A stretch of DNA of 64,000 nt from Algoriphagus sp. (GTDB lineage Bacteria > Bacteroidota > Bacteroidia > Cytophagales > Cyclobacteriaceae): the NCBI RefSeq assembly GCF_013373065.1, contig NZ_JABXIN010000011.1:124001-188000 (forward strand), written 5' to 3'. Under the pieces are notes generated by a model, which saw nothing but the letters and a program-made list of their open reading frames with translations, was not told where the DNA came from and did no database searches. The position numbers were made by a program, and so were the translations under genes. Every line of letters begins with the position of its first letter. The stretch's first letter is position 1. This document shows positions 1-64,000 of this stretch, piece after piece.

Positions 1-47
1 GTATAAGGGTGTTTTCATTGGTTAAAGCTTAAGAAAAAACTGTCAAA

Positions 48-2660
48 ATGAGTGACAACGAAAATATAATCAATCCCGGAGACGAGAACCTGCACGATTC
101 GGTTCCTGTGACGGGGATGTATAAAGACTGGTTCTTGGATTATGCTTCCTATGTAATTTTGGAGCGAGCAGTTCCGGCAATTGAAGATGGGTTGAAGCCA
201 GTTCAGAGAAGAATTTTGCATGCCATGAAGGAAATGGACGATGGCAGATTCAACAAAGTGGCTAATATCATCGGTCAATCCATGCAATACCATCCCCATG
301 GAGATGCTTCAATTGGTGATGCCATTGTCAATTTGGGACAAAAGGATTTATTGATTGAGACGCAGGGTAACTGGGGTGATATCCGAACAGGTGATTCAGC
401 TGCCGCTGCTCGTTATATTGAAGCTCGCCTTTCTAAGTTTGCGCTTGAGGTTGTTTTTAATCCGCAAACGACTGATTGGCAACTTTCTTACGATGGTCGA
501 AAACGAGAACCAGTTACGCTGCCTGTAAAATTCCCGCTTTTGCTTGCCCAAGGGGTAGAGGGGATTGCAGTTGGGCTTTCGACGAAAATCCTTCCTCATA
601 ATTTCTGTGAACTCATTGAAGGCTCCATTGAAATTCTAAAAGGGAATAAAACCAATATACTTCCTGATTTCCTTACTGGGGGCTTGGCTGATTTTAGTGA
701 ATACAATGGAGGTCTGAGAGGTGGGAAAGTAAAGGTTCGTGCGAGAATTGAAGAGGAGGATACCAAGATTTTGGTTATCAAAGAAATACCTTATGGGACA
801 ACTACCGATTCTCTTATTGATTCGATTTTGAAAGCCAATGATAAAGGCAAAATCAAAATCAAGAAAGTTGTAGATAATACGGCAAAGAATGTTGAAATAC
901 AGGTTCATTTGGCCTCTGGTGTTTCACCGGATGTAACCATTGATGCGCTTTATGCATTTACGGATTGTGAGGTTTCTATCTCACCAAATGCCTGCGTGAT
1001 CATCAATGAGAAACCGGTATTCCTTTCTGTCAATGACATTCTAGAATACAATACCAAGCAAACCAAAAAGCTCCTTAAGCAGGAATTAGAGATCCGAAAA
1101 GGGGAGTTAATGGAGAAGCTTTTGTTTTCTTCCTTAGAAAAAATCTTTATTGAGAATCGAATCTATAGAGACATTGAAGAATGTACGACTTGGGAAGAAG
1201 TTCTTCAGGCCATTGACAAAGGATTGGATCCTTATAAACCTGATTTTTATAGAGAGATTACCCAGGATGACTTGGTTCGTTTGACGGAAATCAAGATCAA
1301 GCGGATTTCCAAGTATGACTCTTTCAAAGCTGATGAATTGATGCGTCGATTGGAAGAAGAACTGAAGGAAGTAAATTACAATCTTCGACATCTTACTGAA
1401 TACTCCATTAAGTATTATGAAAGGCTTTTGGAGAAATATGGTAAAGGACGAGAGCGAAAAACTGAGATTCGTGCTTTTGATACCATTCAAGCTACTGTTG
1501 TAGCTGCTAACAATGCAAAGTTGTATGTAAACCGAAAAGATGGTTTTGTTGGCTTTGGTCTTAAGAAGGACGAGTTTGTTTGTGATTGTTCTGATTTGGA
1601 TGACATCATTGCGATCCGGAAAGATGGGAAAATGATGGTGTCTAAGATCCAGGATAAGCTTTTCATGGGGAAAGACATTCTTCATGTAGGTATTTTCCGA
1701 AAGAATGATGACCGCCTGACTTTTAATTTGATTTATCTGGATGGAGCCAGTGGTCGTGCAATGGTCAAGCGCTTCCAACCTGGAGGTGTTACTCGGGATC
1801 GTGAGTATGATCTCACCAAAGGCACGAAAGGGTCTAAAGTTTTGTATTTGACTGCCAATCCTAACGGAGAAGCTGAAATTGTAACGGTTTATCTCACACA
1901 AGGAGCGAAGGCTAGGGTGAAAGTTTTTGATTTTGATTTTGCCACCTTGGATATCAAAGGACGGGGTGCTGGAGGAAATATTTTGACTAAGTATCCTGTA
2001 AGAAAGGTTCAGCTGAAGATGGAAGGCGTTTCCACCTTGGGAGGCTTGGATATTTATTATGACCCAGTTGTCGGTAGATTGAATACCGATGAGCGAGGGC
2101 AGTTGATTGGTAATTTCTTAGGTGAGGACAAGATTTTGGTCTGCTACAAATCTGGAGATTATGAATTGACAGGATTTGAATTGACCAATAGATATGAGCC
2201 CAATGAGGTTCTTTTGATCGAAAAATTTGATCCTGAGAAAGTCTTGTCTGCAGTTTACTATGATGGTGGTAGCAAAACCTATTATGTAAAACGCTTCCAG
2301 ATTGAGACTACTACCATGAACAAGAAGTTCAACTTCATTACAGATCATCGATCTTCTTACCTCAAATTGATTTCTACTGAAAAACAGCCGCAAGTCAAGG
2401 TTCTTGTTCTAAAAGGAAAAACCGAAGAAGAGCAGGAATATGATTTGGATATGCTGATAGATGTGAAGGGTTGGAAGGCTATGGGCAATAAGTTAAGTTC
2501 TCATCCTGTGAAGGAGGTGAATCTGATTTCTTCTCAAAAGGCTGAAAATAAAGTGAAAGAGGGACAAGATGATGATAGTTCAGATGAATTGGAAATTGGA
2601 AGCACTATCGATTTGAGTCCCAAAAAGGATAGCGACGAGGAGCAATTGGGCTTGTTTTAA
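48..2660 (+). CDS. parC: DNA topoisomerase IV subunit A (ParC/GyrA family)
   Basis: Type IIA topoisomerase breakage-reunion subunit that decatenates and relaxes DNA together with a ParE partner, which is not in this window. The N-terminal winged-helix/tower domain is recognisable (GLKPVQRRILHAM near residue 48, HPHGDASIGDAI near 82). The catalytic tyrosine is Y123 in AARYIEARL. A diverged beta-pinwheel C-terminal domain follows, then an acidic tail ending EEQLGLF. At 870 residues it has the length of Bacteroidota ParC-type proteins; GyrA is less likely because I see no clear GyrA-box. The SpoU methyltransferase gene starts 9 nt after its stop, so the two are probably cotranscribed. Confidence 0.93.
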   Translation: MSDNENIINPGDENLHDSVPVTGMYKDWFLDYASYVILERAVPAIEDGLKPVQRRILHAMKEMDDGRFNKVANIIGQSMQYHPHGDASIGDAIVNLGQKDLLIETQGNWGDIRTGDSAAAARYIEARLSKFALEVVFNPQTTDWQLSYDGRKREPVTLPVKFPLLLAQGVEGIAVGLSTKILPHNFCELIEGSIEILKGNKTNILPDFLTGGLADFSEYNGGLRGGKVKVRARIEEEDTKILVIKEIPYGTTTDSLIDSILKANDKGKIKIKKVVDNTAKNVEIQVHLASGVSPDVTIDALYAFTDCEVSISPNACVIINEKPVFLSVNDILEYNTKQTKKLLKQELEIRKGELMEKLLFSSLEKIFIENRIYRDIEECTTWEEVLQAIDKGLDPYKPDFYREITQDDLVRLTEIKIKRISKYDSFKADELMRRLEEELKEVNYNLRHLTEYSIKYYERLLEKYGKGRERKTEIRAFDTIQATVVAANNAKLYVNRKDGFVGFGLKKDEFVCDCSDLDDIIAIRKDGKMMVSKIQDKLFMGKDILHVGIFRKNDDRLTFNLIYLDGASGRAMVKRFQPGGVTRDREYDLTKGTKGSKVLYLTANPNGEAEIVTVYLTQGAKARVKVFDFDFATLDIKGRGAGGNILTKYPVRKVQLKMEGVSTLGGLDIYYDPVVGRLNTDERGQLIGNFLGEDKILVCYKSGDYELTGFELTNRYEPNEVLLIEKFDPEKVLSAVYYDGGSKTYYVKRFQIETTTMNKKFNFITDHRSSYLKLISTEKQPQVKVLVLKGKTEEEQEYDLDMLIDVKGWKAMGNKLSSHPVKEVNLISSQKAENKVKEGQDDDSSDELEIGSTIDLSPKKDSDEEQLGLF

Positions 2661-2669
2661 ATTCGATTC

Positions 2670-3374
2670 ATGAGTCAAAAACAACCGGAAATAGCATTCG
2701 ATCAGGGACTTTTAGAGTATTTGGGCCAATATATTACAGACCATAAGAAGAAACTGATTGATGACGTTCTTGAAAAAAGAACTCGTTTTATTACGGTTGT
2801 TTTAGAGAATATTCATAAACCCCACAATGCAAGTGCAGTCATCCGTACCTGTGATTGTTTCGGTGTTCAGGATATGCATGTCATCGAAAAGACAAATGCT
2901 TATAAAGTAAATCCCTATGTAACGAGAGGAGCAGCTCAGTGGGTGGATTTACATAAATACTACCGAAAAGAGGGTTCTTCAGTCGATGCTTGCTTTGATG
3001 ATTTACGGGGAAAAGGATATAAAATTTATGGAACGAGTCCTGATCCGACCTCTTTAACTCTTGATGAGCTTGAACCAAAAGAAAAAATAGCCTTAGTCTT
3101 TGGAAACGAGCATGAAGGAATTTCTGAAGAAGTAAAAGAAAAGGCCGATGGTTTGGTTCACATTCCAATGTTAGGTTTTACGGAAAGTTTCAATATATCA
3201 GTATCAGCCTCTATTTTTCTGTATGAGTTGATCAAAAAGGCTGAGAGTTTCCATCATCCTGATTTTTACTTATCTGAAAGCGAAAAGGACATTCTTCGAA
3301 TGAAATGGTATCGATCGATAGTTAAGCGATCTGACCTGCATGAAAAGCATTACTGGAAAAGTAAGGAAGCATAA
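2670..3374 (+). CDS. trmH: TrmH/SpoU family RNA 2'-O-ribose methyltransferase
   Basis: SPOUT-superfamily, SAM-dependent methyltransferase, most likely making Gm18 in tRNA. All three SpoU motifs are visible: NIHKPHNASAVIRT at about 47-60 with the catalytic-type Arg59, GNEHEGIS at 145-152, and ESFNISVSAS at 172-181, which forms the trefoil-knot SAM site. The 234-residue length and the long C-terminal helix after motif 3 fit TrmH (tRNA Gm18) better than rRNA-specific RlmB, but the substrate cannot be proved from sequence. It follows parC by 9 nt and is followed by a strong terminator. Confidence 0.85.
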   Translation: MSQKQPEIAFDQGLLEYLGQYITDHKKKLIDDVLEKRTRFITVVLENIHKPHNASAVIRTCDCFGVQDMHVIEKTNAYKVNPYVTRGAAQWVDLHKYYRKEGSSVDACFDDLRGKGYKIYGTSPDPTSLTLDELEPKEKIALVFGNEHEGISEEVKEKADGLVHIPMLGFTESFNISVSASIFLYELIKKAESFHHPDFYLSESEKDILRMKWYRSIVKRSDLHEKHYWKSKEA

Positions 3375-3375
3375 A

Positions 3376-3402
3376 AAAATCCCCAGTCGGGGATTTTTTC
3401 TT
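3376..3402. terminator. Bidirectional terminator between trmH and cyclophilin
   Basis: Perfect stem aaatcccc / ggggattt with loop agt at 3377-3397, flanked by an A-run on the left and a T-run on the right, so it can stop transcription from both convergent genes. Confidence 0.85.
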
Positions 3403-3839
3403 TATTCTTCGTGGATGATGATTTTTTCAATTTTATCACCGGCTCGGATATCATCAATGACCTCAAGCCCTTCATATACTTTTCCAAAACAGGTGTGATT
3501 TCTGTCTAAGTGACTGGTATTTTGTCTGCTATGGCAAATGAAAAATTGAGACCCCCCGGTATTTCTTCCAGCGTGAGCCATGGAAAGTACCCCTCGATCG
3601 TGGTATTGATTTTCTCCAGTCAACTCACAATCGATCATGTAACCTGGTCCCCCTCTGCCTGTTCCTTCAGGACATCCTCCTTGAATTACAAAGTTTGGTA
3701 TGACACGGTGAAAAGTAAGTCCATCATAAAATCCTTTTTTAGAAAGATCAATAAAGTTTTTCACTGTATTGGGAGCATCCTTTTCATAAAATTCCACTTT
3801 CATGGTTCCCTTTTCAGTGATGATTTCAGCTGTTTTCAT
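3402..3839 (-). CDS. Cyclophilin-type peptidyl-prolyl cis-trans isomerase
   Basis: Catalyses proline isomerisation during protein folding. The compact single cyclophilin domain is typical: [16 protein letters not shown] carries the catalytic Arg, and [10 protein letters not shown] is present. No signal peptide is visible from the chosen start, so it is probably cytoplasmic. I start at the ATG at 3839 (145 residues, [11 protein letters not shown]). The longer reading frame to 3875 begins inside a good TAnnTTTG promoter box (3873-3880) and would add an unfamiliar N-terminus. It is monocistronic and convergent with trmH across a shared terminator. Confidence 0.9.
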
Positions 3840-3872
3840 GGATTTGGTTGGTGTTAAGAATATTAAAGTTGC

Positions 3873-3880
3873 CAAAAATA
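3873..3880 (-). promoter_or_regulatory. Bacteroidota -7 box upstream of cyclophilin
   Basis: Minus-strand TATTTTTG matches TAnnTTTG, about 34 nt before the ATG at 3839. A possible -33 TTTG lies at 3905-3908 with a long spacing. It argues against the upstream in-frame start. Confidence 0.55.
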
Positions 3881-3922
3881 AGCCTAGAATCTGAAATATC
3901 TACTCAAATCAGATTTTGGATT

Positions 3923-3953
3923 AAAAAAAGCCCACTTCAAAAGAAGTGGGCTA
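3923..3953 (-). terminator. Terminator downstream of pckA
   Basis: Stem agcccacttc / gaagtgggct (3929-3952) followed on the minus strand by a run of T. It lies 28 nt past the pckA stop. Confidence 0.85.
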
Positions 3954-3980
3954 AGGGTTACACTTGGGTTATTGAATGGT

Positions 3981-5582
3981 TTAAATAGAAGGTGCCCCTT
4001 TTAAGATGTCCTCAGAAGCAAATTCTTCAAACTGTTTGAAATTATTGATGAAGGATTCCGCAAGAATCCATGCTTGTTTATCATAATCCTCTGGATTGTT
4101 CCAGGTATTTCTTGGATTAAGGACATCACTTGGAACCCCAGGACAACTTTGAGGAACTTCAAAGCCGAAAATCGGGTGTTTCTTATAGTTTACATCTTCA
4201 AGTTTTCCTTCCAAAGCTGCTGAAATCATCCCACGAGTATGTGATAACTTCATTCTGGTACCGACTCCATAATGTCCTCCAGTCCATCCTGTATTTACCA
4301 ACCAAACATTGGTTTGATATTCTTCCATTTTTTCCCCAAAAAGAGTCGCATAAGCGGTTGGGTGGAGCGGAAGAAATGCTGCGCCAAAACAGGCTGAGAA
4401 GGTGAGTTTCGGTTCAGTAATTCCCATTTCTGTACCAGCGACTTTTGCAGTGTATCCAGAAATAAAATGATACATTGCCTGACTCTTGTTCAATTTTGAG
4501 ATTGGGGGAATTACTCCAAATGCATCTGCGGTGAGGAAGAAAATATTTTTAGGAATACCTGCAATAGAAGGATTTTTTGAATTGTGAATGAAATGGATAG
4601 GGTAGGCTGTTCGGGTATTTTCAGTGACAGACTTGTTCTTGAAATCCACTTCCCTACTATTTGGCTTGAACCGCGTGTTTTCTACAATCGCCCCAAACTT
4701 TATGGCGTCATAAATCTCCGGTTCTTTCTCCCGATTAAGATCAATAACCTTTGCATAACAACCACCTTCAAAATTGAAAACGCCATTTTCTGCCCATCCA
4801 TGTTCATCATCTCCAATCAAAGCCCGTTTTGGATCGGCAGAAAGGGTAGTTTTTCCAGTCCCAGATAGACCAAAGAAAATAGCCGTATCTCCTTCTTCTC
4901 CTACATTGGCCGAGCAATGCATCGAAAGCGTATTTCGTTCTTCTGGAAGAATGTAATTCAAAACGGAGAAGATTCCTTTCTTCATTTCTCCGGCATACCC
5001 CGTACCTCCAATAAGAATCATTCTTCTGGAGAGGTTTAAAATTGCAAAGTTTGGATTTTTTGTGCCGTCTGTAAAAGGATCGGCTTCAAAGCCAGGTGCG
5101 CAAATAATAGTGAAATCATGTTCAAAGTTTTCCAATTCTTCCGAAGTGGGCCTTAAGAACATGTTATTGCAGAATAGGTTATGCCAAGCCCAAGTATTGA
5201 TCACTCGGATGTTTAATCGATAATTTGGGTCAGCACCTGCAAAAGCGTCTCTAACATACAGGTCCTTATCCTGTAAGTAGTTTTTCATCTTTTCCAGAAG
5301 ACTATCAAACTTTCCTTCATCAAAGGGAATGTTGATGTCTCCCCACCAAACCGTATGCTCGGTTTTGGAATCTAAAACGATGTAGCGGTCTTTTGGCGAT
5401 CTTCCCGTAAATTTTCCGGTATCGGCCATTAAGGCACCGGTAGAAGTTAAAGAACCTTCTTTTCGAGCCAAGGAATGCTCAATTAACTCGGCTGGGGTTA
5501 GATTGTAATGGATTTTTCCACTCGTTATAAGACCAAGGAAATCCAAGGGAGAGGTTTTTAAATCCATAGCTAAATCCTGCAT
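3981..5582 (-). CDS. pckA: Phosphoenolpyruvate carboxykinase (ATP)
   Basis: Converts oxaloacetate plus ATP to phosphoenolpyruvate and CO2, the first committed step of gluconeogenesis. At 533 residues it has standard ATP-PEPCK length. Visible motifs are GKFTGRSPKDRYIV near 57, the kinase-1a P-loop GLSGTGKTT at 238-246 with Lys244, and the following GDDEHGW metal-binding stretch. The start is ATG at 5582; a second Met at codon 6 is an alternative. It is monocistronic with its own terminator. Together with the POT transporter and exported peptidases it suggests growth on peptides and organic acids, which is inference. Confidence 0.96.
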   Translation of the reverse strand: MQDLAMDLKTSPLDFLGLITSGKIHYNLTPAELIEHSLARKEGSLTSTGALMADTGKFTGRSPKDRYIVLDSKTEHTVWWGDINIPFDEGKFDSLLEKMKNYLQDKDLYVRDAFAGADPNYRLNIRVINTWAWHNLFCNNMFLRPTSEELENFEHDFTIICAPGFEADPFTDGTKNPNFAILNLSRRMILIGGTGYAGEMKKGIFSVLNYILPEERNTLSMHCSANVGEEGDTAIFFGLSGTGKTTLSADPKRALIGDDEHGWAENGVFNFEGGCYAKVIDLNREKEPEIYDAIKFGAIVENTRFKPNSREVDFKNKSVTENTRTAYPIHFIHNSKNPSIAGIPKNIFFLTADAFGVIPPISKLNKSQAMYHFISGYTAKVAGTEMGITEPKLTFSACFGAAFLPLHPTAYATLFGEKMEEYQTNVWLVNTGWTGGHYGVGTRMKLSHTRGMISAALEGKLEDVNYKKHPIFGFEVPQSCPGVPSDVLNPRNTWNNPEDYDKQAWILAESFINNFKQFEEFASEDILKGAPSI

Positions 5583-5863
5583 AAATATTGGGTTTATATA
5601 CTGAAAATTGTCTGTTCAAAATTAAGTAAATACCTTTTACTAATTACCAAAAAATCTTCATTTTTTGCTCATTCAATCGATTACGAAGAAAATTCAGAAA
5701 ATTATTTGGTGTATTCTAAAATTCTGTTTTTTCCATTAATCATAAACTGACTATTGTCATATCTATAATTGAATAATCTTAGGATGTAGGTAGGCTTTTT
5801 TTGGAAGTAAGTACCAAATTGCTTTATCATTGTAAAATCTATACACCCAAAAAATCTTGATCC

Positions 5864-7420
5864 TTGGAAACACCAAATAATCCTGAATTTGAAGGGCCTA
5901 CCATTTTTGGCCATCCAAAAGGTCTGATGACCTTGTTTTTTACCGAAATGTGGGAACGCTTTAGCTATTATGGAATGCGTGCCCTCCTTATTCTATTTAT
6001 GACCGCTGCTATTGCAGATGGAGGTCTAGGTTTTGATGATAAAACCTCAGGTGCCATCTATGGACTTTATACCATGGGGGTTTATCTCTTAGCCTTGCCA
6101 GGTGGTTGGTTAGCGGATCGACTTTTTGGTTTGAAAAAATCTGTATGGTATGGTGGAATTATTATTGCTATGGGTCACTTTACAATGGCCTTACCAGGTA
6201 TTTTTTCTGCTGGAGATTATGCCTCTAAAACTGAATTGAGTTCACTGGACATTAATTCATTCTTCTTGGGATTGATTTTAATTGTTTTTGGTACTGGTCT
6301 GTTAAAACCTAATATCAGCTCTATTGTAGGTCAATTATATCCTGCAGGAAGTGCCAAACGCGATGCTGGTTTTTCCATTTTCTATATGGGAATCAATCTA
6401 GGAGCCTTAATTGCACCAATAGCATGTAGTACACTGGCAGAGTATGATTGGCACCTGGGCTTTGGTTTAGCAGGCTTTGGAATGGTATTAGGCTTGATCC
6501 AGTATAAATTGACTGGAAGTTCTTTAGATGGATACGGCGAAGCACCAATTCCAGTAAACGATGTTGAAAAGTCTCAGCAAAGTCGTCTTAAGAAATCTGT
6601 TAGTTGGATAGGGCTGGTAGTTTTAGGAATTATAGCTGTTTTGTTTACAGGAGTTGTCCCGGTTAATGCTGCCGCTATTGCGAGTCTTTCGGGTACAATT
6701 ATCGCTTTGGTGGCTTTTGGATACTTAGGCTATGTGATTCTTTTTGGAGGTCTCGATAAGTCCGATAGAAATAAGGTGGGTGTTATTGCCATTCTTTTCT
6801 TGTTCTCAGCGATGTTCTGGTCCGGATTCGAGCAAGCAGGTTCTACGCTGAACTTATTTGCTGATCGATTTACAGATCGCACCGTTTTAGGGTTTGAAAT
6901 CCCAACAGGTTATTTCCAGTCGATCAACTCCATGTTCATTATCATTTTTGCTCCAATTTTTGGTGGAATGTGGGTTTGGTTGGGTAGAAAAAATTTAGAA
7001 CCTAGTTCTCCATTGAAGTTTACTTTTGGTCTTTTCCTTCTTGGCTTAGGCTTCTTAGTAATGTATTTCGCAGCTAAAATTGCGGCATCTGGTGAATTGG
7101 CAGCTCCCACTTGGTTGATCATGACTTATATGCTACACACCTTTGGAGAGTTGGCGCTTTCTCCGGTAGGATTGAGTTTGGTGACCAAATTGGCTCCTAA
7201 AGGATATGGAGGTCAGATGATGGGTATTTGGTTCCTTTCTGTTTCTTTGGGTAACCTATTTGCAGGTTTGATTGCAGGAGAAGCAAGTGGGGGTACGGAA
7301 GAAGCCTTGGCTCAAATGCCTGATCAGTATATGTTGATTGTTTATACAGTGATAGGTTCAGCTGCAGTACTCTTCTTGTTGAAACCAATCATTCGAAAAA
7401 TGATGGGAGAAGTTCATTAA
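5864..7420 (+). CDS. POT/PTR family proton-coupled oligopeptide transporter
   Basis: Inner-membrane major facilitator that imports di- and tripeptides with protons. The family signatures are clear: ExxERFSYYG (EMWERFSYYGMRAL, about residues 28-41) and the PTR2 motif FYMGINLGALIAP near 180. About 14 hydrophobic segments over 518 residues match bacterial POTs. The frame opens with TTG at 5864 (METPNNPEFEGP), the best available start before the first membrane helix. It ends in a shared terminator facing a TetR gene. The 281 nt upstream of it holds no gene that I can support. Confidence 0.92.
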   Translation: METPNNPEFEGPTIFGHPKGLMTLFFTEMWERFSYYGMRALLILFMTAAIADGGLGFDDKTSGAIYGLYTMGVYLLALPGGWLADRLFGLKKSVWYGGIIIAMGHFTMALPGIFSAGDYASKTELSSLDINSFFLGLILIVFGTGLLKPNISSIVGQLYPAGSAKRDAGFSIFYMGINLGALIAPIACSTLAEYDWHLGFGLAGFGMVLGLIQYKLTGSSLDGYGEAPIPVNDVEKSQQSRLKKSVSWIGLVVLGIIAVLFTGVVPVNAAAIASLSGTIIALVAFGYLGYVILFGGLDKSDRNKVGVIAILFLFSAMFWSGFEQAGSTLNLFADRFTDRTVLGFEIPTGYFQSINSMFIIIFAPIFGGMWVWLGRKNLEPSSPLKFTFGLFLLGLGFLVMYFAAKIAASGELAAPTWLIMTYMLHTFGELALSPVGLSLVTKLAPKGYGGQMMGIWFLSVSLGNLFAGLIAGEASGGTEEALAQMPDQYMLIVYTVIGSAAVLFLLKPIIRKMMGEVH

Positions 7421-7439
7421 AGTTCATCAACGATAAAAA

Positions 7440-7472
7440 AGAAGGCTATCCAATTTAGGATAGCCTTTTGTT
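7440..7472. terminator. Bidirectional terminator between POT transporter and TetR gene
   Basis: Stem aaggctatcc / ggatagcctt (7442-7467) with A-run before and T-run after; it serves both convergent genes. Confidence 0.85.
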
Positions 7473-7473
7473 T

Positions 7474-8169
7474 TTAAAACAAACTTGTTTGAACTGTTGA
7501 AGGTCGGCTGGCTTGTATTGTACCTTTTAGCATGTCCTGTAATAATTTCAAAAACCCATGCTGCCAGTTTTCGGGGTTTATTTTTACCTCTTTTCCCTCA
7601 TAACCAATCGGCCCGAGCATTTTTTCGAAACCGATAATCATGCTCCATACGGTGTAAAAAGTGATTTCAGGCTGCAATTCAGGGCGAATACTTCCATCTT
7701 TGATTCCTTGGCTAACCATCATTACTCCAAACTTGGCCGGTTCATGATGGATTTCTAAAAGCTTCTGGAAATGCTGACTCTCCAAAATTAAAGGATCAAT
7801 CGTTTTACGGGATTCTTCATCATTGAACTTTTTGACAAGGTCCATAAAGCCAATTATTGAATCATATAAAATCTGGTTTTTCTTAGCGAATTCAACCACT
7901 CGAATAACGAGCTCATTGAGCTTTTCTAATCCATTTATTCCTTTCAGGAGATAAACTTCCCGGAATTCATCCTTAAATAGATCAAATGCTTTTTTGGTCA
8001 GGGCCATGAACAAATCTTCTTTGTTCTTATAATAAAAATAGGTAAGCCCCTTACTGATACCAGCAGATTTGGCAATATCATCCATTCGCGTGGCTTGATA
8101 ACCTTTTGTTGTGAACAGGAAGATTGCAGTATCTAGAATTAACTTTTCTTTATTCTTCTCCTTAGGCAT
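7474..8169 (-). CDS. TetR/AcrR family transcriptional regulator
   Basis: One-component repressor. The N-terminal TetR helix-turn-helix is typical (TKGYQATRMDDIAKSAG, then GLTYFYYKNKEDLFMAL, residues about 19-57), followed by a helical ligand-binding/dimerisation domain ending near 231. The target genes are unknown. It faces the POT gene convergently, so that gene is not an obvious divergent target, and no divergently transcribed partner lies upstream (tyrS runs the same way). Confidence 0.88.
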   Translation of the reverse strand: MPKEKNKEKLILDTAIFLFTTKGYQATRMDDIAKSAGISKGLTYFYYKNKEDLFMALTKKAFDLFKDEFREVYLLKGINGLEKLNELVIRVVEFAKKNQILYDSIIGFMDLVKKFNDEESRKTIDPLILESQHFQKLLEIHHEPAKFGVMMVSQGIKDGSIRPELQPEITFYTVWSMIIGFEKMLGPIGYEGKEVKINPENWQHGFLKLLQDMLKGTIQASRPSTVQTSLF

Positions 8170-8252
8170 CGTAACAAATCAAATTTCTTTCGCTCTGTGA
8201 AAATATTAAACCTTGGTCAAAAAAATGAATTAGCCCTCAGTCAATTTTAAGA

Positions 8253-8282
8253 AAATGGCCGAAATAAAAATCCCGGCCATTA
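8253..8282 (-). terminator. Probable terminator downstream of tyrS
   Basis: Stem aatggccg / cggccatt with a 12-nt loop, followed on the minus strand by a short imperfect T tract. It lies 13 nt past the tyrS stop. Confidence 0.6.
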
Positions 8283-8294
8283 TTTCAATCTTTT

Positions 8295-9590
8295 TTAAGC
8301 TGTAACCTCTACGATGAAATAATTCTTCTTTCCTTTTTGAACAAGAAGGTATTTTCCTTGTAAAAGTTGGGAAGTGAATGCTCCGTTTGGATCCGTTTGT
8401 TTTTCCTTATTAATACTTAGACCACCTCCTTGAATCAACTTTCTAGCCTCTCCTTTAGAGGAAAAGATGACTCCTTGAGTCATTTCGCCAAATAGGTCTA
8501 AGACAGTTTCAATTTCTTCGAATTGAGTTTTGTTAATTTTCACCTGTGGAACTCCATCAAATACTTGCAGGAAGGTTCGTTCGTCCAGGGTCGCCAAGTC
8601 TTCTGTAGAAGATTTTCCAAAGAGAATCTGTGAAGCTTTTTGAGCTATCAAATAATCCGCTTCACTGTGAACCATAGTCGTTACCTGTTTTGCAATTTCA
8701 TGCTGCAAAAGCCGCAAATGTGGAGCTTCTTGGTGAGACATTTCCAAGTTTTCGATAGTTTCTCGATCCAGGGTTGTGAAGATCCGGATATATTTAGAAG
8801 CGTCTTCGTCTGATACGTTTAGCCAGAATTGATAGAAGGCGTAAGGAGAAGTTTTTTCGGGATCCAACCATACGGAGCCACTTTCTGTTTTTCCGAATTT
8901 GCTTCCATCAGCTTTGGTAATCAAAGGAACGGTCAACGCATAGGCAGAACCTCCACCCATTCTTCGGATTAATTCGGTACCTGTGACGATGTTTCCCCAC
9001 TGATCAGAACCACCCAATTGGACGGTACAGTTTTTATTTTTCCAAAGATGGTAAAAGTCATATCCTTGGATCAATTGATAGGAGAACTCTGTAAAGGAAA
9101 GACCGCTACCTTCTTCCAATCTTCGTTTGACACTGTCCTTCGCCATCATGTAATTGACGGTAATATGCTTTCCTACATCCCGAATAAAATCAAGGAATGA
9201 GAATTGGGACATCCAATCGTAATTATTGACCAGTTCGGCTTTATTGGATGAGTCCGTCGAAAAATCTAAGAATTTGGAAAGTTGGTTTTGAATACAAGAT
9301 ACGTTATGGTCTAGCGTAGCTTTATCCAAGAGGTTTCGCTCTGCAGATTTAAAAGAGGGGTCTCCGATCATTCCTGTCGCTCCACCCACCAAAGCATAAG
9401 GTTTGTGTCCCGCTCGTTGAAAATGCAAAAGTGTCATAACCCCAACCAAATGGCCGATATGCAAGGAGTCTGCCGTTGGATCAAATCCCAAATATGCAGC
9501 AGCCATGCCTTTATTAAGGTGATCATCAATTTCAGGAGTCATGTCTTGGAGCATTCCTCTCCAACGTAGTTCTTCTATAAATGAATTCAT
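8295..9590 (-). CDS. tyrS: Tyrosyl-tRNA synthetase
   Basis: Class I aminoacyl-tRNA synthetase that charges tRNA-Tyr. The HIGH signature is seen as HIGH in [10 protein letters not shown] and the KMSKS equivalent as KFGKTE. A C-terminal S4-like RNA-binding domain follows ([18 protein letters not shown]). The length of 431 residues is normal for bacterial TyrRS. I choose ATG at 9590 ([12 protein letters not shown]). The frame stays open to 9617, but a TAnnTTTG box at 9615-9622 would then lie over the start, and the extra nine residues are not family-like. Confidence 0.95.
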
Positions 9591-9614
9591 TTTTGCCTTT
9601 TGGTATTTAGCCTG

Positions 9615-9622
9615 CAAATATA
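9615..9622 (-). promoter_or_regulatory. Bacteroidota -7 box upstream of tyrS
   Basis: Minus-strand TATATTTG followed by C matches TAnnTTTGC exactly, 25 nt before the chosen start at 9590. I see no convincing -33 TTG at the right spacing. Confidence 0.55.
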
Positions 9623-9758
9623 GGATGCTTGTTTTAGGGATGGAAAGAAAATAGGATGCTTTACCATCTTAAATTGAATTCTTATCTATAAAATAAGATT
9701 GCTGGTTAAGAATTTGGTTTTTTCTTACTTTGGGTCCGCATTTTACAGATAATAAGAA

Positions 9759-12700
9759 ATGAAAAAAATCAGCCTTTTAGGAGTTCTTTCGGTATTGCTT
9801 AGCCAATTAGTTTTTGGTCAAATAAACCCGCAGTGGATTAGGTACCCAGCAATTTCACCAGATGGTAGTCAGATTGTCTTTACGTATAGAGGAGATCTGT
9901 TTACTGTTCCCAGTGGCGGTGGAGAAGCCAAACAGTTGACCTTTCATGAAGGCCATGATTTCAAGGCCATTTGGAGTAATGATGGTCAAAAGATTGCCTT
10001 TGCTTCAGATCGATATGGTAATTTTGACATTTTTATTATGGATGCCGCCGGTGGTCCTGCTGAGCGTTTGACCTTCCATTCCAATGATGAAATGCCTTAT
10101 GACTTTTCTGCGGATGGAGCTCATGTGATTTTTGGTGCGCAACGAATGGACATTGCTGCTCATCGTCAATACCCAACCGGATCCCAGCCTGAATTGTATA
10201 AAGTTCCGGTAAATGGTGGTCGGGTTGATCAAATATGGACCATTCCTGCCGAATATGTTCAAAGCAGTTCAGATGGATCCAAAATGATATACCATGACAA
10301 AAAAGGAGGGGAGAACGAATGGAGAAAACATCATGAATCAGGAATCGCAAGGGATATATGGCTCTATGATGCAGCTACCAATTCACATCAAATGTTGTCC
10401 ACTTTTTATGGTGAAGATCGTAACCCTGTTTTTTCACCGGATGAATCTGAAATTTATTACCTAAGCGAGCAGAATGGGAGTTTCAACGTATTTGCTATGC
10501 CATTGGAAAATCCTTCTCAGGTCAGATCCTTGACGCAATTTGAAAATTTCCCGATCAGATTTTTATCTGCCTCCGAGGATGGCTTGATGAGTTTCAGCTA
10601 TGATGGGGAATTGTATACACTAAGAGATGGTGAAGCACCTCAAAAAGTATCTGTGAATCTTTTAACCCAGGCTATTTCAAATCCTGACAATTTTATTTCT
10701 ATCAATGGAGGTGTCAGTGAAATGAGTCTTTCTCCGGATGGGAAAGAAATTGCATTTATCGCAAGAGGAGAGGTGTTTGTTACATCTGTGGATGGAAGTC
10801 TTACTAAGAGAATTACAGAAACTCCAGAACAGGAACGGTTTGTCGAGTTTTCTCCAGATGGCAAATACATTCTTTATTCCAGTGAACGAGATGGAAGATG
10901 GCAGATTTTCAAGGCGGAGAGGGAACGGGAGGAAGAGAAATTCTTTTTCGCTTCTACCTTAATTAAGGAAAGTCCTATGTTGGAATTGGATGTGGATGTC
11001 TACCTACCAAAACTTTCTCCTGATGGAAAAAAACTAGCATATGTAGAAAACCGAAGATCTATTGTTGTTTTGGATTTGGATACAAAGGAAAAAGTAACGC
11101 TTCTTTCTCCAGATGAATTGTTTCATATGCGTGATGGAGACCAGTATTTTACCTGGAGTCCAGATAGTAAGTGGTTATTGGCAACCTACAATCCGACGAT
11201 GGTTAATGGAGAAGTTGTTCTTCTGGATGCATCTGGGAAGGAGCCATTCCGAAATTTAACCAAAAACGGGTATGACGACGGTCAGGCTATTTGGGTAAAT
11301 AAAGGAAAACAAATGATGTGGTTTTCAAACCGAGACGGTCTCCGGAGTTATGCAACTTCTGGACGAAGTGAACGTGATGTTTATACCTTGTTTTTTGACA
11401 AAGAGGCTTGGGATCTCTTTAATTTGGATGAAGATGACTACAAACTCTGGAAAGAGCTTCAAAAGTCAAAAGAAGATGAGAAAGATTCTGAAAAATCCGA
11501 ATCAAAAGAGGAAAAGGCTGTAGCGGCATTAACATTTGATTGGGATGGAATTGAGGACCGAAAAGCTCGTCTGACTATTCACAGCAGCATGCTTGGTGAT
11601 GCTGTTCTGAGCAAAGATGGAGAAAAGTTATTTTACCTTTCTCGTTTTGAAAAAGGTTACGATCTCTGGTCAACTAACCTTCGAACTAAAGAAACCAAAA
11701 AGGAGATTTCTTTAGATGCAAGTTTTGGAAGCTTGGCTTGGGATAAAGACCAAAAAAGTCTTTTCCTATTAAGTAATGGATCGATCAGTAAGATTAATCC
11801 TGAATCTATGAAGCGTGAATCGATCAAGATAAGGGGTGAAATGACTTACGATCGACAAGCTGAATGGGCACATCTTTTTGACCATGTATGGCAACGTACC
11901 AAGGGGATTTTCTACACTCCTGAAATGCATGGTGTAAATTGGGAAAAGGCTCGAATTGATTATGAGAAATATATTCCGCATGTTGGGAATAATTATGAAT
12001 TCGCGGAAGTGCTTTCTGAAATGCTCGGTGAGTTGAATGTATCCCATTCCGGCGCTAGATATTCAAGAAGTATTCCGTTACCTGATCAGACAGCTGCTTT
12101 GGGGATTTTCTGGGATTATAATCATCAAGGAAATGGAATTAAAATTACCGAAATCATTCCAGGTGGGCCTTTGGATAAAGCTGATTTAAACATCAAAGCA
12201 GGTATGATTATCCAAAAAATCGATGGAATTCCTGTTACTGAAACAGTTGACTTTGCAAAACTTCTTAATAGAAAAGAAGACAAATTCACTTTATTGGAAG
12301 TAACCGATGCACAGGGTCAAAATCAGCAGCAAATCACGATCAAACCGATTTCCCTTCGGGAAGAAGGAAGTTTGTTATACAAGCGATGGGTGAAAAAGAA
12401 CCAAGAAGAAGTTTCTCGATTAAGTAATGGAAAGCTGGGATACGTTCATATTCCTGGCATGAGTGATGGGCCTTATCGAAATGTGTATGAGGAAATGATG
12501 GGGAAATATCATGATACAGACGGTGTCATTGTTGATACTCGATTTAATGGAGGAGGAGATTTAGTTGCAGACTTGGCGATGTTCTTTACAGGTGAGCGAT
12601 TCTTGACCTATGCAACTACAGCGAAAGAGGTTGGTTATGAACCAACTGCAAGATGGACGAAACCAACTTTAGCAATGTTTAATGAGGCAAATTATTCAGA

Positions 12701-12983
12701 TGGACATTGTTTTGCTTGTGGGTATACAGATTTGAATATTGGTAAGACAGTAGGGATGCCAACTCCTGGTACTTGTTCGTTTGCCGGATGGGAAGGATTA
12801 CCAAACGGAGTCCGTTGGGGAGCTGTTCCAATTTCCGCTAAAAACAAAGCAGGTGAGTGGTTAGAAAATAACGAAACAAGACCTCAATTTGAGGTTAAGA
12901 ATATGCCAGGAAAAATCGATCAAGGCGTCGATCAGCAATTGGAAAAAGCTGTGGAAGAATTACTCAAAGACGTAAATAAGTAA
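9759..12983 (+). CDS. Exported tricorn-like S41 protease
   Basis: Large serine protease of the tricorn type, probably degrading peptides in the periplasm. A signal peptide (MKKISLLGVLSVLLSQLVFGQ) precedes two blocks of TolB/WD40-like propeller repeats (several SPDGxxI motifs, residues about 25-700). A lysine/glutamate-rich linker lies near 565-590, a PDZ-like segment near 790-850 (IIPGGPLDKADLNIKAGMI), and a C-terminal S41 peptidase domain. The nucleophile is probably Ser980 in NYSDGH, the tricorn position. Archaeal tricorn is cytosolic and about the same length; the signal peptide here is what differs. It is monocistronic with a strong terminator. Confidence 0.9.
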   Translation: MKKISLLGVLSVLLSQLVFGQINPQWIRYPAISPDGSQIVFTYRGDLFTVPSGGGEAKQLTFHEGHDFKAIWSNDGQKIAFASDRYGNFDIFIMDAAGGPAERLTFHSNDEMPYDFSADGAHVIFGAQRMDIAAHRQYPTGSQPELYKVPVNGGRVDQIWTIPAEYVQSSSDGSKMIYHDKKGGENEWRKHHESGIARDIWLYDAATNSHQMLSTFYGEDRNPVFSPDESEIYYLSEQNGSFNVFAMPLENPSQVRSLTQFENFPIRFLSASEDGLMSFSYDGELYTLRDGEAPQKVSVNLLTQAISNPDNFISINGGVSEMSLSPDGKEIAFIARGEVFVTSVDGSLTKRITETPEQERFVEFSPDGKYILYSSERDGRWQIFKAEREREEEKFFFASTLIKESPMLELDVDVYLPKLSPDGKKLAYVENRRSIVVLDLDTKEKVTLLSPDELFHMRDGDQYFTWSPDSKWLLATYNPTMVNGEVVLLDASGKEPFRNLTKNGYDDGQAIWVNKGKQMMWFSNRDGLRSYATSGRSERDVYTLFFDKEAWDLFNLDEDDYKLWKELQKSKEDEKDSEKSESKEEKAVAALTFDWDGIEDRKARLTIHSSMLGDAVLSKDGEKLFYLSRFEKGYDLWSTNLRTKETKKEISLDASFGSLAWDKDQKSLFLLSNGSISKINPESMKRESIKIRGEMTYDRQAEWAHLFDHVWQRTKGIFYTPEMHGVNWEKARIDYEKYIPHVGNNYEFAEVLSEMLGELNVSHSGARYSRSIPLPDQTAALGIFWDYNHQGNGIKITEIIPGGPLDKADLNIKAGMIIQKIDGIPVTETVDFAKLLNRKEDKFTLLEVTDAQGQNQQQITIKPISLREEGSLLYKRWVKKNQEEVSRLSNGKLGYVHIPGMSDGPYRNVYEEMMGKYHDTDGVIVDTRFNGGGDLVADLAMFFTGERFLTYATTAKEVGYEPTARWTKPTLAMFNEANYSDGHCFACGYTDLNIGKTVGMPTPGTCSFAGWEGLPNGVRWGAVPISAKNKAGEWLENNETRPQFEVKNMPGKIDQGVDQQLEKAVEELLKDVNK

Positions 12984-12996
12984 AACGTTTAAAATG

Positions 12997-13031
12997 AAAA
13001 AGGCTGCTGGTAAAAACTAGCAGCCTTTTTT
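12997..13031 (+). terminator. Terminator downstream of tricorn-like protease
   Basis: Stem aaaggctgct / agcagccttt with loop ggtaaaaact, then a T-run. It may also serve the convergent BlaI gene. Confidence 0.85.
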
Positions 13032-13059
13032 AGTGCTTATCCCAAAATTACGTCCGTAC

Positions 13060-13389
13060 TTATTGATAGTTCTTATTGTTCAAGGTTTCTTCTTCCTTGA
13101 AGAACTGAGTCATTTTAGCAAATGAACTATCGAAGTATCCTTCAAGCATTCGTTTGATGATGAAGGTTCGGTATTCATCTTTTGAAACGATTGGAAAATA
13201 CTCGTGGCTTTTGCCATAAGATTTGTGACTTACAAAGCCTTTGCGTTCCAAAATCCGTACGATAGTCGAAACGGTATTGTAAGCTGGCTTTGGTTCTGGC
13301 ATAGGGACAAGAATATCTTTAACGAATCCCCGCTCGATATCCCAGAGGATTTGCATGATTTCCTCTTCTGCTCTGGTTAATGGTTTCAT
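13060..13389 (-). CDS. BlaI/MecI/CopY family winged-helix repressor
   Basis: Small DNA-binding repressor. MKPLTRAEEEIMQILW at the start and AYNTVSTIVRILERKGFVSH near 36-55 are the family winged-helix signature. At 109 residues it is somewhat shorter than BlaI or MecI, with a shortened C-terminal dimerisation region. The usual partner, a BlaR1/M56 membrane protease gene, is not adjacent: the neighbours are a tricorn-like protease and a desaturase. Its targets cannot be inferred from context. Confidence 0.88.
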   Translation of the reverse strand: MKPLTRAEEEIMQILWDIERGFVKDILVPMPEPKPAYNTVSTIVRILERKGFVSHKSYGKSHEYFPIVSKDEYRTFIIKRMLEGYFDSSFAKMTQFFKEEETLNNKNYQ

Positions 13390-13516
13390 ATGGGTGTGTG
13401 TTAAGTTTTAAGATGTTTGAAAATTATTGGTTTAGTTCCATAAATCCAAGAATTATCCAAAAAATCGGTGTATTTTTTAGTTCAAATACAATAACTATCT
13501 AAAAATCAGTAAAATA

Positions 13517-13545
13517 AAAAAGGAGCTTGAAAAAGCTCCTTCTTA
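13517..13545 (-). terminator. Terminator downstream of desaturase
   Basis: Stem aaggagctt / aagctcctt with an A-rich left flank that reads as a T-run on the minus strand. Confidence 0.8.
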
Positions 13546-13551
13546 AATTTT

Positions 13552-14301
13552 TTACGTTGTACGTAGTCGAATAATCCCCGATGCATGTAAAAGCTTTACA
13601 ATAGGATAGGTTGGATCAAATTCATACCATTTCACAGCGAAATTTGGCCGATTTGGTAGCTTATGATGATTGTTTTGGAAAAGTTCACCAAGCATCAAAA
13701 CATCCAACAAAAGGCTGTTTTTAGATTTATCATTATTGTCAAAATTTGCATAGCCATATTTATGACCGCTCCAATTCACGATAGCTCCATGAACTGGTCC
13801 CATTAAGAAATGAATGGGCAATAAGAAATACATCCACCAATGGGTGCCAGGAAGTTCAAATACTGAAATACAAAGGATGTAAATAAGTACGTAGAAAAGC
13901 CCCCAAGCAACACGTACCCCCATGTTGTCAGCGAATCGATCAAAAGCTTGCCAATCCGGTATATCTTTTGAAAAACGATCTTCAGGTTTTAGTCTAAATG
14001 AGAAGTAATCATTGTAGATGTTTTTTGTCTTCCACATCATTGTGAAAAGGTTCTCAGTATGATGAGGAGAATGGGGATCTTTTGGTGTGTCACTGTAGGC
14101 ATGATGCATTCTGTGTAGAATAGCATAAGCTCTTGGAGAAAGGTAGGAGCTTCCTTGCCAAATCCAGGTGAAAAAATAGAAGAATTTTTCCCAATATTTA
14201 TTCATGACGAACATTTGATGGGCAGCATAGCGATGGAGAAAGAAACTCTGGCAGAATAAAGAGAAATACCAGTGTAGGAGAAAGAAAATAATAATAATCA
14301 C
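13552..14301 (-). CDS. Acyl-CoA (stearoyl-type) fatty acid desaturase
   Basis: Integral membrane di-iron desaturase that probably introduces a delta-9 double bond into acyl chains and so adjusts membrane fluidity. The three histidine boxes are present: HRYAAH, HRMHH and NNHH in FQNNHHKLP. Four hydrophobic segments surround them. At 249 residues it is close to compact bacterial members. The reading frame begins with GTG at 14301, followed by a run of Ile codons and a hydrophobic helix. No ferredoxin or cytochrome b5 domain is fused. Confidence 0.88.
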   Translation of the reverse strand: MIIIIFFLLHWYFSLFCQSFFLHRYAAHQMFVMNKYWEKFFYFFTWIWQGSSYLSPRAYAILHRMHHAYSDTPKDPHSPHHTENLFTMMWKTKNIYNDYFSFRLKPEDRFSKDIPDWQAFDRFADNMGVRVAWGLFYVLIYILCISVFELPGTHWWMYFLLPIHFLMGPVHGAIVNWSGHKYGYANFDNNDKSKNSLLLDVLMLGELFQNNHHKLPNRPNFAVKWYEFDPTYPIVKLLHASGIIRLRTT

Positions 14302-14424
14302 TCGTAATTGATAATTTGGTTTTCAACAAATATAGAGGTTCACTATGGAAAAATGAGAAAGGAATTTGAACAGTGGTAAAAAAAAATTGAAATTGAATAG
14401 ATTAAAAAAAGAAAAGTAAACATC

Positions 14425-14790
14425 ATGGCGACAGAAAATAAAGGATCTTCGATTTTAATTAAAATAATTTTAGGTGGCATTGCAGTTTTGATTGCAGAGT
14501 TTTTCTTATCAGGGGTTCACATTGATGGCTGGTTGACAGGATTTCTTTTAGCTGCTGTATTAATTTTAATCAATATGACAATAAAGCCTTTGATGATCAT
14601 TTTCACGCTTCCCTTAACGCTACTTACTTTAGGGCTATTTTTACTTGTTATCAATGCACTCACGATAATGATCGCTGATTATTTTATTCCTGGCTTTGTT
14701 GTAGACAGTTTTTGGTGGGCACTTCTTTTTGCAGTTGTTCTAAGTATTATCAACTCTTTATTTGGCAATAGCTTAAGTTCCACTGATTGA
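14425..14790 (+). CDS. Phage-holin-superfamily-IV type small membrane protein
   Basis: A 121-residue protein with four hydrophobic segments and the pattern NMTIKPLMIIFTLPLTLLTLG, typical of the widespread chromosomal family called 'phage holin family protein' (mycobacterial 4-TMS holin superfamily). The function in non-phage genomes is unknown. No phage genes are nearby, so lysis is unlikely. Its last 18 nt overlap the 3' end of the convergent AlbA_2 gene. Confidence 0.75.
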   Translation: MATENKGSSILIKIILGGIAVLIAEFFLSGVHIDGWLTGFLLAAVLILINMTIKPLMIIFTLPLTLLTLGLFLLVINALTIMIADYFIPGFVVDSFWWALLFAVVLSIINSLFGNSLSSTD

Positions 14791-15216
14791 AATCGTCCGA
14801 TCTCCCTTTCTTTCGAAATATTTTTTTTCTCCACTTTTACCAATCCAGAATGTACCTGGATTTTTAGTGATCGAAACAATCAGAAAGTATTTATCGATGG
14901 GTTGGAATTGGTTTGTGTCAAAATCTCTGAAGTGAATGGTTCGGGATTTTATTTGAGTAGGAGGATGGCAATAGGTTTCATTTGCGGATTGGATCATATA
15001 CAGTTCTTCCTCAGGGTCAATGCCGGTAATTTCTCCTTTATCCGAAATTCCTACTAACAATACACCTCCTTCTGTATTAGCCATCGCCGCTATAGTTTTG
15101 GCAATTTTTTCTCGGGAAGTAATTTTTTGCTTTCGATCCAATTGCGTTCCTTCTTTTGATTTTAGTAGGTTATCGAAGCTTTCTGGATCAAAGTTTTCAA
15201 ATTTATCTTTATTCAT
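14773..15216 (-). CDS. AlbA_2/Schlafen-type ATP-binding domain protein
   Basis: A short 147-residue stand-alone AlbA_2 (divergent AAA_4/Schlafen-like) domain. The core motif IAAMANTEGGVLLVGISDKGEITGID sits near residues 40-65 (cited here by position; key residues are NTEGG and GISDKG). Family members bind nucleic acid or ATP and are usually fused to regulatory domains; here nothing is fused. The start is ATG at 15216. It is divergent from the acidic protein gene at 15294 and convergent with the holin-like gene. The role is unknown. Confidence 0.72.
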   Translation of the reverse strand: MNKDKFENFDPESFDNLLKSKEGTQLDRKQKITSREKIAKTIAAMANTEGGVLLVGISDKGEITGIDPEEELYMIQSANETYCHPPTQIKSRTIHFRDFDTNQFQPIDKYFLIVSITKNPGTFWIGKSGEKKYFERKGDRTISISGT

Positions 15217-15293
15217 TGTTGATTTACTTTCAAAATTCTTTGTTATTAGTTGTAGAAAGTTAAATTACTAGTCTGATACAAAAACGCTCAGCA

Positions 15294-15854
15294 ATGAATT
15301 CGTTGGAAAACCCAGGATTTGACCCAAAAGAGGTCAACAAACTCAGGAGTTCACTTGAAGCTTCTGGTAAAACTTATTACCTAGTCCCTGAAGCAGAGAA
15401 TTCAGATGAATATGTCAATTTCTATTTTATAGGAATGTATGAAGGTAGAGAAGTAATTTACGATGCTGCTCTGTATACGTTGCGTTTGCATCATGCCAGT
15501 GAAGTTTACGAACTGGCGGAGCATGAAGCTGCCAAAAAGTTTTCGGATTTTAATGGTATTCGTTACGAAGAGGATGAGAATGGTAATTTGTTACCTCTAA
15601 CTAGTGAAGAAGAGGAAATAGGTTGGTTTATTACTGAAATGATAATGGAAATTGAGGAGGAAGAATCCGTTAAAGTTCAAGAGTTTTTAGATATTGATAC
15701 GCATCATGACTACGGAATTGGTTTGGATGCTGCTTTGAATGTAGAGCACATCGACGATGCCGTAATTAAAAAATTTATAGTAGAGTTTAATGATGACACC
15801 ATTCAATTGGACGAGACACTTTATTCTTTCCAATCTGAAGAAGAGGATGCCTAA
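15294..15854 (+). CDS. Hypothetical acidic protein
   Basis: I do not recognise this 186-residue protein. It is strongly acidic, with Glu/Asp clusters near 105-125 and at the C-terminus (SEEEDA). It has no signal peptide, membrane segment or metal motif. Codon use and the clean terminator make it a real gene. The His/Asp patch DIDTHHDYGIG near 133-143 is notable but unassigned. It ends 24 nt before a terminator that directly abuts the deacetylase-family gene. Confidence 0.7.
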   Translation: MNSLENPGFDPKEVNKLRSSLEASGKTYYLVPEAENSDEYVNFYFIGMYEGREVIYDAALYTLRLHHASEVYELAEHEAAKKFSDFNGIRYEEDENGNLLPLTSEEEEIGWFITEMIMEIEEEESVKVQEFLDIDTHHDYGIGLDAALNVEHIDDAVIKKFIVEFNDDTIQLDETLYSFQSEEEDA

Positions 15855-15878
15855 ATAAAGGTTTTAACAATTTTAGCT

Positions 15879-15908
15879 AACGCTTGTTAATTTACAAGCG
15901 TTTTTTTT
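15879..15908 (+). terminator. Terminator abutting the deacetylase start codon
   Basis: Stem aacgcttgt / acaagcgtt with loop taattt, then eight T (15901-15908). The next three bases are the ATG of the deacetylase-family gene. Confidence 0.85.
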
Positions 15909-16811
15909 ATGCTTAAAATTGCTTGGTCACCCGAATATGTACACCCGCTACCAAAGGGACATCGCTTTCCTATGGAAAAATATGAATTGCTACCAGAGCA
16001 ACTCATTTATGAGGGCACAGTTCATTCCTCAAACTTCTTTAAACCCCAACCACTTCCTGAAGAAGAAATCATTGCAATTCATAATTTGGCCTACTGGGAA
16101 AAATTAAAAAACCTACAACTCAGTCGTTCGGAAGAACGAGCAACTGGTTTTCCGCTTAGTGAGGAATTGGTAAAAAGAGAAGTTTTAATTGTTGGGGGAT
16201 CGATTGAGGCAGCGAATTATGCTTTAACCCATGGCATCGCCATGAATATAGCAGGTGGAACACATCATGCGTTTTCTGATCGGGGTGAAGGTTTTTGTTT
16301 GCTCAATGATATTGCCCTGGCCTCAAATTTTCTCTTATCTCAGGGCTTAGCTCAAAAAGTTTTGGTTGTGGATTTGGATGTTCATCAGGGAAATGGGACT
16401 GCTTCAATTTTTAGAAATAGACCTGAGGTTTTTACATTTAGCATGCATGGACAAAAAAACTATCCTCACCGAAAAGAGCGTTCAGATCTTGATGTTGAAC
16501 TGCCAGATGGGATAGAGGATGACTCTTACTTGAAATTATTGTCCTCCCATTTTCCTCGATTGATTGAAAGTTTTGAACCTGACTTTATAATATACCAATC
16601 TGGTGTAGATGTATTGAAAACTGATAAACTTGGCCGGTTGGGAATGACACTAGAAGGAGTTCAGAAACGGGATTATAAGGTGTTGTCTATTGCCAAAAAG
16701 AACAACATCCCCATTATGTGTTGTATGGGAGGAGGCTATAGTCCACAAATCCGCCATATTATCGAAGCACATGCCCAGGTTTATCGCTTGGCTCAGGAGT
16801 TATTTTTCTGA
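15909..16811 (+). CDS. Histone-deacetylase-superfamily hydrolase
   Basis: Zinc-dependent amide hydrolase of the arginase/deacetylase fold. Bacterial members deacetylate acetylpolyamines, protein acetyl-lysines or small amides. The tandem His catalytic pair is in GGTHHAF. Zinc ligands are in DLDVHQGNG and in GVDVL, and the transition-state tyrosine is in MGGGYS near the C-terminus. The length of 300 residues fits a single catalytic domain. Start MLKIAWSPEYVHPLP matches family starts, although it lies immediately after the U-tract of a terminator. The substrate is unknown; an acetylpolyamine or acetyl-lysine is possible. Confidence 0.88.
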   Translation: MLKIAWSPEYVHPLPKGHRFPMEKYELLPEQLIYEGTVHSSNFFKPQPLPEEEIIAIHNLAYWEKLKNLQLSRSEERATGFPLSEELVKREVLIVGGSIEAANYALTHGIAMNIAGGTHHAFSDRGEGFCLLNDIALASNFLLSQGLAQKVLVVDLDVHQGNGTASIFRNRPEVFTFSMHGQKNYPHRKERSDLDVELPDGIEDDSYLKLLSSHFPRLIESFEPDFIIYQSGVDVLKTDKLGRLGMTLEGVQKRDYKVLSIAKKNNIPIMCCMGGGYSPQIRHIIEAHAQVYRLAQELFF

Positions 16812-16847
16812 TTTGGATAATTTAAGAAAGGAGAGTCAAAAGCGACC

Positions 16848-16876
16848 TTGGAAAATCAATTCTTTCTTTATATTTG
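16848..16876 (+). promoter_or_regulatory. Bacteroidota promoter for OmpH-like gene
   Basis: A TTG at 16848-16850 and TATATTTG at 16869-16876 are spaced 18 nt apart, matching the -33/-7 pattern. It lies inside the longer open frame, so the real start must be downstream. Confidence 0.65.
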
Positions 16877-16904
16877 CGCCCTTGTCAACCATAATGAATT
16901 TATC

Positions 16905-17501
16905 GTGAAAAAAGTATTACCCATCTTTGTTTCTTTTGGAATCCTGTTGATTGCTTTTGCCTGTCAGCCAAAAGCTTCTGAAACTGCAGAGACTCCTACT
17001 CAGCCTGAATCCAATGCTTCATTTTCTGATTTAAAAGTAGCTTACGTCTACACAGATAGCGTTATCAGTAAGTATGAATACTTTAAGGCTAAGTCGGAGG
17101 AATTGACCGAAAAGGGAAAGAAATTTGAAGGTGATCTTCAGAGTAGAGCTCGCGGATTTGAGCAGGAAGTTTCCAATTTCCAGCAAACTGGTGGTAACAT
17201 GACTCCTAATCAACAACGGGCAAAACAAGAGGAGCTTTTGAAGAAGGAACAAAACTTGATGACCTATCGAGACAACTTAATGCAGGAACTGGCTTCTGAT
17301 GAGTCAAATCTATATAGTGAAGTTTATGATAAAGTTCAAGCTTATTTAAAGAAGTATGCTGAAGAAGAAGGATTGGATTTGATCCTGAGCTATACTCGAG
17401 GAGGAGCTGTTTGGTATGGTAAAGGAGCTCTAGATTTGACTGAAGAAGTAGTAGCTGGATTGAATGAAGAATACGCGGCTTCATCAGAGCCGGCGAAATA
17501 A
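16905..17501 (+). CDS. OmpH/Skp-like outer membrane lipoprotein
   Basis: Periplasmic chaperone-like protein of the OmpH family. From the GTG start at 16905 (198 residues) it begins with a lipoprotein signal, KKVLPIFVSFGILLIAFAC, so it is probably lipid-anchored. Then come VAYVYTDSVISKYEYF and a long charged coiled-coil (about 45-150), as in Skp. The frame is open to 16848, but the promoter lies there. Skp is normally soluble; the lipobox cysteine is typical for some Bacteroidota paralogues. A hairpin terminator follows. Confidence 0.82.
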   Translation: MKKVLPIFVSFGILLIAFACQPKASETAETPTQPESNASFSDLKVAYVYTDSVISKYEYFKAKSEELTEKGKKFEGDLQSRARGFEQEVSNFQQTGGNMTPNQQRAKQEELLKKEQNLMTYRDNLMQELASDESNLYSEVYDKVQAYLKKYAEEEGLDLILSYTRGGAVWYGKGALDLTEEVVAGLNEEYAASSEPAK

Positions 17502-17518
17502 TCAACATAAACCAAATA

Positions 17519-17545
17519 TAAACCCGGTAAATCCGGGTTTTTTTA
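17519..17545 (+). terminator. Terminator after OmpH-like gene
   Basis: Stem aaacccgg / ccgggttt with loop taaat, followed by a T-run. Confidence 0.85.
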
Positions 17546-17559
17546 TGCCTTATTTTAGG

Positions 17560-17567
17560 TATTTTTG
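17560..17567 (+). promoter_or_regulatory. Bacteroidota -7 box upstream of DHS-like gene
   Basis: TATTTTTG matches TAnnTTTG and lies 26 nt before ATG 17593, downstream of the previous terminator. The -33 element is not clear. Confidence 0.55.
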
Positions 17568-17592
17568 GCCTGAATTTAAAAAAACAGAAATC

Positions 17593-18564
17593 ATGAAGAT
17601 CACGGAATTTTTGAAACATCATTACCGACACTTCAATGCGGCAGCTTTGATTGATGCAGCTGATGCTTATAAAAAACATTTGGATGAAGGGGGGAAGATG
17701 ATGATTACCTTGGCGGGTGCCATGTCCACAGCTGAATTGGGTATTTCTTTGGCTGAAATGATTCGCCAAGATAAAGTTCAAATAATCACTTGTACCGGGG
17801 CTAACTTGGAAGAAGATGTATTCAACTTGGTGGCGCATGATTATTATGAGCGCATTCCTAACTACCGTGATTTATCTCCGGAGGAGGAACAAGATCTCTT
17901 AGACCGACACATGAATCGGGTGACAGATACTTGTATTCCTGAGATGGAGGCTATGAGAAGAATTGAGGATGTCATTTTGGAAGAGTGGGTAAAAGCAGAC
18001 CAAGCAGGTGAAGCTTATTTTCCGCATGAGTTTTTCTACAAGATTCTATTGTCTGGAAAATTGGATGATTCATTCCAAATTGATCCTAAAAACTCCTGGC
18101 TCTTGGAAGCAGCCAAAAAAAATCTTCCAATCATCGTTCCGGGATGGGAAGACTCTACGCTTGGCAATATGTTTGCAGGACATGTTATAGCAGGAGATGT
18201 GAAAAATGTGCACACTGTTCGTTCAGGAATTGAATACATGATGTTCTTGGCAGATTGGTACACCAATAATGCTACCGAAGAAAGTAAAGTAGGATTCTTT
18301 CAAATTGGAGGTGGTATTGCTGGTGATTTCCCGATTTGTGTGGTTCCAATGCTTCATCAGGATTTGCAGAGAGATAATGTTCCACTTTGGGGATATTTCT
18401 GCCAGATTTCGGATTCAACTACCTCTTATGGTTCTTATTCCGGTGCAGTTCCAAATGAAAAAATCACTTGGGGTAAGCTTGGCCTAGAAACACCGAAATT
18501 CATTATTGAATCAGATGCCACGATCGTAGCTCCTCTGGTGTTTGCCATAGTTTTGGATCAATAA
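17593..18564 (+). CDS. Deoxyhypusine-synthase-like protein
   Basis: Homologue of deoxyhypusine synthase, the NAD-dependent enzyme that moves an aminobutyl group from spermidine to a lysine. The start at ATG 17593 (MKITEFLKHHYRHFNA) gives 323 residues; the frame opens earlier, but across the previous terminator. MITLAGAMSTAELG near the N-terminus and the C-terminal NEKITWGKLGLE are recognisable. The latter holds the lysine equivalent to the eukaryotic catalytic lysine (about K295 here). Bacteria lack eIF5A, so the acceptor is unknown; a polyamine such as putrescine (homospermidine formation) is possible. The OmpA gene starts 1 nt after its stop. Confidence 0.85.
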   Translation: MKITEFLKHHYRHFNAAALIDAADAYKKHLDEGGKMMITLAGAMSTAELGISLAEMIRQDKVQIITCTGANLEEDVFNLVAHDYYERIPNYRDLSPEEEQDLLDRHMNRVTDTCIPEMEAMRRIEDVILEEWVKADQAGEAYFPHEFFYKILLSGKLDDSFQIDPKNSWLLEAAKKNLPIIVPGWEDSTLGNMFAGHVIAGDVKNVHTVRSGIEYMMFLADWYTNNATEESKVGFFQIGGGIAGDFPICVVPMLHQDLQRDNVPLWGYFCQISDSTTSYGSYSGAVPNEKITWGKLGLETPKFIIESDATIVAPLVFAIVLDQ

Positions 18565-18565
18565 A

Positions 18566-20191
18566 ATGAGAAAAATTAAATCGTATATACTTCAGGCAGG
18601 CAGAATTTCTCTGCTTGCTTTTTTTATTTCAGTAGGCGTAAAAGCACAGGAAATTCAAAACCTATCCGGTGCGAATAGTGCTCAAGATGACCAAAATCCC
18701 GTTTGGATTGGGGATGGAGTTCTTTTGTTCACAAGAGCCAACCATTTTCAAAATGTAGGCGGAATTACTGATCCTGGAGACATTTGGATGACCAAAAAAG
18801 ATTCAGATGGGAATTGGTCAGATGCGATTCACCGACCCGACCTAAGTACAGATGGTTATGATGTGGCTTTAGGCTTGGAGGATTTACTAACCTTATTGGT
18901 GTATCATCGAGGTCAAGATAAAACAGGTGTTTTTCAGTATTCCAAGTTTGGAAGTGAATGGAATTTTTTGCGTCAAGTTTCTATTGAAGGAATTTTTGAG
19001 TTGGAAGGAAATGTAACTGGAAGAGTTACAAAAGGAGGGAAGTATATTTTTCTTTCTGGTAAAAATTCGGATAGCAGAGGAAATGAGGATATCTATGTGA
19101 GTGAAAAAATTGGTCCTATTCAGTGGTCTCAACTCTCCAATTTGGGAAATGTCATCAATACTCCAGGACAAGAGATTAGTCCATTTTTTGACCCAGAAAC
19201 TGATTTGTTGTATTTCTCTTCTAATATGCAAATTGGCGCAGAAGGGAAGGATATTTTTGTTGCAAAGCGAATGTCAGATTCATTTGATCAATGGAGTGCA
19301 CCAAAAAAATGGATTCAATTAAATAGTCCCGGCTCTGAAAGTTCAGTAACCTTTGTTTCGGATCAGGAAATTGTATGGACTACTACTCAGAATAGTGATG
19401 GGTTTGCTGACCTTGTGACTTTTAAAAGTCCCGTCCCATTAGAAATTCCAACTGATTTCAATAGCCCCACTATCGTAGCAGTAGTTCAATCTGAGCAAAG
19501 TAACGCCTCAGCAAAGGTGTCTGAATTGAAACCAATTTTCCCTTCCAGTTCCGTTGGAATTCCTGAAGTTAAATGGGAAGAAAAAGAAGTGGAAATTAAA
19601 GAGGAGCCCCTTCGCTGGTTGGTCATTGATCAAAAAAATAAAACTAGGGTTGAAGAATTTGAGGTATTTCTAGGAGATTCCAATTTAGGGGAACCATTAG
19701 ACTCAAAAAATTTAAGACTTTCTGAGCTTCAAGGATCAACCAATTTCCTTCGATTTGAAGCCCCTCAATTTTTTCCAGTGACTATTTCTCTAAGTACTGT
19801 AAGAACCAATGAGCCAAACGTTGTTTTAATGACTCGGGCTGAAGCTGGAAATAGTTTGCTATTAGATCAGGTTAATTTTAAACGTGGTACGGCTGAATTA
19901 GAAGATGATTCTACCAAGGCTTTTTTGGATCAACTAGCAGGATTTTTAAATGATAATCCAGAAGTAATTATCCGAGTCAGCGGACATACGGATAACGCAG
20001 GAGATCCAGGTCTTAACAAAGCCTTATCTCTCGATCGTGCGGGAGCAGTTCGGGATTATTTGGTTGAAAAAGGAGTAGCATTTGAGCGTCTTCGTATCGC
20101 TGGTTGGGGTGGGACACGACCGATTGCATCCAATGCTACGGAGACTGGAAGAAGTAAAAATAGAAGAGTAGAAATCACTGTTGAAAATTAA
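18566..20191 (+). CDS. OmpA-family protein with PD40-type repeats
   Basis: Cell-envelope protein of 541 residues. An N-terminal signal peptide ends near KAQE. A region with TolB/PD40-like segments (about 30-290) is followed by a linker and a C-terminal OmpA peptidoglycan-binding domain (VNFKRGTAELEDDS, SGHTDNAGDP, SLDRAGAVRDYL, GRSKNRRVEI). The domain is expected to bind diaminopimelate in peptidoglycan and tie the outer membrane or an envelope complex to the wall. It starts 1 nt after the DHS-like gene, so the two are likely cotranscribed, although no functional link is evident. Confidence 0.88.
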   Translation: MRKIKSYILQAGRISLLAFFISVGVKAQEIQNLSGANSAQDDQNPVWIGDGVLLFTRANHFQNVGGITDPGDIWMTKKDSDGNWSDAIHRPDLSTDGYDVALGLEDLLTLLVYHRGQDKTGVFQYSKFGSEWNFLRQVSIEGIFELEGNVTGRVTKGGKYIFLSGKNSDSRGNEDIYVSEKIGPIQWSQLSNLGNVINTPGQEISPFFDPETDLLYFSSNMQIGAEGKDIFVAKRMSDSFDQWSAPKKWIQLNSPGSESSVTFVSDQEIVWTTTQNSDGFADLVTFKSPVPLEIPTDFNSPTIVAVVQSEQSNASAKVSELKPIFPSSSVGIPEVKWEEKEVEIKEEPLRWLVIDQKNKTRVEEFEVFLGDSNLGEPLDSKNLRLSELQGSTNFLRFEAPQFFPVTISLSTVRTNEPNVVLMTRAEAGNSLLLDQVNFKRGTAELEDDSTKAFLDQLAGFLNDNPEVIIRVSGHTDNAGDPGLNKALSLDRAGAVRDYLVEKGVAFERLRIAGWGGTRPIASNATETGRSKNRRVEITVEN

Positions 20192-20217
20192 AAAAGCCCG
20201 TATTCGGGCTTTTTTTC
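20191..20217. terminator. Bidirectional terminator
   Basis: Stem aaaagcccg / cgggctttt (20192-20213) with A- and T-runs on either side, between convergent OmpA and oxidoreductase genes. Confidence 0.85.
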
Positions 20218-21678
20218 CTACAGGCTATAACCTTCTCGATAGGTCCTTTTTACAAATTGATTGGCTGGTTCGAAATTCGTAATCTTCATGTTTGGACCAT
20301 CCCAAACAAGTTTTATTCCTCGACCAGGATAATCAAATTGGTTTTGATTTCCGCCCTCTCTTGGAACTCGGTAATCATAACTTCTGATTGCTAAATTACC
20401 CATGAGGACAGATTCTGTCAAAGGACCTGCTACACTAAATGGAGAGCTTAGACGCTTATATTCTTCGGAACCATATCCGGCAATACAAGCTTCCACCCAG
20501 TTATTGTAATGGCCTCTATCCCCTCCTGGTACTCGGTATTCTGTCTCCGGAACTTGAATGTATTGGTTTTTAGAGGTAGGCAATAGTTTTGGGTTTATAC
20601 CATAAGTGGAACACATCATTTTGCCAGCGGTTCCTTCGATAATAACGCCATTTCCACCATCTCCCATTACTTCATTAGGTTCCAATTCTTCTGGTCTTGT
20701 AGGCTGAATTCCTCCATCCATCCAATGGAATTCCAATTCTTTGCCACCTGGCATATCAAATCGTAGCGTGATGTGAGAAGATGGGGGACAACTATCCGGA
20801 AAATATCCTCTTTGAAATTCTCCGACATACACAGAGCCAACAGAACACTCAGCCGACTTGGGATAACCAAGGCCTAAAACCCGGAATGGTGGCTCCATGA
20901 TATGACAGGCCATATCACCCAATGCACCGGTTCCGTAATCCCACCATCCTCTCCAGTTGAATGGAACTAGGTTGCCCACGTAATCTCGATAAGGGGCAGT
21001 TCCCAACCAAAGGTCCCAATCTAAATCTGAAGGAGGAGTTTGTGGCTCTGAAGGCCATGGAATTCCTTGGGGCCAAACAGGCCGGTTTGTCCAAGAATAT
21101 ACTTTTGTTGCTTCACCAATAAGGCCTGCATTATACCATTCAACCATCTTTCGAACGCCGTCCCCCGAAGAGCCTTGGTTCCCCATTTGTGAGACGATTT
21201 TATACTTTTCAGCAGCTTCGGTTAGCATGCGGGCCTCATAAATATCATGGGAAAGTGGTTTTTGAACATAAACATGCTTACCCATTTTCATGGCCATCAT
21301 CGCCTGCACAGCATGCATATGATCTGGTGTCGAAACGGTAACAGCATCTATATTATCGGCCTCCTTTTCTAACATTATTCGGAAGTCCTTATAATAGGCA
21401 GCCTTTGGATGCTCTTCTCGACTCCGTTTTGCTCGGGTGTCATCTACATCACAAAGTGCAACGAAATCAGCTTTTCCGCTTCTATAAACTCCACTTACAT
21501 CATTGTAACCCATACCCCCAACTCCAATGCCTGCAACTCGCAGTTTATCACTTGGAGCAATATACCCTTGGCCTCCAAGGACATGCCTGGGGACTATATA
21601 AAATCCAGTTAAGGCCAAAGCAGACCCTTTGATAAAATTTCTTCTTGAATTTTCTGGTTTGTTTGGGTTTTGTTTCAT
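20218..21678 (-). CDS. Gfo/Idh/MocA family oxidoreductase, Tat-exported
   Basis: NAD(P)-dependent sugar or inositol-type dehydrogenase family. From ATG 21678 (486 residues) the N-terminus is SRRNFIKGSALALTGFYIV, a twin-arginine signal of the type common in Bacteroidota and Planctomycetota periplasmic oxidoreductases. The Rossmann motif VAGIGVGGMG follows, then DHMHAVQAMMAMKMGKHV and the EKP-like motif as QKPLSHD. The substrate is unknown. Neighbouring GH20 hexosaminidase, on the opposite strand, hints at glycan breakdown but shares no operon. Confidence 0.87.
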   Translation of the reverse strand: MKQNPNKPENSRRNFIKGSALALTGFYIVPRHVLGGQGYIAPSDKLRVAGIGVGGMGYNDVSGVYRSGKADFVALCDVDDTRAKRSREEHPKAAYYKDFRIMLEKEADNIDAVTVSTPDHMHAVQAMMAMKMGKHVYVQKPLSHDIYEARMLTEAAEKYKIVSQMGNQGSSGDGVRKMVEWYNAGLIGEATKVYSWTNRPVWPQGIPWPSEPQTPPSDLDWDLWLGTAPYRDYVGNLVPFNWRGWWDYGTGALGDMACHIMEPPFRVLGLGYPKSAECSVGSVYVGEFQRGYFPDSCPPSSHITLRFDMPGGKELEFHWMDGGIQPTRPEELEPNEVMGDGGNGVIIEGTAGKMMCSTYGINPKLLPTSKNQYIQVPETEYRVPGGDRGHYNNWVEACIAGYGSEEYKRLSSPFSVAGPLTESVLMGNLAIRSYDYRVPREGGNQNQFDYPGRGIKLVWDGPNMKITNFEPANQFVKRTYREGYSL

Positions 21679-21897
21679 ATCTGACTTCTTCGATTTAAAG
21701 TATTCTAAACTATTCAAAATCAATAAATAAATCTTTTGATTTTGGGATTAAATACCAAATGATTAGGATGAATGGATATTCATTTTTAAGATTTTAGTAG
21801 ATATCCTTTTACATCTGTAATTAGGTAAGAAATTCAGCAAAGAGCTAAGCATTTACAAAAAAATTAAAGTAAGTTTAGGGTCATTTCCATTATAATT

Positions 21898-23505
21898 ATG
21901 AAAAAGCACAATTTAATCATCACCCTCCTGTTTATCTCTATATTCTATGCTTGTCAGTCCTCTGGTCCCTCATTTGAGGAACGGGGATTAATTCCTGTCC
22001 CAAGCCAAATAAATTCATCCCGAGGCGCATTTGAGTTGACAGGTTCTGCTGCAATCCAATTGGTAGGAGATGCTTCTAGTCTTTCTTCTGTTGCCACTTA
22101 TTTGGCCGATCAAATTCGCCCTTCCACAGGTTTTGATCTCCAACAAAGTGAATCAGGCAACATTATCCTTGAACTTACAGGCAATGATTTATCAGATGAA
22201 TCATACCGACTTGAAATTCAACAAGATCAGGTGAAAATTCAGGGGAATTCACCTGCCGGTGTTTTTTATGGTGTTCAGACATTTTTACAATCTTTTCCGC
22301 CCGAGTTATTCTCAAGTGAAAAGCAAGCTGTCAAATGGTTAGCTCCAACAGGTACGATCGAAGATGCTCCTGAATATGAATACAGAGGAGCGATGCTTGA
22401 TGTTGCGAGACACTTCATTGGAATGGAAGATGTGAAACACTTTATCGACCAAATGGCCCACCTAAAGTTGAATTATTTTCATCTTCATTTGACCGATGAT
22501 CAAGGATGGAGAATTGAAATCAAATCCTGGCCTAAGCTCACGGAGATTGGTGGAAGCACAGAAGTTGGGGGAGGTGAAAGTGGATTCTTTACCCAAGAGG
22601 ATTATCAAGAGATTATTAGATATGCAGCAGAACGCTTTATTACGATTGTTCCAGAAATCGACATGCCCGGTCATACCAATGCAGCTTTGGCTTCTTATGG
22701 CGAATTAAATCCTGGTATTAATTTACCAGATGGTGATTTGAGTACGGTTAATAAGCCAGTTCATGGTTCTGAAATAGACTTTTCTTCTAATTTGATTATT
22801 CGAGAACCAGCTGAATTGTACACGGGTACAGAAGTTGGGTTTAGCACATTTGACACGGATTTGGACTTAACCTATCAGTTTATCGATGATGTGGTGCGTG
22901 AACTTTCAGCAATTACTCCGGGCGACTACATTCATATTGGTGGGGATGAATCCCATGTAACCCGAAAAGACGATTATGTGGTCTTTGTTGAGAAGGTTCA
23001 GGAAATTGTTCAAAAGTATGGAAAGACTAGTATTGGTTGGGATGAGATTGCTACAGCCAAGTTGCTATCAGGAAATATTGCTCAATTCTGGGCGGATGAA
23101 GAAAATGCTGGCTTAGCTGTGGAGCAAGGAAATAGAATTTTAATGTCTCCGGCGAAAAAAGCTTATTTGGACATGCAGTATGATTCTACCAGTAGAATTG
23201 GTCTCCATTGGGCTGCCTATATAGAATTGGATTCCGCTTATCTGTGGGATCCAGCACAATATGCTTCAGGAATTTCCAAGGAAGATATTTTCGGTATTGA
23301 GGCTCCTCTTTGGACTGAGACTGTAGAAAACCGTGCTGATATTGAATATCTGGTTTTCCCAAGGTTAGCGGCGATAGCAGAAGTTGCCTGGGCTCCAGCT
23401 AATACAAGAGATTGGACAGATTTTCAAGCTCGAATCAAGGAGCTTGGAAAAGATTGGGAAGCTCAGGGAATAGAATTCTACCGATCGCCAAAAGTTAATT
23501 GGTAA
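21898..23505 (+). CDS. Beta-N-acetylhexosaminidase lipoprotein (GH20)
   Basis: Removes terminal GlcNAc or GalNAc from chitin oligomers, peptidoglycan fragments or glycans. A lipoprotein signal ends in FYACQSS. The N-terminal GH20b-like alpha/beta domain covers about 30-150. The catalytic barrel holds HLHLTDDQGWRIEIK and the acid pair Asp-Glu in HIGGDESH, the GH20 substrate-assisted catalytic signature. At 535 residues it lacks the extra C-terminal modules found in longer Bacteroidota homologues. It is probably surface or periplasm anchored. A terminator follows. Confidence 0.93.
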   Translation: MKKHNLIITLLFISIFYACQSSGPSFEERGLIPVPSQINSSRGAFELTGSAAIQLVGDASSLSSVATYLADQIRPSTGFDLQQSESGNIILELTGNDLSDESYRLEIQQDQVKIQGNSPAGVFYGVQTFLQSFPPELFSSEKQAVKWLAPTGTIEDAPEYEYRGAMLDVARHFIGMEDVKHFIDQMAHLKLNYFHLHLTDDQGWRIEIKSWPKLTEIGGSTEVGGGESGFFTQEDYQEIIRYAAERFITIVPEIDMPGHTNAALASYGELNPGINLPDGDLSTVNKPVHGSEIDFSSNLIIREPAELYTGTEVGFSTFDTDLDLTYQFIDDVVRELSAITPGDYIHIGGDESHVTRKDDYVVFVEKVQEIVQKYGKTSIGWDEIATAKLLSGNIAQFWADEENAGLAVEQGNRILMSPAKKAYLDMQYDSTSRIGLHWAAYIELDSAYLWDPAQYASGISKEDIFGIEAPLWTETVENRADIEYLVFPRLAAIAEVAWAPANTRDWTDFQARIKELGKDWEAQGIEFYRSPKVNW

Positions 23506-23521
23506 TCAAATTTTTCAAATA

Positions 23522-23549
23522 AAACCCGGAAATGAGTTCCGGGTTTTTT
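23522..23549 (+). terminator. Terminator after GH20 gene
   Basis: Stem aaacccggaa / ttccgggttt with short loop, followed by T-run. The core stem is nearly the same as that at 17519. Confidence 0.85.
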
Positions 23550-23645
23550 ATTTCTAAATACCCTTTAAAAAATTGGTTTTTGGATATTTTGGGGCTATTA
23601 TGGAAGCTTATTTTGAATTTATAATTAAAGAAGATTAGGAAGTTT

Positions 23646-24998
23646 ATGGGAGAAATTATCATATCGTTTGCGAATTGGATTTGGGGCATGCCGATGCTGA
23701 TTTTATTGATGGGAGGAGGGATGATATTGTTGATTCATTCGGGATTCGTTCCATTTCGAAAAATAGGTCATGCCATTGGTCTTCTTCGCGGAAAATACGA
23801 TGATGATTTAGCTCCTGGACAAATCACTTCTTTTCAAGCTTTATCGGCCGCAATTGCTGCTACCGTTGGTTTAGGAAATATTAGTGGTGTTGCAATTGCG
23901 ATAAATATGGGAGGCCCGGGTGCGATTTTTTGGATGTGGATGTCCGCCTTCGTGGGAATGGCTACTAAATATTACAGTTGTAGCTTGGCAATTATGTTTC
24001 GTGGAACGGATTCAGCAGGTGTAGTGCAAGGTGGTCCTATGTATGTAATTGAAGAGGGGATGGGGAAAAAGTATAAGTTCTTATCAATTATATTTTCTGT
24101 TGCTGGGGTACTGGGACTTTTAGCCATTTTTCAAGCCAATCAATTGTCGGCAGTATTTCGGGCTGTCATGTTGGAACCTGTCGGGATAGAATCCACTGAA
24201 ACTGTTCGATGGATTATTGGAATTACCATGATGGTATTAGTGGCTTTTGTCATTTTAGGGGGGATTAAACGAATTGCAGCTGTAGCTTCCAAATTGGTTC
24301 CTTTTATGGTGGTCTTATATTTCATTACAGTTCTAATTATTGTTGGAAAGAATTTTACAGTAGTACCTGAAATGCTTTGGCTAATAATTTCTGATGCTTT
24401 TACAGGAAAAGCAGCGGCAGGTGGAATTGTAGGTGCAGTCATTATCACAGGTGCAAGACGGGCAGCTTTTTCAAATGAAGCAGGAATTGGTACAGCTCCT
24501 ATGGTTCATGGTGCTTCTAAAAACCGAGAACCTATCCGGGAAGGTTTGATTGCGATGCTTGGACCGTTTATTGACACTATTGTGGTTTGTACACTTACTG
24601 CCTTGGTGATTATGGTAACAGGTGTATGGCAATCAACCGAAGCCGATGGAGTTCGATTGACTCTAAATGCTTTTGAGTCGGCCTTGCCTGGAATTGGTAA
24701 ATACCTCTTAATGACAGCTGTTTTGATTTTTGCTTTGTCTACTATGTTTACCTACTCCTATTATGGACATAAATGTTTCAATTACTTATTTGGAGCAAAA
24801 AGAGCTGATTATTACAATTATTTCTACTTGATCACCATTGTAGCAGGTGCTGTTGCTTCTTTAGAGGTGGTTGTAAGTCTGGTTGATGGGATGTATGCGG
24901 TCATGGCGATTCCAACCATGATTTCTACCATCTATTTGGCCCCAAGAGTTAAGGCGGCCTACAAAGACTATTTTCATAGAATGGAAATGAAAAAATGA
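23646..24998 (+). CDS. Alanine/glycine:cation symporter family (AGCS) protein
   Basis: Sodium-coupled amino-acid importer of the inner membrane. Family signatures include TVGLGNISGVAIAI, GGPMYVIEEGMGKKY and SNEAGIGTAPMVHGASK, with about 10-11 hydrophobic segments over 450 residues. The likely substrates are alanine, glycine or D-alanine. Its stop overlaps the glycerate kinase start by 4 nt (ATGA), which implies translational coupling. Confidence 0.92.
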   Translation: MGEIIISFANWIWGMPMLILLMGGGMILLIHSGFVPFRKIGHAIGLLRGKYDDDLAPGQITSFQALSAAIAATVGLGNISGVAIAINMGGPGAIFWMWMSAFVGMATKYYSCSLAIMFRGTDSAGVVQGGPMYVIEEGMGKKYKFLSIIFSVAGVLGLLAIFQANQLSAVFRAVMLEPVGIESTETVRWIIGITMMVLVAFVILGGIKRIAAVASKLVPFMVVLYFITVLIIVGKNFTVVPEMLWLIISDAFTGKAAAGGIVGAVIITGARRAAFSNEAGIGTAPMVHGASKNREPIREGLIAMLGPFIDTIVVCTLTALVIMVTGVWQSTEADGVRLTLNAFESALPGIGKYLLMTAVLIFALSTMFTYSYYGHKCFNYLFGAKRADYYNYFYLITIVAGAVASLEVVVSLVDGMYAVMAIPTMISTIYLAPRVKAAYKDYFHRMEMKK

Positions 24999-26092
24999 AA
25001 ATTCTCCTTGCTCCAAATGCGTTTAAAGGGACTCTTTCTGCATTCGAAGCAACGCAGATTCTTTCAGATTTTTTTAGAGATCGATATCCAGAGGCAATTC
25101 TTCAATCGATTCCTATCGGGGATGGAGGGGACGGTACCTGTCAGCTGTTAACTGATCATTTGGGGCTTCAACAAGTTGGATGTTGGTCTTTAGATGCGCT
25201 GGGAAGGCCTATATATGCTTATTATGGACTAGATAAGGATTCTTCTACCATTTATTTAGATGTATCCTCTGCCAGTGGGATAGCAGTATTGAAAAAGGAA
25301 GAACTAAACCCACATGTTGCCTCTACCTATGGGACTGGACTTCTGATAAATGATGCCTTGAAATTTGGAATCAATCGAGTTATTCTTGGATTAGGAGGGA
25401 GCGCCAGCATTGATTTAGGTTTAGGGATTCTTCAAGGATTAGGATTTGTGTTTTTGGATCGGATGGGAAAAGAAATCATTCCTTTTTCAGACCGTTTGCT
25501 GAGTTCTATTGCTCATATTCAGCGTAGCCCAAAAATCCCTTCTTTGACTTTTGATTTTTTATGTGATGTAGATAATCGATTTTTTGGAGAGGATGGCGCC
25601 ATCCCGGTTTTTGGTCCTCAAAAAGGCCTAGATATTCAAAATGTGAATGAATTTGAAAGGAATGCTAAAAATGCTGTCGATTTAATTTATTCGAAAAGCA
25701 AAAGGACATTTCTGGATAATCCCGGTTTTGGAGCGGCAGGAGGGATTGCTTTAGGAATCAGCTCGTTTTTTCCGGCTCAAATAAATTATGGCGCAAGATT
25801 TTTCTTCGAACAGGTAGATATGGAAGAATCTGTAGCAGAAGCTGATCTCATTATTACTGGTGAGGGGAGGTTTGATGGACAATCGCTTTCTGGAAAAGGA
25901 TGTTTTGAATTGCTCAAACTAGCCCAAAAATATTCCAAATCAGTATTTATTATAACTTCTGGAAAAGAGGCTGAAAAATTTGATTTCCAGAAAGTTATAA
26001 GGTTGCCTGACCTGGATTTTTCTCAACCTGATTTCAAAAAAATTGCTAAAAAGAAATTTATTGAAACAATAGAAAAAGAGATTGAAATTTAA
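24995..26092 (+). CDS. Glycerate kinase (GarK/GlxK family)
   Basis: Phosphorylates D-glycerate, probably to 2-phosphoglycerate, feeding lower glycolysis. N-terminal MKILLAPNAFKGTLSA, GDGGDGTCQLL near 43, LGLGGSASIDLG near 128 and ITGEGRFDGQSLSGKG near 288 are family signatures. The 365-residue length is normal. It is coupled to the AGCS symporter by a 4-nt overlap, which might link amino-acid (serine or glycine derived) uptake to glycerate use; that is inference. It converges with the DUF6526 gene, with a 4-nt 3' overlap. Confidence 0.92.
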   Translation: MKILLAPNAFKGTLSAFEATQILSDFFRDRYPEAILQSIPIGDGGDGTCQLLTDHLGLQQVGCWSLDALGRPIYAYYGLDKDSSTIYLDVSSASGIAVLKKEELNPHVASTYGTGLLINDALKFGINRVILGLGGSASIDLGLGILQGLGFVFLDRMGKEIIPFSDRLLSSIAHIQRSPKIPSLTFDFLCDVDNRFFGEDGAIPVFGPQKGLDIQNVNEFERNAKNAVDLIYSKSKRTFLDNPGFGAAGGIALGISSFFPAQINYGARFFFEQVDMEESVAEADLIITGEGRFDGQSLSGKGCFELLKLAQKYSKSVFIITSGKEAEKFDFQKVIRLPDLDFSQPDFKKIAKKKFIETIEKEIEI

Positions 26093-26529
26093 ACTCTTCG
26101 ATAATCTCCTCTCCAGTTTTTGATCTTCATTTTAATTTCCTTGCTGGATAAATTATTAGAAATACTTTCTTCTACTAAGGGAATTAGCTCCTCGTCAGAT
26201 GCAAACCTTAGAGCAATAATTTGTCCACCAGAAAGCTTGGATTCCACTTCCGAAAAAGACCTTCCTCTGAGCTCAGCATATCGAGCCCGCATCTCGGCAA
26301 AGATGATCCGATTTTGATTTTTAAGTGCGTAAATACGCGCTAATAGTGGAAGGCAAACAATAATGAAGGCTAAAATCAGAGACTTTATACTTTCTGAAGT
26401 GGCTGAACCCGAAGAAAAATCCAAATCTACGATAGTCCAAATGAAGTAGACTAAGGTAAGCGGGGTCAAAATAAAATGGTGAAAGGGAAAGTACCTTGTA
26501 TGATTCTTGAAGTTCTGTGTTTGTTCCAT
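26089..26529 (-). CDS. DUF6526-like membrane protein
   Basis: A 146-residue protein starting MEQTQNFKNHTRYFPFHHF, with two hydrophobic helices (about 20-40 and 52-72) and a charged cytosolic tail (RYAELRGRSFSEVE). It resembles the DUF6526 family, from memory. The function is unknown. A terminator separates it from the small membrane ORF upstream. Confidence 0.72.
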   Translation of the reverse strand: MEQTQNFKNHTRYFPFHHFILTPLTLVYFIWTIVDLDFSSGSATSESIKSLILAFIIVCLPLLARIYALKNQNRIIFAEMRARYAELRGRSFSEVESKLSGGQIIALRFASDEELIPLVEESISNNLSSKEIKMKIKNWRGDYRRV

Positions 26530-26531
26530 GG

Positions 26532-26560
26532 CAAAAAAAAAGGAGGCGAGCCTCCTTTAT
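26532..26560 (-). terminator. Terminator after the 48-residue membrane protein gene
   Basis: Stem aaaggagg / cctccttt with loop cgag, and a long A-run that reads as T-run on the minus strand. It lies just before the DUF6526 start codon at 26529. Confidence 0.8.
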
Positions 26561-26564
26561 ATTT

Positions 26565-26711
26565 TTAATGATTCTTTTTTCCTTTTGAGAATGTTTTTCT
26601 CGCATCCATTGCTGATAGACCTGCGCCAAGTCCAATCAAAATAACCACAATCAATAAGAATAGTTGTGCACCAGAAGCAATAGGGGAACTGAAGATATCA
26701 AGCAAGATCAT
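26565..26711 (-). CDS. Small single-span membrane protein, 48 residues
   Basis: I translated this by hand. It starts ATG at 26711 (MILLDIFSSPIASGAQ), has one hydrophobic helix (about 17-34, LFLLIVVILIGLGAGLSA) and a basic tail (DARKTFSKGKKNH). Positive-inside topology would put the tail in the cytosol. A clean terminator 3' of the stop supports it as a gene. I know no function; it is the kind of short ORF that automatic annotation misses. Confidence 0.6.
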   Translation of the reverse strand: MILLDIFSSPIASGAQLFLLIVVILIGLGAGLSAMDARKTFSKGKKNH

Positions 26712-26795
26712 GAGTTTGAATTATTAAATTTTCAATGCCCGAAGATAAAACCAAAGGTTGATATTCACAACATTCGGGTTTAGGCTTTGATTTTT

Positions 26796-26978
26796 TTAAA
26801 AGTCGTCCTCAAAATCGTCTTCTAGATCCTCATCGTCGTCTTCGTCGAAGTCTAGAATATTGTCATCAATAAATTCGGAGTCTTCTTCTAGATCATACTC
26901 ATCTTCAAATTCAGTGTCGAAATCGTTCTCGGTATCGAAGTCGTCCATTTCGTCAAAGTCATCTTCGAAATCTTCCAT
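26796..26978 (-). CDS. Extremely acidic 60-residue protein
   Basis: By my count 38 of 60 residues are Asp or Glu, and there is no Lys, Arg, His or Cys. The remainder is mainly Phe, Leu, Ile and Tyr spaced in patterns such as EDDF and DEDD. It has no recognised domain and is probably disordered or a polyanionic mimic. It begins ATG at 26978, 54 nt after the stop of the conserved hypothetical at 27033, so the two may be cotranscribed. The low complexity lowers certainty, but the full start-to-stop frame is intact. Confidence 0.55.
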   Translation of the reverse strand: MEDFEDDFDEMDDFDTENDFDTEFEDEYDLEEDSEFIDDNILDFDEDDDEDLEDDFEDDF

Positions 26979-27032
26979 AGCTAATTTGGTTTAGGTTGAT
27001 ATGGTGCGAATTAAATTAAAAATTCAATTCAC

Positions 27033-27512
27033 TCAATACACTGAAATTATATTTTTTTTCTCCTCTTCAATATTTAGTGCTGGCTGTTGTTTTTCCCATC
27101 TCTCTCTGAGCACCTTAGCCCAGGTTTCAAGGTAAAAAATCACGTCTTCTTTTTTATTCTGCGATAATCCATTTCTTCTTTCCTGCGGCATGTTTGATAA
27201 TACTTCTGGAGAGGAAAGACGTTCTAAATGTCCCAAATCATCAAGAGTCAAACCATAAGAAAGCATGCGCTCTATTATCAAATCAATTGGATATCCACTA
27301 CTTGGACAAAATTCTAAAATCTGATCATTCCAATCGCCAGATCGTTCCATAGCAAAACGATGAATTTCAGCTTTAGTAAATGGGGTTAATTCTTGGGCTA
27401 AATTCCCACAATTACATGCTCCCATGTGGCCCCATTGATATGCAGCCCCTTCTTTTAATCGCTTGGCTGTTCTTTCGATTGCGACAATAAGTTCAGGATG
27501 TATTGGTTTCAT
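27033..27512 (-). CDS. Conserved hypothetical protein
   Basis: A 159-residue soluble protein from ATG 27512 (MKPIHPELIVAIERTAKRL); the frame extends two codons to a TTG. It contains a CxC motif (GACNCGNLAQEL near 33-44), SGDWNDQILEFCPSSGYPID, and a basic/aromatic C-terminal helix (YLETWAKVLRERWEKQ). I do not recognise a named domain. It might bind a metal through its three cysteines, which is speculation. It lies upstream of the acidic small protein on the same strand. Confidence 0.72.
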   Translation of the reverse strand: MKPIHPELIVAIERTAKRLKEGAAYQWGHMGACNCGNLAQELTPFTKAEIHRFAMERSGDWNDQILEFCPSSGYPIDLIIERMLSYGLTLDDLGHLERLSSPEVLSNMPQERRNGLSQNKKEDVIFYLETWAKVLRERWEKQQPALNIEEEKKNIISVY

Positions 27513-27559
27513 GGTCAAGTTTTTTCTTTAAAACGAAAATTTAACCAAGTTGTTAATGC

Positions 27560-27585
27560 AAAAAAAATGACCCTTCTCTGGGTCA
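27560..27585 (-). terminator. Terminator overlapping the receiver-domain stop codon
   Basis: Stem tgaccc / gggtca (27568-27585) followed by a minus-strand run of eight T. The TGA stop of the upstream gene is part of the stem. Confidence 0.7.
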
Positions 27586-27939
27586 ACTGAAAATGCTTTG
27601 AATGTATTTTTTTATCAGTGGTTTAGAAAGATAATCCTTTACTACCTGATAATGGCTGGCCTTATTTATATCACGTTCATCGACCGAACTGCTGAGGATA
27701 TAAATTTCGGCTTCATTTTTCTCCGTGTCAAAATTGTCTAAAAAATCCCATCCCGTCATTTCAGGCATGTTAAGATCTAAAAAGAGGTAGTTTGGCTTGA
27801 TATCATAAATTTCATTTAATGCTTTTTTGGCACTTTGATACTTGAAAAACTTACAAGGCTCCTTCACATTTTTGGAGATAAGTTTTTCAGTCACAAAAGT
27901 GCTGATTGGGTCATCATCTATGAGAACAATGGTTAGCAT
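27583..27939 (-). CDS. Single-domain response regulator (CheY-like receiver)
   Basis: Stand-alone phosphoacceptor domain, 118 residues from ATG 27939 (MLTIVLIDDDPIST). It has the acidic pocket (DDD), the phosphoacceptor Asp in LFLDLNMPEMTGW, the SSS switch and Lys in YLSKPL. There is no output domain, so it probably acts in a phosphorelay or on a partner protein. No histidine kinase is adjacent. The frame continues upstream to 27969, but MLTIVLIDDD is the normal family start. Confidence 0.86.
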   Translation of the reverse strand: MLTIVLIDDDPISTFVTEKLISKNVKEPCKFFKYQSAKKALNEIYDIKPNYLFLDLNMPEMTGWDFLDNFDTEKNEAEIYILSSSVDERDINKASHYQVVKDYLSKPLIKKYIQSIFS

Positions 27940-28229
27940 TAAATGCAAATATTTGCGATTGAAATACAATTAAGCTTATACAAAAGTACTACTCTTTTGT
28001 ATCCTTACAAATAATTTGCCAAATAAGTTTTTGATTCTCCTTTAAAACTGGAAGTAAACCCATATTTTTCAATGAAATGGGAAGGATTTAGACAAAAAGA
28101 CCGAATAATAGTTCTTTTGAAACTACATGTTGTCTTTTTATAAATCCAAAGACTTTCTAATTTAAGAGGAAATTCAGGAGTGGTAGGGGAAGGGTTTGGA
28201 AATTAGATTTTCGTAAAATCTTCAGTTAC

Positions 28230-28817
28230 TTACCTTTTTTCAACTACTTCTTCTCGGCTCTCTTGTAGAAATCGTTCAATAACCTTATTGGTGGTTTTTA
28301 GGACTTTTTTTTCCTTGCTCTGAGGACTATTTACTTCTGTGACTCCTGTTAGTGTCATTAAAAATTTATCCTCTTTTGCATCAATAAAATCTACAATGAC
28401 CTGGACCAGTTCATAGTTATCAGTTCGTGGTCGATTATCATAAAAGGAATAGGGATTATACATCCAAGGATCCCAAACTCGACTACCCCAAAATGGGTAA
28501 GGATTGTTAAAACTATTAATCTCCCGTTGCCTTGGATCTTCGTTTGAAGTATATCGAATGACTAAATCAGGATTTATCCGGTCATAAACCAACCCCTCGG
28601 CTTCTAGTGCCTGCAGTAATAAGTCTTGAACTTTTGCATCTAAAAATTGAGCTGAAAATCCGCTCATGTTTACCTCTTTATTTACTAAAACAAAGGAGTT
28701 GTAGGAGTGCCTAATTGGAATCTCTGAATTTTCTTTAAAGACCTCAATACTACTACAAGCTGTGGAGCCTGAAATTAGGAGAACTAATAGGAGTAGCCGT
28801 GAAATTTTAGAATTCAT
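28230..28817 (-). CDS. DUF4136 lipoprotein
   Basis: A 195-residue protein with lipobox signal (LLLVLLISGSTAC, Cys21). The DUF4136-type pattern follows: a short hydrophobic/basic start, then AQFLDAKVQDLLLQALEAEGL, a Phe/Tyr/Asn/Pro-rich loop (NPYPFWGSRVWDPW) and a final helix. It is probably anchored in the outer or inner membrane facing the periplasm. The function of the family is unknown. The 290 nt on its 3' side up to the receiver gene hold no gene that I can support. Confidence 0.8.
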   Translation of the reverse strand: MNSKISRLLLLVLLISGSTACSSIEVFKENSEIPIRHSYNSFVLVNKEVNMSGFSAQFLDAKVQDLLLQALEAEGLVYDRINPDLVIRYTSNEDPRQREINSFNNPYPFWGSRVWDPWMYNPYSFYDNRPRTDNYELVQVIVDFIDAKEDKFLMTLTGVTEVNSPQSKEKKVLKTTNKVIERFLQESREEVVEKR

Positions 28818-28900
28818 ATCTGAAAATATCTTGTTTATAATTTCCCTGCAAGTCAGACTTAATCATAAACATTTTTTTGAAGCTTTTAGTGTTCTTTTTC

Positions 28901-28928
28901 TTTGGGTACAAAGCAAATACTATTTTTG
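28901..28928 (+). promoter_or_regulatory. Bacteroidota promoter for dCMP deaminase
   Basis: TTTG at 28901-28904 and TATTTTTG at 28921-28928 are 16 nt apart and lie upstream of ATG 28944, which decides the start. Confidence 0.6.
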
Positions 28929-28943
28929 AACAAAATTCGCGAC

Positions 28944-29426
28944 ATGATTCGACCTGATTTTGACGATATTTTTATGGAGTTGGCTCTTAATTTGGCCAAA
29001 AGGTCTCACTGCATCAAAAAACATGTAGGGGCTGTTCTGACAAAAGACACACGCATAATTTCTATAGGTTACAATGGACCTCCTGCAGGAACGCATAATT
29101 GTGATGTAGAATTCCCGGATAAAGGTTGCGCAAGAGACAGTAAAGGGAGTTGTTCTCTAGCTTTACATGCAGAGCAAAATGCCATCTTGTATGCAGTCAA
29201 AAATAATACTTCTGTAGAAGGTTCTACCCTTTATGTCACCCTTGCACCTTGTTTGGCCTGCGCGAGGATCATCTTCTCCATGGGTATTTCAAAGGTTGTG
29301 TATTTGTTTTCTTATGCAGAATACAAAGGAATCGGCAGTGATGAAGGAGTAGATTTTTTAAGAAAATTTGGAGTTAATGTGGAACGGTATGCGAAGGAGT
29401 TGGATGTTCAAGATCCTTTGATTTAA
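28944..29426 (+). CDS. Deoxycytidylate (dCMP) deaminase-type protein
   Basis: Zinc-dependent cytidine-deaminase-fold enzyme, probably dCMP to dUMP for dTMP synthesis. The zinc site is seen in HAEQNAI (His and catalytic Glu) and PCLACARIIF (two Cys). An extra Cys-rich stretch (CDVEFPDKGC) lies between, as in dCMP deaminases and ComE-type proteins. It has 160 residues from ATG 28944. The frame is open further upstream, but over the promoter. It is convergent with murB, with a 4-nt overlap of the 3' ends. Confidence 0.88.
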   Translation: MIRPDFDDIFMELALNLAKRSHCIKKHVGAVLTKDTRIISIGYNGPPAGTHNCDVEFPDKGCARDSKGSCSLALHAEQNAILYAVKNNTSVEGSTLYVTLAPCLACARIIFSMGISKVVYLFSYAEYKGIGSDEGVDFLRKFGVNVERYAKELDVQDPLI

Positions 29427-30436
29427 AGGAAGTTCACCTCGGGACTTAGTTTTATTCCAAACCTTTCTTCAACTGAGGATTGAATTTCTGAAGCTAGCTT
29501 GGCGATTTCGGCCCCATCTCCATCTCCAAAATTCACCAAAACAAGTGCTTGTTTGTCGTGAACTCCGACTTTCCCTCTTTTGAAGCCCTTCCATCCCGCT
29601 CGCTCGATTAGCCATCCTGCAGGAACTTTTATTCCATTGGGTTGAGGATATCCAGGTACTTCAGGAAACCGTTCTTTTAGTTTCTCGAATTCTTCAAAAG
29701 AAATGGTAGGGTTCTTAAAAAATGATCCTGCATTTCCAATCATTGAAGGATCAGGAAGCTTGGATTGACGAATCTTTATGACAGCTTCGGATATTGTTTG
29801 AATGCTGGTCTCTGAGACATTCATCTCTGAAAGAGTCTCTTGAATAGCTCCATATTCAGTATGAAAGGTGGGTTTTTTCGAAAGTTTAAAAACTACAGAA
29901 CAGATTACAAATTGATCTTTAAGCTTGTGTTTGAATACACTTTCACGATAGCCAAACTCACATTTATCTTTAGTGAAGATTTCTAGTTCTAGAGTATTCC
30001 TGTTTATTGCTTTTAAACTGTGAAATACGTCCTGAATTTCTACACCATAGGCTCCTATATTTTGCATAGGAGATGCCCCAACAGTTCCCGGAATCAATGA
30101 AAGGTTTTCTAATCCAGCCCAATTCTTATGGATAGCAAATTGAACCCATTCATGCCACACCTCACCGGCACCAACTTCTACAAAAACCTCTTCCTCATTT
30201 TCTTCTAATATTTGGATTCCAGTTAATTTGATTTTTATGACTAGGCAATCCAAATCCTGTGTAAGAAGGATATTACTGCCACCTCCTAAAATGATGATGG
30301 AAAGGTTCTTTTGCTTTCCAAAGGTTAATGCTTCTTGAAGTTCTTTAATCGTAGTGACTGCAGTAAAAAATCTTGCTTTCTTATCAATCCCAAAAGTATT
30401 GAAAGGTTTTAGAGAAATGTTTTCTTGTATATTCAT
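29423..30436 (-). CDS. murB: UDP-N-acetylmuramate dehydrogenase
   Basis: FAD enzyme that reduces UDP-GlcNAc-enolpyruvate to UDP-MurNAc in peptidoglycan synthesis. The FAD-binding motif ILGGGSNILL, PGTVGASPMQNIGAYG and the active-site serine in NAGSFFKNP are present. The GYRESVFK segment with the Tyr/Arg pair marks a type I (E. coli-like) MurB. From ATG 30436 it has 337 residues. The frame continues to 30550, but those codons overlap the start of the divergent metalloenzyme gene and do not look like MurB. Confidence 0.95.
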   Translation of the reverse strand: MNIQENISLKPFNTFGIDKKARFFTAVTTIKELQEALTFGKQKNLSIIILGGGSNILLTQDLDCLVIKIKLTGIQILEENEEEVFVEVGAGEVWHEWVQFAIHKNWAGLENLSLIPGTVGASPMQNIGAYGVEIQDVFHSLKAINRNTLELEIFTKDKCEFGYRESVFKHKLKDQFVICSVVFKLSKKPTFHTEYGAIQETLSEMNVSETSIQTISEAVIKIRQSKLPDPSMIGNAGSFFKNPTISFEEFEKLKERFPEVPGYPQPNGIKVPAGWLIERAGWKGFKRGKVGVHDKQALVLVNFGDGDGAEIAKLASEIQSSVEERFGIKLSPEVNFL

Positions 30437-30505
30437 GGACAATTTTGCTGCATTGCAAAGGAAAGAAGTTTTGAATGAAATTGAAATTTTAGGCTTAGTC
30501 AAACT

Positions 30506-31453
30506 ATGAGGGAAATTAATATCAATGGAACTAAAATCAGGCCTGGCCAAAAAGTGAACATTGAAATTCCTATTGCAAAGCTACCAAGTCATACCCTTAT
30601 AGATCTTCCTATTTTTATTCGTTCTTCCAAAGTGGATGGGCCGGTTGTTTTAATCAGTGGCGGAGTTCATGGTGATGAAATCAATGGGATTGTTACCGCT
30701 CGTCGAATCTTAGAGGAAATTGATGCTGGTTTGAAGCTGCTGAAGGGGACAGTAATCATTATTCCATTGGTGAATATTTATGGTTTTTTGTCGAATAGTC
30801 GCACTTTTCCAGATGGCCGTGATTTAAATCGAAGCTTTCCAGGTAGTAAAAAAGGCTCACTTGCTGGTCGGATTGCACATATTTTAAGCGAGGAAATAAT
30901 TCCCCTGATTGATTATGGAATTGATTTTCATACCGGAGGTAGAATGCTGAGTAACCAACCACAAGTTCGGGTGGATTTCAAGGATAAAACCTCAAAAGAA
31001 TTAGCGGAAGTATTTGGAACTTATTATGTCGTTAACTCCAAAGTAATTGATAAATCTTTTCGAAAAGCTGCCAAATCTGCAGGAAAATATATCTTGGTTT
31101 TTGAAGGAGGGGAGTCGATGCGAATTGATGAAACTTCCATTGAAGAAGGAGTTTTGGGGACGAAAAGAATTCTTCACCATTTTGGAATGATTGACATTGC
31201 GCCTGAGCGGAGAGATAGCATCATTTTAAAGGAATCAAGTTGGATTCGTGCTAGGTCTTCGGGGATTTTCAATGCTTCAGTAAAGCTGGGTGATCATGTA
31301 AAAAAGGGACAGGTTTTGGCTCGAATTTCAGATCCTTACGGTGCAGTAAAAATACCTGTAAAATCTCCCTCAAATGGCTATGTCATTGGAATCAATAATC
31401 TTCCCGTCATTAATGCAGGAGAAGCTTTGATTCATTTGGGAAAAGAAGAATAG
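30506..31453 (+). CDS. Succinylglutamate desuccinylase/aspartoacylase family protein
   Basis: Zinc carboxypeptidase-fold (M14-like) enzyme of 315 residues. The zinc ligands are visible in GGVHGDEINGI (His, Glu) and DFHTGG (His). Arg residues follow in NRSFPGS. The C-terminal half ends in a lipoyl-like beta domain (VKKGQVLARISDP, IPVKSPSNGYVIG). This N-acyl amino-acid deacylase branch is widespread and its substrate is usually unassigned. It is divergent from murB across about 70 nt. Confidence 0.86.
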   Translation: MREININGTKIRPGQKVNIEIPIAKLPSHTLIDLPIFIRSSKVDGPVVLISGGVHGDEINGIVTARRILEEIDAGLKLLKGTVIIIPLVNIYGFLSNSRTFPDGRDLNRSFPGSKKGSLAGRIAHILSEEIIPLIDYGIDFHTGGRMLSNQPQVRVDFKDKTSKELAEVFGTYYVVNSKVIDKSFRKAAKSAGKYILVFEGGESMRIDETSIEEGVLGTKRILHHFGMIDIAPERRDSIILKESSWIRARSSGIFNASVKLGDHVKKGQVLARISDPYGAVKIPVKSPSNGYVIGINNLPVINAGEALIHLGKEE

Positions 31454-31463
31454 GGCGATATTT

Positions 31464-31505
31464 AAAAAAGAAAAAGAGCAGCTTCTAGGCTGCTCTTTCT
31501 TTTTT
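31464..31505. terminator. Bidirectional terminator
   Basis: Stem aaagagcagc / gctgctcttt with loop ttctag (31473-31498), A-rich left and T-rich right flanks, between convergent genes. Confidence 0.85.
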
Positions 31506-33235
31506 TAAGAAAAGTAACGCTTCAAGTCTTCCAGTCTTTTACTTAACTCACCTTCCACCTTGCGGTAGTCTTTCAAATTATCAAGTGGAGCATGGACTGA
31601 GAAGTAGTATTTGATTTTTGGTTCTGTTCCTGAAGGTCTGGCAGAAATTTTACTTCCATCGGCTAAATAAAACTGCATGACATTCGATGAATCCAAATCA
31701 AGAACTTCTTTCTTACCACTGGCAACATCAAGAATTTTGCCTTCTTTCACGTCAACAATTTTTTCCACAGGAATTCCATTCATCGACTTTGGTGGATTTT
31801 GCCTAAAATCCATCATCAAGGCTTGAATTTGCTCTGCCCCATCTTTCCCTTTTTTGGTAATTGAGATAAGTGATTCCTTGTAGAAACCAAACTGCTGATA
31901 AACTTCAGCTAAAACATCAAAGACAGATTTTCCTTGGGTTTTATAATAGGCAACAACTTCTGCAACCATGGCACAAGCGCTGACCCCGTCTTTGTCCCGT
32001 ACAAAATCTCCTACCAAGTAGCCGTAAGATTCTTCTCCACCACCAATGAATTTCTCTTTTCCTTCTAAATCCCGAATGATGGCAGCGATATTTTTAAAGC
32101 CGGTCAATACGTTAAAACATTTTACCCCAAATCCTTCTGCAATACAATTAATCAGTTCTGTGGTAACAATGGTATTGACCATAAACTGCTTTCCATTGAG
32201 TTTCCCTGCTTCCTTCCATTTGGTCAATAAATAATATGAAAGGAGGGTGCCGGTTTGGTTTCCATTGAGAAGTTCAAATTCTCCAAATTCATTGGGTACA
32301 ACTGCAGCATATCGATCGCCATCCGGATCACAGGCCAAAATCAAATCAGCATTGACTTTCTTGCCTAGGTCGATGGACATGGAAAGTGCCTCAGCTTCTT
32401 CTGGATTAGGATATATGACAGTAGGGAAATTGCCGTCAGGTTCTGCTTGTTCTTTGACAACGTGAATATTCTCGAAACCAAAGGTCTTGAGTGCGGCAGG
32501 AACCATTTTTCCTGAAGCACCATGAATTGGAGAAAAGACAATAGAAATGTCTTTTTGATCCTGAATTGCAGAAGGTTCCAGACTTAGACTTTTTACTTGG
32601 TCAAGGTAGATTTGATCAAAATCGTCCTCAATGTATTCAATCAAGTCATCGTTTTTATCCCAATTCACAAGGTCAAAGGAGGTGATTTTCTTTACCTCGT
32701 CGATAATGTTTTTATCATGTGGAGCCACTACTTGCGCGCCATCTTCCCAATATGCTTTGTACCCGTTGTACTCTTTTGGGTTATGAGAGGCCGTGATCAT
32801 CACACCGCTTTTGCAGCCAAAATGTCGAACGGCAAATGAAAGCATTGGAGTGGGGCGCATTTCCCGGAAATAATAGACTTTTATTCCGTTTGCGGTTAAC
32901 ACATCTGCAGTGGTTTTCGCGAAAAGTGTATTGTTGATCCGGCTATCATGTGTAATGGCTACAGCTATTTCTTCTTTTGGAAAACATTGAAGGAGATAGT
33001 TTGCCAATCCTTGAGTAGCCATACCAACCGTATAAACGTTCATTCGGTTGGTACCAACTCCCATCAAACCTCTTAATCCCCCAGTTCCAAATTCCAGATC
33101 CTGGTAAAAGGAATCAATTAGTTCTGTCGGGTTTTCATCAATAAGCTTTTGGATGGCTTTTTTGGTATTATCATCCACATTTCCTTCGAGCCATGATTGA
33201 GCTCGGACCATGATTTTTGGATCTATTGCAGTCAT
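31505..33235 (-). CDS. Phosphoglucomutase/phosphomannomutase family phospho-sugar mutase
   Basis: Interconverts hexose 1- and 6-phosphates. It has 576 residues from ATG 33235 (MTAIDPKIMVRAQSW). The phosphoserine loop is GVMITASHNPKEYNG, the Mg loop CDPDGDRYA and the sugar-binding loop GGEESYG; the C-terminal phosphate loop is ARPSGTEPKIKYYF. The length and loops fit the PGM2-like subgroup, which can also act as phosphopentomutase. The frame is open to 33295 but those residues are not family-like. Confidence 0.93.
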   Translation of the reverse strand: MTAIDPKIMVRAQSWLEGNVDDNTKKAIQKLIDENPTELIDSFYQDLEFGTGGLRGLMGVGTNRMNVYTVGMATQGLANYLLQCFPKEEIAVAITHDSRINNTLFAKTTADVLTANGIKVYYFREMRPTPMLSFAVRHFGCKSGVMITASHNPKEYNGYKAYWEDGAQVVAPHDKNIIDEVKKITSFDLVNWDKNDDLIEYIEDDFDQIYLDQVKSLSLEPSAIQDQKDISIVFSPIHGASGKMVPAALKTFGFENIHVVKEQAEPDGNFPTVIYPNPEEAEALSMSIDLGKKVNADLILACDPDGDRYAAVVPNEFGEFELLNGNQTGTLLSYYLLTKWKEAGKLNGKQFMVNTIVTTELINCIAEGFGVKCFNVLTGFKNIAAIIRDLEGKEKFIGGGEESYGYLVGDFVRDKDGVSACAMVAEVVAYYKTQGKSVFDVLAEVYQQFGFYKESLISITKKGKDGAEQIQALMMDFRQNPPKSMNGIPVEKIVDVKEGKILDVASGKKEVLDLDSSNVMQFYLADGSKISARPSGTEPKIKYYFSVHAPLDNLKDYRKVEGELSKRLEDLKRYFS

Positions 33236-33399
33236 TTGATTAAAAATTATTTCAAAATCTAAGTTATATAAAAAGTAAAAAAATGCTAGCCTCAAATCAG
33301 CAATGAGGTGGGGAAATAATCGAAAGGTTAAAGACTCAGCATAGAGGTTTAATACTTACAATAAATTAAGTATTTTCGTAACAAATTCACCCTTATTTA

Positions 33400-34146
33400 A
33401 TGTTTGTCTTTCTCTCTCGAATCCTAAGTTTTTTATTTCTTCTAGTTATTCCTTTCGGGTTGGTTCCGAATGAATTGAAAATTACGAATTCTGAGGAGGT
33501 TGTTGGTGCTGTAGTCATTCGAGAATCTACCATTGATATTCAGGTTCGTGCAAACGAGCATCTTTTTGTTTTTTCGAAATCGGCAGGAATTCTGGAAAAG
33601 GTGAAAATCGGTATGGAGGTTATTTATTTTTCCCAAGAAAAACTTTCTAATGAGGGTTCTGCTGCATGGAAACGATTAAAAAATGGGGATGTACAGATTT
33701 TAACCTCCAATCAAAGTAAGCATCAAGTTTGGACTATACATGACAATGGAAGGCTTAAAATGGAATCTTTGCTTCATGAAAATAAAGATGAGGCTTCTTT
33801 GTCTTTTGAATTTTTAAATTCTCAAGTAAACCAACTTAGTTGGTTAGGTGGAAAAAATATAGAAAAATCAATTAAGTACCCTCTCAATGAAAGTTTTAGC
33901 CCAATTGAAACGAATAATATTCAATTTGTGATGGTGGAATTTACAAACGTTACCTTGAAGGTAACACCTGAATTCAAACCAGTTGGTTTCCGTTTTTTGG
34001 GTGGAACGGATGGGGCGCTAACATTCGAGAGAAATACTATAAAAACATCAACTTCTCAATCTGAGTCCCCTGATGGAATATCAGGCAAAGACCAGGGGGA
34101 TGGGGTTGATGAAAAAGCGCTTGTACTTTGGTTTGATTTTAAATAA
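33400..34146 (+). CDS. Hypothetical exported protein
   Basis: I do not recognise this 248-residue protein. A hydrophobic N-terminal segment (FLSRILSFLFLLVIPFGLV) is a signal peptide or anchor. The rest looks beta-rich (alternating hydrophobic stretches such as GAVVIRESTIDIQVRA) and ends in an acidic/polar stretch before LVLWFDF. There is no cysteine after the signal, so it is not a lipoprotein. It is convergent with the DUF502 gene across only 7 nt. Confidence 0.65.
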   Translation: MFVFLSRILSFLFLLVIPFGLVPNELKITNSEEVVGAVVIRESTIDIQVRANEHLFVFSKSAGILEKVKIGMEVIYFSQEKLSNEGSAAWKRLKNGDVQILTSNQSKHQVWTIHDNGRLKMESLLHENKDEASLSFEFLNSQVNQLSWLGGKNIEKSIKYPLNESFSPIETNNIQFVMVEFTNVTLKVTPEFKPVGFRFLGGTDGALTFERNTIKTSTSQSESPDGISGKDQGDGVDEKALVLWFDFK

Positions 34147-34153
34147 TAGGAGC

Positions 34154-34735
34154 CTAGAGCTCGATTTTTCCTTTAAGGATTTTAAGCGAATCAATCCCTA
34201 GCGTTCTATTGATTTTTACCAAATCCGATTTTTGTAAAGTGGTGCTTTTCAATTGATTTTTTTTAAAAATCACCAAATTCCCACTCCAGCTTTCAGGAGA
34301 TGAAGGAACAAATACGAGTACATTTTTTTCATCTAGATGTTCTACCAATAAACCAAACATCCAGCCATCAATAGGAGCTAAAACAACAGGGAAGTTGTCA
34401 CTATTTTCAAGTCCTAATTTTGTTTCATAAGTGGTTTTGATCAATTGATACCCCGGGAAAAGTGTGAGAATATTGTTTTCAATCCAAGAAATAGTCCGCC
34501 TTCCAAGGCCAATTTTGGCGATGACACCTGCTAAAAAGAACAGAAATAAAATTAGGATTATGGTTAATAAATAGGGGGCTTTCAAGATGTGAAAGTTTAT
34601 GTTTAAAAAATCTCCGATTTGAATGCTTATGGGCTTTATGATTGAAACTAATTTTTCGAACAGAATAATCACTAATGCCAGTGGAAGTAGAAAAAATAAG
34701 CCTCCTTTTATTGAATTGGTGATGAAATTTTTCAT
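34154..34735 (-). CDS. DUF502 membrane protein
   Basis: A 193-residue protein with two N-terminal membrane helices (about 11-33 and 52-75). The family pattern GGLFFLLPLALVIILFEKL and a conserved LFPGYQLIKTTYETKLG segment follow, then a beta-rich soluble domain (FVPSSPESWSGNLVIF). This resembles DUF502, found across bacteria and plants (LCV-like proteins), whose function is not established. Confidence 0.75.
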   Translation of the reverse strand: MKNFITNSIKGGLFFLLPLALVIILFEKLVSIIKPISIQIGDFLNINFHILKAPYLLTIILILFLFFLAGVIAKIGLGRRTISWIENNILTLFPGYQLIKTTYETKLGLENSDNFPVVLAPIDGWMFGLLVEHLDEKNVLVFVPSSPESWSGNLVIFKKNQLKSTTLQKSDLVKINRTLGIDSLKILKGKIEL

Positions 34736-34780
34736 ATGTCAAGGTGATTCTTTGTGAATGTTGCTTTGTATAATTCATAA

Positions 34781-34807
34781 AAAAAAGCTGGCCTTTCGAC
34801 CAGCTTT
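34781..34807 (-). terminator. Terminator downstream of HPPD gene
   Basis: Stem aaagctgg / ccagcttt with loop cctttcga and a minus-strand T-run. Confidence 0.85.
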
Positions 34808-34823
34808 GGAAATTAAATCAATA

Positions 34824-35918
34824 TTAAAGATTTCCCCGTAAAGCCTGCTCTCGTTCTATGGCTTCAAAAAGGGCCTTGAAATTTCCTTTTCCGAAGGATG
34901 TTGCTCCTTTTCGCTGAATAATTTCAATGAATAAAGTTGGGCGGTCCTGAAGTGGTTTGGTGAAGATTTGAAGTAAATAGCCTTCATCATCTCGATCCAC
35001 AAGGATATTTAAATCTTTCAAAGGTTGAATGTCTTCATCAATTTCACCAACTCGCTCAAACAAATCATCATAATACGTAGAAGGAACTTCCAAGAATTCC
35101 ACTCCTCGACGTCGAAGTTCTCCTACTGTATGAATGATATCATCCGTAGCAATCGCCATGTGTTGTACGCCGGCTCCATTGTAAAAATCCAAATACTCTT
35201 CGATTTGAGATTTTTTCTTTCCTTCTGCAGGCTCATTAATAGGGAATTTGATGTAGCCATTTCCATTTGAAACCACCTTTGACATCAATGCAGAGTATTC
35301 TGTGGAAATATCTTGGTCATCGAATGTTATCAAGAGCTTGAATCCCATCACATTTTCATAGAATTCCACCCATTTGTTCATTTCACCCAATTCTACATTT
35401 CCTACGCAATGGTCAATATATTTCAGACCGATTGAAGTAGACTGATAGGTGCTTGCACGTGTAATAAATCCTGGTAGGAATACGCCTTGATAATTTTTGC
35501 GTTCTACAAATGTATGGATTGTATCTCCATAGGTTTTGATGGAAGCTACTTTCACCTCTCCATGCTCATCAGAAATGACCTTTGGTTCACCTGCAGATTC
35601 AGCTCCACGTGAGGTGGTTTCTTTCCAAGATTTTTCTGCATCATCAACCCAAAGCGCCAATACTTTTACACCGTCACCATGTTTTTGGATATGGTCTGCG
35701 ATTGGATGGTTAGATTGAAGAGGAGAGGTAAGCACCAAACGGATTTTTCCTTGTTTCAAGACATAGGAAGCACGGTCTCGAATACCTGTTTCTGGCCCCG
35801 AATAGGCTATAAGTTCAAAACCAAATGCATATTGATAGAACAAAGCGGACTGCTTGGCATTGCCCACATAGAGTTCGATGTAGTCTGTGCCGTTTATTGG
35901 CAGAAAATCTTCACTCAT
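34824..35918 (-). CDS. hpd: 4-hydroxyphenylpyruvate dioxygenase
   Basis: Non-haem Fe(II) enzyme that turns 4-hydroxyphenylpyruvate into homogentisate in tyrosine breakdown. It has two vicinal-oxygen-chelate domains. The iron ligands are in IDHCVGNVE (His), VQHMAIATDD (His) and LFIEIIQRKG (Glu). The C-terminal gate helix ends in EREQALRGNL. From ATG 35918 it has 364 residues; an upstream in-frame start at 35954 lies on a TAnnTTTG box. No homogentisate dioxygenase or fumarylacetoacetase gene is adjacent. Confidence 0.95.
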   Translation of the reverse strand: MSEDFLPINGTDYIELYVGNAKQSALFYQYAFGFELIAYSGPETGIRDRASYVLKQGKIRLVLTSPLQSNHPIADHIQKHGDGVKVLALWVDDAEKSWKETTSRGAESAGEPKVISDEHGEVKVASIKTYGDTIHTFVERKNYQGVFLPGFITRASTYQSTSIGLKYIDHCVGNVELGEMNKWVEFYENVMGFKLLITFDDQDISTEYSALMSKVVSNGNGYIKFPINEPAEGKKKSQIEEYLDFYNGAGVQHMAIATDDIIHTVGELRRRGVEFLEVPSTYYDDLFERVGEIDEDIQPLKDLNILVDRDDEGYLLQIFTKPLQDRPTLFIEIIQRKGATSFGKGNFKALFEAIEREQALRGNL

Positions 35919-35951
35919 GATAAGTATATTTTGGGTTACTATTCGTTTGTT

Positions 35952-35959
35952 CAAAGTTA
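35952..35959 (-). promoter_or_regulatory. Bacteroidota -7 box upstream of HPPD gene
   Basis: Minus-strand TAACTTTG matches TAnnTTTG, 34 nt before the ATG at 35918. Confidence 0.5.
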
Positions 35960-35994
35960 AGGAATATGTCCAAATAATATTTGGCTTGGCAGTC

Positions 35995-36996
35995 TTATTC
36001 TTGAGGCGTTTTATTCCAAAAAAGACTGATTATCCCCATGATCAAAAAAGTTAAAGCCCAAGTGCCCCAATTCCCTCCAAATACTGCAGTCCAAAGTAAA
36101 AAGTACCAAAGCGGCCCAAGGAAAAAACCAATTAAAAACTTGAATGTAGAATAGAAAACATGGTCTTCAATTTTTGGTTTGATGACTAGCCAAATCCAGT
36201 ATAAGGGAAGATGAAATAGCTTCATTAATTTATTTGGAAGACTGGAAGGAGTATTAACCGTGTAGAGAACTTGGTGATTAAGAAGGTATGCGTCTACCGC
36301 TTCTTTTGAAGTTAAGTCAACTTCAGCATCAAGTAGTTTTTGCAATGTTTCTGGGTAGTTTTCATTGGGGATTTCAACAACCAAGCCCTTCAAATCTTTT
36401 TCCACTTTTTTGGTGAGTTTTCCAGATTGTGCTGGGGGCATATCCACTGGAATTGGTTTCCCAAAAGTTATTCTAACCAATGAACCCGAATGTTTATGAG
36501 CACTAAATTCAAGGGCTGTTGGAAGAATAACTGGCTCTAGTTCAGGATATTTTTCCTTCAAGCCAAAAGCCATTCGGGTAAAGCCTTTACTTAATGGCCG
36601 TACATTTCGGACATGACTATGACTTCCTTCAGCAAAAATGACAACCGTTCCATTTTTTTTTAAGACATCAAAAGTGGCCTCAAAAGTCTTTTGATTTTGA
36701 GTAATGGTTGAGAATCCATCGCGTACCCGATAAACAGGTAGCATTCGGATAAAGTGTAGGATTTTTGCAATGATCGGATTTTTAAAAACGGAAGCCCTTG
36801 TAAGAAACCAAGGGTTAAGTCTCGTATGCGTGGCAATCAGTAAGGGATCGATTAAAGCATTTTGATGATTAGCCACCAAAATGATAGGAACTCCTTTTGG
36901 GATATTCTCTTTTCCAGAGACATAAATTCTTCGATAGAAAAGGTGAAGAGCAATTTTTACTAAGATCCGTAAAATTCCATTAAATAAGTTTTTCAT
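35995..36996 (-). CDS. 1-acyl-glycerol-3-phosphate acyltransferase-like protein (PlsC domain)
   Basis: Membrane acyltransferase for glycerophospholipid synthesis or remodelling. The catalytic motif is NHQNALIDPLL, where His and Asp are five residues apart, as in yeast Gpt2/Sct1-type GPATs, rather than the four of classical PlsC. FAEGSHS stands in place of the usual EGTRS. Two C-terminal hydrophobic helices follow (LPLYWIWLVIKP and the last 50 residues). From ATG 36996 it has 333 residues. The start overlaps the stop of the BASS transporter by 4 nt (ATGA), so the pair is coupled. Confidence 0.83.
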   Translation of the reverse strand: MKNLFNGILRILVKIALHLFYRRIYVSGKENIPKGVPIILVANHQNALIDPLLIATHTRLNPWFLTRASVFKNPIIAKILHFIRMLPVYRVRDGFSTITQNQKTFEATFDVLKKNGTVVIFAEGSHSHVRNVRPLSKGFTRMAFGLKEKYPELEPVILPTALEFSAHKHSGSLVRITFGKPIPVDMPPAQSGKLTKKVEKDLKGLVVEIPNENYPETLQKLLDAEVDLTSKEAVDAYLLNHQVLYTVNTPSSLPNKLMKLFHLPLYWIWLVIKPKIEDHVFYSTFKFLIGFFLGPLWYFLLWTAVFGGNWGTWALTFLIMGIISLFWNKTPQE

Positions 36997-37895
36997 CGGT
37001 AATTTCTCCAAAAGGCGGCGATCGCCATTCCAGAAATCAAATGCCAAATACCCCAAAGGGCAGTAATAATGGCCATTCCTCCTAAACCTTCAAAATACGT
37101 GAAAATTAGAACCAAGCCCAAGCCTGAATTTTGAATACCAGTTTCAATACTCAGTGTTTTTGTATCAGGCAAAGGTAATTTAGCCAGCTTTGCGGTTAGG
37201 AAACCTGTTGCCAAAGCAACTGAATTATGGGCCAATACCCATCCAAAAATAAGGGTGATGTATTGTAGAAAGAGATCAAAATTCCCAGCAAAGGCCACCA
37301 CAACGAATCCCGCAAAGATCAAAATACTCAATGGTTGAAGTACCTTTTTTGCTTGATCAGCAAAATTTGAAAAAAAGGTTCTGGTAAGAATTCCCAAAAA
37401 AAGTGGAATTCCAAGGATCAAAATAATGGTCAAGAGGACATCCGAAATATCCAGGCTTATCGTACGTAGGAGTTGTTTACTCGCAGGATACTGACTTGCC
37501 CAAAAAGTAAAATTTAAGGGGGTAAGTAAGATAGATCCAATGGAAGAAAAACCTGTCAAACTTACGGATAAAGCAGTATTTCCCCTAGCTAAATTTGAGA
37601 GGAAGTTCGAAACGTTTCCTCCCGGACAGGCTGCCACTAAAAACATTCCCAAGGCTACAGAAGGGGGAGGATTCATTATCAAAATCAGGATCCAGGTAAA
37701 AAAAGGAAGCAATAAAAATTGGGCGAGAACTCCAAGAAGAAATGGTTTTGGATTTTTGAAAAGATAGGAGAAGTCTTTTAATCGTAAATCAAGTGCCACC
37801 CCATACATAATAAGCACCAAAGCCAAATTAAGTAAGAGTAAATCATCCGGTGAAAAATTTAATCGGACTTGGTCCAGTTCATGGGGAGATGTCAT
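36993..37895 (-). CDS. Bile acid:sodium symporter (BASS) family transporter
   Basis: Integral membrane transporter with about 9-10 hydrophobic segments and the family motif ACPGGNVSNFLSNLARGNTALS near 95-115 (key residues PGG, SNF, ARGN). It ends with SIETGIQNSGLGLVLI, the crossover motif. From ATG 37895 (MTSPHELDQVRL) it has 300 residues; the open frame starts five codons earlier at a TTG. Bacterial members import organic anions such as pyruvate, pantoate or steroids; the substrate here is unknown. It is coupled to the downstream acyltransferase. Confidence 0.85.
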   Translation of the reverse strand: MTSPHELDQVRLNFSPDDLLLLNLALVLIMYGVALDLRLKDFSYLFKNPKPFLLGVLAQFLLLPFFTWILILIMNPPPSVALGMFLVAACPGGNVSNFLSNLARGNTALSVSLTGFSSIGSILLTPLNFTFWASQYPASKQLLRTISLDISDVLLTIILILGIPLFLGILTRTFFSNFADQAKKVLQPLSILIFAGFVVVAFAGNFDLFLQYITLIFGWVLAHNSVALATGFLTAKLAKLPLPDTKTLSIETGIQNSGLGLVLIFTYFEGLGGMAIITALWGIWHLISGMAIAAFWRNYR

Positions 37896-37970
37896 CGGTC
37901 CAAAATTCAAGGGATTTTGGAAATTTCCAAAATAAAATCAAAAGTGTTTCGAAAATGCAAAGCCTTAATA

Positions 37971-37998
37971 AAAAAAAGACCCTCTGAGTGAGAGTCTT
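37971..37998 (-). terminator. Terminator downstream of YbjQ-like gene
   Basis: Imperfect stem aagaccctct / agagtctt around gag tg, with a minus-strand T-run; 12 nt past the stop. Confidence 0.55.
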
Positions 37999-38009
37999 GG
38001 ATGTTTATT

Positions 38010-38330
38010 TTAAAGTTTTTCGACTTTTACGGCAGTGCCGCTTGCGGTAACCATCAGCATGCCATCTCGAATAGTTTCGTAATCTAAATCAATTCCTACA
38101 ATTGCATTTGCTCCAAAACTTCTAGCCTGCATTTCCATTTCGGTCATCGCAGTTGCTTTTGCTTCGCGAAGTACTCGCTCATATGCAGCAGATCGCCCGC
38201 CAACAATATCTGTAATGCTTGCAAAGAAATCCTTAAAAACATTTGCACCGATGATTGTTTCTCCTGAAACTACCCCTAAATAGTCGTTGATTTTGTATCC
38301 TTCTAAAGAGTTTGTTGTGGTAATTAACAT
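38010..38330 (-). CDS. YbjQ/DUF74 family protein
   Basis: A 106-residue protein with the family pattern [20 protein letters not shown] at the start and [20 protein letters not shown] near 68-87. These small proteins form pentamers and are annotated as heavy-metal-binding, a claim with little experimental support. No metal-binding Cys or His cluster is seen here. It is monocistronic. Confidence 0.88.
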
Positions 38331-38479
38331 GGTGTTTAAGTTAAGATTAGTGATAGGTGATAAGACGCCACTCCACTATAATTTGTTTCCAAAAGTGAAA
38401 ATTTTAAGTCCGATTTGAAAAAACAAAGGGAATTAGTCTCATAAGCTGTTGAAATTAATAAAATGAATTATCTTGAATT

Positions 38480-38986
38480 ATGGATTTGGGAAATATTGTT
38501 TACATCATAGCCATTCTGGCATATTTTATCTATCAGGTAACGCGTAGTAAAAGTAAAATGGAAGGTCCAGAGGTTCCTTCCGAGAATGATGCTCCTAGGC
38601 CTGAGCGGGGAGTAAGTTTTGAAGATCTATTGCGAGAAATTCGTGATGCTCAACAGGGCAAAAGGACTTCTGCTCCTGTAGAAAAACCCAAGCCCAAGCC
38701 ACAATTTGAACCTATCAGAGCACAAAAAGTCGAGCGTACTGTTTATAAGCCCCTCGAGGAAAATGATGATGAGATCAAATATTACCAAGGAGCCTTTGAA
38801 AATGTAGATCCTAGAAAGGCGAAAACTTCTGAAGGAATTCCAGAAATCCCAAAAACAGAAATAGAACGATTTGAGCAATATTCTGCTAAATCCAAGAAAA
38901 ACCCTTATGCACAGTTGCTAAAGGATAAAAGCTCCATAAAACAAGCCATCGTTTTAAAAGAGATTTTGGATAGAAAGCACTTTTAA
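38480..38986 (+). CDS. Hypothetical membrane-anchored protein
   Basis: A 168-residue protein with one N-terminal membrane helix (MDLGNIVYIIAILAYFIYQV). A charged, proline- and lysine-rich tail follows (EKPKPKPQFEPIRAQ), and a C-terminal helix SIKQAIVLKEILDRKHF that is typical of small Bacteroidota membrane-anchored proteins. No enzymatic motif is seen. It may scaffold something at the cytosolic membrane face; that is speculation. Confidence 0.72.
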   Translation: MDLGNIVYIIAILAYFIYQVTRSKSKMEGPEVPSENDAPRPERGVSFEDLLREIRDAQQGKRTSAPVEKPKPKPQFEPIRAQKVERTVYKPLEENDDEIKYYQGAFENVDPRKAKTSEGIPEIPKTEIERFEQYSAKSKKNPYAQLLKDKSSIKQAIVLKEILDRKHF

Positions 38987-39005
38987 AAACTGGGATTTAT
39001 CTCAA

Positions 39006-40589
39006 TTATTTCTTTTCAAACTTTCGAATCCAAATTTGACCCAGATCCATCTCCTCGACTTTCCTATAATTTTCTTTTAACCAAGTTTCAATTTTTTCTA
39101 CATCTTCTTCTTCTTTCGGATAAGCATGGTGATAGTATCGATAAATAAATACTTTCAGATGTTTCGGATTGGTTTGTTTAAGAACCTCTATCTCTTCGAT
39201 AGGAGTTAAGCGGTTTTGAGCTTCTTTTTGATCTGCTAACACTATTTCCCGGCTAAATACCAAAAAGTTGTTTGTTAGAATAGGAGTTTGATTGGAAGTA
39301 TTTTTAGCCTCCTCGTTCAGCTTTTGGACCAATAAGGGATATTCTTTCAGCTGTTTTTGGTATTGAATTACATAAATGGCTGGAACTATTAGTAAAATCA
39401 CCAAAAGCGCCTGTTTCCAAAAAGATGCCTTGATCCAAATTACGAGCACGAATCCAAAATGAAAAAAAGACATTTTTAAATCCCCTTGGTAAATACTGAC
39501 GATAGCTCCAAAAATTAACAAAAAAGTTAAAAGGCGCTTCCAAAACAAGGAGGCCACCCATAGCTTCCAACTACTTCCTATTAAGAAGGAGAGGAGAGGA
39601 ATTAAAATAATTAAATGTCTGGGGTTCAAATAAATAGGGTTGTATACTTCAAGTGTAGAAGTCATAAACCAAAAACCTAATAAAAGACATAAAAAGGCAA
39701 GGGAAAACTCCTGTAGTCCTCTTCTAGAGTCTTGGAGTCCAGCAACTATTCCCGGTAAGGCAAAAACAATCCAAGGCCAGTAAGCCCGTTCTATAAATGT
39801 TAAAATGGGGAGGTAAGTAATCCGCTGAACTATACGTGCCCAACCCTTGTCGGCATAAGTGAACTCCGAAATATAATGACCTGCATTAATGGATTGGATG
39901 CGGTAAAGTGGATCTCCAAATTTTAACCAAAAATACCCTAGGTAAGCCGATAGTAGGATTATCCCTGTGAGAATTAAGGAAAAGTAAAAATTTTGATTTA
40001 GGTCTTTTCTTTTTAGATCCATGAAAAATAGGATCAATGGAAATAATGCTAATAAAACCATGGTTTCTTTTGTGACCATTCCTATAAAGAATGCCAGGCT
40101 CATCAAAATCCCACTGCTAATTCCTTGTTTTTTACGCCTAACACTTGCCCAAGCCACTAGGGAAACACATAATACCAATAAGGTGTCGGGATATACTTTT
40201 GTGATGAAATGAAGGAAATAGACCGGAGTTATAAACCAAAGTGAAAAAATCCAAGATTCCTTTCTATCCGTAATTAGCGAAATAATTAATAGATAAGATG
40301 ATAGGATATATAGAAGTGAACTTAAAGAGGCTAATTGCGGATTCATTCCGAACAAATTGATGAGTAATCCAGCAGGAATATATGCTCCCCAGCGACTTGA
40401 AAAATGATAGTCATTAACTTCCATTTCTCCATTCCAAAAATCCCTTCCAGCCAATAAGTAATAAACGTCATCGCTAAAGGTGATTCCATCAAATCCAAAC
40501 AACCAATAGAGGAATAAAAAAAGAAGGCTAGCAAGCGCTATTCTATTTTTTGAAATAATTGTCGAAGGAGGTAATGATAAATCCGCCAT
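39006..40589 (-). CDS. GT39/ArnT-like membrane glycosyltransferase
   Basis: Polytopic membrane protein of 527 residues from ATG 40589. It has about 11-12 hydrophobic helices. The first periplasmic loop carries an acidic pair (ITFSDDVYYLLAGRDFWNG), the metal/catalytic signature of the PMT/GT39 and ArnT (GT83) superfamily, and a soluble C-terminal part follows. These enzymes move sugars from polyprenyl phosphate to proteins or lipids in the periplasm. The specific donor and acceptor are unknown. The open frame starts three codons earlier at a TTG. Confidence 0.75.
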   Translation of the reverse strand: MADLSLPPSTIISKNRIALASLLFLFLYWLFGFDGITFSDDVYYLLAGRDFWNGEMEVNDYHFSSRWGAYIPAGLLINLFGMNPQLASLSSLLYILSSYLLIISLITDRKESWIFSLWFITPVYFLHFITKVYPDTLLVLCVSLVAWASVRRKKQGISSGILMSLAFFIGMVTKETMVLLALFPLILFFMDLKRKDLNQNFYFSLILTGIILLSAYLGYFWLKFGDPLYRIQSINAGHYISEFTYADKGWARIVQRITYLPILTFIERAYWPWIVFALPGIVAGLQDSRRGLQEFSLAFLCLLLGFWFMTSTLEVYNPIYLNPRHLIILIPLLSFLIGSSWKLWVASLFWKRLLTFLLIFGAIVSIYQGDLKMSFFHFGFVLVIWIKASFWKQALLVILLIVPAIYVIQYQKQLKEYPLLVQKLNEEAKNTSNQTPILTNNFLVFSREIVLADQKEAQNRLTPIEEIEVLKQTNPKHLKVFIYRYYHHAYPKEEEDVEKIETWLKENYRKVEEMDLGQIWIRKFEKK

Positions 40590-40689
40590 TGAAAACAAAA
40601 ATAAAGGATTTAATTCCTGGAGGGATTTTGGATCACTTTTTTATTTTGACAGTTTATGACAAAAACCTTTAGATTTTGGGTCAAAAATT

Positions 40690-40697
40690 TACCTTTG
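40690..40697 (+). promoter_or_regulatory. Bacteroidota -7 box upstream of WYL regulator
   Basis: TACCTTTG matches TAnnTTTG, 23 nt before ATG 40720. No well-spaced -33 element is seen. Confidence 0.5.
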
Positions 40698-40719
40698 GTT
40701 TCCTTTAACCTTTTCAAAA

Positions 40720-41631
40720 ATGGCACAATCCGGAAAAATCGAACAACAGAAAATCCTTCGTGTTTTTAAATTAATAAATCTTTTACGTGGAAATGTGGGA
40801 AAGACTGTTCATCGTTTAGCTGAACTTTTAGAAACGGATGCTAGAACGATTTATCGTTATTTCAAATTGTTGGAAGCTTTAGGTTTTCGAGTTGAAAAGG
40901 AATTTAGTAAATACAAACTTGCGGAATATCCGGGCTCTTTAGATACACTCAACTATGCTACTTTTTCACCTGAAGAAAGCCAATGGCTAAAGGAGATTAT
41001 TGAATCGAAAGGGAAGAAAAACTTACTCAAGGACTCGGTTTTGCAAAAACTTAAGTTGCGGTCAGAACTTCGGGAGGGTACGGATGAGTTGTTTAAAGCC
41101 AATATGGGGCGCTTTATAGATGAAATTGGAAAAGCGATTGAAGATCAAAAGCAGGTTTGGCTCAAAGAATATTACTCCTTGCATAGTGACTCTGTAAGTG
41201 ACCGTCTTATAGAGCCGGTAGCATTTTCTAAGAATTATGAATTGATTCATGGATTCGAGCCAGAGAGTAATTCCATGAAGGTCTTTAAAATCGAGCGGAT
41301 AGGAGAGGTTGTCATTTCCAAAGAAGATTGGAAGTTTTCCAAAAAACACCAGGTACCGGAAGAGTCATTTTTCGGCTATACAGGTAAGAAACGTTTTCAT
41401 GTACGGCTGAAACTTAGCAAAAAGGCCTATCAATTGATGCTTGAAGAACATCCCAATGCACGTCCCTTTATGAAAGTAGAAAATAGAAATCACTATTACT
41501 TTGAAGGGGATATTCCTCAGCTTCCCGGCCTGGGAAGGTTTATTCTTGGGCTTCCTGGTGAAATTCGGGTTGAACAGGGGGAAGAAATGAAGGAATATTT
41601 AGCAGCGCAATTAGCTAAGGCAGCCTATTAA
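40720..41631 (+). CDS. HTH and WYL-domain transcriptional regulator
   Basis: A 303-residue regulator. The N-terminal helix-turn-helix resembles HTH_11 (TVHRLAELLETDARTIYRYFKLLEALGF near 28-55; key residues TDARTIYRY). A WYL-type ligand-binding domain lies near 130-230 (LIEPVAFSKNYELIHGF, where YELIHGF stands for the WYLxAY motif). A C-terminal extension follows. Such proteins sense nucleotides or DNA and often control stress or defence loci, but no such locus is next to it here. Confidence 0.83.
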   Translation: MAQSGKIEQQKILRVFKLINLLRGNVGKTVHRLAELLETDARTIYRYFKLLEALGFRVEKEFSKYKLAEYPGSLDTLNYATFSPEESQWLKEIIESKGKKNLLKDSVLQKLKLRSELREGTDELFKANMGRFIDEIGKAIEDQKQVWLKEYYSLHSDSVSDRLIEPVAFSKNYELIHGFEPESNSMKVFKIERIGEVVISKEDWKFSKKHQVPEESFFGYTGKKRFHVRLKLSKKAYQLMLEEHPNARPFMKVENRNHYYFEGDIPQLPGLGRFILGLPGEIRVEQGEEMKEYLAAQLAKAAY

Positions 41632-41633
41632 TT

Positions 41634-41668
41634 AAAAAAAAACCGGTGATCATTCACCGGCTTTTCTG
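41634..41668. terminator. Bidirectional terminator
   Basis: Stem ccggtga / tcaccgg around tcat (41643-41660), A-run left and T-run right, between convergent genes. Confidence 0.85.
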
Positions 41669-41669
41669 T

Positions 41670-43772
41670 TTAAAACATTTTTTGGATTTCATCAATCTTG
41701 GAAGACAAGTCTAAAATTGCTTCCGCATAACGTTCATCCCATTCTTCCAGTTTTTCTGTCCGATTTATAGCGACCTCATATTGTATACCAGGTAAAATCC
41801 AGGATGCGTAACCAGAGAAGGGATCATTACACACGTACAGTGATTTGTACCAATCCCCATAATACATCCCTTTTGGATCAATCCAACTTTTTTCCAAATT
41901 GATCAATTGCTGGTTAATTATTTTGATTTTATCATCGGATAGATTTCCGGAAGACAAAGCCTTATCAATCGATTCTTTATAGGCAGTGGAGCTTTGTTCT
42001 AATTTTACTAATGCCTGATTTACTTGGTCAAATTCTTTAAAGTCAGGAGAAATAGTTTGTACGTTTTTTACTGCCTGCTCAAAATGACCTTTTAAATCTT
42101 GGGCATACCGAGGCACATCGTAGGGAATTATCTCAGCATTAGCCATTCGAAGTGTTACAAGCCCAAATAATTGAGCGACTGCACCACCCATTTTAAAACT
42201 TGGATCTACAAATCGGCTATAGTAATTAAAATTATCATAATTGGAATGATAAGCCGTAGTACCTCCTGCGCCACCGCTTAAGCTCGGCACGCCAACATGC
42301 ATGTAAAATGCGATGTGGTCTGATCCTCCTCCTAAATTTCCAATTCCTGGTTCTTCATTGTTTCCAGCCCAAACCTCAAAAACGGTTTTTGCAGAATCTG
42401 GATACATGACTTCTTGGGATGCATCAATGATCAATTTTTTAAGGGTAGGAGCTGCTGAAGCACCAAAATTTCTTCCAGAAACTCCACCATCAAAATTCAT
42501 GTAAGCAACCGCTTTGGCGCTTAGTTCATCCCGAAGATGTTCAACCCATTCTGTAGAGCCAATCACTCCTTGTTCCTCCGCATCCCAATGTCCAATGAGG
42601 ATGGATCGTTCAGGTTGAATTCCTTCCTTTACTAATTTTCCCAATGCTTCAGCCAATGTCAAAAGCATCGCTGTACCTGAGTTTGGATCAGTCGCCCCAA
42701 AACTCCAGGCATCAAAATGAGATCCTAGAATAATCCATTCATCTGGATATTTTGATCCTTTAAATGTCCCAATGACATTATTCGCACGGATAAAGTTCAC
42801 AGGCTGATCAACCATCACACGAACTTTGAGATCCTTGCCTCCCTCAATTTTATAATCAAAAGGTAATCCTCCTTGCCACTCTTCAGGAACAGGTTGTCCT
42901 TCCATTCTTGACAAAATTTCTTCAGCTGCTCCGTAACCAATAGGGGTTACAGGTATGCTGTGAAATGCCACGTCCGATGGATCCAATCTTTCGACTTGAG
43001 TTGGACCATCTAAAGGAAGCGCAGGCTCATAAGGAGTAAGAGGATCTCCTGTCCAATCCAGGGTGAGCATAGAACCTCGCTGTATCGTTGTCTCATTATA
43101 ATATGGTCCATTCGGGTAAACTTCTCCTTTGGTATAGCCATTGTCTTTAGGATCTGTGTAGACTACCAAACCAATAGCACCATGTTGTTCAGCAAATTTT
43201 GCCTTAAAACCCCGGAAATTACCTCCATAACGGGCAATAACTACTTTCCCTTTTAGATCTATGCCCATTTCCTCCAGTTTCTGGAAGTCTTCTCTTCTTC
43301 CGTAATTGGCATAAACTACCTCTGCGGTGACATCACCACTACCAGAGTAGGCATTAAAACCTAAATGAAGACGATCGTCTGCACTGAAGGGATCTTCTTC
43401 CAAGACTTTTTCCTGCTGGGAAAGCTTCATTTGAATGGGAGAAACGATTTCCAATTCGGATTTCCCTGGGTCATTTGGCAAATAAACATCATAGGGGTAC
43501 AGTTTGACGTCCATTCCTGCATCCTCCATGATTTTTTTCATGTATTGCTGAACCAGTTCGTTTTCAGGCGTTCCTGCTATGTGTGGATTTTTGGTTAACT
43601 CTTGCAAATGAACCTTGAATCGGTCATAATCAACAGATTCAAGGAATCGGGTTTCAATAGATTTTTCTTTGTCTTGATTTTTTTGGAAAAATCCATCTTG
43701 TGCGAATACTGGCTGTAGGACGGATCCCAAACAAAAAGTAAAAAGCACGAAAGCTCTAATAATTTTCTTCAT
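41670..43772 (-). CDS. Exported M28 peptidase, glutamate carboxypeptidase II-like
   Basis: Zinc exopeptidase with the domain plan of PSMA/GCPII. It has a signal peptide, a split N-terminal region, a PA (protease-associated) domain near 130-330, the M28 catalytic domain (GSHFDAWSFGATDPNSG, WDAEEQGVIGS, NFDGGVSG, AYHSNYDNF, giving His/Asp/Glu/Asp/His ligands), and a C-terminal helical dimerisation domain. From ATG 43772 it has 700 residues. It probably removes C-terminal Glu or other residues from peptides in the periplasm. It lies downstream of the amidohydrolase operon, separated by a hairpin. Confidence 0.9.
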   Translation of the reverse strand: MKKIIRAFVLFTFCLGSVLQPVFAQDGFFQKNQDKEKSIETRFLESVDYDRFKVHLQELTKNPHIAGTPENELVQQYMKKIMEDAGMDVKLYPYDVYLPNDPGKSELEIVSPIQMKLSQQEKVLEEDPFSADDRLHLGFNAYSGSGDVTAEVVYANYGRREDFQKLEEMGIDLKGKVVIARYGGNFRGFKAKFAEQHGAIGLVVYTDPKDNGYTKGEVYPNGPYYNETTIQRGSMLTLDWTGDPLTPYEPALPLDGPTQVERLDPSDVAFHSIPVTPIGYGAAEEILSRMEGQPVPEEWQGGLPFDYKIEGGKDLKVRVMVDQPVNFIRANNVIGTFKGSKYPDEWIILGSHFDAWSFGATDPNSGTAMLLTLAEALGKLVKEGIQPERSILIGHWDAEEQGVIGSTEWVEHLRDELSAKAVAYMNFDGGVSGRNFGASAAPTLKKLIIDASQEVMYPDSAKTVFEVWAGNNEEPGIGNLGGGSDHIAFYMHVGVPSLSGGAGGTTAYHSNYDNFNYYSRFVDPSFKMGGAVAQLFGLVTLRMANAEIIPYDVPRYAQDLKGHFEQAVKNVQTISPDFKEFDQVNQALVKLEQSSTAYKESIDKALSSGNLSDDKIKIINQQLINLEKSWIDPKGMYYGDWYKSLYVCNDPFSGYASWILPGIQYEVAINRTEKLEEWDERYAEAILDLSSKIDEIQKMF

Positions 43773-43816
43773 AGGGTTACCAATAAGAGGGCTGATATTT
43801 TCAATAGTGTATAAAT

Positions 43817-43852
43817 AAAAAACCACAAGCCAATTTACATTAGCTTGTGGTT
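43817..43852 (-). terminator. Terminator after the amidohydrolase operon
   Basis: Stem aaccacaagc / gcttgtggtt with a 12-nt loop and a minus-strand T-run; 16 nt past the last amidohydrolase stop. Confidence 0.8.
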
Positions 43853-43867
43853 TAATTAACGATTAGA

Positions 43868-45169
43868 TCAATTCGTTTTTAAACCTGGGCTTCGATCCAA
43901 GAACTCTTGATACAATCGAATATGTCTGTTGCTAAGTGGAATTCGGAATCCATTGATAAATACATGCATAATTTGTGCACGTGTTTCAAATGGGTCGTCA
44001 GTAGCAACAATCAAGTTTGCAATTTTACCTTCTTCAATTGATCCTAATTGATCCTGCAAACCAAAGATTTCAGCTGGATTGATCGTAACTGCCTTCCAAG
44101 CTTCCTCTTTTCCCATGCCATATGCAGCTGCGAATGCCGCATGGAATGGAAGATTTCTTACGTTCTCAGACTCGTTTGTTCTCAAGGCTACTTTCACTCC
44201 GGCTTTTGCCATTTTTCCTGCATTTGAATAGGCCGCATCATAACGATCTGACTCTCGGGAAGGCAAATCCTGAACCGGTCCAGTGATTACAGGGATTTTG
44301 GATTTTGCTATTTCATCAGCTACTCTCCAACCTTCTTTTACTCCAGAGAAAATGAAGCGAGCATTTTTTCCTTCCGTCCATTTGATGGCATTTTGGATAT
44401 CAGAAGCTGCGTTGACCTCAATAATTAAAGCCAATTCACCTGAAACAACTTTTGCCAGCTGCGCGATCTCAGGGTAATATTCCAATTCCGCACCTTTGCT
44501 AATTAACTCATTGTAGGAAATTGCTTTTTCCCAAAGTTCGTTAGCATCCTTTAAGGCTTTTTCATTGTCCTTTTTGATATCATCATCAGAACGTCTGTCC
44601 CATCTACCTCTTCGGGCAGAACTTGGGAAATTCATGACTACACCTTTAAAACCAGCAAACATTTGATCTGGGGTATAGCCAACCAAATTGATCAATGCGG
44701 CAGTACCCGAAAACAATCCTCCCTGCGGAACCGCCAAAGTGGTTGTAACCCCTGAAACACGAGTTACAGGGATTGCCTCTGAATTCGGATTAACAGCAGT
44801 AAGAGCTTGCATATTCGGTGTGACATTTCCAATTTCTTGATAATCTACAGTCTCAGGCACAGAATTTACTTCTACCAAACCGAGTGTAGTACCACTATCA
44901 ATCATCCCAGGATAGATCACCAATCCGGAACAATCTATTTCTTCCGCACCATCAGCAGTAAGGTTAGAACCCATTTTGGCAATTTTTCCATCTTCAATTA
45001 AGATAGATGTATTGGCCATAACGCCTTTTGTGATAGTATGGACTGTTGCATTTTTCAACAGAAATTTTCCTCCTTGGGGCTTAATGAATTCCCCATCGAT
45101 TTGCGCCCACGAAAGGATAGGTAGGAGCGCAATTAGGAAGGTTAAAAAGGTTTTATTGAATCTTTTCAT
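43868..45169 (-). CDS. Exported amidohydrolase-fold protein lacking metal ligands
   Basis: Third gene of a three-gene operon, 433 residues with a signal peptide ending in SWAQ. The fold is recognisable from the beta-sandwich and barrel starts (FLLKNATVHTITKG, IYPGMIDSG) and from the C-terminal NPAEIFGLQDQLGSIEEGKIANLIV. The HxH metal motif is replaced by GTT (residues 93-95). The later His positions are lost as well (IIEVNAASD where the middle gene has IIHCHSYRAD; IFSGVKEGW where it has VFQHTNEGF). It is probably non-catalytic, perhaps a partner subunit of its neighbour. Confidence 0.83.
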   Translation of the reverse strand: MKRFNKTFLTFLIALLPILSWAQIDGEFIKPQGGKFLLKNATVHTITKGVMANTSILIEDGKIAKMGSNLTADGAEEIDCSGLVIYPGMIDSGTTLGLVEVNSVPETVDYQEIGNVTPNMQALTAVNPNSEAIPVTRVSGVTTTLAVPQGGLFSGTAALINLVGYTPDQMFAGFKGVVMNFPSSARRGRWDRRSDDDIKKDNEKALKDANELWEKAISYNELISKGAELEYYPEIAQLAKVVSGELALIIEVNAASDIQNAIKWTEGKNARFIFSGVKEGWRVADEIAKSKIPVITGPVQDLPSRESDRYDAAYSNAGKMAKAGVKVALRTNESENVRNLPFHAAFAAAYGMGKEEAWKAVTINPAEIFGLQDQLGSIEEGKIANLIVATDDPFETRAQIMHVFINGFRIPLSNRHIRLYQEFLDRSPGLKTN

Positions 45170-45187
45170 AACTTCTTTTTTTGGGGA

Positions 45188-46576
45188 TTATTGGTTCATT
45201 TGGAATAAGGCACTAGCTGTTTCAAACAAGTGCTCTGTATCCTGCATGCAACGATGATTTTCTTCACTCAAAAGAATTGGCTCTACTGTTTCAGTAGGAC
45301 TAATTCGCTGGCGTTGATCATCTGAATCCTCTTTAATATCAAAATACTTGATACCGTCTACAAAGGTCATTTGTGGAATAGCATAAGAAGAGAGCGGATG
45401 TCCTTCAAAGATGACAACATCTCCTTGCTTACCTTCTTCTAGCGAACCAACTTTGTCCTCTATACCCAATTGTTTAGCAGGGTTAATAGTAATCATCGCA
45501 AGAGCCTCATCATCTGTTAAGCCACCATATCGTTGAGTTTTGGCTGCCTCATGATATAAATGACGAATCAATTCTGCAGAGTCGGAATTAATAGAAGTGA
45601 TCGCTCCATTTTGGTGAAGAATAGCAGCATTAAATGCCGTAGAGTAGTAAACTTCAAACTTATAAGCCCACCAGTCAGCAAAAACGGAGGCTCCCATTGT
45701 GTACTCTGCGATTTCTGGAGCTACTTTGAACCCTTCATTGGTATGTTGGAATACCAGTTTTTTAATTCCAAAATCTCTTGCAACATTGATTAGCATGTAG
45801 ATTTCATCTGCTCGGTAAGAATGGCAGTGAATAATGATTTTACCATCTAGAATATCCGCTAATGTTTGCAATCGCTCATTGTATTCAGGTGCTACTGCTG
45901 TATTTCCTTTTTGAGACTTCGCTTGGTTATAATCTGCCCAAGCTTTTTTGTATTGTATAGCCTCATTGAAACCATTTCTTAAGATGGCTTCCACACCCAT
46001 TCGGGTACGAGGTTGTTGACCATTTCCTCTTCCATGAACTCGGGTTGGGTTTTCACCCAAGGCAAATTTGATAGTTCGAGGAGCATCCTGCATGATGATA
46101 TCAGTAGGGTTATTCATTCCCCATCTATGCTTCAAGGTTGCATTTTGACCACCTACTACGTTCGCAGATCCATGCATGGCATGGGAAATGGTAACTCCAC
46201 CAGCCAATGCTCGGTAAATTCCAATTTCATAAGGATTCACCACGTCTTTCATTCGAACTTCTGCAACGATAGGAGAAGTAGCTTCATTCACTACATCTAA
46301 CGCAATATGAGAGTGGGCATCAATTATTCCTGGCATCACGTATTTGCCAGTTGCATCTACAGTCATTACCCCAGATGGTGCACTTAGATTTTGACCAATT
46401 TGCTTTATAATCCCATTTTCAACGAGGACATCCGTGTTTTCTAAGGTTCCATTGGTCACCGTTAATACGGTCCCGTTTTTAATGAGGACACTTCCTTTTG
46501 GAGCTTGAGCCCAGGAAAAATTCAAACTCAAACTCAATAGCAGTGCTATAAATATATATTTCGTATTCATCTTCAT
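45188..46576 (-). CDS. Exported metal-dependent amidohydrolase (imidazolonepropionase-like)
   Basis: Middle gene of the operon, 462 residues from ATG 46576, with signal peptide (LSLNFSWAQ). It keeps the amidohydrolase metal site: HxH in IDAHSHIA (His88, His90), His in IIHCHSYRADE, His in VFQHTNEGF and Asp in INSDSAELIRH. The C-terminal NPAKQLGIEDKVGSLEEGKQGDVVIF completes the composite sandwich. Likely substrates are periplasmic dipeptides or cyclic amides; the family includes prolidases. It starts 13 nt after the upstream gene and ends 18 nt before the next. Confidence 0.9.
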   Translation of the reverse strand: MKMNTKYIFIALLLSLSLNFSWAQAPKGSVLIKNGTVLTVTNGTLENTDVLVENGIIKQIGQNLSAPSGVMTVDATGKYVMPGIIDAHSHIALDVVNEATSPIVAEVRMKDVVNPYEIGIYRALAGGVTISHAMHGSANVVGGQNATLKHRWGMNNPTDIIMQDAPRTIKFALGENPTRVHGRGNGQQPRTRMGVEAILRNGFNEAIQYKKAWADYNQAKSQKGNTAVAPEYNERLQTLADILDGKIIIHCHSYRADEIYMLINVARDFGIKKLVFQHTNEGFKVAPEIAEYTMGASVFADWWAYKFEVYYSTAFNAAILHQNGAITSINSDSAELIRHLYHEAAKTQRYGGLTDDEALAMITINPAKQLGIEDKVGSLEEGKQGDVVIFEGHPLSSYAIPQMTFVDGIKYFDIKEDSDDQRQRISPTETVEPILLSEENHRCMQDTEHLFETASALFQMNQ

Positions 46577-46589
46577 ACTTTTTCGAATT

Positions 46590-48266
46590 TTAGTTTGGAT
46601 TTCGGGTAGCTGAAATTGGGAAGGATCCAAACTGAGCAATATTCATACTCCCATCCATGGTATTCCCTGATACATCCCCGGAAACATCTACAGAAATTGA
46701 CATTCCGCCAGCATTTACTTCAAATGCAAAACTTAAAGATGAACCGGAAACGCTGATCTCTGATAGGGAAGAAGTTGCCTTCCCGGATCCAGAGGGATCA
46801 TCATAAGTGATGGTGCCCTCGTATCCATTTCCATTCTTTTGAATGCTAATGGTACCACCTGAGCTTCCTGCTGGAGTTTCAGAAGTGTAGTCCCAGTTAC
46901 CTGTAACTTCTGCTGAAGCAGTTTCCCCATTACCATTCTTTTTCTTGGCTTTAACTTCGTAATCGAAGATTTTACCGTCAACTACCACATGCTTGATTTG
47001 GCTTTCTGAATCGAAAATTGGTCCGGTAGACAGTACTAAGTTGGCTAATTTTCCATTCTCGATGGTTCCAGCCATTCTTCCAATACCCAAAGCATTTGCG
47101 GCATTTGTTGTCAAGGCAGCTAAAGCATCTTTTTCACTAAGACCAGCTTCAATCATTGTTTGTAAGGCTTTCATGCTATCATTAGCCTTTGCTCCAATGG
47201 TGGAGAAAGAGAAAGGAACACCAGCTGCTGCAAGTTTTCCAGCTTGTGCGATAGTTTTGTCATAAGCCTCTTTTACACGCTGATACTGTGCTTTTACGGA
47301 TTCACTGACATCTTCCTTTTGATTTTTAATTGCCTTGTCATCTGGGATTTGCAATTTGAGGATCACTCCAGCTCCACTTTCCTTCAACAAATCAATGATT
47401 GATTCATATTCTTCGAGGCCATAAAGGACCAATTGGAATCCTAATTCTTTTTGTAGGCTGATGGCTCGACGAGCTTCCAAATCATCTTCAACTTCGAAAA
47501 ATACCGGAATGGCACTATCAACTACTTCACTCATGGCCATAAACGTAGGATTGATCTCCGGACGAGTGATACCATTAGCTGATGCAAATAAGGCCATTCT
47601 GTCTTTAGTTAATTTCGTATTTTGATATACATCACGAAATTTCGCCATTACGCCGACAGTAGTGCCTGGGTACATTCCTCTTGCACCGTTCAAGTTTGCC
47701 GATAGGGATGTGTTTTCCTTTAAAACATTGGTAGACTCCTTTTCTCCAAAAAGCACCAAAGCACCTTTCCCAGCAATCATACCTCCATCTGGAAGAATAT
47801 GTGCTAAAGTAAAACCTGCTTTTCGTAGATCATTTACTTGAGAAGACTCAATGTCAAATTGGTCTACCGCAGATCTCCATGGCGTAATTCCTGCTATTTC
47901 ATCGGGGGGGCTGGAATAAACAAAATCCTTAGGTCTTTCTGGATCTTCTGGTTTGGTAATACCGCCTCTAGAAGCAGCATCAATAAACCCTGCGTAGGCA
48001 TGCAAAGAATCACCTTCAATAATTTGTGCCTCGGCAGGTATACTTAGGTTTTCACCTACTCCTAATATTACTCCGTTTTTAATCAGAATACTTGCCTTTT
48101 TACCTTCCATGCCCGGCGATGTATGGACAGTAGCATTGGTAATGGCGTAGGTATTTGTAATGGATTTTTTTCCGGTAGGATCACTCTGTGCATGAACAGT
48201 AATCCCACTAGACAAACCCATCAAAAACAGCCCGAAAAGGCTTGCCTTCCAAAGTGTTTTTCTCAT
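46590..48266 (-). CDS. Exported amidohydrolase-fold protein lacking metal ligands, with C-terminal beta domain
   Basis: First gene of the operon, 558 residues with a signal peptide ending in VHAQ. The amidohydrolase fold is visible (YAITNATVHTSPG, AYAGFIDAA and NAANALGIGRMAGTIENGKLANLVL). The HxH motif is AxR here (Ala98, Arg100), and the barrel His and Asp positions are replaced. About 100 C-terminal residues (from roughly 455) form a Gly/Ser-rich beta domain (GTISIQKNGNGYEGTITY) resembling domains often appended to such proteins. It is predicted to be non-catalytic and may recruit or bind substrate for the middle protein. Confidence 0.8.
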   Translation of the reverse strand: MRKTLWKASLFGLFLMGLSSGITVHAQSDPTGKKSITNTYAITNATVHTSPGMEGKKASILIKNGVILGVGENLSIPAEAQIIEGDSLHAYAGFIDAASRGGITKPEDPERPKDFVYSSPPDEIAGITPWRSAVDQFDIESSQVNDLRKAGFTLAHILPDGGMIAGKGALVLFGEKESTNVLKENTSLSANLNGARGMYPGTTVGVMAKFRDVYQNTKLTKDRMALFASANGITRPEINPTFMAMSEVVDSAIPVFFEVEDDLEARRAISLQKELGFQLVLYGLEEYESIIDLLKESGAGVILKLQIPDDKAIKNQKEDVSESVKAQYQRVKEAYDKTIAQAGKLAAAGVPFSFSTIGAKANDSMKALQTMIEAGLSEKDALAALTTNAANALGIGRMAGTIENGKLANLVLSTGPIFDSESQIKHVVVDGKIFDYEVKAKKKNGNGETASAEVTGNWDYTSETPAGSSGGTISIQKNGNGYEGTITYDDPSGSGKATSSLSEISVSGSSLSFAFEVNAGGMSISVDVSGDVSGNTMDGSMNIAQFGSFPISATRNPN

Positions 48267-48663
48267 ATGGATTGATGGTTTAATTTAAGCTTTCTAAGCT
48301 AACAAAAGGTTTGAGGCTTTCCTTGTTGAATTATTTAATGTTCGATTTTTTTTGATTAGTGGCAGTTAATTGCTACCAGTTAATCTAGACTAAACAACTG
48401 TAATGCTTGCAGTCCAAATTTCACTTAATCCTACCGGCAAAACATGATTATTAAAAACCAATGCCAATTCGGTCCCGCGAAAAATTATCATCAAGGCAAT
48501 GAATATCAGAGACATGCCCCAAAAATTCCGGAGAAGGAGACGTATTATTTGGAAGAGTGGATTTAATCGAAGCCTTTTGAGCCATTAATAAGCGAGAGAA
48601 TAGGGTAATGAATGGGAAAATATAGGGTAAAAACGAGTATCTTCAAGAATTCAATTTAAAATA
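48267..48663. other. Longest gene-free interval (397 nt)
   Basis: Between the amidohydrolase operon and the methyltransferase gene, which are divergent. It should hold promoters for both, but I see no clear TAnnTTTG pair. The part 48390-48584 contains a possible gene remnant, listed separately; nothing else is recognisable. Confidence 0.6.
48390..48584 (-). pseudogene. Possible remnant of a membrane protein gene (N-terminal fragment)
   Basis: Reading the minus strand from TGG 48584 to TAG 48392-48390 gives about 64 codons with membrane-protein character: WLKRLRLNPLFQIIRLLL, then FWGMSLIFIALMIIF, then TELALVFNNHVLPVG. The first part looks like a basic start followed by a first transmembrane helix. 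There is no in-frame start; an ATG one base out of frame lies at 48585. After the stop, another frame continues with short stretches such as FSLD. It might be a decayed N-terminus of a polytopic protein, for example an LTA-synthase-like sulfatase, but this is a guess. Confidence 0.3.
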
Positions 48664-49209
48664 ATGAGTAAATCAAACCTTCTTCTTGAGCTTTATAGCA
48701 ATTTAAGTACCACAGGAGCATTGACTTTTAGCTCCAAAGCCCTCGTCAAAAAAATGGTTTCCCAAGTTGATTTGAAAGGGGCAAAGCTTATCGTTGAATT
48801 GGGAGGCGGTGACGGAAGTATCACGCAAGGGATTGTAGATGAAATGGATTCAGATGCAGAGTTGTTTGTTTTTGAAATCAATGAATCGTTTTGCGAGGTA
48901 ATGAAAAAACAATTTGATCAAAAAAATGTCCATATCATTAATGCTTCTGCCGACGAAATGGGAAACTTCCTAGATGGTCGTAAAGTAGACTTCATATTTT
49001 CATCCCTACCATTCTCTTTTATTCCAAAAGACGTCACCGATTCTATTTTAACCCAGTCTAATAAATCCCTCACGATAAAGGGAGCATTTATTCAGATTTG
49101 CTATTCTTATTTGTTGAAAAACTTGTTTAAAAAATACTTTGACCAGGTAAGTGTTTCTTTCACTTTGAAAAATCTTCCACCTGCCTTTGTAATGGTTTGC
49201 CAGCCATAA
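48664..49209 (+). CDS. Small SAM-dependent methyltransferase (phospholipid/rRNA-adenine type)
   Basis: A 181-residue class I methyltransferase. Motif I is LIVELGGGDGSITQGI near 40-55, followed by an acidic residue in LFVFEINESFCEVM and VHIINASADE. FIFSSLPFSFIP resembles the substrate motif NLPF/SLPF of the rRNA adenine dimethylase and phospholipid N-methyltransferase group. It is much shorter than RsmA (KsgA), so a phospholipid or small-molecule methyltransferase is more likely. DUF3253 and msrA follow at 32 and 18 nt, a possible operon. Confidence 0.8.
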   Translation: MSKSNLLLELYSNLSTTGALTFSSKALVKKMVSQVDLKGAKLIVELGGGDGSITQGIVDEMDSDAELFVFEINESFCEVMKKQFDQKNVHIINASADEMGNFLDGRKVDFIFSSLPFSFIPKDVTDSILTQSNKSLTIKGAFIQICYSYLLKNLFKKYFDQVSVSFTLKNLPPAFVMVCQP

Positions 49210-49241
49210 TGATCAGCCTGTAAAATTGCAGCTTAATTTTC

Positions 49242-49496
49242 ATGGATATTCTCCGAATTGCCATTTTAGAATTTTGTCGACAACGCCCTGATCGTTCCTT
49301 TTGCCCATCAGAAGTAGTGAGGAGGCTTTATCCAGAATCTTGGAGGGAATTCTTACCTGATGTTCGGGAAAAGGCCTTAGAAATGTATCGAGCCGGAGAA
49401 ATCGTAATTACTCAAAAAGGGAAAACGATTGATCCAAAAATAGAACCTCGTGGGCCCATACGTATTTCGAAACCAAAAAGTGATAAATCCAGTTAG
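49242..49496 (+). CDS. DUF3253 protein
   Basis: An 84-residue basic winged-helix-like protein: ILEFCRQRPDRSFCPSEVVRRLYPE followed by WREFLPDVREKALEMYRAGEIVITQKG (cited as family landmarks), then a Pro/Lys-rich tail. It resembles DUF3253, often annotated as an S-adenosylmethionine tRNA-ribosyltransferase-isomerase neighbour in other genomes; function unknown. It sits between the methyltransferase and msrA in the same direction. Confidence 0.8.
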   Translation: MDILRIAILEFCRQRPDRSFCPSEVVRRLYPESWREFLPDVREKALEMYRAGEIVITQKGKTIDPKIEPRGPIRISKPKSDKSS

Positions 49497-49514
49497 TCCT
49501 TAAATTGTAGACTT

Positions 49515-50096
49515 ATGAATTCTAATCCTTCACTTCCTCAAACTCCAGTAACTATCCCCACCGGCCAAAAAGTGATTACACTGGGTGCAGGATGCTTTTG
49601 GTGTACAGAAGCCGTTTTTCAGCGTTTGGAAGGGGTTGACAAAGTTATTTCAGGATATGCTGGAGGGTTTGTAGAAAATCCATCTTATCGAGAAGTTTGT
49701 TCGGGTACAACAGGACATGCCGAAGTGATTCAGGTCTTTTTTGATCCTGAGAAAATTTCATTGGAAGAATTGTTAAAAGTATTCTGGGCAACCCATGACC
49801 CCACTACACTCAATCGACAGGGAGCAGATGTAGGACCTCAATATCGATCAGCTATTTTTTATCATGATGAAGTCCAAAAAGAAACTGCTGAACGAATTAA
49901 AGATGAAATGAATCAGCAGGAAGTTTTTTCAAAACCAATTGTCACGGAAATTACAGCTTTCAGTAATTTTTACCCTGCTGAATCCATGCATCAAAACTAC
50001 TTTAATGACAATGGTTTCCAACCTTATTGTCAGTTTGTGATCAAACCAAAAGTGGATAAATTGGAAAAATATTTTTCTGATCTATTGCAAAAATAA
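49515..50096 (+). CDS. msrA: Peptide-methionine (S)-S-oxide reductase
   Basis: Repairs oxidised methionine. The active site GCFWCTEAVF has nucleophilic Cys27 (Phe28, Trp29, Cys30). The family stretches VISGYAGG, YREVCSGTTGHAEVI and YRSAIFYHDEVQKE follow. It has 193 residues and no signal peptide, so it acts in the cytoplasm. The resolving cysteine is probably the one in FQPYCQFVIKPK near the C-terminus. No msrB is adjacent. Confidence 0.95.
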   Translation: MNSNPSLPQTPVTIPTGQKVITLGAGCFWCTEAVFQRLEGVDKVISGYAGGFVENPSYREVCSGTTGHAEVIQVFFDPEKISLEELLKVFWATHDPTTLNRQGADVGPQYRSAIFYHDEVQKETAERIKDEMNQQEVFSKPIVTEITAFSNFYPAESMHQNYFNDNGFQPYCQFVIKPKVDKLEKYFSDLLQK

Positions 50097-50166
50097 TCTT
50101 AATGGGGAATTTTCGCACCCCAATTATTAACGCCTTTTTCAGCCGTAGTTTTAAGACCCAAAAAGT

Positions 50167-51834
50167 ATGAAGCGAACCAGAGCACAAGAATCCCGATCAG
50201 CAATCGAAAGATTGTATATCACCATGCGTCACTTGTTTACAAGAGGGACTTACAAGCCAATGGGAGTTTCAGGTGAAAGTCTTGTGAATGCACTGCGGAT
50301 TTTGAGCCCTGAGATTTATGGAACTATCAATGACCCTGAGAAAGTAGAATTAGATGGTTTGCTTTATGTCATGGAGCGTTTACCGAAAGGCATTGAGGAA
50401 TGTCGATTTATTCGACTCATTAGCCGGGAAGGATACGAGACATCCCACTTAGAAGCTATTATACCTCCAAAACGGAGAAGGAACTGTTACCGGCTTGATG
50501 AGCATGTGATGTACGTCGAAATGACTCGGGGTCGATCTGATATTTATGATATTCTGACCCACCTCACATTTTTATACATTGAGAGCAATAAGATTTACAA
50601 CAACAGCACAGATCCAAAGGGCCATATATCCATTAACTGGCGAATGCTGGAAGAAATTATCGAAAAAGAGCAAGCGGGTAAGAGTTTCGATAAAGAAGCC
50701 GCTTCGGCCTATCTCAGTCATTTGATAGGAAGAACCTATGAAGAGACTGTTCGTGCGGTTGAAAAATTCGAAAAAAGTAGCAATTCCAACAGCCTGTATT
50801 CCATAGTTTATAGTTTGGGGAAATTGGCTATGGAGGAAATAAGGGAAGATAAAGACAGGGAAATCTCTTTTTCGGCCACGTTGCGGGAACGAATTGGGCA
50901 TCACGTATATGGAGAGCGTTGGGCTAAGAAAATTATGCGACGATTGGATGAATTAAACCTTTTGGAACGGCCAATTCATATCATCTCTGCAAATCTTCAT
51001 TCAGTTCTGAACACTATTTATGCTCCACAGATATTGGACTTAAAAACTTTTGAAGATATCGAGAAAGTTGCAAGTTCGATTGCCATGAACCAAAAAGGGA
51101 ATCCCGGTAAGAAGATCTATGATTATGCCCTGAAACATGGGTTTGTCGATATTCCTGATGATTCCGGAACCAATATTGGTACGCAGATTATTGATACAGC
51201 CAAGTTGGCTAAAGATTACGTGATTCCTGGAGTTGATCTACCTAAAGAGGGAGAAAGTTGTCCTGTGTTTTTGGTTATGGATTATGCATTTGGGGAACAA
51301 GCCTATGAATGCATGGATGAGTTATTAAAGCCTTATAAAAAAGATGGGAAAGAACTTCCTCTAAATATTGTTTCTGTTTCCATTATGGGTAAAGCAGGAA
51401 TTTTATATGGAGGCAAAGGGGATTTGATGATTCCAGACGCTCATGTTTTTGAAGGAACAGCGGATAATTACCCTTTCCACAACGAATTAAGTAAGTCGGA
51501 TTTTGAAGGATATGGTTTAGGAGTCTATGCGGGAAGCATGGTGACTGTGCTTGGTACATCACTCCAAAATAAGGATATCCTCCGCTATTTTATGGAATCT
51601 TCTTGGAATGCAATAGGTCTAGAAATGGAAGGAGCCCATTATCAAAAGGCCATTCAATCGGCCTCAAAAATCAGAAAAAGCATTCGATCCAATGTAAAAG
51701 TATTATACGCATACTATGCTTCAGATAATCCTTTGGAAACTGGTAGCACCCTGGCCTCTGGAGCCCTTGGAATGGAAGGTGTTCGACCTACCTATTTGAT
51801 TACTTACAAAATTTTGGAAAAACTCTTTAGCTAA
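50167..51834 (+). CDS. Uncharacterised protein with nucleoside-phosphorylase-like C-terminal domain
   Basis: A 555-residue cytosolic protein, resembling the DUF6909 family from memory. The N-terminal 300 residues are mainly helical and charged (RGTYKPMGVSGESL, ECRFIRLISREGYE). The C-terminal part (about 340-555) looks like the nucleoside phosphorylase/AMP nucleosidase superfamily: SIMGKAGILYGGKGDLMIP, then GLEMEGAHY with EMEGA at 486-490, then YASDNPLETG with Ser519-Asp520. In NP-I enzymes these are the ribose-binding Met-Glu and the base-contacting Asp. The substrate is unknown. It is monocistronic, closed by a strong terminator. Confidence 0.72.
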   Translation: MKRTRAQESRSAIERLYITMRHLFTRGTYKPMGVSGESLVNALRILSPEIYGTINDPEKVELDGLLYVMERLPKGIEECRFIRLISREGYETSHLEAIIPPKRRRNCYRLDEHVMYVEMTRGRSDIYDILTHLTFLYIESNKIYNNSTDPKGHISINWRMLEEIIEKEQAGKSFDKEAASAYLSHLIGRTYEETVRAVEKFEKSSNSNSLYSIVYSLGKLAMEEIREDKDREISFSATLRERIGHHVYGERWAKKIMRRLDELNLLERPIHIISANLHSVLNTIYAPQILDLKTFEDIEKVASSIAMNQKGNPGKKIYDYALKHGFVDIPDDSGTNIGTQIIDTAKLAKDYVIPGVDLPKEGESCPVFLVMDYAFGEQAYECMDELLKPYKKDGKELPLNIVSVSIMGKAGILYGGKGDLMIPDAHVFEGTADNYPFHNELSKSDFEGYGLGVYAGSMVTVLGTSLQNKDILRYFMESSWNAIGLEMEGAHYQKAIQSASKIRKSIRSNVKVLYAYYASDNPLETGSTLASGALGMEGVRPTYLITYKILEKLFS

Positions 51835-51875
51835 AAAAATCCCACTATCGTCTCTAAGTGTAGGATTGAAAAATC

Positions 51876-51914
51876 AAAAAATCCCCAAAGCATGTGTCTT
51901 TGGGGATTTTTTTT
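51876..51914. terminator. Strong bidirectional terminator
   Basis: Stem aaaatccccaaag / ctttggggatttt with loop catgtgt (51878-51910) and a run of T beyond; between convergent genes. Confidence 0.9.
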
Positions 51915-52168
51915 TATTTTTCTCTTCGGCGGATTTCCTTTTTAATTGATTTCACTCGCGTGCCTATCATGGAAATAAAAGCACCTAGCATTGCAATCAT
52001 TCCACCTGCAACTACATTTTGATTAGACCAACTATCGAAGATGATCTTATAGGCGAAATAGATTAAGTATAAAATTATTAAAGCTCCAAGAATATAAATA
52101 ATAGTCTGAAGCGTCTTGATGCTACTTTTTAACTTCTCTGTTGATTTATCTTCCATATTTTGATTCAT
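51914..52168 (-). CDS. Small hypothetical membrane protein
   Basis: An 84-residue protein with two hydrophobic helices (about 19-41, TIIYILGALIILYLIYFAY; and 53-72, VAGGMIAMLGAFISMIG). A Lys/Glu-rich N-terminus and a basic C-terminal tail (RVKSIKKEIRRREK) suggest both ends are cytosolic. No named family is recognised. It lies in the same direction as, and downstream of, the M20 gene (gap 27 nt), so it is possibly the last gene of that operon. Confidence 0.68.
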   Translation of the reverse strand: MNQNMEDKSTEKLKSSIKTLQTIIYILGALIILYLIYFAYKIIFDSWSNQNVVAGGMIAMLGAFISMIGTRVKSIKKEIRRREK

Positions 52169-52195
52169 AAAGACTGCATCAAAAGCTTGGATAAA

Positions 52196-53653
52196 TTATT
52201 GCAAATTTGAATTGATAGGAGGAGGGCCGTCAGGAATAAAACCCTTATAGACATAATCCCCTTTTTTCTCTTTAAACTCTGCTTTTACTGCCTCAATCAA
52301 TTCTGGGTTTTGAAATAAATCCACCATAGTCATGGACAAAGCTTTTGCAGCGTAGGCCATTCCTTTATGTCCAATTGACATACCACTTGAGGCAACGACA
52401 GCCCAAGAATGCCAAGGAGTACCATTTGGAGCGGTAGTAGCAGAAAGTCTGATCGTTGGCACCACCCAACTGACATCTCCTACATCAGTACTTCCTCCCA
52501 TGCTATGCTCTGCAGTTTCTTCCATAGGTTCGATCTTCGAAACCAATCCAATTTGAGGTTTATCGGTGGCTTCTTGGATTTTCTTTGCAAATTCCTGTTC
52601 CTCCTCTGTATAGATGATGGGACCTAAGGATTCTAAATTTTTCTGTAAGGCAGCAGACCCGGTACGATTTACCAAAATTTCATGCACTCCTGAGATGAGG
52701 CTTACCTTATATTCCACATTAGCCATAATAGCCGCACCTTCAGCCATCTCTTCTACACGTTTCCAAACCGGGATTAATCCTTCCCGACTGCTATCGCGGA
52801 CACGGACCCATATTCTGGAATAGTCTGGCACCACATTGACTACTTTTCCTGCGTCTTGAATATGGTAATGGATCCGAACAGTGGGTTTGATATGTTCCCG
52901 GTAATAATTAATTCCTGTGGTGTATAGCTCCAAAGCATCACCCGAACTTCGACCATTCCAAGGGTCTGAGGAGGCATGGGCTGCTTGTCCAAAAAATTCA
53001 ACTTGAAAATCTACCAGAGCTAATCCTTTTTGAACCGCTGTTTTGGTTTCTGCAGCCGGATGCCAATCCATCACTACATCTACATCATCAAATAATCCTG
53101 CCCGGACCATCCATAGTTTTCCAAAAAACTTTTCTTCAGCTGGCGTTCCATAAAATCGAACTGTTCCCTTGAGTTCTCCTTTTTCTATCAGGTCTTTGAT
53201 AGCTGCGGCTGCACCTAAAGAGGCTGTCCCAAATAAATTATGCCCACAGCCATGACCAGGAGCACCTTCATTTAGGGGGCTTTTGTAAGGAACTTTATTT
53301 TGAGAAAGTCCCGGTAAAGCATCAAACTCACCCAAAACTCCAATGATAGGCTTTCCTGATCCATATTCTGCTACAAAGGCAGTTGGAATTTCAGCCACAC
53401 CTCGTGTCACTTTAAATCCTAATGATTCTGCATAATCAGAAAGCGCCGCCGCGGACTGGGTTTCTTGAAATGCTATTTCTTCAAAGGACCATATACGGTC
53501 AGAGACATCAGTTAATTCCTCAAATCGGTTATCTACTGAAGCAATCACAGCTTCTTTTTGAGGATTTGGTTTTTGTTTTTTCTGTGCTGAAACCGATAGG
53601 GAAGTTCCCGAAAGGATGATCAGCAAACCAACTCGATAAGTAATTTTATTCAT
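52196..53653 (-). CDS. Exported M20 family amidohydrolase (AbgB-like)
   Basis: Metallo-aminoacylase/carboxypeptidase of 485 residues with a signal peptide (LLIILSGTSLSVSAQ). GVLGEFDALPGLS and GHGCGHNLFG are the metal-site landmarks of the AbgA/AbgB and IAA-amino acid hydrolase branch. VVMDWHPAAET and HSMGGSTDVGDVSW complete it. The AbgB relatives cleave p-aminobenzoyl-glutamate. Export plus the neighbouring gamma-glutamyltransferase suggest cleavage of glutamyl amides in the periplasm. It starts 30 nt after the GGT gene. Confidence 0.9.
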   Translation of the reverse strand: MNKITYRVGLLIILSGTSLSVSAQKKQKPNPQKEAVIASVDNRFEELTDVSDRIWSFEEIAFQETQSAAALSDYAESLGFKVTRGVAEIPTAFVAEYGSGKPIIGVLGEFDALPGLSQNKVPYKSPLNEGAPGHGCGHNLFGTASLGAAAAIKDLIEKGELKGTVRFYGTPAEEKFFGKLWMVRAGLFDDVDVVMDWHPAAETKTAVQKGLALVDFQVEFFGQAAHASSDPWNGRSSGDALELYTTGINYYREHIKPTVRIHYHIQDAGKVVNVVPDYSRIWVRVRDSSREGLIPVWKRVEEMAEGAAIMANVEYKVSLISGVHEILVNRTGSAALQKNLESLGPIIYTEEEQEFAKKIQEATDKPQIGLVSKIEPMEETAEHSMGGSTDVGDVSWVVPTIRLSATTAPNGTPWHSWAVVASSGMSIGHKGMAYAAKALSMTMVDLFQNPELIEAVKAEFKEKKGDYVYKGFIPDGPPPINSNLQ

Positions 53654-53683
53654 AGTAAGGTGATGGTTTAATTTATGTTTGGA

Positions 53684-55558
53684 TTACCAGCCAATGCCAT
53701 AATCTTCTCCGTAATTAGAACTTCCTCCCCAGAAACTTCCATGCTTCCAGTCAAACCAAATGGCATTGATAGGACCGGATGTTCGGGTCCAAAATTCCAT
53801 GTTGTATCCTTTTTTCATTAATTCGGCACGAATCCAATTGGGCGTATCCTCGCGTAGAATCATATGTCCCGGCTTAATTTCATGAGCTCCAAAAGAGCTT
53901 TGCATTTGGAGGGAATTCATATTTGCTGCTTCAACAGCTTCCTGCACATTCATTCCAAACTCTACCACATTCAAGAAAAATTGAAGAAGATTTTGATCCT
54001 GCGAATCACCGCCTTGTACTGCAAAAGACAAGAAAGGTTTTCCATCTTTTAAAGCCATGCTGGGAGTAAGTGTTACTCGCGGTCTTTTTCCAGGTTCGGG
54101 TAGATTGTAAGGATTTAACTTTTCATCTAATACAAAACTTTGCATTCGTTGACTTAATCCAACTCCGGTTTTTCCTGCGATGACAGCTGGAACCCATCCT
54201 CCGCTTGGAGTAACAGAAACGACCCAACCATCTTTATCAGCCGCCTGAATGGAGGTTGTTCCACTGAAAAACTCATCAAAAAAAGGATCTTGGGGACCTT
54301 GGAGCTCATCTTCGTGAATGTAAGAGGCAAGGGGATTTTCTTGCTTTGACAAAAGGTTTTGGAAAGGATTCGTCCCTCCTTGGAAGGGATAGGGATCACC
54401 TGCTCCCATGGTTGGATCATTTTTATCTTTAATCAACTTTGCACGTTCCTTGGCATATTCTTTTGAAAGTAATCCTTGGATGGGGCTTTTGGGTTCAAAA
54501 GCTGGATCTGAATAATAGAAATCTCTGTCTGCAAATGCTAAATTCATTGCCTGATAAACAGTGTGAAGGTATTCCGAACTGTTGTAACCCATTTTTTGCA
54601 GGTCAAAATTCTCCAGGATATTTAAGGATTGAAGCAAAGCAGGCCCTTGCGTCCACTCTTGTAATTTGTAAACATCAATTCCCCTATAATTGACCATCAA
54701 AGGTTCTTCAATTTTTACCCTCCATTTGGCCAAGTCTTCCATGGTGAACAACCCACCCTGCTCACGAGTCCCTCTCACAATTTCCTCCGCAATATCTCCT
54801 TTATAAAACCGATCATAAGCTGCATAAATGGCCTCTTTTCTAGTTTTTCCATTACGTAGAGCCTCCTTCTCGGTTTGTACCAATTTCTGCAACGTTTGAA
54901 ATAAATCTTCTTGTACAAAAATTTCTCCCGGTTCTGGAGCTTCACGTTCCTCGCCTAAATGGGTAAGAAAAACTTCTTTGGAATAAGGCCACTCTTTGAT
55001 TCGGGCTTTGCCATTCTCAATTGAATTAGCGGTTTGGGCTTCAATAGGATAACCTTTGGCCAATTGCATTGCCGGTGCAAGTACTTCTTCCAAACTCATT
55101 GTTCCATATTCTGCAAGCATAGTCAGAAGGCCTCCAGGCGTACCTGGAGTAGTAGCTGCCAACGGTCCAAATGCTGGAGGGTAATCCATCCCTTGAGATT
55201 TGTAGAATTCAACTGTAGCACCCGTAGGAGCAATGCCCATCGCATTTATAGCAATCACTTTCTTCAGTTCTGGATGATAAATCAAAGCTTGGGTTTCTCC
55301 TCCCCAAGACAAAACATCCCACATTGTAGCCGTCGCCGCAAGCATGGCACAAGCTGCATCAACCGCGTTCCCACCTTTTTGAAAAATGGACGCTCCTGCA
55401 GTTGCTGCCAATGGTTTTCCGGTAATAGCCATCCAGTTTTTACCATGGAGGATTGGTTTTTGAGTAGAATTTTGACCAGGTGCAAGGCCTGGAAGGCTTT
55501 GACCAATAGTCAATAATGGAGTTAAGAAGAGGAGAATTAGAAGTTTTAAAGATTTCAT
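53684..55558 (-). CDS. ggt: Gamma-glutamyltransferase
   Basis: Periplasmic Ntn-hydrolase that self-cleaves and transfers or hydrolyses the gamma-glutamyl group of glutathione and similar compounds. It has a signal peptide ending near TIGQ, the N-terminal GGNAVDAACAMLAAT landmark, and the autocleavage site before Thr434 in SGTTSIQAADKDG, which becomes the new N-terminal nucleophile. VTPSGGW and KPFLSFAVQGGDSQDQ follow. The 624 residues fit the family. It is the middle gene of an operon: 12 nt after the CarboxypepD_reg gene and 30 nt before the M20 gene. Confidence 0.93.
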   Translation of the reverse strand: MKSLKLLILLFLTPLLTIGQSLPGLAPGQNSTQKPILHGKNWMAITGKPLAATAGASIFQKGGNAVDAACAMLAATATMWDVLSWGGETQALIYHPELKKVIAINAMGIAPTGATVEFYKSQGMDYPPAFGPLAATTPGTPGGLLTMLAEYGTMSLEEVLAPAMQLAKGYPIEAQTANSIENGKARIKEWPYSKEVFLTHLGEEREAPEPGEIFVQEDLFQTLQKLVQTEKEALRNGKTRKEAIYAAYDRFYKGDIAEEIVRGTREQGGLFTMEDLAKWRVKIEEPLMVNYRGIDVYKLQEWTQGPALLQSLNILENFDLQKMGYNSSEYLHTVYQAMNLAFADRDFYYSDPAFEPKSPIQGLLSKEYAKERAKLIKDKNDPTMGAGDPYPFQGGTNPFQNLLSKQENPLASYIHEDELQGPQDPFFDEFFSGTTSIQAADKDGWVVSVTPSGGWVPAVIAGKTGVGLSQRMQSFVLDEKLNPYNLPEPGKRPRVTLTPSMALKDGKPFLSFAVQGGDSQDQNLLQFFLNVVEFGMNVQEAVEAANMNSLQMQSSFGAHEIKPGHMILREDTPNWIRAELMKKGYNMEFWTRTSGPINAIWFDWKHGSFWGGSSNYGEDYGIGW

Positions 55559-55570
55559 AGGGTGAATTGG

Positions 55571-56635
55571 TTAATCAATTTCATCAAGGAGTTGGTCAAT
55601 CAAGGGACTGAACCCAGGAAACATGGAATTATAGTGCGTGAATAATTGAAAGATAGCACTCGGATCTTTGACTGAAAAGCTATTTTCGGTAGCAAATGCT
55701 TCCATTTCAGACGCTTTTTCCCCAAATAATTCAAAGAACTTCTTTCTCTTTCGAGGTATTTCGATGACGTTTTTCCCTTTCAAATAATAGTAGGTATTAC
55801 GTTTCACAATTTGGTCATTTCGTTCTCCAACCATCAATGCTTGGTTGTAATTTGACTCTTTGAGCACAGCTAGAGTCCTTCGCATTAGTGGTAATTCTCC
55901 ATCTACCAAAACCTCGAAAAATCCGGAAATAGGAACTCCTTCATCTAAAAAATCCATTCCATTAACAAAATATCGGGGGACTTGATAAGTTGAATCAATC
56001 CAGACGATATTTTGAATTCGGAGTCCAGGCATCACTGAAACAAGATTGTTTTCAGGCTCCATCAATTCGAACATATTGGAGACAATATTATACCGCACTC
56101 TAAAACTTTCTAATACCTGTTGGTCACGGTACATAAGAATGGAAGCTCGATTCCATTTTGAGTCTAAGTAATTATGGCCTTCCAGCTTCTTAGGCTCGGG
56201 AGCAATTCCATAGACCATATTGCCTCCGATAAAATTTGGCCGTTCATTAATTAACCGAATGATATTATCCGATCGAATTGTTTTTTGAAGCGCCTGTCCA
56301 CTTCCTGAAGCTCCAAATTTGACAAGCGGAATACTTCCCAAATTAGTGTCTTTGCTAAGTTTGACGACTTGCTCAAGACGATTGTATCCTTCCAAGGTGA
56401 ATGATAAAATGTAGCGATCTTCAGGAATATTGGTGAATTCAAAATTACCACCTGCGACACTGACCGTTCCGTAAGCAGTTCCCCGTAAAGTCACACTGAC
56501 ACCATCGATATATTCACCCGATTCAGAATCAATTACCTTTCCGCTTAATCGATAGGTTTGTGACCAGCCATCTAGGGCAAAAACCATGTAGAATAAAAGG
56601 CAAATGGAATATTTTAGGCTAGTTTTTAAATGCAT
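55571..56635 (-). CDS. CarboxypepD_reg-like exported protein
   Basis: A 354-residue protein with a signal peptide (ICLLFYMVFALDGWSQ) and an N-terminal CarboxypepD_reg-like beta-sandwich (YRLSGKVIDSESGEYIDGVS through about residue 105). The rest is a conserved but unnamed region seen in Bacteroidota envelope proteins. It lacks a TonB-dependent receptor barrel. It heads the operon with ggt and the M20 gene, so it may help hold or regulate these enzymes in the envelope; that is inference. Confidence 0.78.
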   Translation of the reverse strand: MHLKTSLKYSICLLFYMVFALDGWSQTYRLSGKVIDSESGEYIDGVSVTLRGTAYGTVSVAGGNFEFTNIPEDRYILSFTLEGYNRLEQVVKLSKDTNLGSIPLVKFGASGSGQALQKTIRSDNIIRLINERPNFIGGNMVYGIAPEPKKLEGHNYLDSKWNRASILMYRDQQVLESFRVRYNIVSNMFELMEPENNLVSVMPGLRIQNIVWIDSTYQVPRYFVNGMDFLDEGVPISGFFEVLVDGELPLMRRTLAVLKESNYNQALMVGERNDQIVKRNTYYYLKGKNVIEIPRKRKKFFELFGEKASEMEAFATENSFSVKDPSAIFQLFTHYNSMFPGFSPLIDQLLDEID

Positions 56636-56722
56636 TCAATCAATTACTTAAAGCATGGGAAGATAGCTAAAAGCGCACGGTAATTCAATGAAGTATTTTT
56701 CAATGGAGCTATTTTTCGGAAA

Positions 56723-56754
56723 TTGGCTTTCCCCATTTATTCACACTATATTTG
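56723..56754 (+). promoter_or_regulatory. Bacteroidota promoter for DEAD-box helicase
   Basis: TTG at 56723-56725 and TATATTTG at 56747-56754 are spaced 21 nt apart, upstream of the TTG start at 56795. Confidence 0.6.
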
Positions 56755-56794
56755 ATTACTACATAAAGTTTTTTATCACCTAATTACCCCCAAA

Positions 56795-58123
56795 TTGGAT
56801 TTCTCAGGATTTAATTTTGAACCAAGTTTACAGGAAGGCTTGGATGCAATGGGATTTGAACAACCTACGCCGATTCAAGAAAAAGCAATTCCTGTCATTT
56901 TAAAGAATAAGGACCTGATTGCATGTGCTCAAACAGGTACTGGAAAAACAGCTGCATTTATTCTTCCCATTTTGAACAAGATTTCAAAATCAGGAAAAAC
57001 TACCCTAAATACATTGATTTTAGCACCAACCCGGGAGTTGGCGATTCAAATTGATCAACAGATACAAGGTTTCGCTTATTTTTTAGGAATTAGTTCAATT
57101 CCGATCTATGGGGGAGGAGATGGAATCGTTTGGGAGCAGCAGAAAAAAGCGCTTGAACTAGGGGCAGAAATCGTAGTTGCGACGCCCGGACGATTGATCG
57201 CCCTTTTAGCTGGAGGAAAAATGGATTTGAGTTCTTTAGAACACTTAATTCTCGATGAGGCGGACCGGATGTTGGACATGGGTTTTTCTGACGATATCCT
57301 TAAAATTGTCAATTACCTTCCCAAGAATCGACAAACAATACTTTTCTCTGCAACCATGCCTCCCAAAATCAGGCAATTCAGTTTGAAATTATTGCAGGAG
57401 CCAGAAGAAATTACAATAGCTATTGGTAAAACTGCCGAAGGTGTAACTCAGTCCTTTTACTCGGTCTATGATGATCAAAAAGAGGCATTGGTGAAGCATA
57501 TACTTTCCCAGAAAAACTATGAGGCGGTTATCATTTTTGCCTCTACGAAGGAGAAAGTGAAATCCATCTACAAGATATTGAGAAAGAGCTTTGATGTTGA
57601 GGCTTTTCACTCTGATTTAGAGCAGGTTGAACGGGAAAAAATTATGTCCAACTTCAAGAATAAAATGGTGAAGATCTTGGTTGGAACAGATATTATTTCT
57701 CGAGGAATTGATGTGGTAGGTATTGAATTGGTTATCAACTATGATACTCCCAATGACCCTGAAGACTATGTTCATCGAGTGGGGCGAACTGCTCGTGCAG
57801 ATATGGAGGGAGAAGCGATCACCTTTGTAAATCCAAAGGACCAATATAAATTTCAGCGTATAGAGGATTTGATTGGGATGGAAGTAAGCTTGTTGCCTCT
57901 TCCTGAAGGCTTTGAGAAAGGCCCGGAGTATGTGCGAGGTGGTTCAAAGAAAAAGGGTCATAAATCCTTTAACAGTAAGAATAAAAAACCTTCAAAATTC
58001 AAGAAAAAGTACCCAAAGTCCGCTGAAAAAAGAGCTGGAAATCAAACGAAAACATCACAGGGAGATACTAATCAATCAAAAAGAAGCAATAAGTTTTCAA
58101 ATCGAAAAAATGTGATTGATTAA
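56795..58123 (+). CDS. DEAD-box RNA helicase (RhlE-like)
   Basis: ATP-dependent RNA remodeller for ribosome assembly or RNA decay, with cold-adaptation roles in relatives. The Q motif is GFEQPTPIQ, motif I AQTGTGKT, motif II DEAD, motif III SAT and motif VI HRVGRTARA. A Lys/Ser-rich tail follows residue 375. The frame opens at TTG 56795, and MDFSGFNFEPSLQEGLDAMG is a normal RhlE-type start, so TTG is probably the true initiator. The downstream DinB gene follows by 42 nt. Confidence 0.92.
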   Translation: MDFSGFNFEPSLQEGLDAMGFEQPTPIQEKAIPVILKNKDLIACAQTGTGKTAAFILPILNKISKSGKTTLNTLILAPTRELAIQIDQQIQGFAYFLGISSIPIYGGGDGIVWEQQKKALELGAEIVVATPGRLIALLAGGKMDLSSLEHLILDEADRMLDMGFSDDILKIVNYLPKNRQTILFSATMPPKIRQFSLKLLQEPEEITIAIGKTAEGVTQSFYSVYDDQKEALVKHILSQKNYEAVIIFASTKEKVKSIYKILRKSFDVEAFHSDLEQVEREKIMSNFKNKMVKILVGTDIISRGIDVVGIELVINYDTPNDPEDYVHRVGRTARADMEGEAITFVNPKDQYKFQRIEDLIGMEVSLLPLPEGFEKGPEYVRGGSKKKGHKSFNSKNKKPSKFKKKYPKSAEKRAGNQTKTSQGDTNQSKRSNKFSNRKNVID

Positions 58124-58165
58124 TCTTTTTGAAGGAGCCTCCCTAATTTTTAATTCAAGATTAAA

Positions 58166-58612
58166 ATGATAGAATCTTTTAAAATACTGTTTGATAGAGA
58201 ATTGGATAAACTCGAGCAAGAGTTAAAACTTTTTCGATCTACAAAAAATCTATGGCGAGTTGAGGGAGAAATAAGCAATAGTGCTGGAAATTTAGCCATT
58301 CATTTGATCGGGAATTTAAGGACTTTTATTGCTCATGAAATGGGTGGTTTTGATTATACAAGGAACCGGGATCATGAATTTTCTGCTAAAAATATTCCTC
58401 TAGAAGAGATGTTGAATGAGATTCAATTGCTGAAAAGGCAAGTCATAGAAACCTTCCAAAGGATGGATGACTTTGTCTTGAATGAGCGATATCCCATAGA
58501 GAAATTTGGGAAGCCAATGACCTACGGCTACTTTTTACTTCATCTTTATGGCCATTTTGATTATCATTTGGGGCAGATAAATTATGCCCGGCGATTATTG
58601 GATAAGGCATAA
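58166..58612 (+). CDS. DinB/DUF1572-like four-helix protein
   Basis: A 148-residue helical-bundle protein. Putative metal-binding histidines are at NLAIHLIGNLR (near 42), within YFLLHLYGHFDYHLGQINYARRLL near 123-146, and around the centre; key residues are the His of HLYGH and HLGQ, which is the DinB-superfamily pattern. Some family members are mycothiol- or bacillithiol-dependent transferases or DNA-damage-inducible proteins; the specific role here is unknown. Confidence 0.8.
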   Translation: MIESFKILFDRELDKLEQELKLFRSTKNLWRVEGEISNSAGNLAIHLIGNLRTFIAHEMGGFDYTRNRDHEFSAKNIPLEEMLNEIQLLKRQVIETFQRMDDFVLNERYPIEKFGKPMTYGYFLLHLYGHFDYHLGQINYARRLLDKA

Positions 58613-58643
58613 AAAAAGCCGTCTCCAATGAAACGGCTTTAAA
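58612..58643. terminator. Bidirectional terminator
   Basis: Stem aaagccgt / acggcttt with loop ctccaatgaa and an A-run before, between the convergent DinB and SerA-like genes; right flank only moderately T-rich. Confidence 0.75.
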
Positions 58644-58660
58644 ATTCAGACTATTCTGAA

Positions 58661-60553
58661 TCAATATAGAATTCGGAATCTGATCGTTCCAGGAATATTT
58701 TTTAATGCCTGAATAGCCTCCTCAGTATAAGCCTTATCGATATCGGTAATCACATAACCAATCTTCTCATTGGTTTTCAAATATTGTCCAACAATATTGA
58801 TTTCAAAGTCAGCTAGAATCTTATTGATTTTTGCCAAAATACCTGGCTCATTGTGGTGAATATGAATGAGTCTATGGGCATCTTGAAGGAAAGGAAGCTG
58901 AAGATTGGGGAAGTTTACAGAGTTAAATGTATTTCCCGTGTTGATGTATTCCATGATTTTTCCAGGCACAAATCGGGCTATATTTTGTTGTGCTTCGAGC
59001 GTACTTCCACCGATGTGAGGAGTCAAAATCGTATTAGGCAAACCGATAAGTTCGGAAACAAACGGTTCATTGTTGTTTTTAGGTTCTTCAGGGAAAACAT
59101 CAACTGCGCATCCAGCCAAATGGCCACTTAAAATCGCTTCTTTCAAAGCCGGAATATCTACCACATGCCCTCGACTCAGGTTTACCAAAATGGCTCCCTT
59201 TTTCATCATTTTGATCTTCTTGGCATCTATCAGGCATTTATTTTCCTTTCTACCATCCACATGAAGTGAAATAATGTCACAGGTCTGAAGTAATTCCTCC
59301 AAAGAATCCAATTTGGTCGCATTTCCCAATGCCAGCTTCTCAACGATGTCGTAATAAAAGACATTGAGCCCCATGTTTTCTGCCAAAACGGATAGTTGAG
59401 CTCCGATATTTCCATATCCTATGATTCCCAGTTTTTTGCCACGAACCTCAAATGAACCGTTAGCAGATTTATCCCATTTACCTTCATGCATGGCGACGGA
59501 CTTGTTATAGAAATTCCGCATTAGGAAAATAATCTCCGCTATCGCCATTTCTACTACGGAGCGGGTATTACTGAATGGAGCATTGAATACAACAATTCCT
59601 TTTTCCTGACAGGTTTCGAGGTCAATTTGATTGGTACCTATACAAAACGCTCCGATAGCTAACAGTCGATTGGCGTGATCCAAAACCTTTTTGGTTACAT
59701 TCGTTTTAGATCGAATCCCCAAAATGGATACATTCTTAATTTTTTCGCAAAGCTCTTCCTCGCTTAGTGCTGTACTGGCTATCTCAACCTGATAGCCTTC
59801 CTCACTTAATAAATCCACAGCAATGGGGTGGATATTTTCTAAGAGCAGAACCTTGATTCTGCTTTTGGGATATGAAAATTTCGTATTCAACTTATTGATG
59901 TATAAAATTTCGTCAAAACTTGGCGCAATATGATCAGCCTTGGAAGTTACTCGTGGACGATGAACATTCTCTGTGAAGGCATAAAACTTATTTGCCAATC
60001 CAGAGGCTTTGATTTCATAGTCCGTATATCCATCGCCAATTACATAAATATCTCCCTCCAGATTCAAATTTTTGATGGTATGAGCCTTACCATTGTTTTC
60101 GGAAAGTGGGTTTTCTCGATTGAAATCAACAATTTTTCCTTCGGAGTCATAGACAAACTCATTGGCAAAGACATTCTGTTCTTTGATCCCATAATCGGCC
60201 ACGATGGGGATGATGAAATCTTTAAATCCGTTAGAAATAATGAAGATATCATGGGCATTTTCCTGAAGAAATTCCCGATTCCGTTCGAAGGATTTGGATA
60301 CTTTCTGTTTTAATGCTTCGATCAATCCAAAAATCTGCTCCCGGTCTGCCTTTAAAATTTCGAGTCGTTTTTCAAGACTTTCCCGAAAGGTCAAGGTACC
60401 TTCCATGCCTTGGTCGGTAATATCTTTAATCGCCTGTAGTTTTTGAGAAGAATCTGGATCATTTCGAAGTGAAATTTCGCCAAGGATATCCAAAGCTTCT
60501 ACTTGCGTGAAGGTACTATCAAAATCAATGATGAATTTTTTGCTTTGAGGCAT
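58661..60553 (-). CDS. serA: Phosphoserine phosphatase / phosphoglycerate dehydrogenase fusion (SerB-SerA)
   Basis: Two enzymes of serine synthesis in one 630-residue chain. The N-terminal HAD domain (1 to about 215) has motif I DFDST with Asp10 and Asp12, motif II ISN (Ser107), and GDGYTD (Asp174, Asp178), matching SerB-type HAD-IB phosphatases. The C-terminal NAD-dependent dehydrogenase (about 230-545) has GYGNIG (379-384), Arg461 in LSRGH, and His513 in TPHIGGST. An ACT domain (about 560-630) may sense serine. Steps one and three of the pathway are thus joined; the middle aminotransferase (serC) is not nearby. Confidence 0.88.
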   Translation of the reverse strand: MPQSKKFIIDFDSTFTQVEALDILGEISLRNDPDSSQKLQAIKDITDQGMEGTLTFRESLEKRLEILKADREQIFGLIEALKQKVSKSFERNREFLQENAHDIFIISNGFKDFIIPIVADYGIKEQNVFANEFVYDSEGKIVDFNRENPLSENNGKAHTIKNLNLEGDIYVIGDGYTDYEIKASGLANKFYAFTENVHRPRVTSKADHIAPSFDEILYINKLNTKFSYPKSRIKVLLLENIHPIAVDLLSEEGYQVEIASTALSEEELCEKIKNVSILGIRSKTNVTKKVLDHANRLLAIGAFCIGTNQIDLETCQEKGIVVFNAPFSNTRSVVEMAIAEIIFLMRNFYNKSVAMHEGKWDKSANGSFEVRGKKLGIIGYGNIGAQLSVLAENMGLNVFYYDIVEKLALGNATKLDSLEELLQTCDIISLHVDGRKENKCLIDAKKIKMMKKGAILVNLSRGHVVDIPALKEAILSGHLAGCAVDVFPEEPKNNNEPFVSELIGLPNTILTPHIGGSTLEAQQNIARFVPGKIMEYINTGNTFNSVNFPNLQLPFLQDAHRLIHIHHNEPGILAKINKILADFEINIVGQYLKTNEKIGYVITDIDKAYTEEAIQALKNIPGTIRFRILY

Positions 60554-60744
60554 GTGCAGGGTTAGTTAAAGATTGGATGTAAAATTAAGAGATTGCTAAA
60601 AAAATGGAAGGTTTATTAGCATAAATGTTTTAAATCAAATTTTTGTCAATAATTATTGCAATGAGACAGAAAACTAATCGAAATCAGTTTTTTGATTGGT
60701 GATAATTCACACGTTAAATGTTTTAGGACTTCGAGAATTGCATT

Positions 60745-60752
60745 TATTTTTG
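60745..60752 (+). promoter_or_regulatory. Bacteroidota -7 box upstream of DUF4920 gene
   Basis: TATTTTTG matches TAnnTTTG, 16 nt before ATG 60769. The -33 element is unclear. Confidence 0.5.
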
Positions 60753-60768
60753 AGGAAACTAAATAATC

Positions 60769-61338
60769 ATGTTGAAAAGATATTTTACGGTCGGGCTATT
60801 CGCAGCTTCGTTATCATTTTATTCCTGTCAAAAATCAGAGCAAGAATCAACGTCTCATGAAGGTGAAATGCACCATCATGGAGGAGAAATGCACCATGAA
60901 GAAAGTTCTGCAGAAGCAGTGATTGGTGTTGCTGAAGTTGTTCCTGGAAACTATGGGGAAGAAATCATGGCCGAAGGTGCCATTTCTTTGGCAGATTTGG
61001 TTCAGGAAGTTGAGGCCAATGGAAGTTATGAAGGAAAAATCCAAGGTGAAATATTGGACGTTTGTACTTCAAAAGGATGTTGGCTAACCATGCAGCTTCC
61101 TGATGGTGAATCCATTCGAGTGACTTTTAAGGATTATGGCTTTTTTGTTCCAACCAATTCCAAAGGATTTCCGATTGTATTAGAAGGCGTAGCTAATTTT
61201 TCGGAAACTGATGTCGAAACGCTTCGACATTATGCAAAAGATGCAGGAAAGGGTCAGGAAGAAATCGATGCTATTGTATCGCCAAAGAGAGAAATTACTT
61301 TTGAAGCTACCGGGGTAGTTATTCAAGAAAAAGCCTAA
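60769..61338 (+). CDS. DUF4920 lipoprotein with His-rich N-terminus
   Basis: A 189-residue lipoprotein (signal ending in FYSC) with a His/Glu/Met-rich stretch right after the anchor (EMHHHGGEMHH), which could bind metal ions such as Cu, Zn or Ni. The rest matches DUF4920: GKIQGEILDVCTSKGCWLTM, then FKDYGFFVPTNSKGFP. Two conserved cysteines (in DVC and KGC) may form a disulfide or metal site. The fold looks OB-like. The downstream 67-residue ORF overlaps its stop by 1 nt (TAATG), so the two are coupled. Confidence 0.82.
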   Translation: MLKRYFTVGLFAASLSFYSCQKSEQESTSHEGEMHHHGGEMHHEESSAEAVIGVAEVVPGNYGEEIMAEGAISLADLVQEVEANGSYEGKIQGEILDVCTSKGCWLTMQLPDGESIRVTFKDYGFFVPTNSKGFPIVLEGVANFSETDVETLRHYAKDAGKGQEEIDAIVSPKREITFEATGVVIQEKA

Positions 61339-61541
61339 TGCCCATTGCTTTAGATAACCTTCGGGTAGGAAGAAAGTACCTTTTCATCAATCAAGGAGAA
61401 GTCCGTCAGCTGGAAATTATGGCGCGGTTGAGCGGCGATAATTTTAAGGTGAAGGATTTAGAAACCTTGGAATATTACACTATTGAAGAACTTCTTCGTT
61501 GGGGTAAGGGAAAGGATTATGAATTAGAAGAGCTCAGATAG
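61338..61541 (+). CDS. Conserved small hypothetical protein
   Basis: A 67-residue protein, MPIALDNLRVGRKYLFINQG at the start, with a beta-rich first half and a basic/acidic second half (LLRWGKGKDYELEELR). No named domain is recognised. Translation is coupled to the DUF4920 gene. A perfect hairpin overlaps its stop codon. Confidence 0.65.
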   Translation: MPIALDNLRVGRKYLFINQGEVRQLEIMARLSGDNFKVKDLETLEYYTIEELLRWGKGKDYELEELR

Positions 61542-61562
61542 GATTCGTCACCTGCGAATCCT
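61540..61562 (+). other. Hairpin at the stop codon of the 67-residue ORF
   Basis: Eight-base perfect stem aggattcg / cgaatcct with loop tcacctg. No T-run follows, so it is not a classical terminator; it could stabilise the transcript 3' end or pause transcription before the next promoter. Confidence 0.5.
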
Positions 61563-61604
61563 GTCTATCGTGCTCTATGTCACAAAACAAAGTAGGCTGA
61601 TTGC

Positions 61605-61612
61605 TACTTTTG
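61605..61612 (+). promoter_or_regulatory. Bacteroidota -7 box upstream of DUF983 gene
   Basis: TACTTTTG followed by C matches TAnnTTTGC, 20 nt before ATG 61633. Confidence 0.55.
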
Positions 61613-61632
61613 CGAAAAATATCGAATAATCA

Positions 61633-62004
61633 ATGGCAAAAGGATTAGGACAAGCGATGCTAGGAGGGAAATGCCCAAAATGTAGGGAAGGAAATATGTT
61701 TCCCGTCCCCATAGTAAGCTTTCGAAAGTTAACTGAGGTGAATAAAACTTGCTCGGTATGTAATGCTAGTTTTCAGCCAGAACCAAGTTTTTACGATGGG
61801 GCCATGTATATCAGTTATGCTTTCTCGGTTGCGTTGTTTATAACCGTTTTTGTAGCTATCAATATTTTAATAGAAAAACCGGAATTATGGATGTATCTCT
61901 CGACCATCATTTCGCTCAACTTGTTGCTCGTCCCTGTTATGCTGCGATATTCTAAAGTCCTGTATTTGTATGGCTTAGGAAAATTAAAATACCGAGGGTA
62001 CTAA
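61633..62004 (+). CDS. DUF983 membrane protein with zinc-ribbon-like motif
   Basis: A 123-residue protein. Two CxxC pairs (CPKCREGNM and CSVCNASF) form a probable zinc ribbon, followed by QPEPSFYDGAMYISY, the DUF983 landmark, and two hydrophobic helices (about 55-75 and 82-105). The function is unknown. A terminator follows. Confidence 0.82.
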   Translation: MAKGLGQAMLGGKCPKCREGNMFPVPIVSFRKLTEVNKTCSVCNASFQPEPSFYDGAMYISYAFSVALFITVFVAINILIEKPELWMYLSTIISLNLLLVPVMLRYSKVLYLYGLGKLKYRGY

Positions 62005-62023
62005 ATATTATCTTAACTTTAGA

Positions 62024-62056
62024 TAGGAGCTTGCTAGTTAGCAGGCTCTTTTTTTT
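62024..62056 (+). terminator. Terminator after DUF983 gene
   Basis: Stem gagcttgct / agcaggctc with loop agtt (62027-62048) and one mismatch, followed by a T-run. Confidence 0.8.
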
Positions 62057-62118
62057 GAATTTGATGCAATCTTCAATTTTAGTACTTTCTTGAAAGTAAC
62101 TAGTAAACAATCACTCAA

Positions 62119-62502
62119 ATGAAAATGAAGCTTATTCGAATGGGGTTGTACCTAATGGCAGGTTTTTATCTAATAGGAGGGCTCAATCATTTTTTAAATC
62201 CATCATTTTACCTCCCACTGATTCCAGAATATTTTCCGGAAAAGGAATTTATTAATTACTTGGCTGGAATTTTTGAAATCAGTTTTTCAATCTGTTTACT
62301 GCTGAAAAGATTTCGAAAAATTGCATCCTATGGCATAATAGCCATGCTAATTGCTTTTATTCCCAGTCACATCTACTTTATACAAATTAATGCCTGCGTA
62401 CCTGATGGTCTCTGTACTCCTTTATGGGTTGCATGGGTTCGATTACTGATTATTCACCCATTATTGATGATGTGGGCTTGGATTTATAGAGATCTAGAAT
62501 AG
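62119..62502 (+). CDS. DoxX-like small membrane protein
   Basis: A 127-residue protein with four hydrophobic helices and landmarks GGLNHFLNPSFYLPLIPEYF and IFEISFSICLLLKRF, typical of DoxX/DoxD-like membrane proteins. Some members have been linked to redox or thiosulfate metabolism, but most are unassigned. It is separated from the TetR gene by about 100 nt. Confidence 0.75.
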   Translation: MKMKLIRMGLYLMAGFYLIGGLNHFLNPSFYLPLIPEYFPEKEFINYLAGIFEISFSICLLLKRFRKIASYGIIAMLIAFIPSHIYFIQINACVPDGLCTPLWVAWVRLLIIHPLLMMWAWIYRDLE

Positions 62503-62599
62503 TAAAGGTCTACCTTTTGTAAATATTACTAACAAAATTGTAAATATTACTAAACTTAATCGAAGTAATACCCGTTATAGCCTCTGAACCTAGAAGAAA

Positions 62600-63280
62600 A
62601 TGGAGGCAATTCTTAGTAAAATGAAGGTAGAGGTGAACCCAAATCTCTACCAAAAAGAGCCCTTTAGTTCAAGTTTGGGGATTTCGATTGTTCAAGAAGG
62701 AACTCGAATGATCAAGGAACTTGGATTGGAGAACTTTACCTTTAAAAAGCTTTCTCAAGAGATTGGTAGTACAGAAGCGGCTATTTATAGGTATTTTGAG
62801 AACAAACACAAATTATTGCTTTATTTGACCGCGTGGTATTGGGGTTGGATGGAGCACAATTTGGTTTTCGGAACAGCTAATTTGGAGGATCCAGCCATGC
62901 GATTAGAGTTGGCTATTCGCTTATTGTCAGATGGTCCTATTTTCCAAAAAAATGAATACCTCGACCCGATTCAATTACGGGAAATCGTGATCAATGAATC
63001 ATTAAAAGGTTTTCTAACCAAAGAAGTTGATTACGAGCACGAAGCAGGTGTATTTGCGCAGGTATACAAATTTGGAGCGCGGATCGCAGCTATTATTTCT
63101 GAGTTGAATCCTAATTACAAATACCCGAAAACACTGGTCTATACCGTGTTAGAATCCAGCTTATTACAATCTTTCAATTCCCAGCATTTACCGGGAATGA
63201 CTGAAAATTCTATCAATGCAGCTGAACGATTTAAGTTTTTCTATCAACTGGTGATCAAAACCATTCAACATGACAACTAA
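62600..63280 (+). CDS. TetR/AcrR family transcriptional regulator
   Basis: A 226-residue regulator with an N-terminal helix-turn-helix (LGLENFTFKKLSQEIGSTEAA, then IYRYFENKHKLLLYL at about 58-72; cited as landmarks). A longer than usual N-terminal extension of about 25 residues precedes it. The ABC exporter start codon overlaps its last 11 nt, so the two genes are cotranscribed. It probably controls the transporter operon. Confidence 0.85.
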   Translation: MEAILSKMKVEVNPNLYQKEPFSSSLGISIVQEGTRMIKELGLENFTFKKLSQEIGSTEAAIYRYFENKHKLLLYLTAWYWGWMEHNLVFGTANLEDPAMRLELAIRLLSDGPIFQKNEYLDPIQLREIVINESLKGFLTKEVDYEHEAGVFAQVYKFGARIAAIISELNPNYKYPKTLVYTVLESSLLQSFNSQHLPGMTENSINAAERFKFFYQLVIKTIQHDN

Positions 63281-64000
63281 TTCTGGTATTACACCCATGG
63301 CCCGTTTATTCCGTCTATTGAAGGAAGAAAAGAGCCAGGTTTATTCAATTTATTTCTATGCCGTACTGAATGGCCTTATCACGCTAACCTTGCCTTTGGG
63401 TATTCAGGCCATTTTGAATTTTATCCTTGGGGGAAGGATTTCTACTTCTTGGGTAATCTTGGTCATTATTGTGGCCGCTGGGGTTGCTTTTGGAGGATTT
63501 CTACAAATCTCCCAATTGCAAATCATGGAAAAACTCCAACAGCGAGTTTTTGCAAAGGCTGGTCTTTCATTGGCCTATCGGCTACCTAGAGTCAAGCCGG
63601 AATTGATGCATGGTAATCATGCACCGGAGGTAGTCAATCGTTTTTTCGATACTGTAAACCTTCAAAAAGGCCTTGCGAAAATTCTGATTGACTTCTCAAC
63701 AGCCTTGTTACAGGTAATATTCGGTTTATTGCTTCTCTCTGTTTATCACTTTACATTCATCATTTTCGGGCTCGTACTAATCAGTATTCTAGCACTGATT
63801 TTCTATTTCTCAGGCCCTAGGGGTATGGAGACAGCGTTGAAGGAGTCAACTTATAAGTATAAGACTGCTTATTGGCTGGAAGAGATAGCCCGAACGATGA
63901 ATTCTTTCAAGCTGGTAGGACAAACACGTTTACCGATTCTGCGTGCTGACAAGCTTCTTCAACACTATGTAGATTTTCGATCCAAGCACTTTGGAGTCTT
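63270..64000 (+). CDS. ABC transporter, transmembrane/ATPase protein (partial, cut by window end)
   Basis: The frame runs open from ATG 63270 (MTTNSGITPMARLFRLLKEE) to the window edge, giving 243 residues with no stop. It has several transmembrane helices (for example SIYFYAVLNGLITLTLPLGI, WVILVIIVAAGVAFGGF) and the cytosolic pattern QRVFAKAGLSLAYRLPRVK, as in the membrane domain of HlyB/MsbA-type exporters. The ATPase domain should follow beyond the window. It overlaps the TetR stop by 11 nt. Confidence 0.8.
   Translation, partial: MTTNSGITPMARLFRLLKEEKSQVYSIYFYAVLNGLITLTLPLGIQAILNFILGGRISTSWVILVIIVAAGVAFGGFLQISQLQIMEKLQQRVFAKAGLSLAYRLPRVKPELMHGNHAPEVVNRFFDTVNLQKGLAKILIDFSTALLQVIFGLLLLSVYHFTFIIFGLVLISILALIFYFSGPRGMETALKESTYKYKTAYWLEEIARTMNSFKLVGQTRLPILRADKLLQHYVDFRSKHFGV

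Follow-up and report, generated by a model that had tools for sequence, protein, structure and literature searches.

Three neighbouring genes of an Algoriphagus genome encode exported paralogues of the amidohydrolase fold, here called A, B and C. We consider it probable that the three proteins are subunits of one exported hetero-oligomeric metal hydrolase belonging to the group of PDB entry 3ooq, with B as the only live enzyme and A and C as pseudo-subunits. The genes lie in a window of 64,000 nt, meaning the whole stretch of DNA that was analysed. A preliminary description had proposed a periplasmic hetero-complex in which two dead paralogues aid one live enzyme, and a comparison of related loci appears to support that proposal in part. 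Natural A-B fusions, the co-occurrence of the genes and a reciprocal loss of a loop all speak for a joint machine, although neighbouring, co-expressed, exported paralogues could also act separately.

In the mechanism that we propose, B would be the sole metal binder and the sole cutter, acting on a peptide-like or other amide substrate. A and C would be co-evolved descendants of live copies in which the metal site was lost, and they would occupy the positions that identical copies hold in a homo-oligomer. In many relatives, A and B do form a single chain.

Three exported paralogues of the 3ooq group

The genes follow one another on the minus strand in the order A, B, C, with intergenic gaps of 13 and 18 nt and one terminator-like hairpin after C (Table 1), which bears out the head-to-tail trio of exported paralogues described earlier. 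The scan of the sequence for terminators returned 7 such sites against 4.4 expected. Each of the three proteins has a signal-peptide-like N-terminus, as judged by eye. B is counted here from its ATG, giving 462 codons, and the listed open reading frame begins further upstream at a TTG. Behind the trio, the longest reading frame of the M28 peptidase (41670-43826) begins at a GTG within the hairpin of C; the ATG at 43772, with its signal-peptide-like stretch, was chosen by eye as the likelier start.

Table 1. Features of the trio and its immediate surroundings, in window coordinates
Feature	Position	Strand	Basis
Gene A (558 aa), dead exported protein of the amidohydrolase fold, joined to the N-terminus of B in many relatives	46590..48266	-	ORF list, Pfam, 3ooq match, ligand count
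Gene B, exported amidohydrolase of live type with the full set of six ligands	45188..46576	-	ORF, Pfam, 3ooq match, ligand count
Gene C (433 aa), dead exported protein of the amidohydrolase fold	43868..45169	-	ORF, Pfam, 3ooq match, ligand count
HxH (H88, H90) of B	46307..46315	-	Present in 161/161 B sequences
Shortened loop directly after the HxH of B	46286..46306	-	Length counts across B versus single-copy relatives
Full-length loop in C, residues 97-112, including D109 and E112	44834..44881	-	Column and length counts in C
C-terminal beta domain of A (residues 456-556)	46599..46901	-	Strands in predicted models
Terminator-like hairpin behind C	43820..43853	-	15 pairs, T-rich tail
M28 peptidase with PA and TFR-dimer domains, outside the trio	41670..43772	-	Pfam; own signal-peptide-like start

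All three proteins pass the Pfam Amidohydro_1 cut-off, and the best sequence match in the PDB is in each case 3ooq from Thermotoga maritima MSB8 (E = 1.4e-61 for B, 1.2e-38 for C and 5.1e-18 for A). Sequence thus places A, B and C in the 3ooq group, and predicted structure agrees in the two cases modelled, A itself and the B half of a fused relative. Imidazolonepropionase-like structures had been suggested earlier as a reference, but 3ooq is the nearest solved relative; NCBIfam hutI scores B and C at 54.9 bits each and A at 30.2 bits, far below the cut-off of 298.15, and an identity as imidazolonepropionase (HutI) was rejected. As far as the PDB entry shows, 3ooq is a single gene, and its title gives no function. 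The 3ooq protein carries the metal ligands and, as judged by eye, the long loop with an Asp, whereas A and C of the window lack the ligands and B lacks the loop.

AlphaFold2 was used to model a fused A-B relative (1036 residues, 57 aligned sequences). L137 and L163 were excluded from the alignment of fused proteins. The model reached a pLDDT of 87.7 and a pTM of 0.86, the latter indicating confidence in the relative placement of the two barrels in the chain. Its B half aligns with 3ooq at a Z score of 48.1 and an R.M.S.D. of 2.1 over 374 residues. The next-best structural neighbours of this half are amidohydrolases of the prolidase and dipeptidase type (3feq/3n2c, 2qs8 and isoaspartyl dipeptidase) at Z scores of ~24-26, about half that of 3ooq, and at ~20% identity, so that their activity cannot be transferred to B. 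The model of the window A protein (pLDDT 85.9, pTM 0.70) aligns with 3ooq at a Z score of 43.9 and an R.M.S.D. of 2.5 over 360 residues, with the next entry at 24.2; these searches covered mainly residues 36-439. The predicted barrel of A is therefore whole despite the absent metal ligands. The models also show an extra domain of beta-strands at the C-terminus of A, which in the fused protein sits between the A and B barrels. This domain (residues 456-556) gave no Pfam match at E 0.01, and its absence from some A proteins, such as those of loci L152, L154 and L160, counts against our preferred explanation.

Metal ligands, gene order and descent

Catalytic amidohydrolases require an HxH-Lys-His-His-Asp set of ligands, which B has (H88, H90, K149, H252, H278 and D332) and A and C do not. 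The same six positions are A98, R100, L172, E258, G283 and I357 in A, and G93, T95, N161, E251, G276 and N332 in C. This alignment confirms the earlier reading that AxR in A and GTT in C replace the HxH. The replacement of the later ligands in A and C, together with the whole site in B, recurs in 161 B, 159 A and 141 C sequences, and given this repetition the pattern of one live and two dead proteins is not one that we would ascribe to chance. All six ligands are present in 158 of the B sequences and five in the other 3, where the exceptions are an Arg for the Lys in 2 and an Asp position within a run of N in 1. A has none of the ligands in 135 sequences, one in 20 and two in 4, and never more than two. 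C has none in 75, one in 63, two in 2 and three in 1, and the first His is found in no C at all. That the ligand Asp (D332 in B) is retained in 41 of 141 C sequences, and that one C still has three ligands, are points against our preferred explanation.

A displaced set of ligands was also sought in the alignment columns. Among the 159 A sequences, His and Cys stay below 50% in every column, and Asp/Glu attains 80% in a single one (E274). Among the 141 C sequences, His columns 402 and 416 and Cys column 80 are at 50% or above, but none reaches 93%. The metal ligands thus appear to have been lost, as first described, and not moved elsewhere in the barrel. In addition, four single-copy relatives (from Bacillota and Actinomycetota, all with a whole metal site) share 15 invariant columns that are kept in B and in its more distant counterpart B2, described below, and lost in A and C. 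Residue 135 of B, which precedes an invariant GSAN, is a His in 161/161 B sequences and a Pro in the four single-copy relatives and B2; to judge by the alignment, this His is specific to the lineage and near the active site.

We compared the locus with 160 others, counting open reading frames only at a profile score of at least 100. These comprise the best 80 of 323 B relatives in named genomes (L041-L120), nearly all from Cyclobacteriaceae, and 80 further Bacteroidota stretches (L121-L200) that were picked by hand from match lists, at least half of them for being fused. Loci L012-L040 were left out because they repeat, as second and shorter copies, genomes or neighbours that had already been counted, or because they were unneeded. 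The order A, B, C was found in 94 loci, an A-B fusion followed by C in 44, and an A-B fusion with no C in the stretch in 15; the remaining loci show A and B (5) or B and C (2), with a contig end beside the pair in all seven. A and B are thus one protein of ~1000 residues in 59/160 loci, a count that is not a frequency because many loci were picked as fused, and A is separate from B in 99/160. Both the gene order and the ligand loss therefore extend well beyond this strain, a point on which the preliminary description had let its proposal depend.

The genes of the trio are closely spaced, with medians of 4 nt from A to B (98/99 within 100 nt), 21 nt from B to C (92/96) and -1 nt from fused AB to C (41/44), all with estimated starts, and none of the measured pairs lies on opposite strands. 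In 14 of the 15 genomes with a fused locus lacking an adjacent C, a C is found elsewhere (E = 2.1e-52 or better); in the fifteenth, a run of N covers the gene. These 14 genomes, in which C is unlinked from AB, are a further counterpoint to our preferred explanation. A broken B half in genome G007 was considered as a joint loss of B and C and rejected, as the stretch is a run of N. We also noted a copy of the set on a Hymenobacter volaticus plasmid (L205, 2299-6499) with its frames broken into several shorter annotated genes, and a contig assigned to a Sulfuricurvum metagenome bin (L079) that carries an Algoriphagus-type trio, probably through a binning error.

Of 296 Bacteroidota genomes, 170 contain B at an E-value threshold of 1e-40 and 162 contain C at 1e-30, all of the latter among the 170. 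The eight B genomes without C at this threshold have C beside AB (3), a weaker match to the C query (4) or a run of N (1). The A query matched in 167 genomes (E 1e-10), none of them without B, and in all 156 type I genomes, but a match at this level may also be B or C, so that A was checked directly only in the 160 loci.

A more distant B occurs in 14/296 genomes, and in 13 of these a live gene, B2, is followed on one stretch by a dead gene, C2, with no A. B2 has all six ligands in 13/13, and C2 has one or two of six, retaining the Lys in 13/13 and the first His in 8/13; C2 looks less eroded than C. On two Sphingomonadales plasmids, likewise, a dead C comes after a live B, with no A there.

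Trees were built on 93, 68 and 36 hand-picked rows. Each of A, B, C, B2 and C2 is recovered as a single clade. One branch divides all live proteins, single-copy enzymes included, from all dead ones, with support of 100/99 in the 68-row tree and 97/96 in the 36-row tree. In the latter, the order on the dead side is A, C, Sphingomonadales C and C2, and on the live side B, Sphingomonadales B, B2 and the single-copy proteins, so the live and dead members of the pairs mirror each other. The simplest reading, with the root assumed, would be a single ancient live-dead duplication. It is also likely that the metal site was lost once, in one dead ancestor, although the trees disagree on the single-copy enzymes: these fall inside B2, which then branches earlier, in the 68-row tree and outside B2 and B in the 36-row tree, where the branch setting them apart has support of only 89/87.

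The loop after HxH and a proposed role of the dead paralogues

We screened the 97 columns invariant among the four single-copy enzymes for those missing in B and kept in A or C. Six qualified, and among these an Asp in the loop after the HxH is the sole charged position. Measured from the second His up to the invariant Gly that comes next (G127 in B), this loop has 36-37 residues in 161/161 B, 44-45 in 141/141 C and 44-62 in A. The single-copy enzymes have 45 residues (4/4), B2 has 36 (13/13) and C2 has 45 (13/13). The Asp is present in 141/141 C (D109), 12/13 C2 and 4/4 single-copy enzymes, and in B and B2 its position falls in the gap. The Sphingomonadales B proteins have long loops of 46 and 48 residues, even though each is paired with a dead C. 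A joint clade of B and B2 was rejected with p-AU 0.004, in a test whose grouping was defined with a tree already in view. Since the Sphingomonadales B with its long loop lies between the two, two separate losses of the loop are probable, both in live proteins that have a dead partner.

The reciprocal loss, of the metal site in one copy and of the loop in the other, suggests a hetero-oligomer and perhaps an active site shared between copies, though it comprises few evolutionary events seen against four single-copy sequences. Because C keeps a loop, located after strand 1, that the single-copy enzymes have and B has lost, C would most likely provide the full-length loop at a B-C interface, either as structural support or as part of the substrate pocket of B. 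We tentatively put forward a more specific model, which we regard as a possibility and not as the expected outcome. Here the active site would be divided, with the metals on B, the loop with its otherwise invariant Asp lent in trans by C, and A as a second dead unit that is often part of the B chain. An ancient live-dead pair would have been inherited in at least three lineages (B/C, B2/C2 and Sphingomonadales), the live half dropping its loop twice.

The long loops of the Sphingomonadales B beside a dead C mean that the loop is not always divided, which argues against a strict rule and also favours a different explanation. B may have lost its loop solely in adapting to another substrate while C keeps the ancestral loop for its own fold, with nothing shared between them. 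We find this somewhat doubtful, since B and B2 both lack the loop and each has a dead partner of full loop length, the partner retains the Asp in every C and all but one C2, and rejection of the B+B2 clade points to separate events.

A further reading, which we regard as unlikely, has A and C as independent proteins that are expressed together with B without attaching to it and that bind or carry substrate or product, with no metal chemistry of their own. Such a role would suit C, which conserves residues of its own outside the old metal site (E100 in 140/141, D109 in 141/141 and R137 in 140/141), and the change of the strand-6 His to Gly in 139/141 C and 133/159 A would leave a pocket. However, 59 of the 160 loci encode A and B as one covalent chain, the fused model is confidently packed (pTM 0.86), and a reciprocal loss of loop and metal site between B and C would not be expected of independent proteins.

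Even less credence can be given to A and C as enzymes with a new chemistry in the same barrel, whether metal-free or with a displaced metal. The conserved acidic residues E100, D109 and E112 (the last in 131/141) of C might serve such a chemistry, but D109, being inherited from live relatives (4/4), does not count as a newly acquired catalytic residue, His and Cys both stay below 50% in all columns of A, and the 15 family active-site columns were lost together in A and C. Lastly, functionless decay of A and C, for which one could cite that A evolves fastest of the three, is hardly credible and already contradicted by their retention (the A query matches in 156/156 type I genomes), by 26 columns of A that are invariant across 50 sequences, and by the purifying selection that comparison with Algoriphagus kandeliae points to on all three genes (dN/dS ~0.03 for A, ~0.01 for B and ~0.03 for C, with dS near saturation here and saturated in most other pairs).

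Related systems and genomic neighbours

Pseudoenzymes are usually explained case by case. Here a single family, present in 170 of the 296 Bacteroidota genomes, pairs live proteins with dead copies of themselves and provides natural fused and split versions. The reciprocal loss makes for a testable claim, namely that a homo-oligomer became an obligate hetero-oligomer with a divided active site. There is also a warning for annotation, as many Bacteroidota genes labelled "amidohydrolase family protein" cannot by themselves be metal enzymes.

Two known systems are similar in part. The aspartate transcarbamoylase of Pseudomonas has a dead amidohydrolase-fold subunit, a pseudo-dihydroorotase, that is required for the activity of its partner (PMC7053772). 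That dead subunit supports an enzyme of another family, whereas the live and dead proteins of the window are paralogues of one family, all with export signals. M16 peptidases are split heterodimers or fused two-half enzymes with the active site in one half and a need for both halves (PMC12731061), so the live and dead halves are encoded side by side in certain members and joined in a single chain in others. The same coexistence of natural live-dead fusions and split forms is seen here, with 59 fused and 99 split A-bearing loci among the 160. The M16 fold and family are unrelated, however, and the set described here has a third, separate dead paralogue and would, if it functions as a whole, do so as A-B-C. 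Our search of open-access literature found no description of this trio. A dead barrel needed by its partner and split or fused live-dead halves are thus known; the new elements are the trio itself, how widely it occurs and the reciprocal loss of the loop.

The surroundings of the trio were also inspected. A homologue of the M28 peptidase lies behind C in 51 of the 68 Cyclobacteriaceae-type loci with room for one, as well as in L141, and it is possible that this peptidase is part of the functional context of the trio. On one plasmid, a POT peptide transporter precedes B. Among the same-strand neighbours of 42 picked reading frames, no family recurred beyond 3/42 (DUF3810), and the neighbours of a further 15 were equally mixed. 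Taken together, the neighbours give a hint of peptides in some lineages, and peptide substrates for the trio would be a guess. In one genus, a gamma-glutamyltranspeptidase gene lies directly behind C (L149, 7411-9309; L150, 1676-3571; L158, 7288-9195). In the window itself, genes for a gamma-glutamyltranspeptidase and an M20 peptidase are found at 52196-55558, ~5 kb upstream of A.
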